Assembly: GCA_027618655.1 (NCBI GenBank)
Contig: JAQCEL010000006.1
Span: forward strand, 1-49,179
Direction of reading: 5' to 3'
DNA: 49,179 nt
Source of the DNA: Pseudomonadota bacterium
GTDB lineage: Bacteria > Pseudomonadota > Gammaproteobacteria > Ga0077536
This document shows, one piece after another, positions 1 to 49,179 of this stretch. The stretch's first letter is position 1. Each line of letters starts with the position of its first letter. Under the pieces are notes generated by a model that worked only from the letters and a program-made list of their open reading frames with translations, did not search any database and had not been told where the DNA came from. A program made the translations under genes and the position numbers.

Positions 1-799
1 CTTCAAAAATATTCTTTCCGTCCAGCGCTTCAATAGCCGTGATGAACATTTGTCGGCCATTGTGACCACCGATCGTGCAGGCAATCGGTTCGCCGCCAGG
101 GATCACGATAGCGTGGCTTTGCGATTGATCCGCTGCCACCCGAACGATTCGATCAGTATCGAGCAAGCAAGCCCAGCAACCTTCTTCGCTGTCCATTGTC
201 ATGCCATCGATGCGGCTGGTGCCGGTGAAATCGGCCCAAACTTTGCCTTCGCCGAGGCTGCCGTCCTGCTTGATGTCGTAGACTTTGATCGCACAGATCA
301 TCGTCTCGGCCAAATATAAACGCTTGCCATCCGGCGAGATCACTACGCCGTTCGCGAACGCGAGTTGATCGACCACGACTTTGAGACTGCGATCGGGCGC
401 CACGTAAATCAGTCGACCAGGGGCTGGCTTCTCACCATGGAGCACTCGCGCGCCGACGTCGTCAACGTAATACCCGCCGCGTGCATCGCCGACAATATCA
501 CCCAGGTAGCCAGTCGCGATCCCAGATAAATCGCAGTACTCGCTCACTTGCCCGTCTGCGAATTCGAGCAGTTTGCAGTCAAACATCGAGTTGATAATTA
601 GATGACCGTCGTCGCGCACAACCATACCGTTCGGCTGATTATCTAATTCGAGTAAGGTCGTCATCTGGCCCGATAAGGGATCGACCTTAATGACCTTTCC
701 ACCAAGCATGTCGGACAGCACGATGGCCTCACCAGTCCAGCGAATACCTTCTCCGAAGAGGATCCCACTGGCCAGTTTTCGGGCAATTATTTCTTTCAT
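1..799 (-). CDS. SMP-30/gluconolactonase-family beta-propeller protein (3' end off the left edge)
   Basis: About 266 codons are present; the C-terminus lies beyond the left edge. The translation starts MKEIIARKLASGILFGEGIRW and shows the SMP-30/gluconolactonase pattern: FGEGIRW near residue 18 (the metal-ligand Glu of the family), QPNGMV, then LAFANGVVISPDGKRLY and a DGMTMD-type segment. Members are calcium- or zinc-dependent lactonases or esterases with a six-bladed propeller. The substrate cannot be told here. The start at 799 is supported by AAGGA seven bases upstream. It begins 15 bases after the stop of the broken flavin monooxygenase on the same strand, so the two probably form an operon in which the lactonase would open a lactone or ester made by an oxygenase. 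Confidence 0.85.
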   Translation of the reverse strand, partial: MKEIIARKLASGILFGEGIRWTGEAIVLSDMLGGKVIKVDPLSGQMTTLLELDNQPNGMVVRDDGHLIINSMFDCKLLEFADGQVSEYCDLSGIATGYLGDIVGDARGGYYVDDVGARVLHGEKPAPGRLIYVAPDRSLKVVVDQLAFANGVVISPDGKRLYLAETMICAIKVYDIKQDGSLGEGKVWADFTGTSRIDGMTMDSEEGCWACLLDTDRIVRVAADQSQSHAIVIPGGEPIACTIGGHNGRQMFITAIEALDGKNIFE

Positions 800-814
800 C
801 GTTTTATCCTTTGC

Positions 815-2473
815 CTATTTTTGGCTCGCGCCTGTCACTGTGGAAATAATTTCATCTACGTCAGTTGGATTTTGTCGGGCTCGCCACGCGATATGCTGGT
901 CAGGGCGGACCAGTACTAATGGATAATTTTCGTACTTCTGGGCAGCGATTGGTTCGTGAATATCGAGTACTTTAAGTGGCACCTTGTGCGCTGCGAATCC
1001 GGCGACGAGCGCGCGCGCGTCGGGAGGATTCGGACCGATGCGCAATAGCGTAAATTCCGGTCCGAGATCGTCATAGAGCGCGGCGCCGGAACTGCGCCAA
1101 AAATGCGGTGCGCGCACTCCGGGCCGCGAAGATTCGACATAGGTGTTAATCGCGAATTCCGGGGTTAGCGCGCCGTCGTAAACAATCGCGGGCGAATTAT
1201 CGTAAGCCACGCCAAGTTGCATACCGATACTGTCAAACTCTGCGACGTTATGCTGTGTAATGGATTGACCGACGTCCGCACGGTGCGCTCCGGCCAGCGC
1301 GCCCTCAGCTTCGTGTAACGCATGCTGGACCGGAATTTGATACAGATCTTCGAAAATCTTCGCGGCCGAGCCAGCGACTAATTGTCCGATCGAGCGTCGT
1401 TCCACTTCGTAGGTGTCGAGCAGATTCGAGTTCGCCCAGCCGGACAAATTAGCACCCAGTTTCCACGCCAAGTTGACGGCGTCCTCAACCCCTGCGTTCA
1501 TGCCGAGGCCGCCCATCGGGATCCAAATATGCGCCGCATCTCCACATTAAAATACGCGCTGTTTATGATAGTGGTTCGCCACCATCGCGCGCGCAATCCA
1601 GCGTTCTTGACCGAGTACTTCGTAATCGATATCGACGCCGAAGGCATTTCGAATCGCACGACGGTGATCATGGGCATCAAGATCGCTGTCTGGACTTAAG
1701 ATCGAGGGATGCAACCAACGATCCTCGCCATCGATTGCAACGACATGGCTCTCGCCGTCGGCGTTGTAGATGCGATGCATCCAGGCGGGCTTATGCGGCC
1801 ACAGTTCTTTTAACGCTGCAGACTTAAGATAAGTGGTGCAAAACTTCGCAACACAATCTCGACCCTCCAACTGCGTGTTCATCTCGCGACGGATGACACT
1901 GCGTGCGCCTTCACAGGAAACGAGATACCGACACCTGATCTGGTGTTCGGTGGCGCTCGCGATCTCTTGCACGATGCAATCGACAAATTCGTCCGCTTGT
2001 TGGAAGGAAAGAAATCGCCAACCTTCGCGGTAATCGCATTCAGAAAACGTTTTTAGATGGTCTCTAATCGCGGGTTCCATGGCGAGTTGCGAGATCCTGT
2101 GCTGCGGCTCCGGCGTTGGCCAGTAGTCGTCGATCGCGCCAGTATTTGGGGTCTTATTGATCACGTCAGCGGACGAACGGAGCTTGTAGCGCGTTAATTC
2201 ATGACCGGTCCAGCGCGTGACGTAAACCACATCGGTTGCTCGATCGAGTGGTAGGCCGGCGCGCCGGATCGCATCTGCGCAGCCGAGTCGACGATAGTGC
2301 TCCATGGAGCGCGCGTTCGTGGTGTTGCACTTTGGATTCGGCGGCATCGCCAAACGCTCTTCGACAACGATCGACGCGACACCGCGCACCGCAAGGTCAA
2401 GCGCTAACGTCGTGCCAACTGGTCCGCCACCGGCGATCAAGACTGGGGTTTCGGTTTTCATGGGAGGTCGCAT
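815..2473 (-). pseudogene. FAD-dependent aromatic-ring hydroxylase, interrupted by one in-frame TAA
   Basis: One reading frame spans this interval, broken only by TAA at 1547-1549. The N-terminal part has the Rossmann FAD motif VLIAGGGPVG and the region of the family's conserved DG motif. The frame reaches HKQRVF, then TAA, then CGDAAHIWIPMGGLGMNAG, which is the conserved GDAAH...GGxGMN FAD-binding segment of p-hydroxybenzoate-hydroxylase-type monooxygenases. The expected residue at the stop is Leu (RVFLCGDAAH), so a single TTA or TTG to TAA change explains the break. The C-terminal 233 codons are intact and include a thioredoxin-like tail typical of PheA/TfdB or MhpA-type enzymes. Start is ATG 2473 or 2461; neither has a strong ribosome site. 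The product would be an NAD(P)H-dependent ring hydroxylase. It may be a recent nonsense mutation or a sequencing error. Confidence 0.8.
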
Positions 2474-2611
2474 CTTCGTTACAAATACGAACTGGCACGA
2501 TACCGTCATTTCAGTGCCTGTGGAGGAGTACGCATCCGCCGCTAGACGGCTCGTTCGATACGTTATTGCGAAACCGGCTAAACCGTCCGGTAAGCGCGGA
2601 AAAACGCAAAC

Positions 2612-2625
2612 TTGATCCAGATCAA
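2612..2625. promoter_or_regulatory. FNR/ANR/DNR-type operator (TTGATCCAGATCAA)
   Basis: TTGATCCAGATCAA matches the FNR/ANR consensus TTGAT-N4-ATCAA at every defined base and is a near-perfect inverted repeat. It lies almost in the middle of the 290-bp divergent gap between the flavin hydroxylase (start 2473 or 2461, minus strand) and the Baeyer-Villiger monooxygenase (2764, plus strand). Both neighbours use O2, so a regulator of the FNR family sensing oxygen or nitric oxide is plausible. Binding and direction of effect are inference. Confidence 0.55.
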
Positions 2626-2763
2626 TATTCAGCCGGATTGCTCACGTAGCCTCCTACGAGAGGGATCACAAAAACGGTGACCCTGGGTAGAAGTATTATT
2701 CAAAAAATGGCGCTTGGAGGTAGATAAAATACCGATATGCCAATTGCTTAAGGAGACGCAGCG

Positions 2764-4407
2764 ATGTCGCAGAACCTGCAAAATTCACCAACAGCTAATG
2801 GCCAGACGAATTCGACTTATGATGTCATCATCATTGGCGCCGGCATTTCGGGCATGTATCAATTGCATCTGTTGCGTGGGCTTTTCCTGTCGGTGCACGT
2901 TTTCGAAGCAGGGACGAACGTTGGTGGTACTTGGTACTGGAATCGTTACCCGGGTGCGCGCTTCGATTCAGAGAGTTATAGCTACGGATACTCCTTCTCA
3001 CAAGAGCTGCTTCAGGAGTGGAATTGGAGTGAACACTTTGCGGGACAACCAGAAACGCTGCGTTACCTCAATCACGTCGCGGATAAATTCGATTTACGCC
3101 GTGACATCCAATTTAAGGCGCGAGTTACCTCCGCGATATACAACGAGAACGAGAATTGTTGGCAGGTAGGGACCGAGGACGGCGCAACGGCCACAGCCAA
3201 ATTTCTCATTACCGCTGTCGGGCCGTTATCGGCGCCGCAGATGCCTAATATTGAAGGAATCGACGACTTCAAAGGCGAGTGGTATCACACGGGACTATGG
3301 CCACATAAAGAAGTGAAATTCGCGGGGAAGCGGGTCTGCGTCATCGGGACCGGCGCAACTGGTGTGCAAGTTATTCAAACGATCGCGGATCAAGTCAAAC
3401 ATCTCACGGTTTTTCAGCGGCGCCCGAATTATTGTGCGCCGTTGCGCAATAGCCCGATCGACGCAGCGACGATGCGCGATATCAAGGCTCATTATGCGGA
3501 CATATTTAAGAAATGTAGCGAATCTTTCGGCAGCTTTATTCATAAAATGGATCCGCGTTCGGCGCTTGAGTTGTCCCCGGAAGAACGGGAAGCGTTTTTC
3601 GAAAAGCTTTATGCGGAACCGGGCTTTTCGATCTGGTTGGGCAATTTCGGTGACACCCTAACGGATCAAAAAGCGAACGATACGATCACTGAGTTCATGC
3701 GTCGAAAGATCCGCGAAAGGGTGAACGACCCGCAACTCGCTGAGAAATTGATCCCGAAAGATCACGGCTTCGGACTACGTCGAGTACCCCTCGAAACTGG
3801 CTATTACGAAGTGTACAACCGCGACAACGTCGCTCTGGTCGATATCCTTAATTCTCCCATCGAACGTATTACTGCTACTGGCGTTAAAACAGCGGACGCC
3901 GAATACGAGTTGGACATGATCATCTATGCCACAGGATTCAACGCCGTGCTCGGCGGCTTCGAACGGATCGATATTCGCGGCGTGGGCAGCCAAACTCTGA
4001 AAAATAAGTGGGCCGACGGTCCACGTACCTACCTCGGTATCCAGACCGCCGGTTTTCCGAATATGTTCACCTTAGTCGAGCCACACAATAGTTCGACGTT
4101 TTGCAATATTCCACGCTGCATTGAGCAGAACGTGGAATGGATGACGGAAGCGATCCGGTACATGCAAGACCATAACTACGAGCGCATCGCCGCGACGGAC
4201 GCTGCAGAAGATGCGTGGACGCAACATGTCTATGAAGCAGCCAATAAGACGCTCTTCCCAACCGTTGATTCGTGGTTCATGAACGTGAACCGAAATTTGC
4301 CGGAAAAGAAACGTACATTTTTGCTGTATTCGGGCGGCGGGCCCTTGTACAGAGAAAAATGCGACGCAGTAGCTGCAAACAATCACGAAGGGTTCTCAAT
4401 GCGATAA
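2764..4407 (+). CDS. Flavin-containing Baeyer-Villiger monooxygenase
   Basis: A 547-residue type I Baeyer-Villiger monooxygenase, which inserts one atom of O2 into a ketone to give an ester or lactone using FAD and NADPH. Visible motifs are FAD-binding GAGISG (residues 25-30), the fingerprint FKGEWYHTGLWP (about 169-180, matching FxGxxxHxxxW[PD]) and NADPH-binding GTGATG (about 196-201), followed by FQRRPNY. The length is normal for the cyclohexanone/steroid monooxygenase group. The start has a strong AAGGAG site eight bases upstream. It faces a paralogue at 4632-6293 across a short gap. The natural ketone is unknown; the SMP-30 gene and the second enzyme fit a catabolic role for cyclic ketones. 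Confidence 0.93.
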   Translation: MSQNLQNSPTANGQTNSTYDVIIIGAGISGMYQLHLLRGLFLSVHVFEAGTNVGGTWYWNRYPGARFDSESYSYGYSFSQELLQEWNWSEHFAGQPETLRYLNHVADKFDLRRDIQFKARVTSAIYNENENCWQVGTEDGATATAKFLITAVGPLSAPQMPNIEGIDDFKGEWYHTGLWPHKEVKFAGKRVCVIGTGATGVQVIQTIADQVKHLTVFQRRPNYCAPLRNSPIDAATMRDIKAHYADIFKKCSESFGSFIHKMDPRSALELSPEEREAFFEKLYAEPGFSIWLGNFGDTLTDQKANDTITEFMRRKIRERVNDPQLAEKLIPKDHGFGLRRVPLETGYYEVYNRDNVALVDILNSPIERITATGVKTADAEYELDMIIYATGFNAVLGGFERIDIRGVGSQTLKNKWADGPRTYLGIQTAGFPNMFTLVEPHNSSTFCNIPRCIEQNVEWMTEAIRYMQDHNYERIAATDAAEDAWTQHVYEAANKTLFPTVDSWFMNVNRNLPEKKRTFLLYSGGGPLYREKCDAVAANNHEGFSMR

Positions 4408-4436
4408 ATGATTACCTGTCGCCTTGAGAAAACTTA

Positions 4437-4655
4437 ATGACGCAATCCGAACCTGCGGATCTCAACGACCGCTCGAAGTATCAGGATGTCGTCGGATCGA
4501 GATTGTATTACGTAGCGTCTGGTAATGCCGACCGCAACGTGTTCTTGCACGGCCCAGCCCCGGTCTTAACTGGTGGCGCAACCTGACGCCTGAACTCGAA
4601 GCTCAGGGGCGCCCTAGTAGCCGTCGATGAACTAGGCGCGCATCGAATCCGGGTC
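4437..4655 (+). pseudogene. Decayed N-terminal fragment of a haloalkane-dehalogenase-like alpha/beta hydrolase
   Basis: Pieces in three successive frames line up with the first 65 or so residues of haloalkane-dehalogenase-type hydrolases. MTQSEPADLNDR...GSRLYYVASGN...NVFLHG comes first (the oxyanion HG motif), then shifted NWWRNLTPELEAQGR, then shifted LVAVDELGAHRIR. At least two frameshifts are needed, near 4555 and near 4605. The remnant runs into the 3' end of the convergent monooxygenase, so the rest of the gene has been deleted. It is probably not functional, although a short peptide from the first ATG cannot be excluded. Confidence 0.6.
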
Positions 4656-6293
4656 CGCGGTACTTGATGCCGACGAAAGATCGATGCCGTCATAATCCTG
4701 CTCTGCGACTTGCGCAATACGGCTAACGTATTTCGGTGATCCCCCGTTATAGACGAAGTAGCGAATGCGCCCTTCTTCGTGGCCTTCCACGTTTGAGTTG
4801 TAGCCAGTGAACCAAGACTTTGCCTTACGCATGAGCATCGTCGAATACATTTTTGTTACATGCTCAGTCCACTGTTGCTCTGCATCGCGCGATGGCTCGG
4901 CGCGGTCGTAACCGTGGCTGCGCATGTACTGCAGAAAATTCGTACACCAATTGACCCCAGTTTCGATGCCACGCGGGTAGTTCGTCGACGCCGAGCCGCT
5001 CTGCGGGCCCGCAGGCATTAGCAGGTTCGGAAACTTGTGAATGAACATGCCGAGGAATGTCGACGGACCGTCGCGCCATTTGTCCCTGAGCTTCTCGCCG
5101 CCAACACCTTGGATGTCGATGTGATCGTAGGCGCCCGTAATTGCGTCGAATCCCGTGGCATACACGATGATATCGAAATCGAAATGTTCGTCGGACGTTT
5201 GGATGCCATGTTCAGTGATTTTCGCGATCGGTGTTTCGCTTATATCAACGAGTCGCACGTTATCGCGGTTGTAGACTTCGAAATAACGCGTTTCGAGTGG
5301 CACTCGTTGGACACCGAAGCCGTGATCTTTGGGGATTAATTTTTCGGCGACTACGGGGTCTTTCACTCTTCTGCGAATGCGCTCGGCGATGTATTCCGAG
5401 ATCTCTGCGTTCGCTTGTTCGTCAGTGAAGATTTCGGCGAAGTTTTGCAACCAGATTCCGAAGCCTGGTTCGTCATACAAGCGATCCCATAATGCGGTGC
5501 GTTCTTCTTTCGATACTTGGTAGAAGCCGCGTCGATCAGGTTCGTGCTCGAAGCCCCCTGGCGTGCGTGCGCAAGTCGCGAAGATTTCGTCGTAGCGCGC
5601 ACGTAAATTGGCCATCTCTTCGTCGGAGATCGGGCCGTTGTTCAACGGCGCGCTCCAGTTCGGACGCCGTTGAAAGACCGTCAATTCGCCAACCTTGTCA
5701 GCTATTTCCGCAATCACCTGAATGGCAGTGGCGCCGGTTCCGATGACGGCAACTTTCTTTCCGGTCAGATCGAGTGGTTCGTGCGGCCAGTGGAATGTGT
5801 GGAACGAGCGACCCTTGAAGCTGGCGATGCCTTCGACTTTTGGCATTGTCGGAACCGAGAGCAAGCCGATGCCCATTATCAGATAACGGCAAGTTAGCTC
5901 CCGTCCGTCTGCGATCCTCAGGCGCCAAATGCATGCGGCTTCGTCGAAATGCGCCGCTTCGAGTTTGCAGTTGAATTGCATGTATTGGCGGAGATCGAAC
6001 TTGTCTGCGACGTAGTTCAAATAGCGCAAGTTCTCAGGTTGACCGGAAAAGCGTTCTTTCCAATGCCATTCCTCGAGTAACTCTTTTGAAAAGGAATAAC
6101 CGTAGGTATAGCTCTCGGAATCAAAACGGGCGCCGGGATATCGATTCGAATACCAGGTCCCGCCGAGATCAGCCGCGGCTTCTAGCACGGTGGCGTGGAT
6201 GCCGAGATCGGCGAGGCGTTTGATCTGATAGATGCCGCAAACTCCGGCACCAATGACAACGACTTCATAGTCCAATGCGACTCGACTGGTCAT
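4632..6293 (-). CDS. Second flavin-containing Baeyer-Villiger monooxygenase
   Basis: 553 residues of the same family as the plus-strand gene it faces, but clearly divergent. FAD motif GAGVCG lies at residues 15-20, the Baeyer-Villiger fingerprint FKGRSFHTFHWP at 159-170 and the second nucleotide-binding motif GTGATA at 185-190. In that last motif the final Gly is Ala, which is seen in some NADPH sites. FDSESYTYGYSFS, typical of the cyclohexanone monooxygenase group, is near residue 57. The ATG at 6293 has AGGAGA nine bases upstream. It is followed at the left by the hydrolase remnant. Downstream in its own strand direction lies only the convergent partner, so it is probably the last gene of a unit starting with the luciferase-like gene at 7258. 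Confidence 0.93.
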   Translation of the reverse strand: MTSRVALDYEVVVIGAGVCGIYQIKRLADLGIHATVLEAAADLGGTWYSNRYPGARFDSESYTYGYSFSKELLEEWHWKERFSGQPENLRYLNYVADKFDLRQYMQFNCKLEAAHFDEAACIWRLRIADGRELTCRYLIMGIGLLSVPTMPKVEGIASFKGRSFHTFHWPHEPLDLTGKKVAVIGTGATAIQVIAEIADKVGELTVFQRRPNWSAPLNNGPISDEEMANLRARYDEIFATCARTPGGFEHEPDRRGFYQVSKEERTALWDRLYDEPGFGIWLQNFAEIFTDEQANAEISEYIAERIRRRVKDPVVAEKLIPKDHGFGVQRVPLETRYFEVYNRDNVRLVDISETPIAKITEHGIQTSDEHFDFDIIVYATGFDAITGAYDHIDIQGVGGEKLRDKWRDGPSTFLGMFIHKFPNLLMPAGPQSGSASTNYPRGIETGVNWCTNFLQYMRSHGYDRAEPSRDAEQQWTEHVTKMYSTMLMRKAKSWFTGYNSNVEGHEEGRIRYFVYNGGSPKYVSRIAQVAEQDYDGIDLSSASSTADPDSMRA

Positions 6294-6385
6294 GCGGTTC
6301 TCCTGTTTGATATTGCCGTATACCGGTCCGACAACACGTTCGGCGTTACTCGAGTTTGGCGTAGCGGTAGAGGAAAAATCGACAC

Positions 6386-7258
6386 TTAGAATAATTCTTT
6401 CGCAAGACCATCGAGTTCACGACAAATATTGTCAGTGTCGGCTGCGTCAATCCAGATACTGTAATCAGTTACATCAGCCTCAGCTAATGCGTCGCGTCCT
6501 GCTTGCGTACGCCATTGGGTCTGCGCACCGAACACCCGAATCTCAATTGACGCCGGATCACGGCCGGCTTCTTGCGCGATGATTCGAATTTGCTCGCGTC
6601 CATCAATGATCTGATCGACTGACGCGACGACGGGGCACCAACCGTCACCCCATTTCACAATCCGGTGGAACACGCGCTTTGCCCATTGGCCATCAAACAT
6701 GATGCCGCCAAGAAAAATCGGCGGATAGGGTTTCTGCACGGGCTTCGGATAACACAGGACGGGCGGAAAATCGTAGTACTTTCCGTGATGCTCGGACTCA
6801 TGTTCCGTCCAGCATACTTTCATTGCTTCGATGGCCTCTCGGACTTGAGTCCATCGATGTTCAAAGTCGCCACCAAGCATTTCTGATTCTTCTTTATTCC
6901 ACCCCGCACCGATACCAAACTTGAACCGGCCGCCGCTGTAGTGATCAAGTGAAGCGATTTCCTTGGCCAAATGTAGCGGGTGACGCTCGGGTACGAGCAG
7001 GACGCCAGTGCCCACCTCAATCGTTTTTGTCGCCGTCGCAGCGCGCATCAAGGCGATCATCGGATCTGGCATTTGCCACAAATAATCAGGATCGGGGCCG
7101 CCACCAGGATTGCCTGGATAACTCGTCGTTGATGTGACTGGTAGGATGATGTGATCGGGTACCCAATAGGACGCGAAGCCCAAATCTTCGGCGTGTTTCG
7201 CTACGATCGCGGGATCCGCATTCGCGTCTGGTTGAATACAAAAAATTCCAATGCGCAT
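6386..7258 (-). CDS. Luciferase-like (LLM class) flavin/F420-type oxidoreductase
   Basis: 290 residues of the bacterial luciferase superfamily, a TIM barrel that uses FMN or F420. It starts MRIGIFCIQPDANADPAIVAKH. The motifs VPDHIILP, VGTGVLLVPERHPL, GRFKFGIGAGWNKEE and PPIFLGG are those of the TIGR03619-like subgroup usually labelled F420-dependent. A gammaproteobacterium may not make F420, so FMN is just as possible. The ATG at 7258 has AGGAG about eight bases upstream. The gap to the monooxygenase start at 6293 is about 90 bases on the same strand, so co-transcription is possible. A reduced-flavin monooxygenase next to Baeyer-Villiger enzymes fits ketone or terpenoid catabolism; the substrate is unknown. 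Confidence 0.88.
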   Translation of the reverse strand: MRIGIFCIQPDANADPAIVAKHAEDLGFASYWVPDHIILPVTSTTSYPGNPGGGPDPDYLWQMPDPMIALMRAATATKTIEVGTGVLLVPERHPLHLAKEIASLDHYSGGRFKFGIGAGWNKEESEMLGGDFEHRWTQVREAIEAMKVCWTEHESEHHGKYYDFPPVLCYPKPVQKPYPPIFLGGIMFDGQWAKRVFHRIVKWGDGWCPVVASVDQIIDGREQIRIIAQEAGRDPASIEIRVFGAQTQWRTQAGRDALAEADVTDYSIWIDAADTDNICRELDGLAKELF

Positions 7259-7284
7259 AAATTCGACTCCTGTGATTAAATCCC

Positions 7285-7305
7285 GGGCTTCGCTTTTCGA
7301 AGCCC
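7285..7305. promoter_or_regulatory. Perfect 8-bp hairpin in the leader of the luciferase-like gene
   Basis: GGGCTTCG and CGAAGCCC (7285-7292 and 7298-7305) form a perfect 8-bp stem with a 5-base loop. On the minus strand it precedes the ribosome site of the gene starting at 7258 and is not followed by a T run, so a 5' leader structure is likelier than a terminator. Confidence 0.4.
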
Positions 7306-7443
7306 AAGCGCTGGCTGGACCGGGAATCTTACACGCGATGTAGGGTCTTTAGGAATCGGCGAGTCGTCGCATGCTTTTTGGGGCGGGTTGAATTATCGGC
7401 AGTTTATCAGCCAACCTAGGCGAGAATTTAGGAGCTCAACAGT

Positions 7444-7842
7444 ATGTTTAAGATATTGGTGATGGCCGCGCTCAGCTTCGCAAGCCAAGTCGCGCTCGCA
7501 GAAGAATGTGCGCAAACTGTTATCGGGAATTTGTACACGGAACTCGAGGCGATTGACGTTGCCGGGGAGCAGCGACTCGGCGTTGCTTTGGAAGAACTCG
7601 CGAAGCGCGAAACCTGGACTGAAGCACAAAAAAGCGACTACACGCTAGCGGTTGCTAACCGCCCCGAGGTCGACACAGCGGAATCTAAGCGAACTGAATT
7701 GCTCGGCGAATTATTTACCGTCGCGCAGCGGGACTCAGCTAATTGCGAAAAAATTCAGGCATTACGCAGAGCCATTCTCGGATTAGAAGAGCAACAGTGG
7801 GACAATGCGCTGAGCCAAGTTGAGCAGCGCTTGGCGCAGTGA
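7444..7842 (+). CDS. Small exported protein of unknown function
   Basis: 132 residues. The N-terminus MFKILVMAALSFASQVALAEE is a typical Sec signal peptide with an ALA cleavage site, so the mature protein is a roughly 112-residue, acidic, mostly helical periplasmic protein. Cys22 (just after cleavage) and Cys100 could form a disulfide. I do not recognise a family. AGGAG eight bases before the ATG supports the start. It stands alone between a minus-strand and a plus-strand luciferase-family gene. No reliable clue to its role is visible. Confidence 0.75.
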   Translation: MFKILVMAALSFASQVALAEECAQTVIGNLYTELEAIDVAGEQRLGVALEELAKRETWTEAQKSDYTLAVANRPEVDTAESKRTELLGELFTVAQRDSANCEKIQALRRAILGLEEQQWDNALSQVEQRLAQ

Positions 7843-7990
7843 TGATGTCTGCGTGGGATTGGCCCGTAACATCAGATTATTGGCGCCGAACGAACCCGTA
7901 AGATCCCACTTTTGATGATGTGAATCGACCGAACTACGCTGAGATTTCGGGTCTCAATGGGGTAGCGCTTATCCGGACAGTTCTCTGGTT

Positions 7991-8002
7991 GCGTTGCAAC
8001 GC
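7991..8002. promoter_or_regulatory. Perfect 12-bp palindrome upstream of the luciferase-like gene
   Basis: GCGTTGCAACGC is a perfect dyad about 95 bases before the start at 8098, in the 255-base gap that follows the exported-protein gene. It could be an operator for a dimeric repressor. The same gap holds a 7-bp inverted repeat (7853-7859 and 7903-7909) that may end transcription of the upstream gene. Both assignments are weak. Confidence 0.25.
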
Positions 8003-8097
8003 CTTGGCGTCACCGAAGGGATGATGTAGGCTTTTTCGGCTTGCGTCGACCGCTCTGGCCGTCGGAGCGTAAACGCCCATCATCGGAGAACAAAATC

Positions 8098-9183
8098 ATG
8101 CAAATAGGAACACTTGCGCTTTTCCAGCGCCACAGTTATGACGCGAGCGTCACTGACAGTCAGGTCTATCGCGAAGAACTCAAACTCGCCTCACAACTTG
8201 AAGCTCAAGGCTATGATTCGCATTGGTGCGTCGAACACCACTTTGAGGACTACTCATTCTGTCCCGACAACGTCGTCTATCTAGCGCACCTCGCCGCGAT
8301 AACCAAGACCTTGAAGCTCGCCACGGGCGCCGTGATCGTCCCTTGGAATACGCCGCTGCGCGTCGCCGAACGCATTGCCTTGCTCGATGAATTGTCCGAC
8401 GGCAGAGTGATATTCGGTATGGGACGAGGTTTGTCGCGCCGCGAATATGACCAATTCGGCATTGACATGGATACCTCACGTGATCGCTTCGACGAAGCAG
8501 CGCCAATGATTCTGAAGGCGCTCGAAACAGGCGTGATCGAAGGGAACGGTAAATATTACAAACAACCGCTCGCGAAGATCCGCCCAGCGCCGACTCGCTC
8601 GTTCAAAGACCGGGTCACACAAGTCGCGATGTCGCCTGAGTCCGCGCTCGAATGCGCAACGAATCGCGCGCAAATGATGGTCTTCACGCAAAAATCAATG
8701 GCCGAACATAATGCGGATTTCGAACCGTATCGAGCGCTGTATCAAAAGCTGCACAACGCACCACCACCACCGCCACTGATGGCCGGAATCACGGTTTGTC
8801 ACCAGGATGCGGGCCGCGCCGAGGAGTTGGCGCGCAAGCACGTCGCCGGTTACTTACTGACCGTAATGCATCACTACGAATTAATGGGTGATCATTTTAA
8901 GAAGGCCAAGGGCTATGAAAGCTACGGTGAAGCGGTCGATATGTTGCGTGACATTGGTCTGGAAGGCATGGCGAATGCTTATGTTGACGCGCAAATCTGG
9001 GGCACGCCGGACCAAATGCTGGAGAAGCTCACCGAAATGCGCCGAGTGATCGGTGACTGCGACGTGCTCTTTGGTTTTCGGGCAGCCGGTATGCCTTACG
9101 CAGATGCGGAGAATTCGCAGCGCCTAATTGCAGAGAAAGTTATTCCAGAAATTCGCAGCTGGGATAAGGCTGCCGCGGCATAG
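8098..9183 (+). CDS. Luciferase-like (LLM class) flavin-dependent oxidoreductase
   Basis: 361 residues from the ATG at 8098 (MQIGTLALFQRHSYDAS), which has a GGAG site nine bases upstream; the frame is open further upstream but without a good site. Motifs HWCVEHHFEDYSFCPD, LATGAVIVPWNTPLRVAE and GRVIFGMGRGLSRREYDQFG belong to the FMN-dependent alkanal/limonene monooxygenase side of the luciferase superfamily. In this group EHHF is the signature near the substrate pocket. The enzyme would use reduced FMN from a partner reductase that is not encoded in this window. It is monocistronic and converges on hisC across a hairpin at 9239-9274. The substrate is unknown. Confidence 0.9.
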   Translation: MQIGTLALFQRHSYDASVTDSQVYREELKLASQLEAQGYDSHWCVEHHFEDYSFCPDNVVYLAHLAAITKTLKLATGAVIVPWNTPLRVAERIALLDELSDGRVIFGMGRGLSRREYDQFGIDMDTSRDRFDEAAPMILKALETGVIEGNGKYYKQPLAKIRPAPTRSFKDRVTQVAMSPESALECATNRAQMMVFTQKSMAEHNADFEPYRALYQKLHNAPPPPPLMAGITVCHQDAGRAEELARKHVAGYLLTVMHHYELMGDHFKKAKGYESYGEAVDMLRDIGLEGMANAYVDAQIWGTPDQMLEKLTEMRRVIGDCDVLFGFRAAGMPYADAENSQRLIAEKVIPEIRSWDKAAAA

Positions 9184-9238
9184 CTCCACAACGCAAACCA
9201 CGAGCGCAAAGCTAGATTGTCGCGCGACGCACAATCGG

Positions 9239-9274
9239 ATCCACTAACGCAGGTTCGCGCCAGCGTTAGTGGAT
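9239..9274. terminator. Bidirectional hairpin between convergent genes (no T run)
   Basis: A perfect 12-bp stem, ATCCACTAACGC (9239-9250) with GCGTTAGTGGAT (9263-9274), has a 12-base loop that can add a GG/CC pair. It touches the hisC stop codon and lies 55 bases after the stop of the plus-strand oxidoreductase. Neither side has a clear T tract, so it may be a Rho-type end or an RNA-stabilising hairpin. Confidence 0.5.
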
Positions 9275-10335
9275 TACTGATTCAATATAATTTCCAAACT
9301 CGCAATGAGTGAATCGATTTCGGCGTTTGTTCCGATCGTAATACGCACATAGTCCGCCGTGCGTGGATGATCGAAGTGGCGCACGATAATTGAACGCTGA
9401 CGTAGGGCCTGCACGAGTTCTAGCGCACCTATGTTTGGACTCGATGCAAAGACGAAATTTGTCTGGGATGGCAATACCATAAAGCCCAATCTACGCATGG
9501 CGAGGCTCAAACGTTCGCGTGTCGCGATGATCTTCTGTCGGCTGGATTCGAAATATTCAGGGTCATTAATCGCAGCAACGGCACCCGCGATAGCCAGGCG
9601 ATCGAGCGGGTAGGAATTAAAGCTATTTTTGATTCGTTCGAGCGCTTCGATGAGATTCGCATCGCCGAATGCAAAACCGACCCGCAGCCCGGCCAAGGCA
9701 TGGGATTTTGATAAGGTTTGCACGACCAAGAGGTTCGGAAATTCCTTAATCAATTTGACCATCGAATCTGCGCCAAATGCGACGTAGGCTTCGTCGATCA
9801 CGACCACCGAGTTAGAATTCTGGCGCAATAACGCTTTGATCTTCTTAGGCGCTAATGCGATTCCAGTTGGTGCGTTTGGATTCGCAAATATTATCCCGCC
9901 GTTGTCCTGCGCGTAGCCGCGCAAATCCACCTCGAAGTTTTCGTTGAGCGCGACGGTCTGGTAGGTGATGTCGTACAAGCCGCAATAAACTGGATAAAAA
10001 CTGTAACTAATGTCCGGCAGTAGGATCGGCTTGTCGTGTTTCAGAAGTCCGTGAAAAATATGTGCCAGCACTTCATCGGAGCCGTTACCGACAAATATCT
10101 GAGCGACGTCGATGGCGTGGTATCTCGCTAAGCTCACTTTCAAAGCAAGCGCCTCGGGGTCTGGATACAGCTTCAGCGAATCGCTCGCCTCGGCACGAAT
10201 GGCGGCAAGCGCGGCTGGCGATGGGCCGTAAGGATTTTCGTTGGTATTTAGTTTAATAACGTTGTTGTCGCGCGGCTGTTCGCCTGGCACGTACGGGGTG
10301 AGCGTCGCAACGATCGGGCTCCAGTATTTACTCAT
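9274..10335 (-). CDS. hisC: Histidinol-phosphate aminotransferase (HisC family)
   Basis: 353 residues, fold-type I PLP aminotransferase. Visible features are NTNENPYGPSP near residue 31, the PLP-phosphate region GNGSDEV at about 83, NPNAPTG at about 152, DEAYVAF at 181 and the Schiff-base lysine K210 in TLSKSHALAGLRVGF. HisC converts imidazole-acetol phosphate and glutamate to histidinol phosphate, and several homologues also act on aromatic amino acids. It starts eight bases after the GST stop in the same operon as a nitrilase, with no other his genes nearby. It may therefore be a second HisC-like enzyme with a broader aromatic role. No clear ribosome site precedes the ATG, which suggests coupling to the GST gene. 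Confidence 0.88.
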   Translation of the reverse strand: MSKYWSPIVATLTPYVPGEQPRDNNVIKLNTNENPYGPSPAALAAIRAEASDSLKLYPDPEALALKVSLARYHAIDVAQIFVGNGSDEVLAHIFHGLLKHDKPILLPDISYSFYPVYCGLYDITYQTVALNENFEVDLRGYAQDNGGIIFANPNAPTGIALAPKKIKALLRQNSNSVVVIDEAYVAFGADSMVKLIKEFPNLLVVQTLSKSHALAGLRVGFAFGDANLIEALERIKNSFNSYPLDRLAIAGAVAAINDPEYFESSRQKIIATRERLSLAMRRLGFMVLPSQTNFVFASSPNIGALELVQALRQRSIIVRHFDHPRTADYVRITIGTNAEIDSLIASLEIILNQ

Positions 10336-10343
10336 GATTTTGT

Positions 10344-10970
10344 TTAAGGTCGCGCGGGGATAAGCATTCCGCGTTGGACGGCGCGGCGCTGTTCAATTAA
10401 TTGGTACCAACGTTGCACGTTCTCGAACCATTGTAATTCGACTTCCTGCCATTCGAAACGCGCGACCCAGGGAAAGATTGCCATGTCTGCGATCGTATAT
10501 TGCCGCGCGGCGATGTACTCGTTTTGTGCAAGGTGTTTGTCCAACACTTCGTAGAGGCGTAAGCATTCTTTGCCGTAACGTTCCAAGGCGTAAGGCACCG
10601 GTTCTTTAGCCGCGCGCTTGAAATGGTGCACTTGGCCGAAGATGGGGCCGATCCCGCCCATTTGGAACATTAGCCACTGTAATGTATCGATTTCGTCGCG
10701 CACATCTTTGGGGAGAAATTTACCGGATTTTCGGGCCAAATAAATCAGAATGGCGCCTGATTCAAAAATACTAATCGGCCTACCACCAGGGCCATCTGAG
10801 TCGACGATCGCGGGGATTTTTTGATTCGGATTAATCGCCGTGAACGCTGCGGAGAACTGATCGTCTGCGCCGATATTTATCGGATGCACAACATATTCTA
10901 GCGCCATTTCTTCCAAGGCGATCGAGACTTTGCGTCCATTGGATGTTTGCCATGAGTAAAGATCGATCAT
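10344..10970 (-). CDS. Nu-class glutathione S-transferase (YfcG/YghU-like)
   Basis: 208 residues from ATG 10970, which overlaps the nitrilase stop by four bases (ATGA), a translational-coupling arrangement. The sequence closely follows E. coli YfcG: MIDLYSWQTSNGRKVSIALEE, then NPNQKIPAIVD and IFESGAILIYLA (the cis-Pro and Glu/Ser glutathione-binding segment), then GGIGPIFGQVHHF, YTIADMAIFPWV and a C-terminal helical domain. Nu-class enzymes bind two GSH or GSSG molecules and reduce disulfides or organic peroxides with little classical transferase activity. The residue after the NG of SNGRK replaces the usual catalytic Ser/Tyr/Cys, as in YfcG. Its neighbours suggest detoxification linked to nitrile metabolism. 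Confidence 0.9.
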   Translation of the reverse strand: MIDLYSWQTSNGRKVSIALEEMALEYVVHPINIGADDQFSAAFTAINPNQKIPAIVDSDGPGGRPISIFESGAILIYLARKSGKFLPKDVRDEIDTLQWLMFQMGGIGPIFGQVHHFKRAAKEPVPYALERYGKECLRLYEVLDKHLAQNEYIAARQYTIADMAIFPWVARFEWQEVELQWFENVQRWYQLIEQRRAVQRGMLIPARP

Positions 10971-11986
10971 AAATCGTTCCCGCGCGCTGGATCCGAAAGA
11001 CAGCGTTCCGGTTCTGATTGAATTTCTATATGTTGCGTATCGCGCTCCTGAACCGGTCGTGTCGCGGTGCGGTTGAGGAGTAATTGAGTCACGTCCGCTC
11101 GCGCGTAATGTCCGACGGGATCGGCGAAACACTTGGCAATTGTAATCTGTGCAAGATCGACGTCCGCGTAGAGTATGCCTTCTTCGTCTTCAGCGAGCGG
11201 TTCACACAAGGCGCTGCCGTCCGGTCCAAAAATACGCGCGTGGCCACCGCCGGCCGCGATCAGCGCGTGATGCTCGGGTGTTTCGGCGAGAAGCTCCACC
11301 ATCGCCGGCGAAATGACGGCACACGCAGCTAACACGAAACATTGTCCTTCAGCGGCGTAAACTCGCGATACCGACGTATTCAGTTCCGCGCCCAAGCTAT
11401 AGGCTTGGGGGTAACAACTAAACGACGGCCACGCGCCAATGTGCACTTGTTCATGCAGACAGAATAACGCGTATTTCGTCAAGGGTTGTAAGTGCTCCCA
11501 ACAGTTCAACTGGCCAATACGACCGATACTTGTCTGTGACACGTCGAGATCGCTGCCATCTCCTTCACCAAACACGGTTCGCTCAACAAACGTTGGCTTC
11601 AATTTCCGTCGCGCCTTGACTAACACGCCACTGTCATCAATGAGAAACTGCGCCATGTAAAGCGATCCGTGATCGCGCTCGCTAGCGCCCATAGAAACGA
11701 AGATCTCATTCGCCTTCGCCGCCAAACACAGCCGTTGGAACGCCGGACTATCAAGGCTAAGGCAGTTATCGTGATACGCCGCGAAGTATTTAAGATTATG
11801 CGCAGGCGCCGACAACCATGCCCACCACGGATAACCTGGTACCCAGCATTCAGGGAAGGCAATTAGGCGTGCGCCGCGCTTCGCGGCTTCCTCTATCATC
11901 TCAATGCCTTTGTCGATCGTGGCTTCGAGATTCATAAAAATTGGAGCTGCTTGCACTACCGCGACTTTGTAACTTTGTTCCGACAT
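10967..11986 (-). CDS. Nitrilase / cyanide-hydratase-family amidohydrolase
   Basis: 339 residues with the complete catalytic set of true nitrilases: Glu46 in AFPECWVPGYPWWAW, Lys128 in RRKLKPTFVER and Cys162 in GQLNCWEHLQPL. Nitrilases hydrolyse nitriles directly to the acid and ammonia through a thioimidate on the Cys, and usually form spiral oligomers through a C-terminal tail, which is present here. It is the first gene of an operon nitrilase-GST-hisC on the minus strand. The ATG at 11986 has no strong Shine-Dalgarno. Substrate class (aliphatic, arylaceto- or aromatic) cannot be fixed by eye. The 204-base gap upstream is shared with the divergent CMD-family gene. Confidence 0.92.
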   Translation of the reverse strand: MSEQSYKVAVVQAAPIFMNLEATIDKGIEMIEEAAKRGARLIAFPECWVPGYPWWAWLSAPAHNLKYFAAYHDNCLSLDSPAFQRLCLAAKANEIFVSMGASERDHGSLYMAQFLIDDSGVLVKARRKLKPTFVERTVFGEGDGSDLDVSQTSIGRIGQLNCWEHLQPLTKYALFCLHEQVHIGAWPSFSCYPQAYSLGAELNTSVSRVYAAEGQCFVLAACAVISPAMVELLAETPEHHALIAAGGGHARIFGPDGSALCEPLAEDEEGILYADVDLAQITIAKCFADPVGHYARADVTQLLLNRTATRPVQERDTQHIEIQSEPERCLSDPARGNDL

Positions 11987-12104
11987 TAAAAATTAACCTT
12001 GAAAAACATTCACTGTGCGCCCTGCCGAACATTCTACGCCTATGATTCACGACGTGTTGCTCGCGTAGCGTAAAATACCAGAGACGCAAGCGCGCTAGAC
12101 AGCG

Positions 12105-12152
12105 ATCTACTTCGTAGATGCGGTTCGCTTACGCGAGGAGCTACAGGTAAGC
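12105..12152 (+). promoter_or_regulatory. Two small hairpins in the leader of the CMD-family gene
   Basis: ATCTAC/GTAGAT (12105-12110 and 12114-12119, 3-base loop) and GCTTAC/GTAAGC (12127-12132 and 12147-12152, 14-base loop) lie 40-85 bases before the start at 12191. They suggest a structured 5' leader. No known riboswitch pattern was recognised. Confidence 0.3.
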
Positions 12153-12190
12153 TTGTGTGATGAATTAACGTAGCAAATCGGAGTAAAACC

Positions 12191-12739
12191 ATGCCGAGAA
12201 TTGAAGAAATTACTGAAGCCGGAGGTGATCCAATCCTGGCCGTCGAACTTGCTGCGGAGCGTGAAGTTTTCGGTGATGTATTGAACCCAACTCGAGCGAT
12301 GGCACACTGCCCGCCAATATTACGCGCCGCAAAGAAGCTGTATGCCTCGATCGATCAATCCGGGTTGTTGCCGGCGAACTTGCTGGCCCTCGTCTACGCA
12401 CGAGTCGCGGCCATCAATGGTTGTCCATTTTGAGTTGACATCAATTCGTTCCGTGCGATCGAACTTGAAAACGGAGAGGCAAAAGTAATTGCGCTGGGGA
12501 ATTGGCGAACGAGTTCTGTGTATAGCGATGTCGAACGACTGGTACTCGATTATGGTGAGAAAATGACCATCACAGGTGAAACTGTCGATGACATTTTGTT
12601 CACGAAACTTCGCGAGCATTTTAGTGAAGCGCAAATTGTCGAATTGACGGCCGGTATCGCGATGGAAAATTTTCGCAGCAAATTCAACGCCCCCTTGAAA
12701 ATCCAAGCGCAGGGTTTCTGCCCGCTGCCGGCACGCTAG
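12191..12739 (+). CDS. AhpD/carboxymuconolactone-decarboxylase-family protein with in-frame TGA at the second active-site Cys (candidate selenoprotein)
   Basis: 182 codons read through one TGA at 12431-12433 (codon 81). The family motif CxxC appears as NGCPF-TGA-VDINS, so the stop replaces exactly the second redox Cys; Cys78 is the first. The frame stays open for another 102 codons with normal family sequence: NWRTSSVYSDVERLVLDY, then LREHFSEAQIVELTAGIAMENF. The Met start has GGAG seven bases upstream. AhpD-like proteins are disulfide or peroxide reductases, and AhpD-like selenoproteins with Sec in this motif are known from metagenomic surveys. A hairpin that could serve as a bacterial SECIS element follows the TGA. 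TGA is an ordinary stop elsewhere in the window. The alternative is a Cys-to-stop nonsense mutation. greB follows nine bases downstream. Confidence 0.7.
12441..12468 (+). promoter_or_regulatory. Candidate bacterial SECIS hairpin
   Basis: The hairpin directly follows the in-frame TGA. TTCG (12445-12448) pairs with CGAA (12460-12463), then a T-T mismatch, then TC/GA, closing a 5-base loop CGTGC (12452-12456). Outer pairs reach 12441 and 12468 with a bulged T. The guanine 12453 is second in the loop and 19 bases lie between the TGA and it. This fits the usual bacterial rule (G in the first two loop bases, loop 16-37 bases after UGA). An alternative GTTC/GAAC stem keeps the same G near the loop start. 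Folding was judged by eye. Confidence 0.45.
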
Positions 12740-12748
12740 GGATCTGAT

Positions 12749-13249
12749 ATGGGTCGTTGGCGCGCAGCACAAAAGCCATCGTCTCCGTACGTGACGGCGA
12801 GCGGTTATCGAGCTCTGGAAGAAGAAACCGTTAGTATTTGGAAGCGACGACGCGAGGTCGTAAAACATCTAGCTGCCGCCGCGGCCGAAGGCGATCGTTC
12901 GGAGAACGCTGAGTACATTTATCGCAAGAAAGAGCTGGCAGAAATCGATCGCCGGATCCGTTATTTGCAGCGGCGTATGCCAGAACTGAACGTTGTGACC
13001 TCAGGCCCGTCGGATCCGGAGCGAATATTTTTCGGAGCGACTGTCGAGCTTGAAAATGAAACGGGTGAGATCGCAACTTATCGCATCGTTGGTAGCGATG
13101 AGATTGATGGCGCTCGCGGTTGGATCAGTATCGACTCCCCAATGGCGCGGGCGCTCATGAAGCACGGCGTCGACGATGAAGTCGTCGTACGCATTGCGAG
13201 CGGCGATCAGCATTACGTGGTCGTTTCAGTCGTCTATGCTGATAGTTAG
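12749..13249 (+). CDS. greB: Transcript-cleavage elongation factor GreB
   Basis: 166 residues. GreB enters the RNA polymerase secondary channel and stimulates cleavage of backtracked RNA. The N-terminal coiled coil carries the tip motif GDRSENAEYIYRKKE with the acidic residues that coordinate the catalytic Mg, then REIDRRIRYL-like ELAEIDRRIRYLQRRM. The C-terminal FKBP-like domain has FFGATVELENE, YRIVGSDEID and the strongly conserved WISIDSPMARAL. It has a short N-terminal extension (MGRWRAAQKPSS) compared with E. coli. Nine bases separate it from the CMD-family gene, so the two are likely co-transcribed. The ribosome site is weak (AGGGA). Its stop codon touches the start of the palindromic element. 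Confidence 0.95.
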   Translation: MGRWRAAQKPSSPYVTASGYRALEEETVSIWKRRREVVKHLAAAAAEGDRSENAEYIYRKKELAEIDRRIRYLQRRMPELNVVTSGPSDPERIFFGATVELENETGEIATYRIVGSDEIDGARGWISIDSPMARALMKHGVDDEVVVRIASGDQHYVVVSVVYADS

Positions 13250-13407
13250 GACCCTAGTCGAAATTATCTAGTCAACACGAGGGTGTTCCTGAGTGGTTGC
13301 TGCTAGACGCGTTTCGCGGGCAATAGCGGGCTTGTTGCCAAAAAACGCAACGCCGCAGCGACTGCCCAGGAGCAGCCGAATGTATAGATAATTTCGACCA
13401 GGGTCCT
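13248..13407. repeat. 160-bp imperfect palindromic element between convergent genes
   Basis: The 23-bp ends (13248-13270 and 13385-13407) are inverted repeats with a single G/T-type mismatch. The similarity continues inward with gaps: CCTGAGTGG...GCTGC faces the complement of GCAGCGACTGCCCAGG, then GCGTTT faces AAACGC, and GGCAA faces TTGCC at the tip. The whole interval can fold into one long hairpin. It begins at the greB stop codon and ends seven bases before the end of the minus-strand isomerase gene. It could be a small palindromic mobile repeat or a large bidirectional terminator. No second copy was noticed in the window. Confidence 0.65.
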
Positions 13408-13413
13408 TAGTCG

Positions 13414-14010
13414 TTATTTCAAAAGTGCGAGAATAAGTTCTAGACGATCGTTGCCAAAATACATATCGTCACCATCTAGGAACATCGTCGGTGAACCAAA
13501 GCCGCCACGTTTCATTAACTCATCAGTGGAATCGCGAAGCCGGTCTTTATAACTTTGATCCGCGATCGCATTGAAAAAGCCACTCGATTCGAGCCCACAT
13601 TCTGTAATGACGTTACGTAATTGTTCGTCTTGCGAGATATCCGCCAGATCCGACCAGTAGCGTTTGAACACGGCTCTCGCGTAGGGCACGAGTAAGTTGT
13701 TATCCAAGGCATAGAAGGCACCGCGCATCGCTTTGACGCTATTGACAGGAAAAACCGGCGGCTGGCCGATGTTGAGCCCGACAAACTGAGCCCAATCTTG
13801 CAGGTCTTTGCGCGCGTAGTTTGCTTTGGCAGGAACTGGATTTGCACGATTGTCGTAGACGGCCTGGTTAACTGCGTTGAAGACGCCACCGACGAGGATC
13901 GGTTTCCAGACAATGTCGAGATCTTTCGCTGCGAATAGTTTCAATGCCCGTTCAAATGCTAGGTAGGTCCACGGGCTCGAGCAGTCAAAATAAAATTCTA
14001 GTTTGTGCAT
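13414..14010 (-). CDS. DsbA-family 2-hydroxychromene-2-carboxylate isomerase-like protein
   Basis: 198 residues of the DsbA/kappa-GST thioredoxin fold. It begins MHKLEFYFDCSSPWTYLAFERAL, where the SP pair with its preceding Ser corresponds to the catalytic, glutathione-binding Ser of NahD-type isomerases. It continues KPILVGGVFNAVNQ, then GFGSPTMFLDGDDMYFGNDRLELI, the conserved cis-Pro (SPT) and C-terminal segment. The family isomerises 2-hydroxychromene-2-carboxylate in naphthalene breakdown, but many members act in other glutathione-dependent steps. It is a single gene on the minus strand, facing greB across the palindromic element. No ring-cleavage genes are adjacent, so the true substrate is open. 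Confidence 0.85.
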   Translation of the reverse strand: MHKLEFYFDCSSPWTYLAFERALKLFAAKDLDIVWKPILVGGVFNAVNQAVYDNRANPVPAKANYARKDLQDWAQFVGLNIGQPPVFPVNSVKAMRGAFYALDNNLLVPYARAVFKRYWSDLADISQDEQLRNVITECGLESSGFFNAIADQSYKDRLRDSTDELMKRGGFGSPTMFLDGDDMYFGNDRLELILALLK

Positions 14011-14207
14011 AAAGTCGGCTCCAAAGGTTTAAGTCAGGGTTCGCTGGCGCAACGATCAGGTTCCAATCCGAACGGGAGTGCTGATTTTTTCGCATTGCTG
14101 CGTTTTGCGTCACTTATCGATACTAGATTGACCACGCTTCTCATTCCTCGCACTGCAAAAATGTCTCGCCGCATGGTCGCAAGTGGTTTTTGCGACTCCT
14201 TCACGAC

Positions 14208-15776
14208 TTAAATAGAACGCCGATTCATTTCAAGCCCGATCCACTCCGCTTGGCGGATCGCCAAGGCCACGATCGTCAACGTCGGATTGCCAGCACCGCT
14301 GGTCGTGAATTGACTCCCGTCGGATATGAATAAGTTTGCTATGTCGTGAGATTGTCCCCATTTATTCACGACACCGAACAACGGTCGTTCGCTCATGCGA
14401 CAAGTCCCCATATTGTGCGAGGACGGGAATGGCGGCGCTTCGAAGACGTTTTTGGCTCCGATGGCTTCATACATTGCTCGGCCTTGGCGATAACCGTGCG
14501 CGCGCATCGCGATGTCATTGGCATGATCGTCATAGTGGACGTTGGCGACGGGTATGCCCCATTGATCCTTCTCGTTAGTATTTAATGTCACGCGATTGCT
14601 TGTCCGTGGCATATCTTCGCCGACGATCCATAGGCCGGCCATATTCGCGTATTCATCGATTGCTCGAGTCGTGCTGCGTCCCCAACCACCCGGATTGATG
14701 AATCCGGCGGTTAATGCCAAACCGAACCCGATCGATTGAAGCTGATAGCCGCCCGCGAATCCGCGACCCGGATGATGACCTGATTCTTCCGTCACAATCC
14801 CGGCCATGCTCGTTCCGCGATACATATGCACGGGTTCGTCGAAAGTGGCGAAGACACTGCCAGATGTATGTCTTTGGTAGTTTTGGCCAACTTCGCCGGA
14901 AGAGTTTGCAAGCCCGTCTGGATATTTGCTGGACTCCGACAAAAGCAACAAACGCGGTGTTTCGATGGCATTGCCAGCCACGCAAACGATTCGCGCGAGT
15001 TGGCGTTGTTCCTCGCCGTTTGCATCGAAATAAATCACGCCGGTCACTTTGCCGGAATTGTCGTGTTCGATTCGCGTAGCATGGCAAGACTCGCGTAGGT
15101 CTAAGCGGCCGGTGGCTTGGGCGGCTGGGATCTCGGTATATAAGGTCGACCATTTCGCACCCATTTTGCACCCTTGCATGCAGAACCCGAGTTGCTGGCA
15201 CGCGGCCCGGCCCGACCGCGGACGGCTATTGATAGCCATCCGACCGGTGTTCGCGCTGCGGTATCCGACTTGCTTCGCAGCGTTATAGAAAACTTTGAAA
15301 TTATTATTTCCCGGCAATCCCGGGATATCATGAGTGCGAGTGACCCCCATCTTTTCTTCGGCGCGATCATAAAATGCCGCCAACTCGCCGATCGATAGTG
15401 GCCAATCGAGCATATTCGCACCGTCTATATCGCCGTAGATAGATCGCGCGCTTAACTCGTGTTCGCGAAGCCGCAGCGACACGCCAGCCCAATGGGCCGT
15501 ACTACCACCGACGGTTTTGCAAATCATTGCAGGTAAGTTTGGAAAATCTTTGGCGATTCGCCACGATCCTGACGAGGTCCGGTGATCGAGCCACCCTAAC
15601 TGCTTGAACGCGGCGACTTCGTCATTGACGAAGCTAGCGATCGATTCATGCCCCCCCGCTTCAAGGACGACCACGTCGACGCCGCGTTGACATAACTCGT
15701 TCGCTAAGGTGCCTCCACCAGCACCTGAGCCGATAACAACGACGACGGAATTGTCATCGTGAGCAAATGCCGCCAC
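14208..15776 (-). CDS. GMC-family FAD oxidoreductase (sugar/alcohol dehydrogenase large subunit)
   Basis: 522 residues. The N-terminal FAD motif is VVVIGSGAGGGTLANELCQRG, followed by VVVLEAGG. The C-terminal GMC segment is SSHNMGTCRM...ANLFISDGSQFTTSGAGNPTLTI, where the His is the expected catalytic residue. The middle CQQLGFCMQGCKMGAKWST is a Cys-rich stretch typical of membrane-linked gluconate or sorbitol dehydrogenases of this family. It starts with GTG at 15776, which overlaps the stop of the upstream small subunit by one base (TAGTG), so translation is coupled. Electrons probably go to a cytochrome c or quinone. No cytochrome subunit gene is adjacent, which is unusual for the three-subunit type. 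Confidence 0.9.
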   Translation of the reverse strand: MAAFAHDDNSVVVVIGSGAGGGTLANELCQRGVDVVVLEAGGHESIASFVNDEVAAFKQLGWLDHRTSSGSWRIAKDFPNLPAMICKTVGGSTAHWAGVSLRLREHELSARSIYGDIDGANMLDWPLSIGELAAFYDRAEEKMGVTRTHDIPGLPGNNNFKVFYNAAKQVGYRSANTGRMAINSRPRSGRAACQQLGFCMQGCKMGAKWSTLYTEIPAAQATGRLDLRESCHATRIEHDNSGKVTGVIYFDANGEEQRQLARIVCVAGNAIETPRLLLLSESSKYPDGLANSSGEVGQNYQRHTSGSVFATFDEPVHMYRGTSMAGIVTEESGHHPGRGFAGGYQLQSIGFGLALTAGFINPGGWGRSTTRAIDEYANMAGLWIVGEDMPRTSNRVTLNTNEKDQWGIPVANVHYDDHANDIAMRAHGYRQGRAMYEAIGAKNVFEAPPFPSSHNMGTCRMSERPLFGVVNKWGQSHDIANLFISDGSQFTTSGAGNPTLTIVALAIRQAEWIGLEMNRRSI

Positions 15777-16318
15777 TAGTTGAGTTCAGGGCTCGGACTC
15801 GCCTCTGGTGGTGGATCAGGCAGCCAGGTGATGTCGTTGAAGCCGCGATTGAGATATCCGCCTTTCTCAAACGAACTGCCTTCATAACCGAAATGGGCAA
15901 ACGCAAGTTCGTTGTTGTATAGAGAGACGACGGCAGTCGAACGGATTTTCTCAAAGAATGCTCCACCAGCAATTTTTTCGACGCTCGCGAACTGCTGCGC
16001 AGTGCTGAGTGTGAGCCAATCACCGCCACTATGAAGTTCGGTGACGCCGTCGCTTAACAGCTTGGCGACCGCTTGATCGCCTGCGCTCGCGGTGTCGAGA
16101 TCTTTCACCACGAATGCATAGACGGCGTCGTCTAAGGTGTCGTGTGGAAAAATGTGCCGTGTCAATTGCAGTAAGGTACGGCTTTGCAGGTCGTTAAAAA
16201 CCCCAAGTTCGAGCGCCCAGCTACGGCTCGGCGCGAGACTTGATATCGCGCTCGAGCTAAGCCACAAAACGCCACTAAGCGTGCCACTGGCGCGCAAGAA
16301 ATCTCTTCGAGTTGCCAT
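15776..16318 (-). CDS. Gluconate 2-dehydrogenase subunit 3-family protein with Tat signal
   Basis: 180 residues. The N-terminus MATRRDFLRASGTLSGVLWLSSSAI carries a clear twin-arginine motif (RRDFLRA) and a hydrophobic segment, so the folded complex is exported by Tat, with the GMC subunit piggy-backing. The mature part has the Gluconate_2-dh3 pattern LLQLTRHIFPHDTLDDAVYAFVVKDLD and AFAHFGYEGSSFEKGGYLNRGFNDITWLPDPP. The ATG has AGGA about nine bases upstream. It is the first gene of a two-gene unit with the GMC oxidoreductase. The small subunit is needed for assembly and export rather than catalysis. Confidence 0.87.
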   Translation of the reverse strand: MATRRDFLRASGTLSGVLWLSSSAISSLAPSRSWALELGVFNDLQSRTLLQLTRHIFPHDTLDDAVYAFVVKDLDTASAGDQAVAKLLSDGVTELHSGGDWLTLSTAQQFASVEKIAGGAFFEKIRSTAVVSLYNNELAFAHFGYEGSSFEKGGYLNRGFNDITWLPDPPPEASPSPELN

Positions 16319-16366
16319 TGTTTCGTCCTATCTACTTTGTGTTCAAGTTAATGCCCGGATAGGCGC

Positions 16367-17731
16367 CTAGTTTGCGACACTCGGTAATCCGGCCAAGGCC
16401 ATCGCCATGTCACCCTCATTGTAGGCTTGGTCGTGCAGCTTGCCAGCCGAATAATCCATGTAGGCGGGCATATCGAAATGCCCATGACCACAGAGATTGA
16501 ATAATATAGCGCGGCTTTCACCGGTCTTTTTACATTCCTGCGCAGCATCCATTGCGGCAATGACTGCGTGATTCGCTTCTGGCGCTGGCAGGATGCCTTC
16601 GGCGCGGGCGAATTCTAGCCCTGCTTCAAAGCACTCTTTTTGATGATAGGCACGCGCCTGGACGTAGCCTAAATCGACACATTGACTAACCAGCGGTGCC
16701 ATCCCGTGGTAACGCAAGCCACCAGCGTGGAACCCGGGCGGGACGAAATTGGACCCCAAGGTATGCATTTTCACCAGCGGAGTTAGATGCGCTGTATCAC
16801 CAAAATCGTATGCGTATTTACCTCGAGTCAAGGTTGGGCAATTCGCGGGTTCGACGGCCAGGATATCGACCGCCTCGCCGCCGCGAAGTTGACGTCCGAG
16901 GAATGGGAATACGATACCGCCGAAATTACTACCGCCGCCAGTGCAAGCGATGATCGTATCCGGGTAGTCGTCGGCGAGTTCAAATTGTCGAATCGCTTCG
17001 AGACCGACGACGGTTTGATGGAGCAGGACGTGGTTCAGGACACTGCCAAGCACATATTTTGTGTCGCTCCTTTCCAACGCGCGTTCGACCGCTTCACTAA
17101 TGGCAATGCCGAGGCTGCCGCGACTGTCAGGAGTATCCGCCAATATACTTCGACCTGCGGCTGTCTCGGCACTTGGGCTCGCAATACATTTTGCGCCGAA
17201 ACTTTCCATGAAGGCGCGCCGGTACGGTTTCTGATCGAAACTCACGCGCACCATAAATACTTCGACGTCTAGACCGAACATCGAACCGGCCAGCGCTAAG
17301 GAAGAGCCCCACTGTCCGGCACCGGTTTCCGTTGTCAGGCGTTTAGTCCCTTCTTCGCGCGCGTAGAACGCTTGGGCGATCGCGGTGTTCGGCTTATGGC
17401 TGCCGGCGGGGCTGACCCCTTCGTATTTGTAATAAATACGCGCAGGCGTGTCGAGCGCCCGCTCTAGACGTCGAGCGCGATACAAGGGGCTGGGGCGCCA
17501 TTGGCGATAGATGTCGCGCACGGGTTGCGGGATATCAATGTAGCGCTCCGTACTCATCTCTTGTTCGATGACGGCACGCGAGAATAAGGGTTCGAGCTCG
17601 GCGCTGCTTAATGGTTGTCCAGTGCCAGGATGCAATGGCGGTGTGGGTGGTTCCGGAAGATCCGCCGCGATGTTGTACCACTGCTTCGGGATCTCGTTTT
17701 CGTCGAGTACGTATTTAACGGAGTCGGACAC
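16367..17731 (-). CDS. trpB: TrpB2-type tryptophan synthase beta-like PLP enzyme
   Basis: 454 residues, longer than canonical TrpB (about 400) and matching the TrpB2 (TrpB-like) group. PLP lysine is K113 in [29 protein letters not shown] and the phosphate loop [10 protein letters not shown] follow; the C-terminal NLCGHGHFD is typical of TrpB2. TrpB2 proteins condense indole with serine, or with O-phosphoserine in archaeal types, without a TrpA partner. No trpA is adjacent. It starts with GTG at 17731, without a strong ribosome site. It lies 48 bases upstream of the Tat small-subunit gene on the same strand, so read-through is possible. Indole salvage is the likeliest role, by inference. Confidence 0.9.
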
Positions 17732-18039
17732 GGGTGTGGATTCTCATTAGCTGTCAGGATCGCCATTATTGATCATCTTGCGTGTAGATTTCAGAAGCGG
17801 CCCTTTGGCGCAGACCTAACCTCTGGGTGAAACTGATGACACTTGCCCGAGGCTGCGTAAAAGTCCTACAAACGGCGGGTAATTTATCGCGTTCGCGCTG
17901 GCGGACTCAACTGGTTGTTGATTAACAGGATTGCTCGCTTCAAGGTTTATACAGGCTGGTCAGAAACCAGCGACGACTGACTGACTTTCGGTGCGAACGC
18001 TCAATGCTTACCAACCCGATCGATTAATAGATTGGTACG
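17732..18039. other. Divergent intergenic region with one small hairpin
   Basis: 308 bases separate the TrpB2 gene (minus) from the lipoprotein gene (plus). A 6-bp stem GCTGGT/ACCAGC with a 5-base loop lies at 17955-17971. No convincing promoter, operator or gene was seen. Confidence 0.4.
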
Positions 18040-18891
18040 ATGCAATCAATGATCATGATCAAGTATCGCTACCTCGTTATTGTGTTATTCACTAGCGTAA
18101 TTTCTGCGTGCTCGAGAGAACCCGTCGAACTCGGCACCGCGAGTTATCACGCGGACGGCGCGGCGCGCTGCACGATATCAGACCATCACGGTACTGCAGG
18201 TGCACATGACAGCGAATCGTCACCCGCAGGGATCCGATACAGTGTTCGGACACCAGCAAACTATGATGGCGCCGTTGCTCATCCACTGTTAGTTGTCTAT
18301 CCCGGTGCAGGCCAGAGCCGCCTCGCGAGCGAACGTTTTACTGGGTTCACAAAAGCGGCCACGGCGGCCGGGTTCGTCGTGGCTTATACGGACCATCGAA
18401 GATTGTCACTCAAGGTGCTCGATGAACTCGCTAGGATCCCAACTCAGATTGCGTCTAAGTGGTGCGTCGACACGCAACGGATCTTTCTTAGCGGACATTC
18501 TGATGGTGGCACGGCCGCGAGCGCCATCGCGTTTCAAAAAGACCATGGCTTAAGTCCGCGGGCAATCGCCCCCAGCGCGGCAGGGTTACGCGGCGCGGAC
18601 CTTGAGGCCTATTCGTGTCCGCCGCCACTCTCAGTGATGGTGTTACACAACACCGATGATGAACTTTTTCCCGGTTTTGGTGCGCAAGCGGCTAAATGGT
18701 GGGCAAGTTGTAATGGATGCGATCTTATCAATGCGGTTCGCGACCACGACGGTTGTATCGAGTACGCGCAATGCGCAAACAAGGTAGCAGTAAGCTACTG
18801 CGAACATCCTGGCGGGCATCGGATCTGGCCGGAAGTAAATGACCGAATCATTGATTTTTTCTCAGCAAGCTCAAACAAAACTAAGCGCTAA
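18040..18891 (+). CDS. PHB-depolymerase/LpqC-like esterase lipoprotein
   Basis: About 283 residues; Met codons at 18040, 18049 and 18055 are all possible starts, none with a strong ribosome site. The N-terminus IKYRYLVIVLFTSVISACS is a lipoprotein signal peptide with the lipobox ISAC, so the mature protein is lipid-anchored. The body is an alpha/beta hydrolase of the polyhydroxybutyrate-depolymerase/feruloyl-esterase group: VRTPANYDGAVAHPLLVVYPG, nucleophile Ser in FLSGHSDGGTAAS, Asp in VLHNTDDELFP, His in CEHPGGHRIWPE. Paired Cys residues in the C-terminal half suggest disulfides. Substrate could be a short polyester or an ester-linked aromatic. It is a single gene. Confidence 0.88.
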   Translation: MQSMIMIKYRYLVIVLFTSVISACSREPVELGTASYHADGAARCTISDHHGTAGAHDSESSPAGIRYSVRTPANYDGAVAHPLLVVYPGAGQSRLASERFTGFTKAATAAGFVVAYTDHRRLSLKVLDELARIPTQIASKWCVDTQRIFLSGHSDGGTAASAIAFQKDHGLSPRAIAPSAAGLRGADLEAYSCPPPLSVMVLHNTDDELFPGFGAQAAKWWASCNGCDLINAVRDHDGCIEYAQCANKVAVSYCEHPGGHRIWPEVNDRIIDFFSASSNKTKR

Positions 18892-19045
18892 ACAATAACG
18901 ACTGCCTATTGAGCGCAGCTGAACGAATTGATGCATTGCAACATCCAACTTAGATCTGAACCAAAATCGATTTTCGCATTCGAACGATTCGGAACAATCG
19001 TTTAACAAATAAAATGTTGCGTTGCACTATGAATTTAAATTGAAC

Positions 19046-19074
19046 TTGATCATAGTTGGCCAGGAACATACTAT
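19046..19074 (+). promoter_or_regulatory. Sigma-70-like promoter of the DUF1329 gene
   Basis: TTGATC (19046-19051), a 17-base spacer and TACTAT (19069-19074) match four of six bases each of the -35 and -10 consensus. The start codon is 67 bases downstream. Together with a GAGGGG ribosome site and a strong terminator it points to a well-expressed single-gene unit. Confidence 0.5.
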
Positions 19075-19140
19075 CCGAATCGATTTACAATACTTTCATT
19101 GGCACAATGCCTTAAAGGCCAGTTGCGAGGGGCGCATCAT

Positions 19141-20541
19141 ATGCATATTAAAAAATACGATTTTGACTATAGCCGCAGGCTTTTCATGGAAAAGACTGCG
19201 CTCGGACTCGGCGGAGCTGGCGTTTTAACGTCACTATGGCCAGAGATTTGCAAATCCGGAGATATTACAAAAGCATATCCGGAAGAGCTTTACAATATTG
19301 AGGCTTACACGAAAGGCAAGATTAAAGTCGGCGACGTAATCAACGCTGACAACATCGACATCGTGCAGGATCTCGTCGACCCAATTCTCTATCAAGAAGT
19401 GAAACAAGACGGGCGCACATTCTTTATTCAAGAAACTGATACCGATGTAACCCGGATGTACCCTCCTTACTACTTGGATGCGACTCTCGCGAACCAAGGC
19501 ATGGCAGGCTTTGACTCCAACGGCAACGTTGTGGTGAAAGACACCGGCGCAAACTGGATTGGCGGTCACCCGTTCCCGATCCCAGATAACGGTAACGAAG
19601 CAATCGCGAACTTGACGCTTAGCTGGGGTCGCCATGACCAAACCATCTACGCGATCCCGACGATTTCTTTGAACCCAGAAGGTGACATCAGTTACGAATA
19701 CGACTTCGTTTGGGCCGAACAGCAATGTGCTGGTTTGACCAACCCAAATATCAGCCCAGTTCGTCCGTACCTGCCAGGACATGAAGACAAAGTTCGCTTC
19801 CAGTCAGTTTGGTTCACGAAACCAAACGACGTGAAGGGCACGGCGTTCATGAACGTTTGGCAATACGACCAACGCGAGTTCCCGGATCTCTTCGGTTACC
19901 TCCCAGCCTTCAAGCGGGTACGTCGCTTCCCGACAAACCAACGCTTTGAACCATTAGTTGCCGGCATGAACTTGTTCCTGTCCGACGCGTGGGCTGCTGG
20001 TGATCCGATGTTGACATGGGGCAACTACAAGATCATTGCACGTCAACCCATGTTGGCTTCGATGCATCACCAGTGGTTACCAGAAAATCCAAACTGGGAG
20101 CATCCGACAGTTGGTGGGCCGAAAGGCAATACCTACCTCAACGTTGGCAAGCAGTTAATTCCAGAAATTATCATCATGGAAGGTGAGCCAACAGGATTCC
20201 CGCGTGCGCCATTGAGCAAACGTCGTGTGTATCTTGACGCTCGTAACACCATGTTCCCACAAGCGATCTCTTATGACCGCCGTGGCGATGTGTGGAAATC
20301 ATTTGAACCTGGATTTAGCTACCAAGAAAGCAAAGACGGAACCCAGAAGCGTACTGCTGCTGATGGCCGGACTGAGTGGACTTGGTCTTGGGTTATTAGT
20401 AATGACATCCAGTCTGGTCGTGTTACTCGTTTCCATCACGCCGCAGAAATCGCGGGTGGTTGGAAATCAGAAATCGACCCAGGTCGCGATTTCCTCGCCG
20501 ACTACATGACTGTCCAAGCTATGCGTCGTCTCGGAACCTAA
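19141..20541 (+). CDS. DUF1329-family outer-membrane-associated protein with a Tat-like signal
   Basis: 466 residues from ATG 19141, which has GAGGGG about ten bases upstream; an open frame extends further but this start gives the better site. The N-terminus has YSRRLFMEKTALGLGGAGVL, a twin-arginine motif followed by a short hydrophobic stretch, whereas DUF1329 proteins commonly carry Sec signals. The body shows the DUF1329 pattern, including FPDLFGYLPAFKRVRRFPT, SDAWAAGDPMLTWGNYKI and HMHHQWLP-like segments. DUF1329 has a LolA/LolB-like fold and is often found with RND exporters, BNR proteins and steroid or alkane degradation genes; its exact role is unknown. Promoter, leader and terminator are all its own, and codon choice looks like that of an abundant protein. 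Confidence 0.88.
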   Translation: MHIKKYDFDYSRRLFMEKTALGLGGAGVLTSLWPEICKSGDITKAYPEELYNIEAYTKGKIKVGDVINADNIDIVQDLVDPILYQEVKQDGRTFFIQETDTDVTRMYPPYYLDATLANQGMAGFDSNGNVVVKDTGANWIGGHPFPIPDNGNEAIANLTLSWGRHDQTIYAIPTISLNPEGDISYEYDFVWAEQQCAGLTNPNISPVRPYLPGHEDKVRFQSVWFTKPNDVKGTAFMNVWQYDQREFPDLFGYLPAFKRVRRFPTNQRFEPLVAGMNLFLSDAWAAGDPMLTWGNYKIIARQPMLASMHHQWLPENPNWEHPTVGGPKGNTYLNVGKQLIPEIIIMEGEPTGFPRAPLSKRRVYLDARNTMFPQAISYDRRGDVWKSFEPGFSYQESKDGTQKRTAADGRTEWTWSWVISNDIQSGRVTRFHHAAEIAGGWKSEIDPGRDFLADYMTVQAMRRLGT

Positions 20542-20567
20542 AACCCGACTCGACTCGTAACGAAATC

Positions 20568-20603
20568 GCCCCGGCAGGGTTTCCCTGACGGGGCTTTTTT
20601 TTT
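20568..20603 (+). terminator. Strong Rho-independent terminator after the DUF1329 gene
   Basis: GCCCCGGCAGGG (20568-20579) pairs with CCCTGACGGGGC (20583-20594) with one mismatch and a TTT loop, followed directly by nine T residues (20595-20603). It lies 26 bases after the stop codon. Confidence 0.93.
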
Positions 20604-20634
20604 GCGCGCATTTTTTAACGAGCCGAAATATTCG

Positions 20635-20733
20635 ATGAACCCACCCGAGCACGGCGCAAAGCATCCGACCAAGGAGCAGGCTACGAGCGGTTCCGGGACT
20701 GGAGTCGGAAATGGACGACCTTGGAATTTTTAA
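20635..20733 (+). CDS. Possible 32-residue peptide ORF between terminator and halogenase
   Basis: A short frame starts MNPPEHGAKHPTKEQ and ends VGNGRPWNF. It contains a single Trp near the C-terminus and a Gly/Ser-rich middle. It lies between the DUF1329 terminator and the end of the convergent flavin halogenase. There is no convincing ribosome site or promoter, so it may be chance. It is listed only because a Trp-containing small peptide beside a tryptophan-halogenase-family gene is worth checking. Confidence 0.15.
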   Translation: MNPPEHGAKHPTKEQATSGSGTGVGNGRPWNF

Positions 20734-20768
20734 GAAAACGAATCGAGACGGTACAGGCGGAAATCGCT

Positions 20769-22292
20769 TTAACCGTCGCGCATTGCAGAAACGGAATCTC
20801 GATGATCAGGAAATTGGCGAGCAATCGATTCGCAGAAACGTCTAATTTCGTCCGGATCGTTGACAGGAATTTTTGGTTTGAGTTTTTTCGGTTTACGCGG
20901 AAAGCGGCCCATTCCGGCCAAGATGCAAAACCACGACGTCGGGCTGTAGGCTAGCCGTGGGCCTTGGCGTTTTAATTCTTCAAGTAAATCGCCGCCGTGA
21001 TCCCAAACATCAAGGATCTGAACAACCGAGTCCGACAAGTTTTCGTTCTCTCTATTTTCGATCCAGTAGCTCGTATCGTTGCGGGTGTTGAGCTTGTAAT
21101 GCATGAAGATGTAATCCTTGATGCTGTCAAAGATCAAATTTATCTTCGTGTTGAATTCATCACGGTATTTGGAGGTGAAATCGCCGCCTGAAAATTGCGT
21201 TATGAAATTCTCGACGGTGTCCTGAACAATCATTAAGGCTGTCGCTTCCAAGGGCTCGATAAAGCCTTGCGATAAGCCAACTGCTAGCGAATTCTTGTTC
21301 CAAGATGAAGCGGCTCTTCCGACCCGCATTTTAAGATGGCGAGCTTCCACTGATTCGTCTGTCAGGCCGATGTGTTGGCGCAGTTCACGTTCTGCAATCT
21401 CCTTATCGGCGTGGTCGGAGGAATATACGTAGCCGTTTCCGAATCGGTTGATCAACGGAATCTTCCACGCCCAGCCAAACTTAAGCGCGGAGGAAATCGT
21501 TTGCGACGCGAGTGAGTCGCCGTCCAATGGGGATGGTAGCGCGACGGCGGAATCGTTAAATAGAACGTCTTTATACGACAAGAACGGAACACCCAAGGTT
21601 TTCGAGGTAATGACGCTCGCGAATCCCGTGCAGTCGACGAAAAAATCTGCCGCAATAAATCCTAATTGCTGGGTTTGTACCCCGGAAATATCGCCGTTTT
21701 CATGTTGCTGAACTTCGCTTACCGTGTCGACGAGATGCTTAATTCCGCGCGCGACCGCTTGTTCCTTTAAGAACTTACCAATGAGTCCGGCGTCAAAATG
21801 ATAAGCGTACTCAGCTTGATAAGCTGCTTCGGGTTTGGCTATTGGAGCGAGCTTCTGTTTGGCTAAATAGTTGGAGACGAAAAAAGTATCTGGGTGGGCA
21901 TGAACATCGAAGTTTTCTCGCCGTAGCGCGACATTATCGGCGAACGCACGGACTGTCTGATTGTCGCTGATAGAGAAAAACGGATGGTAGTAACTTTTAT
22001 AACCCTTGCGTGTCGCCCAGTTTGGAAAACGGATCCCGCACTTGTACGTACCATTACAGGCTGGCATCCATTGGGATTCAGGAATTCCGAGCTTATCGAA
22101 AAATCGCCGCATCTTCGGCGTCGACCCTTCGCCAACGCCGATTATTCCAATATCGCTAGATTCGAGTAGGACGATTTCACACCCGCTCTGCGCCCAAGCA
22201 TCGGCGAGCAACATTGCGGTCATCCAACCAGCCGTGCCGCCGCCAACGATCAGAATCTTCTTCGGGCATTGAGTTTGTATATTGATGGCCAT
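20769..22292 (-). CDS. Flavin-dependent tryptophan-halogenase-family protein
   Basis: 507 residues. The FAD motif VGGGTAGWMTA lies at residues 16-26, the conserved VGEGSTP follows at 53-59, and the catalytic lysine is K84 in CNGTYKCGIRFPNW (equivalent to K79 of PrnA/RebH). The halogenase-specific WxWxIP motif is present as WAWKIP at 274-279. The enzyme would use reduced FAD, chloride or bromide and O2 to form HOX, which the lysine carries to the substrate. The natural substrate is unknown; many environmental members are not tied to free tryptophan and accompany TonB receptors, but none is visible here. The ATG at 22292 has only a weak site (GGAT). It is a single gene. Confidence 0.9.
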   Translation of the reverse strand: MAINIQTQCPKKILIVGGGTAGWMTAMLLADAWAQSGCEIVLLESSDIGIIGVGEGSTPKMRRFFDKLGIPESQWMPACNGTYKCGIRFPNWATRKGYKSYYHPFFSISDNQTVRAFADNVALRRENFDVHAHPDTFFVSNYLAKQKLAPIAKPEAAYQAEYAYHFDAGLIGKFLKEQAVARGIKHLVDTVSEVQQHENGDISGVQTQQLGFIAADFFVDCTGFASVITSKTLGVPFLSYKDVLFNDSAVALPSPLDGDSLASQTISSALKFGWAWKIPLINRFGNGYVYSSDHADKEIAERELRQHIGLTDESVEARHLKMRVGRAASSWNKNSLAVGLSQGFIEPLEATALMIVQDTVENFITQFSGGDFTSKYRDEFNTKINLIFDSIKDYIFMHYKLNTRNDTSYWIENRENENLSDSVVQILDVWDHGGDLLEELKRQGPRLAYSPTSWFCILAGMGRFPRKPKKLKPKIPVNDPDEIRRFCESIARQFPDHRDSVSAMRDG

Positions 22293-22453
22293 TCGGGATC
22301 CAATCAGCGTAAAAATAAAATATCCAGACTTCTCGTTTCAGCTTACATTTTAGCGCGAAAATCACTGGACCGTGTGGCTAGCTCCGATTTCGAAAGAGTT
22401 AGTTTTCAGCTGCTGATCATGACAGCTATAACGACCAGGTAAATCAATAGCGC

Positions 22454-23611
22454 CTAGTCTAAATGCAGAGTCTGTTTTAGAAGGCGTAAGACGTTTCCAC
22501 CCATGATGGCGGCAATTTCTTCATGCGAAAAATTCTCCTGCGCCAAAGCCGCAGCGATTAAGGGCAATCCGGAAACGTCGATGGGTGTATTGACGGCACC
22601 GTCGAAATCACTCCCGAGGGCAGTGTATCGGACGCCAATGGCGTTCGCGGTGTAGCGAATCGCGGCGGCAATTCCTTCAATTTTCGTACTACATATCGCT
22701 TCGGGGAAATAGGCGATGCCAACGAGTCCACCGGTGTTCGCGATCAATTGAAGTTGTTCGTCGCTTAGATTACGTGTCCGATCGCAGGTTCCTTTGACGC
22801 CAGTGTGGGATACGACCAGTGGACGTTTTGCAACGGCGGCAACGTCGCTGATTAGTGCATCCGAAGCGTGTGCGAGATCGACAATGATGCCGAGTCGCTC
22901 CATTTTCTCGACTACTTGGTAGCCCATCTCGGTCAACCCTGTCTTGTGTACGCCGTGCGCGGAGCCGCCAATTTCATTGTCGAAAAAATGCGTTAGTCCC
23001 ATCATTCGATAGCCTGCGGCATACAATCTATCGAGGTTGTTGATATCGCCGTCTAATGCGTGCAGGCCTTCGATCGCTAACATTGCCGCAGTGATTTTTG
23101 CGCCGCTCGAGCGCCGCATTAAGTAGTCTGCGAGGTCGGTTCCGCTTCGAATCACGACCAACTGCCCGCCAGAATGTCGGCTCGCATCATGCAAGCGTTC
23201 GGCCTGGTACAACGCGCGCTCCGTGCGGCTTTGCCAAGTGCGAATTGGCCAGCGTTGCGCGATGGCCAATAATCCTATGTCGTCAGTGTCAGAGTCATTA
23301 CGCTCGAAATTCAAATTTCGCGGTGTTTTAGTCACCGCGCTAAAGACTTGCAAGCCGACTTGAGCCTTCAGCATGCGCGGCAAATCGATGTGCCCATGAG
23401 CGTGGCTATCTATTAAGTCGCGACTCCAGAGCAAGGTATCGGCATGTAGATCGGCCGTAAAAATGTCTCGCTCAATGGTGTCCACTTTATTTTCGAACGC
23501 CACTGAGTCAGTTGGCTGGACGGTATTTACAAATCGATCGACTAGATTGGGTAGCGCGAAGAAAAAAATGCCCAACACCAAAAGCAGAACGCCGATCACG
23601 GATTTTATCAA
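22454..23611 (-). CDS. Membrane-anchored dipeptidase, peptidase family M19
   Basis: 385 residues starting with TTG at 23611, chosen because AAGGAG lies six bases upstream. An N-terminal hydrophobic segment (VIGVLLLVLGIFFFALPNLV) anchors it in the inner membrane with the catalytic domain outside. Renal-dipeptidase motifs are in order: the HxD zinc site in ADLHADTLLW, bridging Glu in LAIEGLHAL, LTHFFDN, VDLAHAS and VSHTG for the second zinc, and LGSDFDG near the C-terminus. M19 enzymes cleave dipeptides, including D-residue-containing and some beta-lactam substrates. It is a single gene divergent from the MetE-like gene, sharing a 170-base upstream region. Confidence 0.92.
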   Translation of the reverse strand: MIKSVIGVLLLVLGIFFFALPNLVDRFVNTVQPTDSVAFENKVDTIERDIFTADLHADTLLWSRDLIDSHAHGHIDLPRMLKAQVGLQVFSAVTKTPRNLNFERNDSDTDDIGLLAIAQRWPIRTWQSRTERALYQAERLHDASRHSGGQLVVIRSGTDLADYLMRRSSGAKITAAMLAIEGLHALDGDINNLDRLYAAGYRMMGLTHFFDNEIGGSAHGVHKTGLTEMGYQVVEKMERLGIIVDLAHASDALISDVAAVAKRPLVVSHTGVKGTCDRTRNLSDEQLQLIANTGGLVGIAYFPEAICSTKIEGIAAAIRYTANAIGVRYTALGSDFDGAVNTPIDVSGLPLIAAALAQENFSHEEIAAIMGGNVLRLLKQTLHLD

Positions 23612-23783
23612 CTGGTTCTCCTTGATATGAGGTTCGTCGCGACGCGCCTCCGGCGGCGATAACAGGGATTGGAAAAAACCGCCGTCACTGCCAGCGCGGC
23701 TGGCTTGCTAAGTTTAACAGCGTTACGCTAGGACGATAGCGATTTGAAGTCGTGTCAGATGAACATCGAGTTGAGGAATTTCT

Positions 23784-24884
23784 ATGTCCCGGATGAACAA
23801 TCGAGTGCTGTTAGTTGGGAGTATCCCTGGCACAAACGCGGCCGACGCGATGGCGGTTTGCGGCCGCGATCTAAGCGAATATCTCGATTGCGTCCCGGAC
23901 GGCGAAACGGGCACGCGAAGAATATGGATTAATTTTCTGGCCGCATCAACCTACCATGGTCACCCCTTGCTCGAGACGATCAATCGCCCAACACCGATCG
24001 ATTTAAAACATCCTGATGAATGGCGCACGTCGTCTGAGACCTGGGCGCCACGTGGTTATTCGGATCACTGGCAATTCCGTGTAAAACCCGGTGCAGATTC
24101 CGTTCGATTCGAAAATTTGGGTTACGCAAACGCAGCTAAGCAATCCTATCCTGATTTTTGCGATCTGCGCGACGCAGGCGTACTCGCAAAAGACGCACGG
24201 TTCATGGTGGCTATTCCACTGATTGAAAGCGCGATCCGACCGTTTATCACTAATCAAGACGATTTCGAAATCATGTGGCTAGCCTACGCACAGGCGCTAA
24301 AAAGGGAGGTAATGGATCTGTCCGATTGCATTCCTTCAAATGATCTCGTTGTTCAATGGGACATTTGTATGGAGGTCGTGGCGATCGACGGCCAAGATCA
24401 AGGCAAAGCGATATTTCCTTGGGAACCGTCCGGCGATCCGCACGAACGTTTCGTCGAATCGCTAACGCTTGCGGCTGCCTGCGTGCCGAGGAATGCGCTA
24501 ATGGGATTACACTTATGCTACGGCGACTTAGGCCACCGACATATTATTGAACCACGAAATTTGGCTATTGCGACGGGGATGGCGAATTGCGCAGCAAGCG
24601 TGGTTAAGCGCGATATCGATTACATCCACATGCCGGTGCCGCGAGATCGAAATGACGATGCGTATTTCGAACCGCTTCGCGATTTGAACGTCGGCGATAC
24701 AAAGTTGTATTTGGGTCTCATCCATACGACGGGTGGGGAGGCGACTTCGCTCGGTTTACTTGAAACGGCGAAACGTCACGCGGCAGGATTCGGCGTCGCA
24801 ACCGAGTGCGGGTTCGGCCGACGACCTGCCGAGAGCATGCCGGAGTTACTGCGCATCCACCGACTCGTCGCGGACTCTTTGTAA
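23784..24884 (+). CDS. UROD/MetE-superfamily protein (methionine-synthase-II-like)
   Basis: 366 residues of a TIM-barrel protein resembling only the C-terminal catalytic half of cobalamin-independent methionine synthase. Candidate zinc ligands are visible in order: His and Cys of GLHLCYGDLGHRHIIEP and the late Cys of ATECGFGRRP, which echo the HxC...C set of MetE. The N-terminal half of MetE and its folate-binding region are absent. Such short proteins usually transfer methyl or alkyl groups between thiols or act on unusual methylated compounds, and the function is unknown here. The start has GAGG eight bases upstream. It is a single gene between the dipeptidase and a secreted small protein. 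Confidence 0.75.
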   Translation: MSRMNNRVLLVGSIPGTNAADAMAVCGRDLSEYLDCVPDGETGTRRIWINFLAASTYHGHPLLETINRPTPIDLKHPDEWRTSSETWAPRGYSDHWQFRVKPGADSVRFENLGYANAAKQSYPDFCDLRDAGVLAKDARFMVAIPLIESAIRPFITNQDDFEIMWLAYAQALKREVMDLSDCIPSNDLVVQWDICMEVVAIDGQDQGKAIFPWEPSGDPHERFVESLTLAAACVPRNALMGLHLCYGDLGHRHIIEPRNLAIATGMANCAASVVKRDIDYIHMPVPRDRNDDAYFEPLRDLNVGDTKLYLGLIHTTGGEATSLGLLETAKRHAAGFGVATECGFGRRPAESMPELLRIHRLVADSL

Positions 24885-24966
24885 GACTTTGAATTGACTT
24901 GAACAGCAAATAATTCTTTTTCGAATAAACTGGGAATTTGTAAAAGCTCTAACGAAGGGCATTGCG

Positions 24967-25482
24967 ATGAGAACAAAACTTTGGATTACCTCGTTATTTT
25001 TGCTCAGTTCAATTTGGACTTTGTCCTATGCCGAATCCTGTGCGTACAACGACGCGATGGCGCCGGTAGAGCACTATACGAAGGCCATGAAAGAATATCG
25101 ATTCAGTGACGCGTACGGTGCCTTAGCCGACACGATGACTGATGGTCTGCCAGTAGAAAAATGGGTCGAAGGACAGAAGCGGTTATTCGATATCGGGCAA
25201 GTCGTCATCGGCAAGCTTGATGTCCGATGGCCGCAACATCTCGATCCCTCATCATGTGATACTCAAGCAATAGTACCGAACGTGCTCAGTGCAAAGGATC
25301 GATTTAATAACCAAGGGAGTGTGGAGTTCGAACTTTATCGGGTTTCAAAAGTGGCGGGCGGTTGGAGAATCGATTCTCAAGAAACACTAATCGACGAACC
25401 GGCGATTCATCGTTGGTTCCCCGGACATGAAATACCCGACTTCCAAGGTCAACTAGATGATGAGCCGCTCCCGGGCGAGTAA
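24967..25482 (+). CDS. Exported protein of unknown function
   Basis: 171 residues. The N-terminus MRTKLWITSLFLLSSIWTLSYAES is a Sec signal peptide with cleavage after SYA. The mature part contains two Cys residues (Cys25 just after cleavage, Cys97) that could pair. The segment VEHYTKAMKEYRFSDAYGALADTMTDGLPVEKWVEGQKRLF recalls NTF2/DUF4019-like domains that measure a small folded periplasmic protein, and GGWRIDSQE near the end fits that fold. The match is not firm. GAAGGG eight bases upstream supports the start. No functional context. Confidence 0.7.
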   Translation: MRTKLWITSLFLLSSIWTLSYAESCAYNDAMAPVEHYTKAMKEYRFSDAYGALADTMTDGLPVEKWVEGQKRLFDIGQVVIGKLDVRWPQHLDPSSCDTQAIVPNVLSAKDRFNNQGSVEFELYRVSKVAGGWRIDSQETLIDEPAIHRWFPGHEIPDFQGQLDDEPLPGE

Positions 25483-25580
25483 ATTCGGAATCAAGAACAA
25501 GTCAAAAACATTAGACTATTGAGCACTCGACGCAGGCAGTTCTGCTTCATCGAGAAGAACACGACGTATTTTGGTAAGCG

Positions 25581-25961
25581 ACGATCAAACATTCATTTAG
25601 CTACGAAGAAGGCTCTGCAGAATTCCTGGTTCGAATTACGGGTGAGATGTCATTCGAGGGAGCGAAACAACTGCTTGAGGCGGCCTGGGGAAACGAAAAC
25701 TACCAAGCCTCTCGATCCGTGATTTACGAAATGGGAGCGCTCGAGGCTTTTCCAAATCTAAACGAGATGTTGGCACTCAGCCACTTCGTCGCAAAGCACA
25801 GGGGCAATCGTGGCCCCCAGGTGATCGCATTTGTTTCACCGGAATTCGAATCTGCAGTGGTGAAAAACATGCTCGCTGGGTTTGCGCGGATAATTGGTCT
25901 TAAGATGTGTTACTGCGCGGACATTTCCGCCGCCAGACAATGGGCGGCGGACCAACTCTAG
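25581..25961 (+). CDS. STAS/SpoIIAA-like small cytosolic protein with no clear start codon
   Basis: About 127 codons are open after a TAA at 25575-25577. The translation TIKHSFSYEEGSAEFLVRITGEMSF continues into EGAKQLLEAAWGNENYQASRSVIYEMGALEAFPNLNEMLALSHF and AKHRGNRGPQVIAFV, which fits the beta-alpha pattern of the SpoIIAA-like/STAS family. The first ATG in frame (25647) lies inside the conserved fold and would remove two beta strands. The family's expected N-terminus falls at about 25581, where the codons are GCG ACG ATC. So either a non-standard start (ACG or ATC) is used, the start has been lost by mutation, or the protein is truncated. Function unknown. Confidence 0.55.
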   Translation, partial: TIKHSFSYEEGSAEFLVRITGEMSFEGAKQLLEAAWGNENYQASRSVIYEMGALEAFPNLNEMLALSHFVAKHRGNRGPQVIAFVSPEFESAVVKNMLAGFARIIGLKMCYCADISAARQWAADQL

Positions 25962-25995
25962 GCTAGCTCAATTGGTTCGGGCGCAGGGATTAACA

Positions 25996-26011
25996 CTGAG
26001 CGCGCGCTCAG
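25996..26011. promoter_or_regulatory. Perfect 16-bp palindrome upstream of the HAD gene
   Basis: CTGAGCGCGCGCTCAG is a perfect dyad 35 bases after the STAS-like stop and 40 bases before the HAD start. It could be an operator or a short terminator hairpin. No T run follows directly. Confidence 0.3.
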
Positions 26012-26051
26012 CGACGAAAAAGTTTTCAGTTATAAATGAAGGGTATTAATC

Positions 26052-26693
26052 ATGGCGATTGCCGCTGTACTTTGGGATTTCGGTGGCGTGATCACGACAT
26101 CACCGTTCGAGGCATTCAACCGATTTGAGCAGGAGCGGGGAATTCCTATCGATTTCATACGTGGCGTTAACACGATAAATCCGACAACTAATGCCTGGGC
26201 CCAGTTCGAATCTAACCAGATCAGTTTGGCAGAATTCGACCGCGCTTTTGAGCGTGAATCCCGCGCGGCTGGGTACAGCATTGCGGGCGGCGACATCGTT
26301 CCCTTACTCGGCGGGGAGCTTAGGCCGAGAATGGTAGAAGTATTGAAGCGCTGCAAAGCGTCGTTCAAAGTCGGTTGTATCACCAACAACGTGCAAGCAG
26401 GTCAAGGACCAACGATGGCCGACTCGGCAAGCCGCGCCGCAGCAATTGCCGAAGTGATGGCGTTATTCGAGTTTGTTATTGAATCGAGCAAAATAGGGAT
26501 CCGAAAACCGAACCCGAAGATTTACGAATTAGCTTGTGAACAAATAGGCATGGCGCCGAGCGAGGCCGTCTATTTGGACGACTTAGGTATCAACCTGAAG
26601 CCCGCTAGGGCATTGGGAATGCAAACAATTAAGGTTGTAACTGAAGCTCAAGCGATCGATGATTTAGCGCGGATAGTCGGAATCGATTTCTGA
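26052..26693 (+). CDS. HAD-superfamily hydrolase (class IA, YihX/epoxide-hydrolase N-domain type)
   Basis: 213 residues. The first HAD motif is AVLWDFGGVIT, in which the nucleophile Asp is kept and the general-acid Asp is replaced by Gly, as in other DFGGV-type members. Motif II Ser/Thr is in GCITNN, motif III Lys in SKIGIRKPNPKIYE and motif IV in VYLDDLGINLKPARALGM. Members of this subgroup include phosphatases and the N-terminal domain of mammalian soluble epoxide hydrolase, a lipid-phosphate phosphatase. An AAGGG site precedes the ATG. The substrate cannot be assigned. It is followed about 100 bases later by a cupin gene. Confidence 0.87.
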   Translation: MAIAAVLWDFGGVITTSPFEAFNRFEQERGIPIDFIRGVNTINPTTNAWAQFESNQISLAEFDRAFERESRAAGYSIAGGDIVPLLGGELRPRMVEVLKRCKASFKVGCITNNVQAGQGPTMADSASRAAAIAEVMALFEFVIESSKIGIRKPNPKIYELACEQIGMAPSEAVYLDDLGINLKPARALGMQTIKVVTEAQAIDDLARIVGIDF

Positions 26694-26795
26694 ATTTATG
26701 CGCTTGAGCTCTAAGATCGACATAGGCCGATCCTAGGGTGACATCACGAAGAATTAAGCCGTTATAAAATACCAGTGACGACGAGGAGAACAACG

Positions 26796-27413
26796 ATGGA
26801 ACATGCGGAATTGATACCAAGAAAACCTGTCTCTCGAGAAGAGATGATGAAACGGGTTGCGCGTTTTTCCAAGCTGAAAGGGTCGGATGGTGGTCTCCCT
26901 GACAGCTATATGCCTGGATCGGAACGGATCTTGTACAACGTCATCGGATTCCAACCGCCCCCTACGGAAGACGAAGGCATCGTTTCCCCCGTTGGCGAGG
27001 CCGCGGCTAGAATGGCGGCCGTTAAAATCTCTGAAGGTTTCAATCTCGGGTACTGCCGTGCGCTGCCAGGAAAGGGTCCGATGATGCATAACCACGACAC
27101 GAACGAAACGTTCATAGGCATTACCGGCGTGTGGCGGGCGAGTTGGGAGAATGAGCAAGGGAAAGTGGAGCACATCGATCTCAAGCCGCTCGATGTCATT
27201 TCGTTTCCGCCGGGTGCGATCCGGCGTTTTCACAACGTGACTAAAGGTCCGGCGGACGAATATTCAATATTAATGTTTGTCATCGCGGGTGATGCGCCGG
27301 GTGCAGAGTTCACTACCGAGGCGATGCAGGAATTAGAAGCGGCTGGCTTGCTCGGCAACAAGCATGCGACTCCTAAGATTAAGTCGACTGGAACGAGACC
27401 TCGAGCGCAATAG
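26796..27413 (+). CDS. Cupin-domain protein
   Basis: 205 residues from ATG 26796, chosen for its GAGGAGA ribosome site; an earlier in-frame Met at 26775 lacks one. A single cupin barrel occupies roughly residues 85-165, with metal-binding motif 1 in GPMMHNHDTNETFIGITG (two His and a Glu) and motif 2 in PPGAIRRFHNV (third His). Such proteins bind Fe, Mn or Ni and act as dioxygenases, isomerases or storage-type proteins; the flanking helices do not identify the class. It ends facing the desaturase gene, with a small hairpin in the 99-base gap. Confidence 0.85.
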   Translation: MEHAELIPRKPVSREEMMKRVARFSKLKGSDGGLPDSYMPGSERILYNVIGFQPPPTEDEGIVSPVGEAAARMAAVKISEGFNLGYCRALPGKGPMMHNHDTNETFIGITGVWRASWENEQGKVEHIDLKPLDVISFPPGAIRRFHNVTKGPADEYSILMFVIAGDAPGAEFTTEAMQELEAAGLLGNKHATPKIKSTGTRPRAQ

Positions 27414-27431
27414 TGCACTGGGAATTTTGCC

Positions 27432-27448
27432 AAGAGCGGGTCGCTCTT
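27432..27448. terminator. Short hairpin between convergent cupin and desaturase genes
   Basis: AAGAGCG and CGCTCTT form a perfect 7-bp stem with a GGT loop, 18 bases after the cupin stop. A T run is lacking, so termination is only suggested. Confidence 0.4.
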
Positions 27449-27512
27449 ACCGATCCAGCCAAGCTATCGGACGCAATGCGCCAGGCCATCGCTTGCAAAA
27501 TTGCCGGATCTA

Positions 27513-28607
27513 CTACCGCGATGATTCGCCGGTAGGGGCGACGGCCGTTGCGCGGTACCGACTCGCGTCACGCCAGAGCTGAGCTAGTGCCGCGAACATA
27601 CTCAGACAGTTTGTCTCGCGGTAAGGCGATTCGGCGGGTAACTCCTCCATCAAGCGCTGATGCGCGGCACTGAGTGCGTGGTATGGGAGCGACGGGAGCA
27701 GGTGGTGTAGCGAGTGATAACGCAGACCGACCGGAAATAACAATGCGGTGACGATCGGATCGCCAGTGATGTTAATCGAATCGAGTACTTGACCGGCATG
27801 ACTTAGTTCAAACCCGCGACTGCGGTAGCGATGTGCAGCCAAGGTTCTGAACCAGTTTAGGGTTATCGAAAACGTAATCAACAAGTAGAGCTTACCGATG
27901 AGAGTGGCATCGATTACCCCTCGGGCTACCAGGAGGCTGACGGCGAGCGCATAGCAAAAGCAAGCCAGATCGCAAATAAGCCACATGGGATCCCAATTCA
28001 AAGGGACGTGACGCCGTTTGTAACTCGGGCTGATCACAGCCGCTGAGGCGCTTTCTAGCAACCAAACGCGCAAACGAGGGATACTGAACGATAACGGCAC
28101 CAGTACCAACGCCCGGAGTACGGCAAGTACGGGCGCGAACGGAATGGTACAGAGAAATCGAACGATCGCCGTCGGGGAGCTCGCGCCGAACGGTAAATAC
28201 TCACCGTCGCTGGCAGTGCCGTAATGTCGATTGCTGTGATGATCGGCGTGGCTTGTATAAAACAGCGAGGGAGTGAGTAATGGGATGCCGACCAGAATAT
28301 TCCACCCAAATTTGAATAAGCGCATTTGGTCTCGCCGCATGTGCGCAATTTCGTGCATGAACGTTGCGATACGATAAAACGCAACGCCGGAAATAAATAA
28401 TCCGAGAAATTGCAGTGCTGACAAGGCGGGGGCGAGCAGGTAGACGGCCGCCGCCGCGTACGCCACTGAAGAACTCAAAAGCAAATCAAGCCAGTAAAGT
28501 CCTGGCTTCAGCTCGAACAAGTCACCTACAAGTGCTTTCGCTACCCGCGCCGACAAATTTGCTTGGGCGATTTCCTGCCCTTCGATCGTTGAAGCCGCTC
28601 TATTCAT
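27513..28607 (-). CDS. Integral-membrane fatty acid desaturase-family protein
   Basis: 364 residues from ATG 28607, two bases after the stop of the TAM41-like gene, which decides this start over upstream in-frame Met codons. All three histidine boxes of the diiron membrane desaturases are present: HEIAH, HADHH and HSLHH (in LRYHSLHHLLPSLPYHAL). Several hydrophobic segments (for example SVAYAAAAVYLLAPALSALQFLGLF) give a four-helix membrane enzyme. Members desaturate or hydroxylate acyl or sphingoid chains using O2 and a small electron carrier. Location as the last gene of bcerS-TAM41-desaturase implies that it modifies the sphingolipid acyl or base chain. Substrate and position are inference. 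Confidence 0.88.
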   Translation of the reverse strand: MNRAASTIEGQEIAQANLSARVAKALVGDLFELKPGLYWLDLLLSSSVAYAAAAVYLLAPALSALQFLGLFISGVAFYRIATFMHEIAHMRRDQMRLFKFGWNILVGIPLLTPSLFYTSHADHHSNRHYGTASDGEYLPFGASSPTAIVRFLCTIPFAPVLAVLRALVLVPLSFSIPRLRVWLLESASAAVISPSYKRRHVPLNWDPMWLICDLACFCYALAVSLLVARGVIDATLIGKLYLLITFSITLNWFRTLAAHRYRSRGFELSHAGQVLDSINITGDPIVTALLFPVGLRYHSLHHLLPSLPYHALSAAHQRLMEELPAESPYRETNCLSMFAALAQLWRDASRYRATAVAPTGESSR

Positions 28608-28609
28608 TA

Positions 28610-29578
28610 CTACCTGAACGCGCCCGCGCGGTAGAGCCGCCAGACGGTCGGCCAGCAGGTTAATAAGGGATGGCGTCTCAATAACGGAGTAGCCTCTACT
28701 TTTACGCCGGAATGGCGCTCGATTTTCCACAAAACGTAGTCGACTCCGCCGTCAAAGGTGAACGCGGCCTTCATGATGCGGAGCAAATTTATCAGTTTGC
28801 CCTGCACGCGACGCAACCGCCACGCGAGCCGGCCGAAGCAACGTCGCGATACCGAAATGCTCGCTAGGTATTGACTCGGTTCTGCTTTGCCGAACAATTT
28901 CAGGAATCCTTGTTCACCCTCGAGTAAGGAATCTGTGACCGTGCGATAGCGTTCTAGATTCTTCTGCACCAAGCCGGCCGAAGCCCCGCCCGGTTCAGGT
29001 CGTAGCTCGGTCTGGTAGCTGGCAGATAAACCTGTCGTCCATAGCGTTTGTGCGTCAAAGCGCGCCGCGAGCAGCGGGAGCACGGAATTGACAAACGTTC
29101 CGATCGCCCCGACCAAAGCGTCGACGATTTCCCGTCGGGTTGATGGGTCACGTACGTAAGTTAACGCGCACGGTTGCGCGAACCGCGCCCAGTAGAACGT
29201 GTGGAAGCAGCGCTTAGATGTTCGCTGAATGAATTGTTTAAGCGTGATCACGGCGTACTTCGTGCGCAACGTATGACCTTCGAAATCCATCTCGTAGTAG
29301 AAGACATTAGGTGGCAGTACCTGGTTCGCCACGGCAAGAATTCGATTCGAATACACGGCGCGGTACTGATCGACGATGACGAAGATATCGAGGATGCCGT
29401 CGCGTTCGGTCCCCGTTCGAAAGCACGATCCGTAGTAGATGATGCCGAGCACCGAATCGCCGTATCGCGCTCTCAAAGTGTCGCTCATAGCCATCGAGGC
29501 GATTGATATGGGTGTGTTTAATTCGGCGTCGATTATCTCGGCCAAACGTGGGTTGATCGCTGCTGGGTCGGTGCTCAT
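28610..29578 (-). CDS. TAM41/Mmp37-like phosphatidate (or ceramide-phosphate) cytidylyltransferase
   Basis: 322 residues. The order of blocks recalls mitochondrial CDP-diacylglycerol synthase TAM41: nucleotidyltransferase core YYGSCFRTG (G50, S51) then ILDIFVIVD (D64, D70), then PPNVFYYEM, TKYAVITLKQFI, HTFYWARFAQPC, and GLSASYQTELRPE followed by NLERYRTVTDSLL. TAM41 makes CDP-DAG from CTP and phosphatidate. It is soluble and unrelated to the membrane CdsA. Here it sits between the ceramide synthase (38-base gap) and a desaturase (2-base gap), so its lipid could be ceramide 1-phosphate, giving CDP-ceramide. That substrate is inference. The assignment was made from memory of TAM41 sequences and should be checked by profile search. 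Confidence 0.7.
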   Translation of the reverse strand: MSTDPAAINPRLAEIIDAELNTPISIASMAMSDTLRARYGDSVLGIIYYGSCFRTGTERDGILDIFVIVDQYRAVYSNRILAVANQVLPPNVFYYEMDFEGHTLRTKYAVITLKQFIQRTSKRCFHTFYWARFAQPCALTYVRDPSTRREIVDALVGAIGTFVNSVLPLLAARFDAQTLWTTGLSASYQTELRPEPGGASAGLVQKNLERYRTVTDSLLEGEQGFLKLFGKAEPSQYLASISVSRRCFGRLAWRLRRVQGKLINLLRIMKAAFTFDGGVDYVLWKIERHSGVKVEATPLLRRHPLLTCWPTVWRLYRAGAFR

Positions 29579-29616
29579 AAAAAACCGCGAGGGATGCTCA
29601 AGATCTTTCTTCTGAC

Positions 29617-30756
29617 TTATTGGGCCAATTGTTTTTCGTAGATGCGGTAGCGCTTAGCCAATACGCCGCCGATGGCTTCAATAATGTTGCGCATAGATTT
29701 GTTTTCTTCGAGGATCCAACCCATTTCAACTTCCCTCGCACCGCGTGCCAGAAGCGCTTGCTTTATGCTTGCAATCATCGCGAGCGAGATGCCGCTACCA
29801 GTCAGTCCCGCCTGGTATGGTTTACGCACGCCCATGAGGGCGACTCTCGCGGATTTTGTCTTTGCAACTTTAATTCGCCAAAGCAGTTTAATCCATCCTA
29901 GCGGGAACAGCCTGCCATTGAGATCGTGAATCGCTTCGTTGATATTTGGCAGTGCAACGATAAACGATACGGCGACGCCGTCTATCTCGCCGATCTGAAT
30001 ATAGTCGTCATCGACCAAAGACTTCAGGATCATGCCGATGTCTTGAAATTCTGCGGCGGTGAAGGGGATGAACTTCCAATTGTCCTGCCACGCATCGTTA
30101 AAGATGTCACGAAGCAACTCAATTTCCTCGTGGAAGCTCCTTTTGTTTAGCGATCGCAACGTGAATTGGCCGCTTCGCGCGCGTGTCGATCGTTCGACAA
30201 TTTTAGTCATTGTTGGTGTCATTACGTAGTCAGGGTGCATTCGATAGGCGACCAGATCCTTGGCCTTGCGATAGCCGCACATCTCTAAATTTTTTGCGTA
30301 ATACGGTTTACCGTGACCCATCATTACGCAAGGCGGTGTTTCGAATCCCTCAACAAGCAATCCGCATTCGTCGTTAATCGACAAATTATAGGGGCCCTCA
30401 ATGCGCCGCATGCCCCGTTCAGATAGCCAGTTTTCTGCCACCTCGAGCAGTGCTTTAAAAACATCTGGGTCATCTATTGCTTCGAGTAAACCGAAAGAAC
30501 CAGTGAAGTCGCCAATGTGCTCAATTCGCAATTGATCGATTTGCGCACAAATGCGGCCTACAGGGATCGGACCTTCATAAGCAATCCAGGCACACCACTG
30601 GGCGTGCTGAAAAAAAGGGTTATGGCGGCTGAAATGTAGCCGCCGTTCGAGTTTTAGCGGGGGAACCCAATTTGAATCGTGGCGGTAAATCGACCACGGG
30701 AGCGTAATGAAACGGCCCCAGTCGCGAAATCCGTTGACAGGAATGATACTCAACAA
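29617..30756 (-). CDS. bcerS: Bacterial ceramide synthase (GNAT/YghO-type N-acyltransferase)
   Basis: 379 residues of the YghO-like GNAT superfamily, which includes the bacterial ceramide synthase of Caulobacter. It starts with TTG at 30756 (or the next TTG), with only a weak site. The sequence begins with WSIYRHDSNWVPPL and RRLHFSRHNPFF, followed by ISINDECGLL-like YNLSINDECGLLVEGF, MMGHGKPYYAKNLEMCGY and a C-terminal GNAT core with ALMGVRKPYQAGLTGSGI and EMGWILEENKSMRNIIEAIGG, the acyl-CoA/ACP-binding region. bCerS acylates 3-ketosphinganine before reduction. It is the first gene of a minus-strand operon with the TAM41-like and desaturase genes, divergent from the acyl-activation and SPT genes. 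Confidence 0.82.
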   Translation of the reverse strand: MLSIIPVNGFRDWGRFITLPWSIYRHDSNWVPPLKLERRLHFSRHNPFFQHAQWCAWIAYEGPIPVGRICAQIDQLRIEHIGDFTGSFGLLEAIDDPDVFKALLEVAENWLSERGMRRIEGPYNLSINDECGLLVEGFETPPCVMMGHGKPYYAKNLEMCGYRKAKDLVAYRMHPDYVMTPTMTKIVERSTRARSGQFTLRSLNKRSFHEEIELLRDIFNDAWQDNWKFIPFTAAEFQDIGMILKSLVDDDYIQIGEIDGVAVSFIVALPNINEAIHDLNGRLFPLGWIKLLWRIKVAKTKSARVALMGVRKPYQAGLTGSGISLAMIASIKQALLARGAREVEMGWILEENKSMRNIIEAIGGVLAKRYRIYEKQLAQ

Positions 30757-31221
30757 GTGTTTCTCTTAGCGCATCCAACAGCGTTGTTGTGTTTTTGCAT
30801 ACGAAAAGTTGTGTTTATGTCGCTTGTGTGACAAGAGATTCTCCACTAAAATCCGCGAGTTGAGCGAGTTCGTTAAGTGCCAAACAACGCCCTTGACGTA
30901 AAACTAACGCAATATTAACTCAAAGTTGCGATAATTCGTGGATAATGCGGCGCAGCACAACATCATTCAGAGTATGGCAATCGGCACTTTGAAACTTGTC
31001 GAACAAATACGTGTCTTGAGTGGGCAGCTAAATTTGGCGGGATTTCGATAGGCCATCCCGGTCAGCCAAAATTTAAAAACTTAAACGTGAGCAGCAAATT
31101 TATGCTGTTCAGATAAAAACAGGTTAATTATGGACTCGATTTCGTGCATCTGGTGCAAATTGGCCACCGCGCCAAACGCGGCTAGTGGCCGATCACCATC
31201 GAATCGGGGGGAGTTGAAGTA
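30757..31221. promoter_or_regulatory. 465-bp AT-rich divergent control region of the sphingolipid locus
   Basis: This gap separates the ceramide synthase operon (minus) from the acyl-AMP ligase (plus). It is more AT-rich than its surroundings. A TTGACG at about 30892 is followed by AT-rich sequence but no good -10 at the right spacing. A 26-codon frame at 30973 has no support as a gene. Promoters for both directions must lie here; no operator was identified. Confidence 0.5.
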
Positions 31222-32982
31222 GTGAGCGTAAATCCGACGCCGACTAAACATAACCTAATACGACGATACGCGGACTTTTCGACCCTTTCCGAAGCGCTCG
31301 ACTATGCGGCAAAAGGCGAAACGGGCTGTAACTTCTACTCGGGTACCGGCGAGCTGACGGCTGTATTGCCGTATCGCGCCTTGCGCGACGAAGCGCTCCA
31401 TGTCGCATCCCGGTTGAATGGATTGGGCTTGAAGCGCGGCGACCGAGTTGCGCTAGTCGCGGAAACACACCCGAATTTCCAACGAGTCTTCTTTGGCTGC
31501 CAGTACGCGGGCCTCGTTCCTGTTCCGGTCCCGCCGCCACTCCAGCTGGGCGGCGGAAGCGAGTATGTCGGTCATTTGCGACGATTATTGTCGGATTCGC
31601 AAGCACGGGTTCTGATTGGGCCATCCGAATACGGGGCATTTCTAGCCGGCGCAGCTGAAGGCCTACATCTACAGTTCATTGGTTCAGCAGTGGCGTTCTC
31701 ACATTTTCCGGTCACTCAGACCGCGGACCTACGGCCGCTTGAAGCCGACGAATTAGCGCACCTGCAATACACATCGGGTAGTACCCGATTCCCGCGCGGT
31801 GTGATGATTACGCAGCGCGCAGTGATGAGTAATTTGTCTTGTACGATCGAACATTTACAAATGACCTCGGAAGATCGCGCCGTCTCGTGGTTACCCTATT
31901 ACCATGACATGGGGCTCGTTGGTCTCGTTCTCGCGCCGGTGGTCTCGCAAATGTCAGTTGATTATTTGGGTACGCGCGAATTCGCGATGCGCCCTCGCCA
32001 ATGGCTCGTGCGAATGTCTGAAAGCAAGGCCACGATTTCATTCGGCCCTCCTTTCGGTTACGAGCTCTGCGCACGGCGCTTACGTAAAGACGATGCCGCG
32101 ATGCTTGATCTAAGTGCGTGGCGAGTAGCCGGTGTGGGTGCGGAAACAATTCGTCCCGAACCGCTATTGAAATTTGCGGAAGAATTGGCGCCCAGTGGTT
32201 TCAATCCGCGGGCGTTTTTACCGTGTTATGGCCTCGCGGAATCGTCATTGGCCGTTAGTTTCGCCCCGCTAAATCAGGGACTGCGTGCCGAATGGGTCGA
32301 TGGAAAGCATCTGAGCGAGTCGCAGCGCGCCGTTCCAATTGAACATAATCAGAAAGAAGCGCAAATCGCCCGAGGGAACCAGTTTGTTAATTGCGGCAAG
32401 CCGTTACCGGGCCACCAGGTTGTCATTCGCGATCAAGACGGCGCGGAACTCCCAGAGCGTTCGTGTGGCAGCGTTTTCGTGCAAGGCCCAAGTGTCATGT
32501 CAGGATACTTCGGTAATGGACTTGGTCACCCAGATGTCCTGTCAGACGATGGTTGGCTAGATACCGGAGACATTGGTTATCGTGCCGACGGCGACATAAT
32601 GATCACAGGCCGCAAAAAAGATCTCATCATTATCAATGGTCGTAATGTCTGGCCTCAAGATGTGGAGTATCTGGCTGAACAACAATCCGAGGTTCGACCC
32701 GGAGATGCGTCTGCGTTTTCAGTACCGCACGCCGACGGACGCGAACAGGCGGTGGTGGTTGTGCAATGTCGAGAAGCCGATCTTGAAAAACGGCGTGACC
32801 TGATTGATCGGATAGACTGCGCGATTAGGGCGGATCTGGGCATCGACTGCATCATCGATCTAGTCCCGTTGCATACGCTGATTCGGACTTCTTCAGGCAA
32901 GTTATCGCGCTTTAGAACTCGCGAAGACTTCATGGAAAGGAGCAACTGGGATGCAACTGGAGCACGGGTTGCGGCTGGCTAA
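31222..32982 (+). CDS. Fatty acyl-AMP ligase / acyl-ACP synthetase for sphingolipid synthesis
   Basis: 586 residues of the adenylating superfamily, closest to fatty-acyl-AMP ligases (FAAL). P-loop YTSGSTRFPRGVMITQ, motif SWLPYYHDMGLVG (characteristic of FAALs), LPCYGLAESSLAVSF, and DTGDIGYRADGDIMITGRKKDLI followed by NGRNVWPQDVE, which is the catalytic-lysine hinge. FAALs activate a fatty acid with ATP and load it on an acyl carrier protein rather than CoA; an ACP gene follows two genes later. The equivalent Caulobacter gene is required for ceramide. Start is GTG 31222 with GGGGGAG nine bases upstream. A 275-base gap with no recognisable gene separates it from the reductase. Confidence 0.9.
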   Translation: MSVNPTPTKHNLIRRYADFSTLSEALDYAAKGETGCNFYSGTGELTAVLPYRALRDEALHVASRLNGLGLKRGDRVALVAETHPNFQRVFFGCQYAGLVPVPVPPPLQLGGGSEYVGHLRRLLSDSQARVLIGPSEYGAFLAGAAEGLHLQFIGSAVAFSHFPVTQTADLRPLEADELAHLQYTSGSTRFPRGVMITQRAVMSNLSCTIEHLQMTSEDRAVSWLPYYHDMGLVGLVLAPVVSQMSVDYLGTREFAMRPRQWLVRMSESKATISFGPPFGYELCARRLRKDDAAMLDLSAWRVAGVGAETIRPEPLLKFAEELAPSGFNPRAFLPCYGLAESSLAVSFAPLNQGLRAEWVDGKHLSESQRAVPIEHNQKEAQIARGNQFVNCGKPLPGHQVVIRDQDGAELPERSCGSVFVQGPSVMSGYFGNGLGHPDVLSDDGWLDTGDIGYRADGDIMITGRKKDLIIINGRNVWPQDVEYLAEQQSEVRPGDASAFSVPHADGREQAVVVVQCREADLEKRRDLIDRIDCAIRADLGIDCIIDLVPLHTLIRTSSGKLSRFRTREDFMERSNWDATGARVAAG

Positions 32983-33257
32983 CTAGATGCACTCGCATTC
33001 CTACCGAGGCGAACGTCCTTTCGTCTACGGCGAATTAAGTCCCGATAAGTAGAATTTGCCTAAAGGCCGATGCGCTCGAAACCCTATCGGTCTGGGTACT
33101 TCTTGTCTTCTTACCCGTATCGATTCAGTCAACGACGGATGCAGATAGCCTCAGACGGATCCTCTGAATGCAGCTCATTTCCCTTCGTCGAATGTTGAGC
33201 GAGCATAGCCACCCCTCGGTCGTCGCCTGCGAGCGAAGGTAGGCGGTTATCCCTCGC

Positions 33258-34217
33258 GTGGCGTCGTTGAAGCGAAAGGTTGCAGTCACTGGCGCAACCG
33301 GATTCATCGGCGCGGGGATTGTTCGCCAGTTAGTCCTAGACGGCTATACGGTCAGGATCCTTGTACGGCCGGAATCAATGAAAAAGGCCGCGTTTCCAGG
33401 GCGGGTCGAGATTATCCCGGGCGATCTGCAAAACCCTGCTAGCTTGAATGAATTTCTCACAGGCGCCGATACACTCGTGCACTGCGCCGGGGTGGTAAGA
33501 GGCGCGACCCAAGCGACATTCGAGAGAATTAATTCTGAGGCCGTAAGACAATTAGTAACAATCGCGTCTCAAAAGCAAGATTTGCATCGCTTTCTCCTGA
33601 TTTCTTCGTTAGCGGCCTCACAGCCGCATCTATCCCCTTACGCGGCGAGTAAACGAGGGGGAGAGCTCGCAATGGATACGGCTCCGTCGCATTTAACCTG
33701 TCTCGCGCTCCGGCCGCCCGCCGTCTATGGACCAGGTGACAAGGAATTGTCGCCGTTGTTCAAGGCGATGGCGCGCGGGTTTGCGCCGCGCTGGGCGCCC
33801 GCCGAAAATCGGTTCTCGCTCATATTCGTGACCGATCTGGTATCAGCAGTGATCCGCTGGTTGGCTAGCCCCGTACCAGTATCTGGGATCTATGAACTGC
33901 ATGACGGACACGACGGTGGATATTCAATGGATGAAATTAACGCCATCGCGGAGTCTGTGTTGAAGCGGCGGATCCGTCAGGTTCGAGTTCCTGCATACCT
34001 GCTCGATGGGATCGCCATGATGAACATGGCACTTGCTAGCGTTATCCCATTTCAACCGATGCTGACTCCATGGAAGCTGCGCGAGCTAAGGTATCCTCGT
34101 TGGGTATGTGATAATAGCGCCTTTGCCGGCGCCACTGCGTGGGAACCGGAGATAAGTTTCAGCGCCGGACTTTCTTTGGCGCTTGCCGGTGATGCGCAAA
34201 AGCATTTAGCACAATGA
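33258..34217 (+). CDS. cerR: NAD(P)-dependent epimerase-type reductase, ceramide reductase CerR-like
   Basis: 319 residues of the extended short-chain dehydrogenase family. The nucleotide-binding motif is VTGATGFIGAGIV near the N-terminus and the catalytic pair is Tyr and Lys in YAASKRGGE. VHCAGVVRGAT, LALRPPAVYGPGD and a C-terminal substrate domain follow. In Caulobacter an epimerase-type protein (CerR) reduces the 3-oxo group after N-acylation; position between FAAL and ACP-SPT supports the same role here. Start is GTG 33258 or TTG 33267, neither with a clear ribosome site. It is followed after 19 bases by the ACP gene. Confidence 0.83.
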   Translation: MASLKRKVAVTGATGFIGAGIVRQLVLDGYTVRILVRPESMKKAAFPGRVEIIPGDLQNPASLNEFLTGADTLVHCAGVVRGATQATFERINSEAVRQLVTIASQKQDLHRFLLISSLAASQPHLSPYAASKRGGELAMDTAPSHLTCLALRPPAVYGPGDKELSPLFKAMARGFAPRWAPAENRFSLIFVTDLVSAVIRWLASPVPVSGIYELHDGHDGGYSMDEINAIAESVLKRRIRQVRVPAYLLDGIAMMNMALASVIPFQPMLTPWKLRELRYPRWVCDNSAFAGATAWEPEISFSAGLSLALAGDAQKHLAQ

Positions 34218-34236
34218 GGCATCGAGGAGGATCTTA

Positions 34237-34488
34237 ATGCAGAAGTTCGAAGAGAAGCTCGCGGTGTTGTGCAATTTACTCCAGAGACACGCCAGCGTAA
34301 ATGTTGTTGTCGGCGCACAAACGATGCTGGCCAGCGATTTGGGCATAGACTCCGCCCAGTTGATGGAAGTGCTACTGGAAGTGGAAGATGAATTCGACGT
34401 ATCGATTCCTCTGAATGTGCTACCCAATGTCGTCACGGTAAACGATCTCATGGTTGAATTAGATAAATTGCTTGGAGCGTCTGCGTGA
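34237..34488 (+). CDS. Acyl carrier protein of the sphingolipid pathway
   Basis: 83 residues, acidic, helical. The phosphopantetheine attachment site is Ser39 in SDLGIDSAQLMEVLLEVE, followed by FDVSIPLNVL and a C-terminal helix, all typical of an ACP. It is a dedicated carrier rather than the housekeeping AcpP, judged by its location and by the DSAQ rather than DSLD motif. A strong ribosome site (GAGGAGG) precedes the ATG. Its stop overlaps the SPT start (GTGA), so ACP and SPT are made in coupled amounts, consistent with SPT using acyl-ACP from the FAAL. Confidence 0.92.
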   Translation: MQKFEEKLAVLCNLLQRHASVNVVVGAQTMLASDLGIDSAQLMEVLLEVEDEFDVSIPLNVLPNVVTVNDLMVELDKLLGASA

Positions 34489-35678
34489 GCCTGTTTACGA
34501 AATTTGACGAACTCGATGGTCGGCGCCGGGCGCTACTCGAATCGGGCTCCAAACCGTTTAACGTCGTGGTTGAACGGATCATTTCCCCAACTGAAGCGAT
34601 CGTTAACGGCCGGCAAACGATTATGGCCGGGACGAATAATTATTTAGGACTGACCTTCGATCCGGAATGTGTCGCTGCGGCGCGTGAAGCAGTAACTCGA
34701 GAAGGAACGGGGACGACGGGTTCGCGCATGGCGAATGGAACCTTTGCGAGTCATCTTGCTTTGGAAGACGACATCGCAAAATTTTTTGGTCGTCAGTTCG
34801 CGATTATTTTTTCAACCGGCTACCTGGCCAACCTTGGTATTTTATCCGCACTGACGGATCGCAACGACGTCATCGTTATCGACGGCGATTGTCACGCCAG
34901 TATCTACGATGGCTGCAAAATGGGTGGCGCCGAAGTGATTCGGTTCAGACATAACGATGCAGACGATCTCGCGAAGCGCATGCGTCGTCTTGGGGAAAGC
35001 GCGAGAGACGCCCTGATTGTGATTGAAGGTATCTATAGCATGTTGGGCGATCAGGCCCCGATGTCAGAGATTGCCGCGGTTAAGCGCGAGTATGGCGGCT
35101 ACTTGCTAGTCGACGAAGCGCACTCCTTGGGTGTCTTGGGTGAACGCGGATTGGTTGAGATGGCCGATGAGCACGCCAGCGTTGATTTTATTACCGGAAC
35201 GTTCAGTAAAAGTTTGGGCGCTACCGGTGGTTTTTGCGTAAGCGATCTGCCCCAGCTGGATCTGATCAGACTCTCAAGCCGGCCGTATGTGTTCACTGCC
35301 TCGATGTGTCCTTCCGTTATCGCTTCCACTCGAACCGCATTGAGAGTACTACAACAACGGCCGGAATTACGCGACGCTTTGTGGCGCAATGCGAATCGGC
35401 TTTATGCTCAGCTGAGCAGCTTAGGCTATGAATTAGGGCCGCATCCGAGTCCCGTAGTCGCAGCAGTGGTCAGCGATATAAATGAAGCATTAGCATTGTG
35501 GGATGGCCTGCTAGCGCGTGGCGTGTACGTCAATTTGGTATTTCCGCCAGCAACACCCAAAGGCTGTTACTTGCTTAGATGTAGCGTGAGCGCGGCGCAC
35601 ACGATTGAGCAAATCGACAAAATATGCGCGGCGTTCGCGGACGCGCAAAAAGATTTTCGTGCTTCAACCGCGGCATAA
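34485..35678 (+). CDS. spt: Serine palmitoyltransferase (alpha-oxoamine synthase)
   Basis: 397 residues, fold-type I PLP enzyme. It has GTGTTGSRMANGTFASHLALE, the ring-stacking His137 in VIDGDCHASIYDG, DEAHSLGVLGERG and the Schiff-base K242 in FITGTFSKSLGATGGF. This set is shared by 8-amino-7-oxononanoate synthase, KBL and SPT; the coupled ACP, CerR and FAAL genes make SPT by far the likeliest. It condenses serine with an acyl thioester to 3-ketosphinganine, the first step of the pathway. Start is GTG 34485, overlapping the ACP stop by four bases. Bacterial SPTs are soluble homodimers, and no membrane segment is visible here. Confidence 0.9.
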   Translation: MSLFTKFDELDGRRRALLESGSKPFNVVVERIISPTEAIVNGRQTIMAGTNNYLGLTFDPECVAAAREAVTREGTGTTGSRMANGTFASHLALEDDIAKFFGRQFAIIFSTGYLANLGILSALTDRNDVIVIDGDCHASIYDGCKMGGAEVIRFRHNDADDLAKRMRRLGESARDALIVIEGIYSMLGDQAPMSEIAAVKREYGGYLLVDEAHSLGVLGERGLVEMADEHASVDFITGTFSKSLGATGGFCVSDLPQLDLIRLSSRPYVFTASMCPSVIASTRTALRVLQQRPELRDALWRNANRLYAQLSSLGYELGPHPSPVVAAVVSDINEALALWDGLLARGVYVNLVFPPATPKGCYLLRCSVSAAHTIEQIDKICAAFADAQKDFRASTAA

Positions 35679-35749
35679 TGGACGGGCTAGAGTGCACAAG
35701 GATACCTGCTACCTAACGGTCCTGCGTGCACACTGGAGTCGTCGCTGAG

Positions 35750-36349
35750 ATGCTAACGGTCGAGCAAATTCGCGCGAAACTTGCAGATTCTTCGCACGCC
35801 CCAGCGGTGTTCGAGGCAAATTATCGACAGGCTGCAGTCGCTATGATCCTCGCTGAAGGTGATAAGGAACTCGACGTCTGCTTTATCCGGCGGGCGGAGC
35901 GCGCAGGCGATCCGTGGTCTGGTCAAGTTGCGTTTCCTGGCGGACGAGCAGACCCGATCGATCAAACAGCTAGCGCTGTTGCGGAACGCGAAACGCTCGA
36001 AGAAATCGGCTTGCCGCTGAATTCTATCCACTTAATCGGCGCACTACCCGTACGTCAAATAGAGCGGGAACATCTCAAGATCCTGTCGCCGTTTGTCTAC
36101 TACGTCGGTGAGGGCGCCCAAAGTACCGCGCGAGTTTGCGAGCACCACGAAGTCGCCAGTGTTTTCTGGGTCCCGCTCAGCCATTTATTCGATCGAAGCG
36201 CGGCCACCGAATTGGAGTATCCAATGGGCGGATCTGCGACGAGTTTTCCTGGCATTCGCTACGGTGACCATGTCATTTGGGGTCTTACGCTGCGAATTTT
36301 AGAGAGCTTTGCGGAGATTGTGCAGCTCGACCTCGCTGCGCGTAATTAA
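35750..36349 (+). CDS. NUDIX hydrolase, probable CoA pyrophosphatase
   Basis: 199 residues from ATG 35750 (GGAG eleven bases upstream; a GTG at 35726 is an alternative). The NUDIX box is complete, from GGRADPIDQTASAV to ERETLEEIGL. Upstream RAERAGDPWSGQVAFPGGR matches the CoA-pyrophosphatase signature of NudL-type enzymes. These cleave CoA or acyl-CoA to 4'-phosphopantetheine and 3',5'-ADP. It follows the SPT gene by 71 bases on the same strand and may be co-transcribed, perhaps linked to acyl-CoA turnover. It faces the epoxide hydrolase across a hairpin. Confidence 0.88.
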   Translation: MLTVEQIRAKLADSSHAPAVFEANYRQAAVAMILAEGDKELDVCFIRRAERAGDPWSGQVAFPGGRADPIDQTASAVAERETLEEIGLPLNSIHLIGALPVRQIEREHLKILSPFVYYVGEGAQSTARVCEHHEVASVFWVPLSHLFDRSAATELEYPMGGSATSFPGIRYGDHVIWGLTLRILESFAEIVQLDLAARN

Positions 36350-36428
36350 ACGCCCGGGCATTGTTGCCTGCGAGTCCGTCGGAGTCGCCCAGCTGCGCGG
36401 CATTACCTAGAACGTCGAGCGCAAACTG

Positions 36429-36460
36429 GGTTAGCTAAGCCGATATCGACTTAGCCAACC
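36429..36460. terminator. Hairpin between convergent NUDIX and epoxide hydrolase genes
   Basis: GGTTAGCTAAG (36429-36439) pairs with CTTAGCCAACC (36450-36460) over 11 bp with one G-T pair; the loop is itself a small palindrome. It sits between the stop codons at 36349 and 36497. Neither side has a strong T run. Confidence 0.5.
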
Positions 36461-36496
36461 GTGTGATTTCTCGTGTTCAGGTAATGTCGATCGTGA

Positions 36497-37639
36497 TCAA
36501 CGCATATGCCGAAAGCACGTGCGGAGTTCTTGGACGAACGATTCAGGTTGCTCAAACGCCGCGAAGTGACCACCCTTGTCGAGCACGTTGTAGTGGACAA
36601 GGTTCTTATAGCGTTCTTCAATCCAGCGTTTCGAAGAACGAAAGATTTCATGCGGAAAGATACTTGCACCAGTAGGTAATGTAATTTCGACTTGTTGTTG
36701 CGTTAGGATGCTTAAGCTTTCCCAATACAATCGCGCCGACGACGCACCAGCACCTGGTAGCCAGTAAAGCATGACATTGTCGAGCAATTCGTCGCGCGTG
36801 AGGACGTTTTCAGGGTGGCCGTCGCTATCGGTCCAATCCCAGAATTTTTCAATTATCCATGCCGCCTGAGCGACTGGGGAATCGACCAATCCATAGCCGA
36901 TCGTTTGGGGACGCGTACTTTGTTGTTTGGAATAGCCGGAACCCGAGTCCCAGTAATATTGCCCGCCGGCGAGACAAGCTTTTTCGAATTCTGTTAGGTT
37001 TTGCAACATGGCATCGCTCGGACTAACAATCGGCATATTGATATGAATTCCAGCGCAATGTTTCGTTTCTGAGATGCCGATGCACGATGTCACTACCGCG
37101 CCCCAATCTCCACCTTGTGCGACATAGCGGTCGTAACCAAGACGCGCCATCAGTTGCCCCCAAGCTCTGCCAATTCGCTCGACGCCCCAACCAGGCTTGC
37201 TTGGTTTCCCAGAAAATCCAAAACCTGGCAACGTCGGACAAACGACGTGGAACGCATCGGCCGGATCACCACCATGGGCGCTTGGGTCACTTAACGGGCC
37301 GATCACTTTCGCGAATTCAAGAATCGACCCTGGCCAACCATGCGTGAGCACAAGGGGCTGCGCATGGGCGTGCGGCGAACGAATGTGCAAGAAGTGGAAA
37401 TCGAGGCCGTCGATTTCGGTCGTAAATTGTGGGAGGTTATTGAGCCAGCGTTCGCAGCGGCGCCAATCGTATTTTTCAAGCCAATATTCAGCTATATCTT
37501 GGACATAACTGAGCGGGATCCCTTGGCTCCAATCGTCAGTTGTCGCGCGCTCTGGCCAGCGAGTCATCTTGAGACGCAGGCGTAAGTCGTCCAGTTGTGA
37601 TTCGGCAATTTCGATACGGAACGGCTTAATATCGCTCAT
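36497..37639 (-). CDS. Microsomal-type epoxide hydrolase (alpha/beta hydrolase)
   Basis: 380 residues with the N-terminal EHN domain (IAESQLDDLRLRLKMTRWPE...WLEKYDWR) followed by the alpha/beta hydrolase core. The oxyanion motif is LTHGWPGS, the nucleophile Asp is in AQGGDWGAVVTS, and the catalytic His is in DKGGHFAAFEQPE. The enzyme opens epoxides to diols through an ester intermediate. GAGGA seven bases before the ATG supports the start. It may be unrelated to the lipid genes around it, or may handle epoxides made by the desaturase-type enzymes; only position suggests the latter. It is divergent from the phosphoglycerate mutase gene across 197 bases. Confidence 0.92.
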   Translation of the reverse strand: MSDIKPFRIEIAESQLDDLRLRLKMTRWPERATTDDWSQGIPLSYVQDIAEYWLEKYDWRRCERWLNNLPQFTTEIDGLDFHFLHIRSPHAHAQPLVLTHGWPGSILEFAKVIGPLSDPSAHGGDPADAFHVVCPTLPGFGFSGKPSKPGWGVERIGRAWGQLMARLGYDRYVAQGGDWGAVVTSCIGISETKHCAGIHINMPIVSPSDAMLQNLTEFEKACLAGGQYYWDSGSGYSKQQSTRPQTIGYGLVDSPVAQAAWIIEKFWDWTDSDGHPENVLTRDELLDNVMLYWLPGAGASSARLYWESLSILTQQQVEITLPTGASIFPHEIFRSSKRWIEERYKNLVHYNVLDKGGHFAAFEQPESFVQELRTCFRHMR

Positions 37640-37836
37640 CGATGGGTCCTCTTTGCAGCATTGTTTGCAGTGATTATAGGTGACTAATCCGGGGCGGCAC
37701 GTTATTTTGCGTGTTGCGCGCGCGGCATGCGGAGTTGTCTACTACGGATAGTGTCGGTAAGAGCGGCCTATTGTCGCCGTCCACTAATAAACTCGGCATC
37801 GGGTTCACCTCAGCGCGTTCATTTGTATAACAAAGA

Positions 37837-38547
37837 ATGAAACAGATCTATCAATTGGTGTTAGTTCGCCACGGACAAAGCTTGTGGAATACACAGCACC
37901 GCTTAACTGGCTGGGCGAATGTGGGTCTGACGAAACACGGCGAGCAGCAATCAGCTGCGGCCGGGCAGTTGTTGGCAAAGTGCGGCTTCGAATTCGACGA
38001 CGCGTTCACGTCGCAGCTGCGCCGCGCGAGCGATTCTTTAGCCATTGTTCTCGCGAATATGGATCGCTCGGGCGTATCAGTCCAACAGCATTGGCGCCTG
38101 AATGAACGTCACTACGGCGCCCTAGAGGGATTAGGGCCGCTGTCAGGGGTGTTTAAATTTGGCTTGCTACGCTTCGTTCAGTGTCAGCGACGATTCGACG
38201 TCGTGCCACCACTTCTCGATTTATCTGATCCGCGCTATCCAGGAAATCAACAGCGCTTCGCGGAGATCCCGACTGCAGCGCTGCCGCGTGCCGAAAGCAT
38301 GCATCAAGCCTGGCAGAGAGTGCTGCCGGTTTGGGATGATGAGATGGCGCCAGCCATCCGTTCGGGTCGTCGATTATTAGTTGTCGCGCATAAGAATATT
38401 TTGCGCGCCCTGATTAAGCAGATCACCGGCGTCGACGGCTCGGCCGTAGAACGCATGTCGATTAAGACTGGTCGGCCGCTGGTCTACGAACTGAACAAGG
38501 AGCTCCGTGCGCAAGCTCATTATTTTTTAGATGAGCCTCTAGGGTGA
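37837..38547 (+). CDS. Divergent 2,3-bisphosphoglycerate-dependent phosphoglycerate mutase-like protein
   Basis: 236 residues, close in layout to GpmA. The phosphohistidine is in LVRHGQSLWNTQHRLTGWANVGLT, the general acid Glu in LNERHYGALEGLG, and the second catalytic His in VVAHKNILRALIKQI. Compared with GpmA the second motif reads HKN instead of HGN, and the middle region (SGVFKFGLLRFVQCQRR) is different. So it may be a phosphatase or mutase for another phosphoester. In the sphingolipid context it could act on a phosphorylated head group such as phosphoglycerate, as ceramide-phosphoglycerate is known in Caulobacter; that is inference. The ribosome site is weak. Confidence 0.8.
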   Translation: MKQIYQLVLVRHGQSLWNTQHRLTGWANVGLTKHGEQQSAAAGQLLAKCGFEFDDAFTSQLRRASDSLAIVLANMDRSGVSVQQHWRLNERHYGALEGLGPLSGVFKFGLLRFVQCQRRFDVVPPLLDLSDPRYPGNQQRFAEIPTAALPRAESMHQAWQRVLPVWDDEMAPAIRSGRRLLVVAHKNILRALIKQITGVDGSAVERMSIKTGRPLVYELNKELRAQAHYFLDEPLG

Positions 38548-38595
38548 CGTCGCTTATGAACGTAATGAACATTCGGCGTTCAATCGACCTGATCA

Positions 38596-39327
38596 CTACG
38601 CTTTAGCGTTACCGAACAGCCGGCGAACGTTCTCTAGGTCTTGCAGAAAATCAACTTCCCCCCAAATTAATCCGGCGATCGACTCAGTTTGTACGAGATC
38701 GTGCTCCGCTAAGATCCCAATTGCCTTTAGGTACCACCAACTCAAGCTATTTGGCGTACGCATGATCTGGTCTAAAGTCGTAACGAATCGGCCAGGACCG
38801 ATTCCTTGGAACCGCATCATGCCAATGGATTCGCCGTTTACATTTTCGGGCGATAGCGTTTTACCCACTTCCAAAAGCTTTGAACCGTCTAAGCGAACTT
38901 TCATATCGTCAGAATCGTAGCTGGTCTTTTGATCGATCGCTAAGGTGATGGGGGCCGATGGCGCGCGCATTAATTTTTCGCACACGGCAGATTCGAAAAC
39001 AGTATCGCCGTTCAGTAACAGGAAATCGGTTTGCATGTGATCACGCGCCATCCAGCAACTCGCGAGATTGTCCGCGACGTTGAAAAACGGATTGAATACG
39101 GTTTGCGGCGTGGCGAGGTGCGCAGGTAGGTCGCGTAATGCTTCCTCCACGGTACCGGCTGCGAAACCCGTGACGATCGAGATGTCTGAAATTCCACACT
39201 CATTAAGCCGATCGATTTGGTGCTCAAGGATCGTGACGTCGCCAAGCGAGAGCAGGCATTTAGGACGAGTCTCAGTTAACGGAAGCAGGCGTCCGCCTTG
39301 CCCAGCACTTAGGATAATCGCTTTCAT
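38596..39327 (-). CDS. Sugar/alcohol-phosphate nucleotidyltransferase (LicC/IPCT-like)
   Basis: 243 residues, Rossmann-type nucleotidyltransferase. The N-terminal signature is ILSAGQGGRLLPLTETRPKCLLSLG (GxG...RPK for NTP and catalysis), then VTGFAAGTVEEAL, FNPFFNVADNLASCWMAR, LLLNGDTVF (metal-binding Asp) and a C-terminal helical part. The NPFF-type segment before LASCW is typical of phosphocholine and inositol-phosphate cytidylyltransferases. The likely product is a CDP-alcohol (for example CDP-inositol, CDP-glycerol-type or CDP-choline) from CTP. Downstream, in the same strand, follows the CDP-alcohol phosphotransferase gene 79 bases upstream of it (its start 40582), so both may form one transcript. 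Confidence 0.87.
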   Translation of the reverse strand: MKAIILSAGQGGRLLPLTETRPKCLLSLGDVTILEHQIDRLNECGISDISIVTGFAAGTVEEALRDLPAHLATPQTVFNPFFNVADNLASCWMARDHMQTDFLLLNGDTVFESAVCEKLMRAPSAPITLAIDQKTSYDSDDMKVRLDGSKLLEVGKTLSPENVNGESIGMMRFQGIGPGRFVTTLDQIMRTPNSLSWWYLKAIGILAEHDLVQTESIAGLIWGEVDFLQDLENVRRLFGNAKA

Positions 39328-39406
39328 AGATCTGGAAATTCACACCTCAATTGGGTTTGCGATGGTCTCTGTTCTCGGCCTGTGCTGCAACCGCCGAGTC
39401 CTATTT

Positions 39407-40582
39407 TTATTCTTCGATTAACCATGAGACGATCGGTTCGCCGCGCAGACGTAACCATCCTGCCTGCGCCAGGCGCACAGCATGAAATAGCAACGAAATA
39501 AGCGTCCACGCAGCAACTGCGATGAACCCGATATCGGGGCTCCCCAAGAGCGTCGCGATCGTCAATATGGCGAGATTGGGATTGCGTCGCGCCGTGATCG
39601 TGCGGAAAAAGAAATCGAGCGGTTGCCAAATGTGTGTCTCAATTTTGAACGCGAGGACAAACACGCCTTCCAACAGGCGGCCGGCCAAATACCCCGCCAG
39701 AATAATCCATAAAGCCGGCAGCAATAACTTCTCGACGCCCGCGGTCGCGAACGGTAGTACGCCGACATACCAGGCCCACCACCAAAAAGGCGGATGAATG
39801 AGATCGATGCCGTGGTCGTAAATGTTACCCCATGCTGACGACGTCATGGTCACGCGCGCGAGCTTGCCATCGACTGTATCGAGGAACGTCATGCCCCAGG
39901 CAATCGGCAAGGCGAGAAGGAAATAGGCTTGGGCGAACATCCAGGTTGCCACGAGGACTAGTACCAGGCTTGCGCTTGTGATCGCATTGGGGCTGATGCC
40001 GTGGGCGGCAGCCCACCGCGTCGCTACACGCGCTGGGCGCGGCCAGCACCATTTCGTAACGAAATCGGTCGCGCCTTTATAAGCCGCACCAAACGTTTTT
40101 TGTTCTAGCTCATCAATTGACGTTGTTGAGTACGGTAGCGCGAAAGGCGTGGCGCGCTTACGCAAAACATTATCGTAGCGAGTGCCTAGTTCGATAGGTC
40201 CGAGAACTTCGAGGTCGGCAATGACGTCTTGCTGGGGGCTGAAGTCGGATTGCTGTAGTAATTTGACAGCCTGATCTTGAAACGTAGCAGGCGCGTGGAT
40301 AGCGACGACGACTTTGTGTTCAGGATCCGTCAAGAGTGTATTGGCGCGCTTGCAGATGGCCGCGACTAAATCGCCGCTCAGCAAGTAGTCGGCCCGTACA
40401 GCGATAATCGTTTCGTGCGCAATGCGATCTCGATCGCTTGGCGCTCGGATACCGTGCCGCGCGAAAGCCCGTTCGTGACGTTCACTTGCGCTTAGACTCC
40501 ACAGTTGGACATTACATTCGCCAACAACAATAAGTTCTGGCAGCGCCGTATTTGACGCTAGTAAATCGTCGGTTTTGCTCAC
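39407..40582 (-). CDS. CDP-alcohol phosphatidyltransferase, DIPPS-like, with degenerate N-terminal domain
   Basis: 391 residues from GTG 40582, which has GAGAGGG close upstream; an ATG at 40681 is possible but lacks a site. The first 180 residues look like a reduced nucleotidyltransferase-type domain (VVVAIHAPATF, VLGPIELGTRYDN) without clear catalytic motifs. Then KGATDFVTKWCWPRPARVATRWAA leads into the membrane domain with the CDP-alcohol motif DGKLAR, Gly eight residues later, then the two Asp of YDHGID (DGxxARx8Gx3Dx3D). This layout resembles bifunctional IPCT-DIPPS proteins. Six hydrophobic segments follow. It probably transfers a phospho-head group from, or to, ceramide, with the separate nucleotidyltransferases supplying CDP-alcohol. 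Confidence 0.85.
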   Translation of the reverse strand: MSKTDDLLASNTALPELIVVGECNVQLWSLSASERHERAFARHGIRAPSDRDRIAHETIIAVRADYLLSGDLVAAICKRANTLLTDPEHKVVVAIHAPATFQDQAVKLLQQSDFSPQQDVIADLEVLGPIELGTRYDNVLRKRATPFALPYSTTSIDELEQKTFGAAYKGATDFVTKWCWPRPARVATRWAAAHGISPNAITSASLVLVLVATWMFAQAYFLLALPIAWGMTFLDTVDGKLARVTMTSSAWGNIYDHGIDLIHPPFWWWAWYVGVLPFATAGVEKLLLPALWIILAGYLAGRLLEGVFVLAFKIETHIWQPLDFFFRTITARRNPNLAILTIATLLGSPDIGFIAVAAWTLISLLFHAVRLAQAGWLRLRGEPIVSWLIEE

Positions 40583-40690
40583 GGACCCTCTCGAAATTTT
40601 TTTAGCAGCCCCGATCGGTAGTCGCGAATGGGACTGAACAACGCTTCTCCGTCGAGCGCGAATTGATGCGATACTTGTCATCAACTACTA

Positions 40691-41830
40691 ATGCCAGTGG
40701 CACGCGGATCGGCCGAGTTGATTATAGACGGATACATTACCCGAGAAGTACTTAAACCCCTGTTGCTTATCGTAACGGTTTTGATTCTGATCTTCGTTGG
40801 CTACAGCTCAGGCCGATATCTTTCGTACGCAGCCGATGGCTTGCTCCAAATCGACACCTTGGCGTCGTTCATACTGATAAAGATGGTGATAGCGCTCGAA
40901 GTCCTGCTACCAATCGCGCTATACCTATCGATCGTACTCGGTTTGGGGAAACTGGAAAGCGGCGCTGAGATCACCGCGATTCGTGCAAGTGGCATTGGTA
41001 AAGGCCGCGTCATGCGGGCCGTGATCGGTATTTCCATTTTGCTCGCTATCATCGTCGCCGGCTTTTCGATGTACGGCCGCCCGATCGCCTACGAGAAAAG
41101 TTATTGGATAAAGGCGAAGGCCGAGGCCGAAATTGAAATAGATAAGTTACAAAGTGGTAATTTTTACGACAGCGAAGCGCGTGAGCGAACAATTTTTGTC
41201 GAACAAGTGGATAAGAAAAGTGGCCAATTAGAGCGCATATTTATTCGTGGGGAGCGCGGAGGATTTATTCACGTCATCTACGCAGGATCGGGTATTCAGG
41301 AGTTCGACGTTGCGACGGGTCGAAGAGTGCTGACGTTAATGAATGTTCGCGTTTATGTGATCGGCCCGCACGGCGCTACGGATCGGGGCCTCGGCAAGTT
41401 CAAGATCTTAAAACTCAGGCTCGACGATGTCGCCCCCTTGTCGGTTGGATACAAACGCAAGGCGGCGCCGACCGCAACACTAGCAAGCTCAAACTCGCGT
41501 TTGGACATCGCGGAGTTTCAGTGGCGACTGTCGACCCCTATCTCAACCATATTACTCGGTATTTTGGCAGTATTGTTAAGCCGCAGCGCACCGCGGAGCA
41601 GCCGTTATACGAAGACCATCGGAGCAATGTTGATTTACATTGTTTATTTCAATTTAAGCGCGGTCGCGAAAACCTGGGTTGAGACAGGTGTGGTTGGAAA
41701 ATTTCCAGGCATTTGGTGGGTACAATTTTGCTTATTAATGATAATCGTCGCGCTAATACTGAGCACTAAACTAGCGTTTAAGCGAGCAGCAGAGCACGCC
41801 TACTTACCGCCTCTTTCGTCGGTCGGATAG
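40691..41830 (+). CDS. LptF-like YjgP/YjgQ permease
   Basis: 379 residues. Layout is that of the LptF/LptG family: two N-terminal transmembrane helices (PLLLIVTVLILIFVGYSSG; VLLPIALYLSIVLGL), KLESGAEITAIRASGIGKGRVMRAV coupling segment, a third helix, a periplasmic beta domain (about residues 120-265) and three more helices at the C-terminus. LptFG pull LPS from the inner membrane with LptB. Start ATG 40691 has no good ribosome site; a TTG at 40718 is an alternative. It is six bases upstream of the LptG-like gene. Housekeeping lptFG usually sit by pepA, which is absent, so a sphingolipid-dedicated pair is suggested by location. Confidence 0.85.
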   Translation: MPVARGSAELIIDGYITREVLKPLLLIVTVLILIFVGYSSGRYLSYAADGLLQIDTLASFILIKMVIALEVLLPIALYLSIVLGLGKLESGAEITAIRASGIGKGRVMRAVIGISILLAIIVAGFSMYGRPIAYEKSYWIKAKAEAEIEIDKLQSGNFYDSEARERTIFVEQVDKKSGQLERIFIRGERGGFIHVIYAGSGIQEFDVATGRRVLTLMNVRVYVIGPHGATDRGLGKFKILKLRLDDVAPLSVGYKRKAAPTATLASSNSRLDIAEFQWRLSTPISTILLGILAVLLSRSAPRSSRYTKTIGAMLIYIVYFNLSAVAKTWVETGVVGKFPGIWWVQFCLLMIIVALILSTKLAFKRAAEHAYLPPLSSVG

Positions 41831-41835
41831 GTACC

Positions 41836-42909
41836 ATGAAGACCTTCGATCGATATATTCGCGGTTACCTCATTCAAGGGTTTACTCTCGTTTTGGTAGT
41901 GTTGGTTTCAATCTTTAGCTTTCTCGATTTTGCGGAGGAATTGGACGACATCGCGATCGGTAATTACAACGCAATCGACGCAATGGTGTTCGTGCTATTA
42001 ACCGTCCCGGAGCGCGCGCTGTGGTTGGTACCAGTCAGTGCCCTCATGGGTAGCTTGCTCGCTCTCAGTTTACTCGACCATCATAACGAACTAACCGTGA
42101 TGCGTGGCGCCGGCGTTTCGTCACGACGAATAATGTGGTCGGTGGTAAAGGCTGGTATGGGTTTAATCGTCGTCGTGATTATATTTGCTCAATTTATCAG
42201 TCCTGTTTTGGGTGAGCGCGCGTGGCGCGATCGGGCGCTCGCGATCGCTGGCGACGTCGTCTTACGTAACGAGAGCGGCACGAATTTTTGGTTCCGCGAC
42301 GGGCGTCGATTTATTAGCATTCGCGATATGCTCTATGGTCGCGTACCAACCGAGATTGAAATTTACGAGTTCAACGAACAAGGGGAACTTGCTGTTTTCA
42401 CCGAGGCCGACGAGGCGCGAGCTGGAAAAGATGGAACCTGGCGATTGCAAGATGTTGTACGTAAGCGTTATCGCGATTTTGATGTCGAACTGGAAACATG
42501 GCCGACCTTGGAGTGGGAGGCGTTCCTTAGTCCGGTCCAGGGCGCGGTTATCCAACTCGATGCGGAGAGCCTGGCGCCATCAGATTTGTATAGTTACGCG
42601 CGGGATCTACGGGCTCGTGGACAGAGCGCCGAGCGCTATGAGCTTGCGTTGTGGCGCAAATTGAATATACCTGTTGCGACGCTCGCCATGGTGCTCATTG
42701 CGCTCCCGTTCGTGTTTGGTTCGCGTGAACGCAGTGGCATTGGGCAGCGGGTTTTATTCGGAGCGGGTGTGGGCGTCGTATTTTATCTCGTCGACCAAGT
42801 TCTCGCACAACTTGGCCTTTTGGCGCATATGAATCCAGCAATCACGACGTCGGCTCCCGCTGTCAGTTTGCTAGTCGTTGCTCTTTTTTTGATACGCAGA
42901 GTTAATTAG
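41836..42909 (+). CDS. LptG-like YjgP/YjgQ permease
   Basis: 357 residues, partner of the preceding gene. It starts MKTFDRYIRGYLIQGFTLVLVV, with FLDFAEELDDIAIG and VPERALWLVPVSALMGSLLALS, then HHNELTVMRGAGVSSRRIMWSV (LptB-coupling segment), a periplasmic domain at about residues 125-265 and three C-terminal helices (VATLAMVLIALPFVFGSRERSGIGQRV). This is the LptG architecture. The five-base spacing indicates an operon with the LptF-like gene. No lptB-type ATPase is next to them, so they would share the housekeeping LptB. The substrate could be LPS or the sphingolipid; position favours the latter. Confidence 0.87.
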   Translation: MKTFDRYIRGYLIQGFTLVLVVLVSIFSFLDFAEELDDIAIGNYNAIDAMVFVLLTVPERALWLVPVSALMGSLLALSLLDHHNELTVMRGAGVSSRRIMWSVVKAGMGLIVVVIIFAQFISPVLGERAWRDRALAIAGDVVLRNESGTNFWFRDGRRFISIRDMLYGRVPTEIEIYEFNEQGELAVFTEADEARAGKDGTWRLQDVVRKRYRDFDVELETWPTLEWEAFLSPVQGAVIQLDAESLAPSDLYSYARDLRARGQSAERYELALWRKLNIPVATLAMVLIALPFVFGSRERSGIGQRVLFGAGVGVVFYLVDQVLAQLGLLAHMNPAITTSAPAVSLLVVALFLIRRVN

Positions 42910-42936
42910 AAGCAAAAATCGGCACATGAATTAAAG

Positions 42937-43734
42937 ATGCTACCGGTAAAATCCCAGTACACTGTCGTCGTCATGGCAGGGAGTCGCGGCAGCGCTGATC
43001 CGGTTGCCAAAGCGTCCCACAAATCGCACAAATGCCTGGTTGAGGTCGCCGGCCAACCCATGCTGTTGAGGGTGCTCGAGACGCTTGAATCGAGTCCCCA
43101 CGTTCGAAAAATCGTATTGTGTATTGAACAGTCCTTTAGTCGAATTGATTGGTTAGATAAGCGTATTGCGAGCGGCGAGTTAATGCGTTTAGATGCCGAT
43201 CGTTCACCGGCCACCAGTGCATTGCGAGCTTGCGAAAAATTTGCTGGTGCTTTCCCGTTGCTCATAGTCACCGCGGATCATCCGTTGCTCGATACCGAGA
43301 TGCTGAGTCATTTCTGCGTCAACGCGGCCAGTGGTGGGGACGTTGTGGTTGGTGTGGCTCGTGCAGAATTGGTTTTGAGTACTTATCGACAATCGAACAG
43401 AACATTATTGAGATTCGCCGACGGGGCGCGCTGCGGGTGCAATTTGTTCGCACTGAATAATTTGCAAGCGTGTGCCGCGATCAACTTTTGGACTACGCTG
43501 GAGGCTGAACGAAAACATCCGTGGCGATTGATAAGGATGCTCGGCATTGGCGCGCTGTTGCGCTACTTAACGGGTCGACTCAGCCTATCTGACGCGCTCC
43601 AGACGTTGTCAAAAAAGTTAGCTATCAATGCACAATTCGTCGAAATGCCGTTTGCCGAAGCGGCAATCGATGTCGACAATTTGTCCGATCTGGCGTTGGT
43701 GGAATCTATTTTACGGAACCGCCTGTCGAAGTAA
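42937..43734 (+). CDS. MobA-like nucleotidyltransferase family protein
   Basis: 265 residues. N-terminal VVVMAGSRGSADPVAKASHKSHKCLVEVAGQPML is the variant NTP-transferase signature (AGxRG...K...VxGxPML), followed by RVLETLESSPHVRKIVLCI, PLLIVTADHPLLD with the metal-binding Asp, and a long C-terminal helical part. The family forms NDP-linked products or acts on CoA-type or lipid-linked alcohols. It lies 27 bases after the LptG-like gene on the same strand, and upstream of the desaturase-kinase pair. In Caulobacter-type sphingolipid clusters a similar nucleotidyltransferase takes part in head-group addition; by analogy it may do so here. The exact substrate is unknown. Confidence 0.8.
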   Translation: MLPVKSQYTVVVMAGSRGSADPVAKASHKSHKCLVEVAGQPMLLRVLETLESSPHVRKIVLCIEQSFSRIDWLDKRIASGELMRLDADRSPATSALRACEKFAGAFPLLIVTADHPLLDTEMLSHFCVNAASGGDVVVGVARAELVLSTYRQSNRTLLRFADGARCGCNLFALNNLQACAAINFWTTLEAERKHPWRLIRMLGIGALLRYLTGRLSLSDALQTLSKKLAINAQFVEMPFAEAAIDVDNLSDLALVESILRNRLSK

Positions 43735-43901
43735 GGGCCTAAATTGTTAATCCACCCATCGATTCCGACGTTGTGTTTGACCGTCTGAATTGATTAATCG
43801 ACAATAGCCCGAGTCAAAGCTGGTAGCCCACCGACGATTCGCGCGCAAGCGAGCCGTATCCCCACTTTACTCGCCGAACAATCGTTTAGGGAATTTATGT
43901 A

Positions 43902-44882
43902 GTGTCTGACGACCGAATTTTTGGTGCTGAGTTGATGCCGGATTTTACTTATCTGGAAGGTCACCCCGTGCATTTTTATCGTGGCCGAGAAATCTTGAAA
44001 GCGCACCCAGAGATCAAACAGCTGATGGGCAAAAATCCATGGACCGCACTATGGGTAACCGCGATCGTCGCGACACAATGGGTCGTTGCGAGCCAGATTG
44101 GCACCGTCAGTTGGTATTGGTTGATATTTGCAGCTTATTTTTTCGGTGCGTTTTTGAACCACGCGTTATATGTGGCGAGTCACGAGTGCACGCATAATCT
44201 CGTGTTTAAGTCGCCGCGAGCGAATAAGATTTTTGGTATTTGTACCGACCTCGCGTTAGTTGTGCCGAGCGCGAGTGCATTTCGTAAATATCACATCATG
44301 CACCACAAATATTTGAGTCAGTATCTGCGTGATCCCGATATCGTGCGCCACACAGAGGCCCGACTGATTGGTAACTCGGCGCTACGTAAAGCTGTATGGT
44401 TATTTTTCTTTTCGATCTCGCAAGCGCTGAGGCCGACGCAGATCACCGAAACGACGTTTTGGAACGGTTGGATAGTGTCGAACTTGGTAGTCATCGTGGC
44501 CGTCGACCTTGGCCTCCTTTATTTTTTGGGACCAAGCGCATTGCTCTATCTCACGTTATCGACTTTGTTCGCGCTTGGGCTGCATCCCTTAGGAGGCCGC
44601 TGGATACAGGAACACTATGTAACGAAGCCTGGACAAGAAACTTATTCCTACTATGGTCCATTAAACAAGACTTGTTTCAATATGGGTTATCACAACGAGC
44701 ACCACGATTTCGCAACCGTACCGTGGAATAACTTACCAAAGGTGAAAGAAATCGCGCCGGAATTCTATGACAATTTAGCTTCTTATAAATCCTGGACTGC
44801 GGTTATTTGGCGCTACATTTTCGACCCAACGATGTCCTCTTACAGCCGGATCGTGAGGCCCGTAGTTGGGGCAGAGGAATGA
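43902..44882 (+). CDS. Sphingolipid delta-4 desaturase-like protein (DEGS1/DES family)
   Basis: 326 residues, nearly the length of human DEGS1 (323). Blocks typical of dihydroceramide delta-4 desaturases run throughout: REILKAHPEIKQLMG near residue 29, histidine boxes HECTH (94-98), HIMHH (131-135) and HNEHHD (264-269), GLHPLGGRWIQEHYV, ETYSYYGPLN, FNMGYHNEHHDF, and PEFYDNLASYKSW. These closely track the eukaryotic family and not ordinary bacterial acyl desaturases. The enzyme would convert dihydroceramide to ceramide with a 4,5-trans double bond (or hydroxylate C4). Start is GTG 43902 with AGGGA upstream. The lipid kinase gene follows after 69 bases. Confidence 0.9.
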   Translation: MSDDRIFGAELMPDFTYLEGHPVHFYRGREILKAHPEIKQLMGKNPWTALWVTAIVATQWVVASQIGTVSWYWLIFAAYFFGAFLNHALYVASHECTHNLVFKSPRANKIFGICTDLALVVPSASAFRKYHIMHHKYLSQYLRDPDIVRHTEARLIGNSALRKAVWLFFFSISQALRPTQITETTFWNGWIVSNLVVIVAVDLGLLYFLGPSALLYLTLSTLFALGLHPLGGRWIQEHYVTKPGQETYSYYGPLNKTCFNMGYHNEHHDFATVPWNNLPKVKEIAPEFYDNLASYKSWTAVIWRYIFDPTMSSYSRIVRPVVGAEE

Positions 44883-44951
44883 GTTTGCTGCACTCAGGCG
44901 GACCCGTTCGCATGTGCATTATCCGAATCTGCTGAAAACCTCACCCCGTTG

Positions 44952-45908
44952 ATGAAGAAGATCGGTGTTCTGAGTAATCCCCTAAGCCGAAGCAATCTAA
45001 AGCATCTGCGCGCAATCGAAGAATACATTCACACACAAGAAAGCATCTGCCACAGACGGTTGGATGTATTTACGGATTTACGCAGCATTCTCGCAGAGTT
45101 TTCGGCGAGAAAAATTGAGATCCTCGTTATCAATGGTGGCGACGGAACCGTCAGTGCGGTATTGACTGAAATATACGAACACGAAATATTCGAACCCTTG
45201 CCAATCATTGCTATCCTGCCTGGCGGGACCTCGAATACGATCGCTGGCGACGTTGGCCTAAAAGGGGATCGCGTGGCAGCGTTGCAGCGCTTGGTCGACA
45301 CACTAGCGGCTGCTAGGGTCGAAGAGCATATTCAAATCAGGCCGCTACTGCGCGTTCAATACGACCTCGCGCGGCCAGCTGTCGTGGGTATGTTTTTTGG
45401 CACCGCGGCAATATGCGACGCGATCAGTCTGCGGCGCAGGATTTTTCCACAAAAATGGATCCCAGACGCACTCGCGGGGGCGTTGACATTAGTCGCCGTA
45501 CTAGCAAACGTGATCGCAGGCCGAATCGAGAAGGTGTTACCGGGTCGGCGTATCGAAATTATCGCGGATGGTGAAACCGGCGGCGCCGGAACGTTCAGTT
45601 TACTGATAATAACGACATTGCGGCGGATATTTCTTGGCAGCAAGCCGTTTTGGGGCACAAGTAACGGGCGGCTGCGGATGACGCGTATTGAGTCGCCAGC
45701 CCCGGGCTTGGTTCGTCACGCCTTCCGTTTGCTCTATGGTCGCGACAAGCAGAATTTGCGGAGTGATTTCTATCAAAGTGCCAACGCTGATCGAATTGAG
45801 TTAAGAATGCATTGCCCATTTAATATTGACGGCGAATTCTTTCAGCCCACGGCTGATTGTTCAGTCGTATTGACCAGCTCACTTAACGCGCGGTTCCTAC
45901 AATGCTAA
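44952..45908 (+). CDS. Diacylglycerol-kinase-fold lipid kinase, candidate ceramide kinase
   Basis: 318 residues from ATG 44952 (no strong ribosome site). The kinase motifs are VINGGDGTVSAVLTEI (GGDGT ATP loop) and AILPGGTSNTIAGDVG (PxGTxN), near residues 58-100, followed by GMFFGTAAICDA and a C-terminal beta domain ending FNIDGEFFQP, where the GE pair is the conserved acid. This is the DAGK/sphingosine-kinase fold. Bacterial ceramide kinase of Caulobacter (CpgB) belongs to this family, and placement after the delta-4 desaturase and before an ABC exporter supports ceramide as the substrate. The product, ceramide 1-phosphate, would feed a TAM41-like enzyme or head-group addition. Confidence 0.85.
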   Translation: MKKIGVLSNPLSRSNLKHLRAIEEYIHTQESICHRRLDVFTDLRSILAEFSARKIEILVINGGDGTVSAVLTEIYEHEIFEPLPIIAILPGGTSNTIAGDVGLKGDRVAALQRLVDTLAAARVEEHIQIRPLLRVQYDLARPAVVGMFFGTAAICDAISLRRRIFPQKWIPDALAGALTLVAVLANVIAGRIEKVLPGRRIEIIADGETGGAGTFSLLIITTLRRIFLGSKPFWGTSNGRLRMTRIESPAPGLVRHAFRLLYGRDKQNLRSDFYQSANADRIELRMHCPFNIDGEFFQPTADCSVVLTSSLNARFLQC

Positions 45909-45972
45909 TCGAGAAACGGTATCGACTTAAACTGAATCAGAGCACGGCGCGACGACAAACGGATAGGGCCTA

Positions 45973-47832
45973 ATGGAGCAAGTTGTCGAAACGAATACAA
46001 GCCGCGCGCCGCAAGCCCCGCCATTGCCAGGGACGCCGGTCGATTTTTGTCTGCGTTATGCGCGTGCTTATTGGATGCCGTTCGCCGTGATGGTAATTTT
46101 CGAAGCGGGCCAGGCAAGCTGTTCAATCCTATTGCCTTATGCAATTAAACAGATCATGGACACAGTCGACCGGGCGGGCCGGATCGGCCAGGACGTTTGG
46201 TCAAGCGTGGACAGCCCACTGTGGTTGTTCGGTTTATTGAATCTTGGGATCGTCATTTTTTCGCGTTCAAGTGGTGCTATTTTGGTGATCCTCGGTCCCG
46301 CGCTACGGCGTCGTATTCGACGCGAACTATTTGCTTACCTACAGCATCATTCCCAGCGGTACTTTCTGAGTAATTTCGCGGGTTCGCTTGCGACTCGCAT
46401 TGCTGAAGTGTCGCTGAGCGTGGCGCAGATAATGTGGACCGTGTTATTCGATTTCTGGCCGCTGATAATTTCCTTCAGTGTGTCCCTCGTTTTATTGTTT
46501 GGTGTAAACGTTAATCTCGGTGCGGCGCTTGGCGCATGGATAGCGATTTACGTCGTGGTTTCATACGTTCTGGCGCAACGTTGCCGGCACTATGCGCGAA
46601 ATTACGCGGCTGCACGCAGTCTAGTCAGCGGAAAAATTGTCGATTCGGTAACAAATATCATGAACGCCAAGCTGTTCGCGCGGCGAGATTTCGAACGCAC
46701 CTATTTAGACGGCTACCTCAACATGGAGGTAAAACGAGCGCGCGAAACGTTTTGGTACATGGAACGCATTAGATGGTTTCAGTTTCTCTCAGCGATGGTT
46801 CTCATGATCGGAATCATCGGCTTCGCGTTAAAAATTTGGAGTGAGGGCCGAATGAGCGTCGGCGAGTTCGCTATGGCAGCGAGTCTCTCGCTACTCCTCA
46901 TTGAGCAAGCTCGGGGTTTGAGTCGCCGATTTCTCGAATTCTTCGAGTACGTCGGAAATGTTCATGACGGTGTCGGAATGATTGTGCGACCGCACGACGT
47001 TATAGATGACGACGGCGCTACTGCCTTAGAAGTCAGAGCAGGCGAGATCGAATTTAAGCACGTAGATTTCAGTTACGTCCAGGGCAAGCCTGTGTTTAAG
47101 GACTTGAATATTCTGATCCGGTCGCGGGAAAAAATCGGCTTGGTCGGATTTTCAGGTAGTGGGAAGAGCACCATTCTGAATCTCATCTTGCGTCTATTTG
47201 AACCGCAAGCTGGCAGCGTCCTAATAGACGGACACGATGTTCAGACCGTCTCCCAAGAAAGCTTGCGCAGCGCCATCGCGATGATCCCGCAAGACCCCAT
47301 GTTATTTCATCGGACGTTAATGGAGAACATACGATACGGACGCCTCGATGCAACGGATGATGAGGTAATTGACGCGGCGCAGAAGGCTCACGCCCACGAA
47401 TTTATTCTCGATGCTGAGCACGGCTACGATTCGCTGGTTGGTGAAAGAGGTGTAAAGCTTTCCGGCGGGCAGCGCCAGCGCATCGCATTAGCACGAGCAG
47501 TACTTAAAGAAGCATCGATATTACTGTTGGATGAAGCGACTAGTTCCTTAGATTCCGTCACGGAAAAGCATATTCAAGATAGCCTTGCTTATTTGATGGA
47601 AAATAAAACCGTACTTGTCATCGCCCATCGTCTATCGACCTTAGCCAACCTGGATCGCATCCTTGTTTTTCATGACGGCACGATCGTCGAAGACGGCAAT
47701 CATGCCGAACTGCTTGAGCTTCGCGGTCACTATGCAAAACTCTGGTCAATGCAAGCCGGTGGCTTCTTACCCGACGTTGAAGAAGCGAGTTCTGATTTTG
47801 ATATTTTGGAACACGAGGAGGCGCACCAATGA
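45973..47832 (+). CDS. ABC exporter half-transporter (MsbA-like)
   Basis: 619 residues, an N-terminal six-helix membrane domain (about 30-330) fused to an ATPase domain. Walker A is GFSGSGKST near residue 393, the Q-loop is in IAMIPQDPMLFH, the signature is LSGGQRQRIALARA near 496, Walker B is ILLLDEATSSLD near 517 and the switch His is in VIAHRLSTL near 550. Homodimers of this type flip lipids such as lipid A. Placement after the lipid kinase suggests that it flips the phosphorylated sphingolipid across the inner membrane. The ATG has AGGG seven bases upstream, and its stop overlaps the DUF2130 start (ATGA). Confidence 0.93.
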   Translation: MEQVVETNTSRAPQAPPLPGTPVDFCLRYARAYWMPFAVMVIFEAGQASCSILLPYAIKQIMDTVDRAGRIGQDVWSSVDSPLWLFGLLNLGIVIFSRSSGAILVILGPALRRRIRRELFAYLQHHSQRYFLSNFAGSLATRIAEVSLSVAQIMWTVLFDFWPLIISFSVSLVLLFGVNVNLGAALGAWIAIYVVVSYVLAQRCRHYARNYAAARSLVSGKIVDSVTNIMNAKLFARRDFERTYLDGYLNMEVKRARETFWYMERIRWFQFLSAMVLMIGIIGFALKIWSEGRMSVGEFAMAASLSLLLIEQARGLSRRFLEFFEYVGNVHDGVGMIVRPHDVIDDDGATALEVRAGEIEFKHVDFSYVQGKPVFKDLNILIRSREKIGLVGFSGSGKSTILNLILRLFEPQAGSVLIDGHDVQTVSQESLRSAIAMIPQDPMLFHRTLMENIRYGRLDATDDEVIDAAQKAHAHEFILDAEHGYDSLVGERGVKLSGGQRQRIALARAVLKEASILLLDEATSSLDSVTEKHIQDSLAYLMENKTVLVIAHRLSTLANLDRILVFHDGTIVEDGNHAELLELRGHYAKLWSMQAGGFLPDVEEASSDFDILEHEEAHQ

Positions 47833-49088
47833 ATCGACCATCGAATAAAATAGAATGCCCAAACTGTGGATACGCTATCGATGTTAATGAAATTTTATAC
47901 CACCAAGTCGACGAGCAGCTGAAGAAGAAGTACCACGACGAGTTAGCTCAAGAGCGCAGCAAATATCAACATCGTGTTGGAGAGCTCAACGCTGAGCGGG
48001 AACAACTCAACCAGGAAAAGGCCGCGATTGATGAAAAAATTAGCGCGGCAATCAAAGATCGAATGCTTGCCGAAACGCAACGACTGCGAACGGCTATGCG
48101 AACCGAACTGGAATCCGCTCACTCGGAGGAAAAAAAGTTACTTCAGCAAGAATTAGATCAAAAAGGGCAGCAGCTTCGTGAGTTCAATAAAACTCGAGCG
48201 GAAAATGAAAAATTGAAGCGCGAGAAAGACGAATTAAAAGATCATCTTGAGGCCGAATCCGAGCGAAAGCTGAACGAGATGCTCATCGCCGAACGCAGCA
48301 AGATCCGCAAAACCGAGGAAGATCGAGCCCAGATGCGATTGGCTGAGCGTGAGAAAGTAATCGAGCAGCTCAATGACCAACTCAAGGACGCCCAACGCAA
48401 GGCTGAGCAAGGTTCCATGCAACTTCAAGGCGAAGTGCAGGAATTGGCCGTCGAACAATGGCTAAGTCAAACGTTTCCGCTTGATACAATTGAGGAAGTG
48501 AAAAAGGGCGCGCGCGGCGCTGATTGTTTGCAGATAGTGAACAGCCGGTCACAACACAATTGCGGGACGATCTACTATGAGAGTAAGCGCACGAAGGGAT
48601 TTCAACCTGGTTGGATCGAGAAATTCAAGCACGATATCAGGGAGCGAAATGCCGACATTGGGGTACTCGTAACAGAGTCCATGCCGAGTGATATGGAGCG
48701 CCTAGGGATCAAAGATGGTATATGGATATGTACGTTTGACGACTTTAAGAGCCTAAGTTTAGTGCTACGCGAGTCGGTGATTCGATTGAGCGACGCGATA
48801 TCGGCGCAGGACAACAAGGGCGATAAGATGGGTATGCTATACGACTTTTTGACAGGCAATGAATTTCGCCTGCAGGTTGAGGCGATCGTGGAAGGTTTTA
48901 CCCAGATGCAAACCGACCTGGAATCTGAAAAGCGTTCGATGGCGGGTGTTTGGAAAAAACGTGAAAAGCAACTCCAGAAAGTACTTCTTAATACGACCCA
49001 AATGTACGGTTCAGTCAAAGGGATCGCGGGCAGCGCGATTCAGCGTGTGGAATTGCTAGAGCTCCCAGATGACATTGACGATTTGTAA
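47829..49088 (+). CDS. DUF2130 coiled-coil protein
   Basis: 419 residues. The N-terminus has a small zinc-finger-like pair (CPNCGYAID). A long charged coiled coil follows, rich in Glu, Lys and Gln, at about residues 30-200 (for example REQLNQEKAAIDEKI). The C-terminal DUF2130 domain has EEVKKGARGADCLQIV, YYESKRTKGFQPGWIEKFKHDI and NADIGVLVTESMP, which resemble a degenerate PD-(D/E)xK nuclease fold. Its function is unknown; some members are linked to DNA transactions or defence. GAGGAGG precedes the ATG, and overlap with the ABC gene (4 bases) couples translation although the two seem unrelated. Confidence 0.9.
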   Translation: MNRPSNKIECPNCGYAIDVNEILYHQVDEQLKKKYHDELAQERSKYQHRVGELNAEREQLNQEKAAIDEKISAAIKDRMLAETQRLRTAMRTELESAHSEEKKLLQQELDQKGQQLREFNKTRAENEKLKREKDELKDHLEAESERKLNEMLIAERSKIRKTEEDRAQMRLAEREKVIEQLNDQLKDAQRKAEQGSMQLQGEVQELAVEQWLSQTFPLDTIEEVKKGARGADCLQIVNSRSQHNCGTIYYESKRTKGFQPGWIEKFKHDIRERNADIGVLVTESMPSDMERLGIKDGIWICTFDDFKSLSLVLRESVIRLSDAISAQDNKGDKMGMLYDFLTGNEFRLQVEAIVEGFTQMQTDLESEKRSMAGVWKKREKQLQKVLLNTTQMYGSVKGIAGSAIQRVELLELPDDIDDL

Positions 49089-49154
49089 GCCGGAACGCTG
49101 TATCTCACGACCCGTTATCAATTTTTGGTCGGCTAGGAAAACCAAGGAAATCAC

Positions 49155-49179
49155 ATGGCGAAATCCCTGCAACAACAAC
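49155..49179 (+). CDS. Start of a DUF2058 (YaiL)-like protein, cut by the right edge
   Basis: Only eight codons are visible (MAKSLQQQ). This matches the beginning of DUF2058 proteins, and AAGGA eight bases upstream is a good ribosome site. DUF2058 is common in gammaproteobacteria. The call rests on few residues. Confidence 0.45.

Follow-up and report, generated by a model that had tools for sequence, protein, structure and literature searches.

The window analysed here, a whole stretch of 49,179 nucleotides (contig JAQCEL010000006.1 of the Pseudomonadota assembly GCA_027618655.1), contains on its forward strand a gene with one conspicuous anomaly. A single frame extends from ATG to TAG (12191-12739, the TAG at 12737-12739) and contains a lone internal stop, the TGA of codon 81 (12431-12433), within the motif NGCPF-TGA-VDINS. 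Is this TGA the product of a mutation or of a miscall, or is it a codon for selenocysteine (Sec)? A sequence-only reading of the window had proposed the latter, with a directed insertion of Sec, and had pointed to a good ribosome site and to one frame passing through the TGA. Both features are present: a GGAG motif (12180-12183) lies 7 nt upstream of the ATG, and most orthologues have a GGAG or AGGAG of similar kind ahead of their start. Translated with Sec at codon 81, the gene would encode 182 residues of a CMD/AhpD-fold selenoprotein, an assignment drawn from the translation, the models PF02627 and NF053654 and the fold match. The Cys78 codon (12422-12424), first residue of the CxxU motif, is invariant among orthologues. 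The Cys177 codon (12719-12721) belongs to the conserved C-terminal motif QGFC; it is invariant in the Sec orthologues and this Cys is also present in many Cys homologues. On the minus strand, an open frame of 182 codons (12320-12868) runs antisense to the gene; several orthologues also have it open, at 33-42% identity. This antisense frame was set aside as a gene and is likely a by-product of the codon constraint on the sense strand.

The TGA was found at codon 81 in all nine sequences compared, the window and eight orthologues, which come from several genera and MAG lineages; where measured, their identity to the window is 62-71%. The search of 96 related genomes recovered four orthologues (64-71% identity), each with the TGA inside, and the closest homologues found elsewhere in the class, in other families (36-41% identity), have no TGA. 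In the alignment, the TGA occupies the same codon in all orthologues and a Cys is found there in distant homologues. An independent search of GTDB contigs returned seven loci, four of them on the same contigs as in the 96-genome search, and the TGA was at codon 81 in 7/7; this search used two peptide patterns, one of which spelled Cys at codon 81 and thus favoured the Cys forms. The named GTDB loci belong to MAGs of Gammaproteobacteria, Chromatiales, Proteobacteria, Alphaproteobacteria and Myxococcota. The ninth sequence (L106) also has the TGA; its source is a genome from the same phylum, assembled in one contig and rated 100% complete.

The codons located after the TGA behave as coding sequence. 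Between the first five sequences, over 99-101 codons 3' of the TGA, dN is comprised between 0.08 and 0.27 and dS between 1.06 and 2.86 where computable (dS being saturated in the other pairs). Synonymous changes are thus numerous and dN is far below dS where computable, a pattern that clearly indicates purifying selection on the sequence 3' of the TGA. Because this selection acts on codons placed after the TGA, the frame beyond it is presumably translated. These data bear on the simplest alternative, a pseudogene or a sequencing error, according to which a Cys codon became nonsense, through either a mutation or a miscall, in a gene that ends at codon 80. A single change is sufficient to convert TGC or TGT into TGA, and the window comes from one contig of a draft assembly (4.36 Mb in 327 contigs, 94.5% complete). 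However, independent assemblies share the codon-81 TGA: the same change would have to be common to nine sequences that diverge to 62-71% identity where measured, one of them from a complete one-contig genome, and to coexist with the constraint past the TGA, with a covarying hairpin and with a full Sec machinery (both described below). We consider this alternative extremely improbable, in agreement with the sequence-only reading, which had judged a random nonsense change the less likely explanation.

A bacterial SECIS element was expected immediately downstream of the TGA, and the sequence-only reading had drawn one as a hairpin spanning 12441-12468, with a G second in its loop and 19 nt between the TGA and this G. 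Such a hairpin can form, and the distance from the TGA to G12453 is exactly 19 nt, the loop starting 18 nt downstream of the TGA. The lower part, in which TCAA (12441-12444) pairs with TTGA (12465-12468), did not hold up, as it is found in the window and in two or three relatives only. Conservation across orthologues is restricted to a core (12446-12462) formed by a six-position upper stem (12446-12451 with 12457-12462) and the five-nucleotide loop CGUGC (12452-12456); in the window, five of the six positions pair and the other is a U-U mismatch. The upper stem and the 5-nt loop are at a fixed distance from the TGA in all orthologues, with a G always second in the loop and followed by a U. Pairing reaches 92.6% of the cells in the nine sequences, and compensatory changes were detected at three pairs: a G-C becomes C-G by changes on both sides of the stem in L055 and L106, a U-A becomes G-C in the same two sequences (G-U in L052), and another U-A becomes A-U on both sides in L056. 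With eight sequences, 44 of 48 cells are paired, compared with a mean of 29.0 in synonymous recodings that keep the proteins, none of 20,000 such recodings reaching 44; since the test takes the sequences as independent, this figure is not a strict probability. When the recodings were given free choice of register, the maximum was 40 paired cells in 3,000 trials, and sliding the partners by 1-3 columns lowered the pairing to 22-50%. The conservation of synonymous sites codon by codon was too coarse a measure, with three usable columns inside the hairpin.

Folding of the hairpin region, which had been suggested as a check, gave no support. The single-sequence fold has z values between -0.4 and +1.1, no better than shuffles, and in longer stretches a competing fold is preferred over the hairpin; this approach was dropped as evidence in favour of the comparative tests. 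The published model of bacterial SECIS elements requires a loop of 3-9 nt with a G in the first two positions, a distance of 16-37 nt from the UGA, an upper stem of 4-16 bp and a minimum free energy no higher than -7.5 kcal/mol (PMC13188914). The window hairpin has the geometry of this model (a 5-nt loop with G in second place, 18 nt after the UGA, and a stem of six positions with one U-U mismatch) but, at -5.7 kcal/mol, misses the energy threshold. The hairpins of orthologues L051, L055 and L056 have energies of -9.0 to -9.5 kcal/mol and those of L053 and L054 are weaker. A subset of putative SECIS elements is reported to fail the model (PMC13188914). Judged from the comparison across orthologues, which provides the support for the hairpin, we consider that the SECIS element is real. 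Energy filters applied to single sequences would miss the SECIS of this subfamily.

The genes whose presence the sequence-only reading had wished to see checked were all detected in the genome of the window. The genes selA (588 bits) and selB (435 bits) adjoin on contig C161, and tRNA-Sec (selC, anticodon TCA) lies beside them, so that the three form one selA-selB-selC cluster; selD (300 bits) is on a separate contig. With a score above the cut-off, selA was found in the genomes of eight of the nine sequences with the TGA (window, L021 to L024, L052, L056 and L106). It was not found in the genome of orthologue L055 (JAFAKN010000265.1), for which a completeness figure is lacking. L055 has the TGA and a perfect hairpin despite the lack of a selA match, and this MAG may be incomplete or mixed. 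Among the 23 searched genomes (19 + 4) whose homologue has no TGA at this position, only one, G170, has selA above the cut-off, and G178 shows a weak match below it; for about a dozen of these 23 homologues the alignment or translation shows the Cys directly, and for the others the observation is limited to the lack of a stop. A plain Cys at codon 81 is thus restricted to distant homologues, nearly all from genomes without selA, whereas the TGA and the hairpin are both kept by close relatives (9/9 counting the window). The Sec and Cys versions of one enzyme track the presence of selA. In the G170 homologue (L075, contig C1), the CxxC motif carries a Cys, and a TGA closes the frame at the place of the QGFC motif of its relatives. 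This TGA was considered as a second Sec form and rejected: it is C-terminal, behind an active site that has Cys, and is probably an ordinary stop, a second recoding event being less likely.

The TGA could also be read without selenocysteine, by general readthrough or by a reassignment to Trp or Cys in this genome, as the frame is open whatever residue the TGA encodes. Against this stand the other genes of the window: seven of the 38 larger ORFs counted end in TGA, which bears out the earlier statement that TGA is a normal stop elsewhere in the window. The tRNA-Sec with its TCA anticodon, SelA, SelB and SelD are moreover all present, the TGA stands in for a Cys that belongs to a CxxC pair, and the orthologues conserve a SECIS-like hairpin. 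We give this reading hardly any credit. Taken with a probability of about 95%, the gene is a genuine selenoprotein gene in which the TGA of codon 81 is read as Sec, the insertion itself being what we infer from the sequences. SelB loaded with Sec-tRNA(Sec) would bind the SECIS hairpin, whose loop lies 18 nt downstream of UGA81, and insert selenocysteine.

The affiliation of the protein was searched with family models. The CMD model PF02627 is passed with 27.8 bits for a gathering score of 23 (22.9-23 bits in the genome scan). The peroxidase-related model TIGR01926 gives 39.2 bits and does not reach its curated cut-off of 81.8. The highest score, 138.3 bits over residues 1-175, is obtained with NF053654 ("YciW-related (seleno)protein", GroundWater_YciW), a model with the same CMD architecture that is named as having selenoprotein members. 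Despite this full-length match, the window protein and the four orthologues scanned (131-140 bits) stay well below the curated cut-off of 310. By these scores, the clade is apparently a distinct and unnamed sister subfamily of NF053654, outside that model. AhpD-like and CMD-like selenoproteins with a CxxU motif (TIGR01926 / PF02627) have been catalogued since 2005, in the Sargasso Sea and later (PMC1088965, PMC13188914), and together with the sister family in NCBIfam they substantiate the earlier remark that such proteins exist in metagenomes. The window protein shares with them the CMD/AhpD superfamily, the Sec at the second position of CxxU and a bacterial SECIS directly downstream, but differs by a score below the TIGR01926 cut-off and by the C-terminal QGFC. 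Our literature search, itself incomplete, found no paper on this subfamily.

Three further CMD/AhpD genes of the same genome have a TGA at the second position of CxxU, in the motifs NSCHYU, NQCHLU and NACFYU (L093, L094 and L099; C48:5924-6277, C49:9936-10190 and C118:6698-6835). The C118 gene reaches the end of its contig and encodes a long extension at the N-terminus. The AhpD-like paralogues have IPTH after the Sec where the window protein has VDINS, and their SECIS loop is GGUCG/U at +21 whereas that of the window gene is CGUGC at +18. More than ten homologues in the same bacterial family carry a TGA at the same motif position, and most of the TGA-bearing paralogues and homologues show a clear hairpin. 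According to the 96-genome search, many members of this bacterial family hold further TGA-containing AhpD-like genes. Because such genes occur both here and in relatives, the family uses Sec widely in the CMD superfamily.

AlphaFold2, with eight sequences, gave an all-helical model of moderate quality, with a mean pLDDT of 77, around 90 in the core and low at the C-terminus. The best PDB matches of this model with Foldseek, all with a probability of 1.00, were in order the debrominase Bmp8 (6ohj), PA0269/AhpD of Pseudomonas aeruginosa (7xw1) and Atu0492 (2gmy), the AhpD of M. tuberculosis being more distant. The protein is therefore predicted to have the all-helical CMD/AhpD fold. By sequence, the closest solved structures are Atu0492 and PA0269 (7xw1, 2ijc, 2o4d). 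They share with the window protein the INGCxxC motif and the fold, but are shorter, have Cys in place of Sec and have a His four residues after the second Cys, a position occupied in the window family by Asn (Asn85). In the AhpD of M. tuberculosis, a Glu and a His assist the cysteines. These assisting residues appear to be absent around the CxxU motif of the window protein, and a peroxidase activity is uncertain for this reason.

The product would thus be a 182-residue all-helical protein of the CMD/AhpD fold in which Cys78-x-x-Sec81 forms the redox pair. The selenol of Sec81 would most likely carry out the attack and so reduce a peroxide or a disulfide (we infer both the order of Sec and Cys and the substrate). 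Cys78 would resolve Sec81 as a selenenylsulfide, which would then be reduced by a cellular thiol system. The conserved Cys177 may take part in the redox reaction as a possible third redox residue. Judging by its family, the protein is reasonably likely to be an oxidoreductase that uses Cys78 and Sec81 on peroxides or disulfides, the most probable of the activities considered. The selenoprotein could instead be a reductive dehalogenase similar to Bmp8 (6ohi, 6ohj), or some other CMD-superfamily enzyme with a nucleophilic mechanism. Bmp8 is the first fold match, is among those spanning nearly the full length, has a similar length and also matches by sequence (1.1e-7), and Sec-based reductive dehalogenation is known from deiodinases. 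However, by sequence the short AhpD-like proteins Atu0492 and PA0269 score better, the identity with Bmp8 is only 22%, Bmp8 has Cys for Sec and other residues after the motif, and no halogenation genes were found among the ten neighbours scanned. We consider this whole group of activities unlikely. Its more specific form, a reductive dehalogenase with the CMD/Bmp8 fold that depends on Sec and in which Sec81 or Cys78 would attack the halogen atom as in deiodinases, seems more doubtful still; if true, it would represent a second, independent fold of Sec dehalogenases.

Concerning the surroundings, a gene for an elongation factor of the GreA/GreB type (12749-13249, forward strand; PF01272 and PF03449) begins 9 nt downstream of the selenoprotein gene. 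It is possibly co-transcribed with it, as a neighbour and not as a part of the mechanism. This gene is followed on the opposite strand by a DsbA-type gene, and a nitrilase-type gene, a GST and an aminotransferase lie upstream in divergent orientation. Only two genus mates (L050 and L051) share this gene order, so the neighbours are little guide to function. The interval separating the GreA/GreB-type gene from the DsbA-type gene holds a MITE-like element (13248-13412, about 160 bp) with 23-nt terminal inverted repeats that are 96% complementary. Eight near-full-length copies, this one included, are dispersed across the genome with 92-100% identity, besides several fragments, some at contig ends.

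An annotation unaware of the recoding would cut the gene at codon 80 or label it a pseudogene. The finding leaves the understanding of selenocysteine insertion and of the family unchanged. What the gene defines is an apparently unnamed Sec subfamily of the CMD superfamily, distributed in uncultured Gammaproteobacteria and in some other proteobacterial and Myxococcota MAGs.
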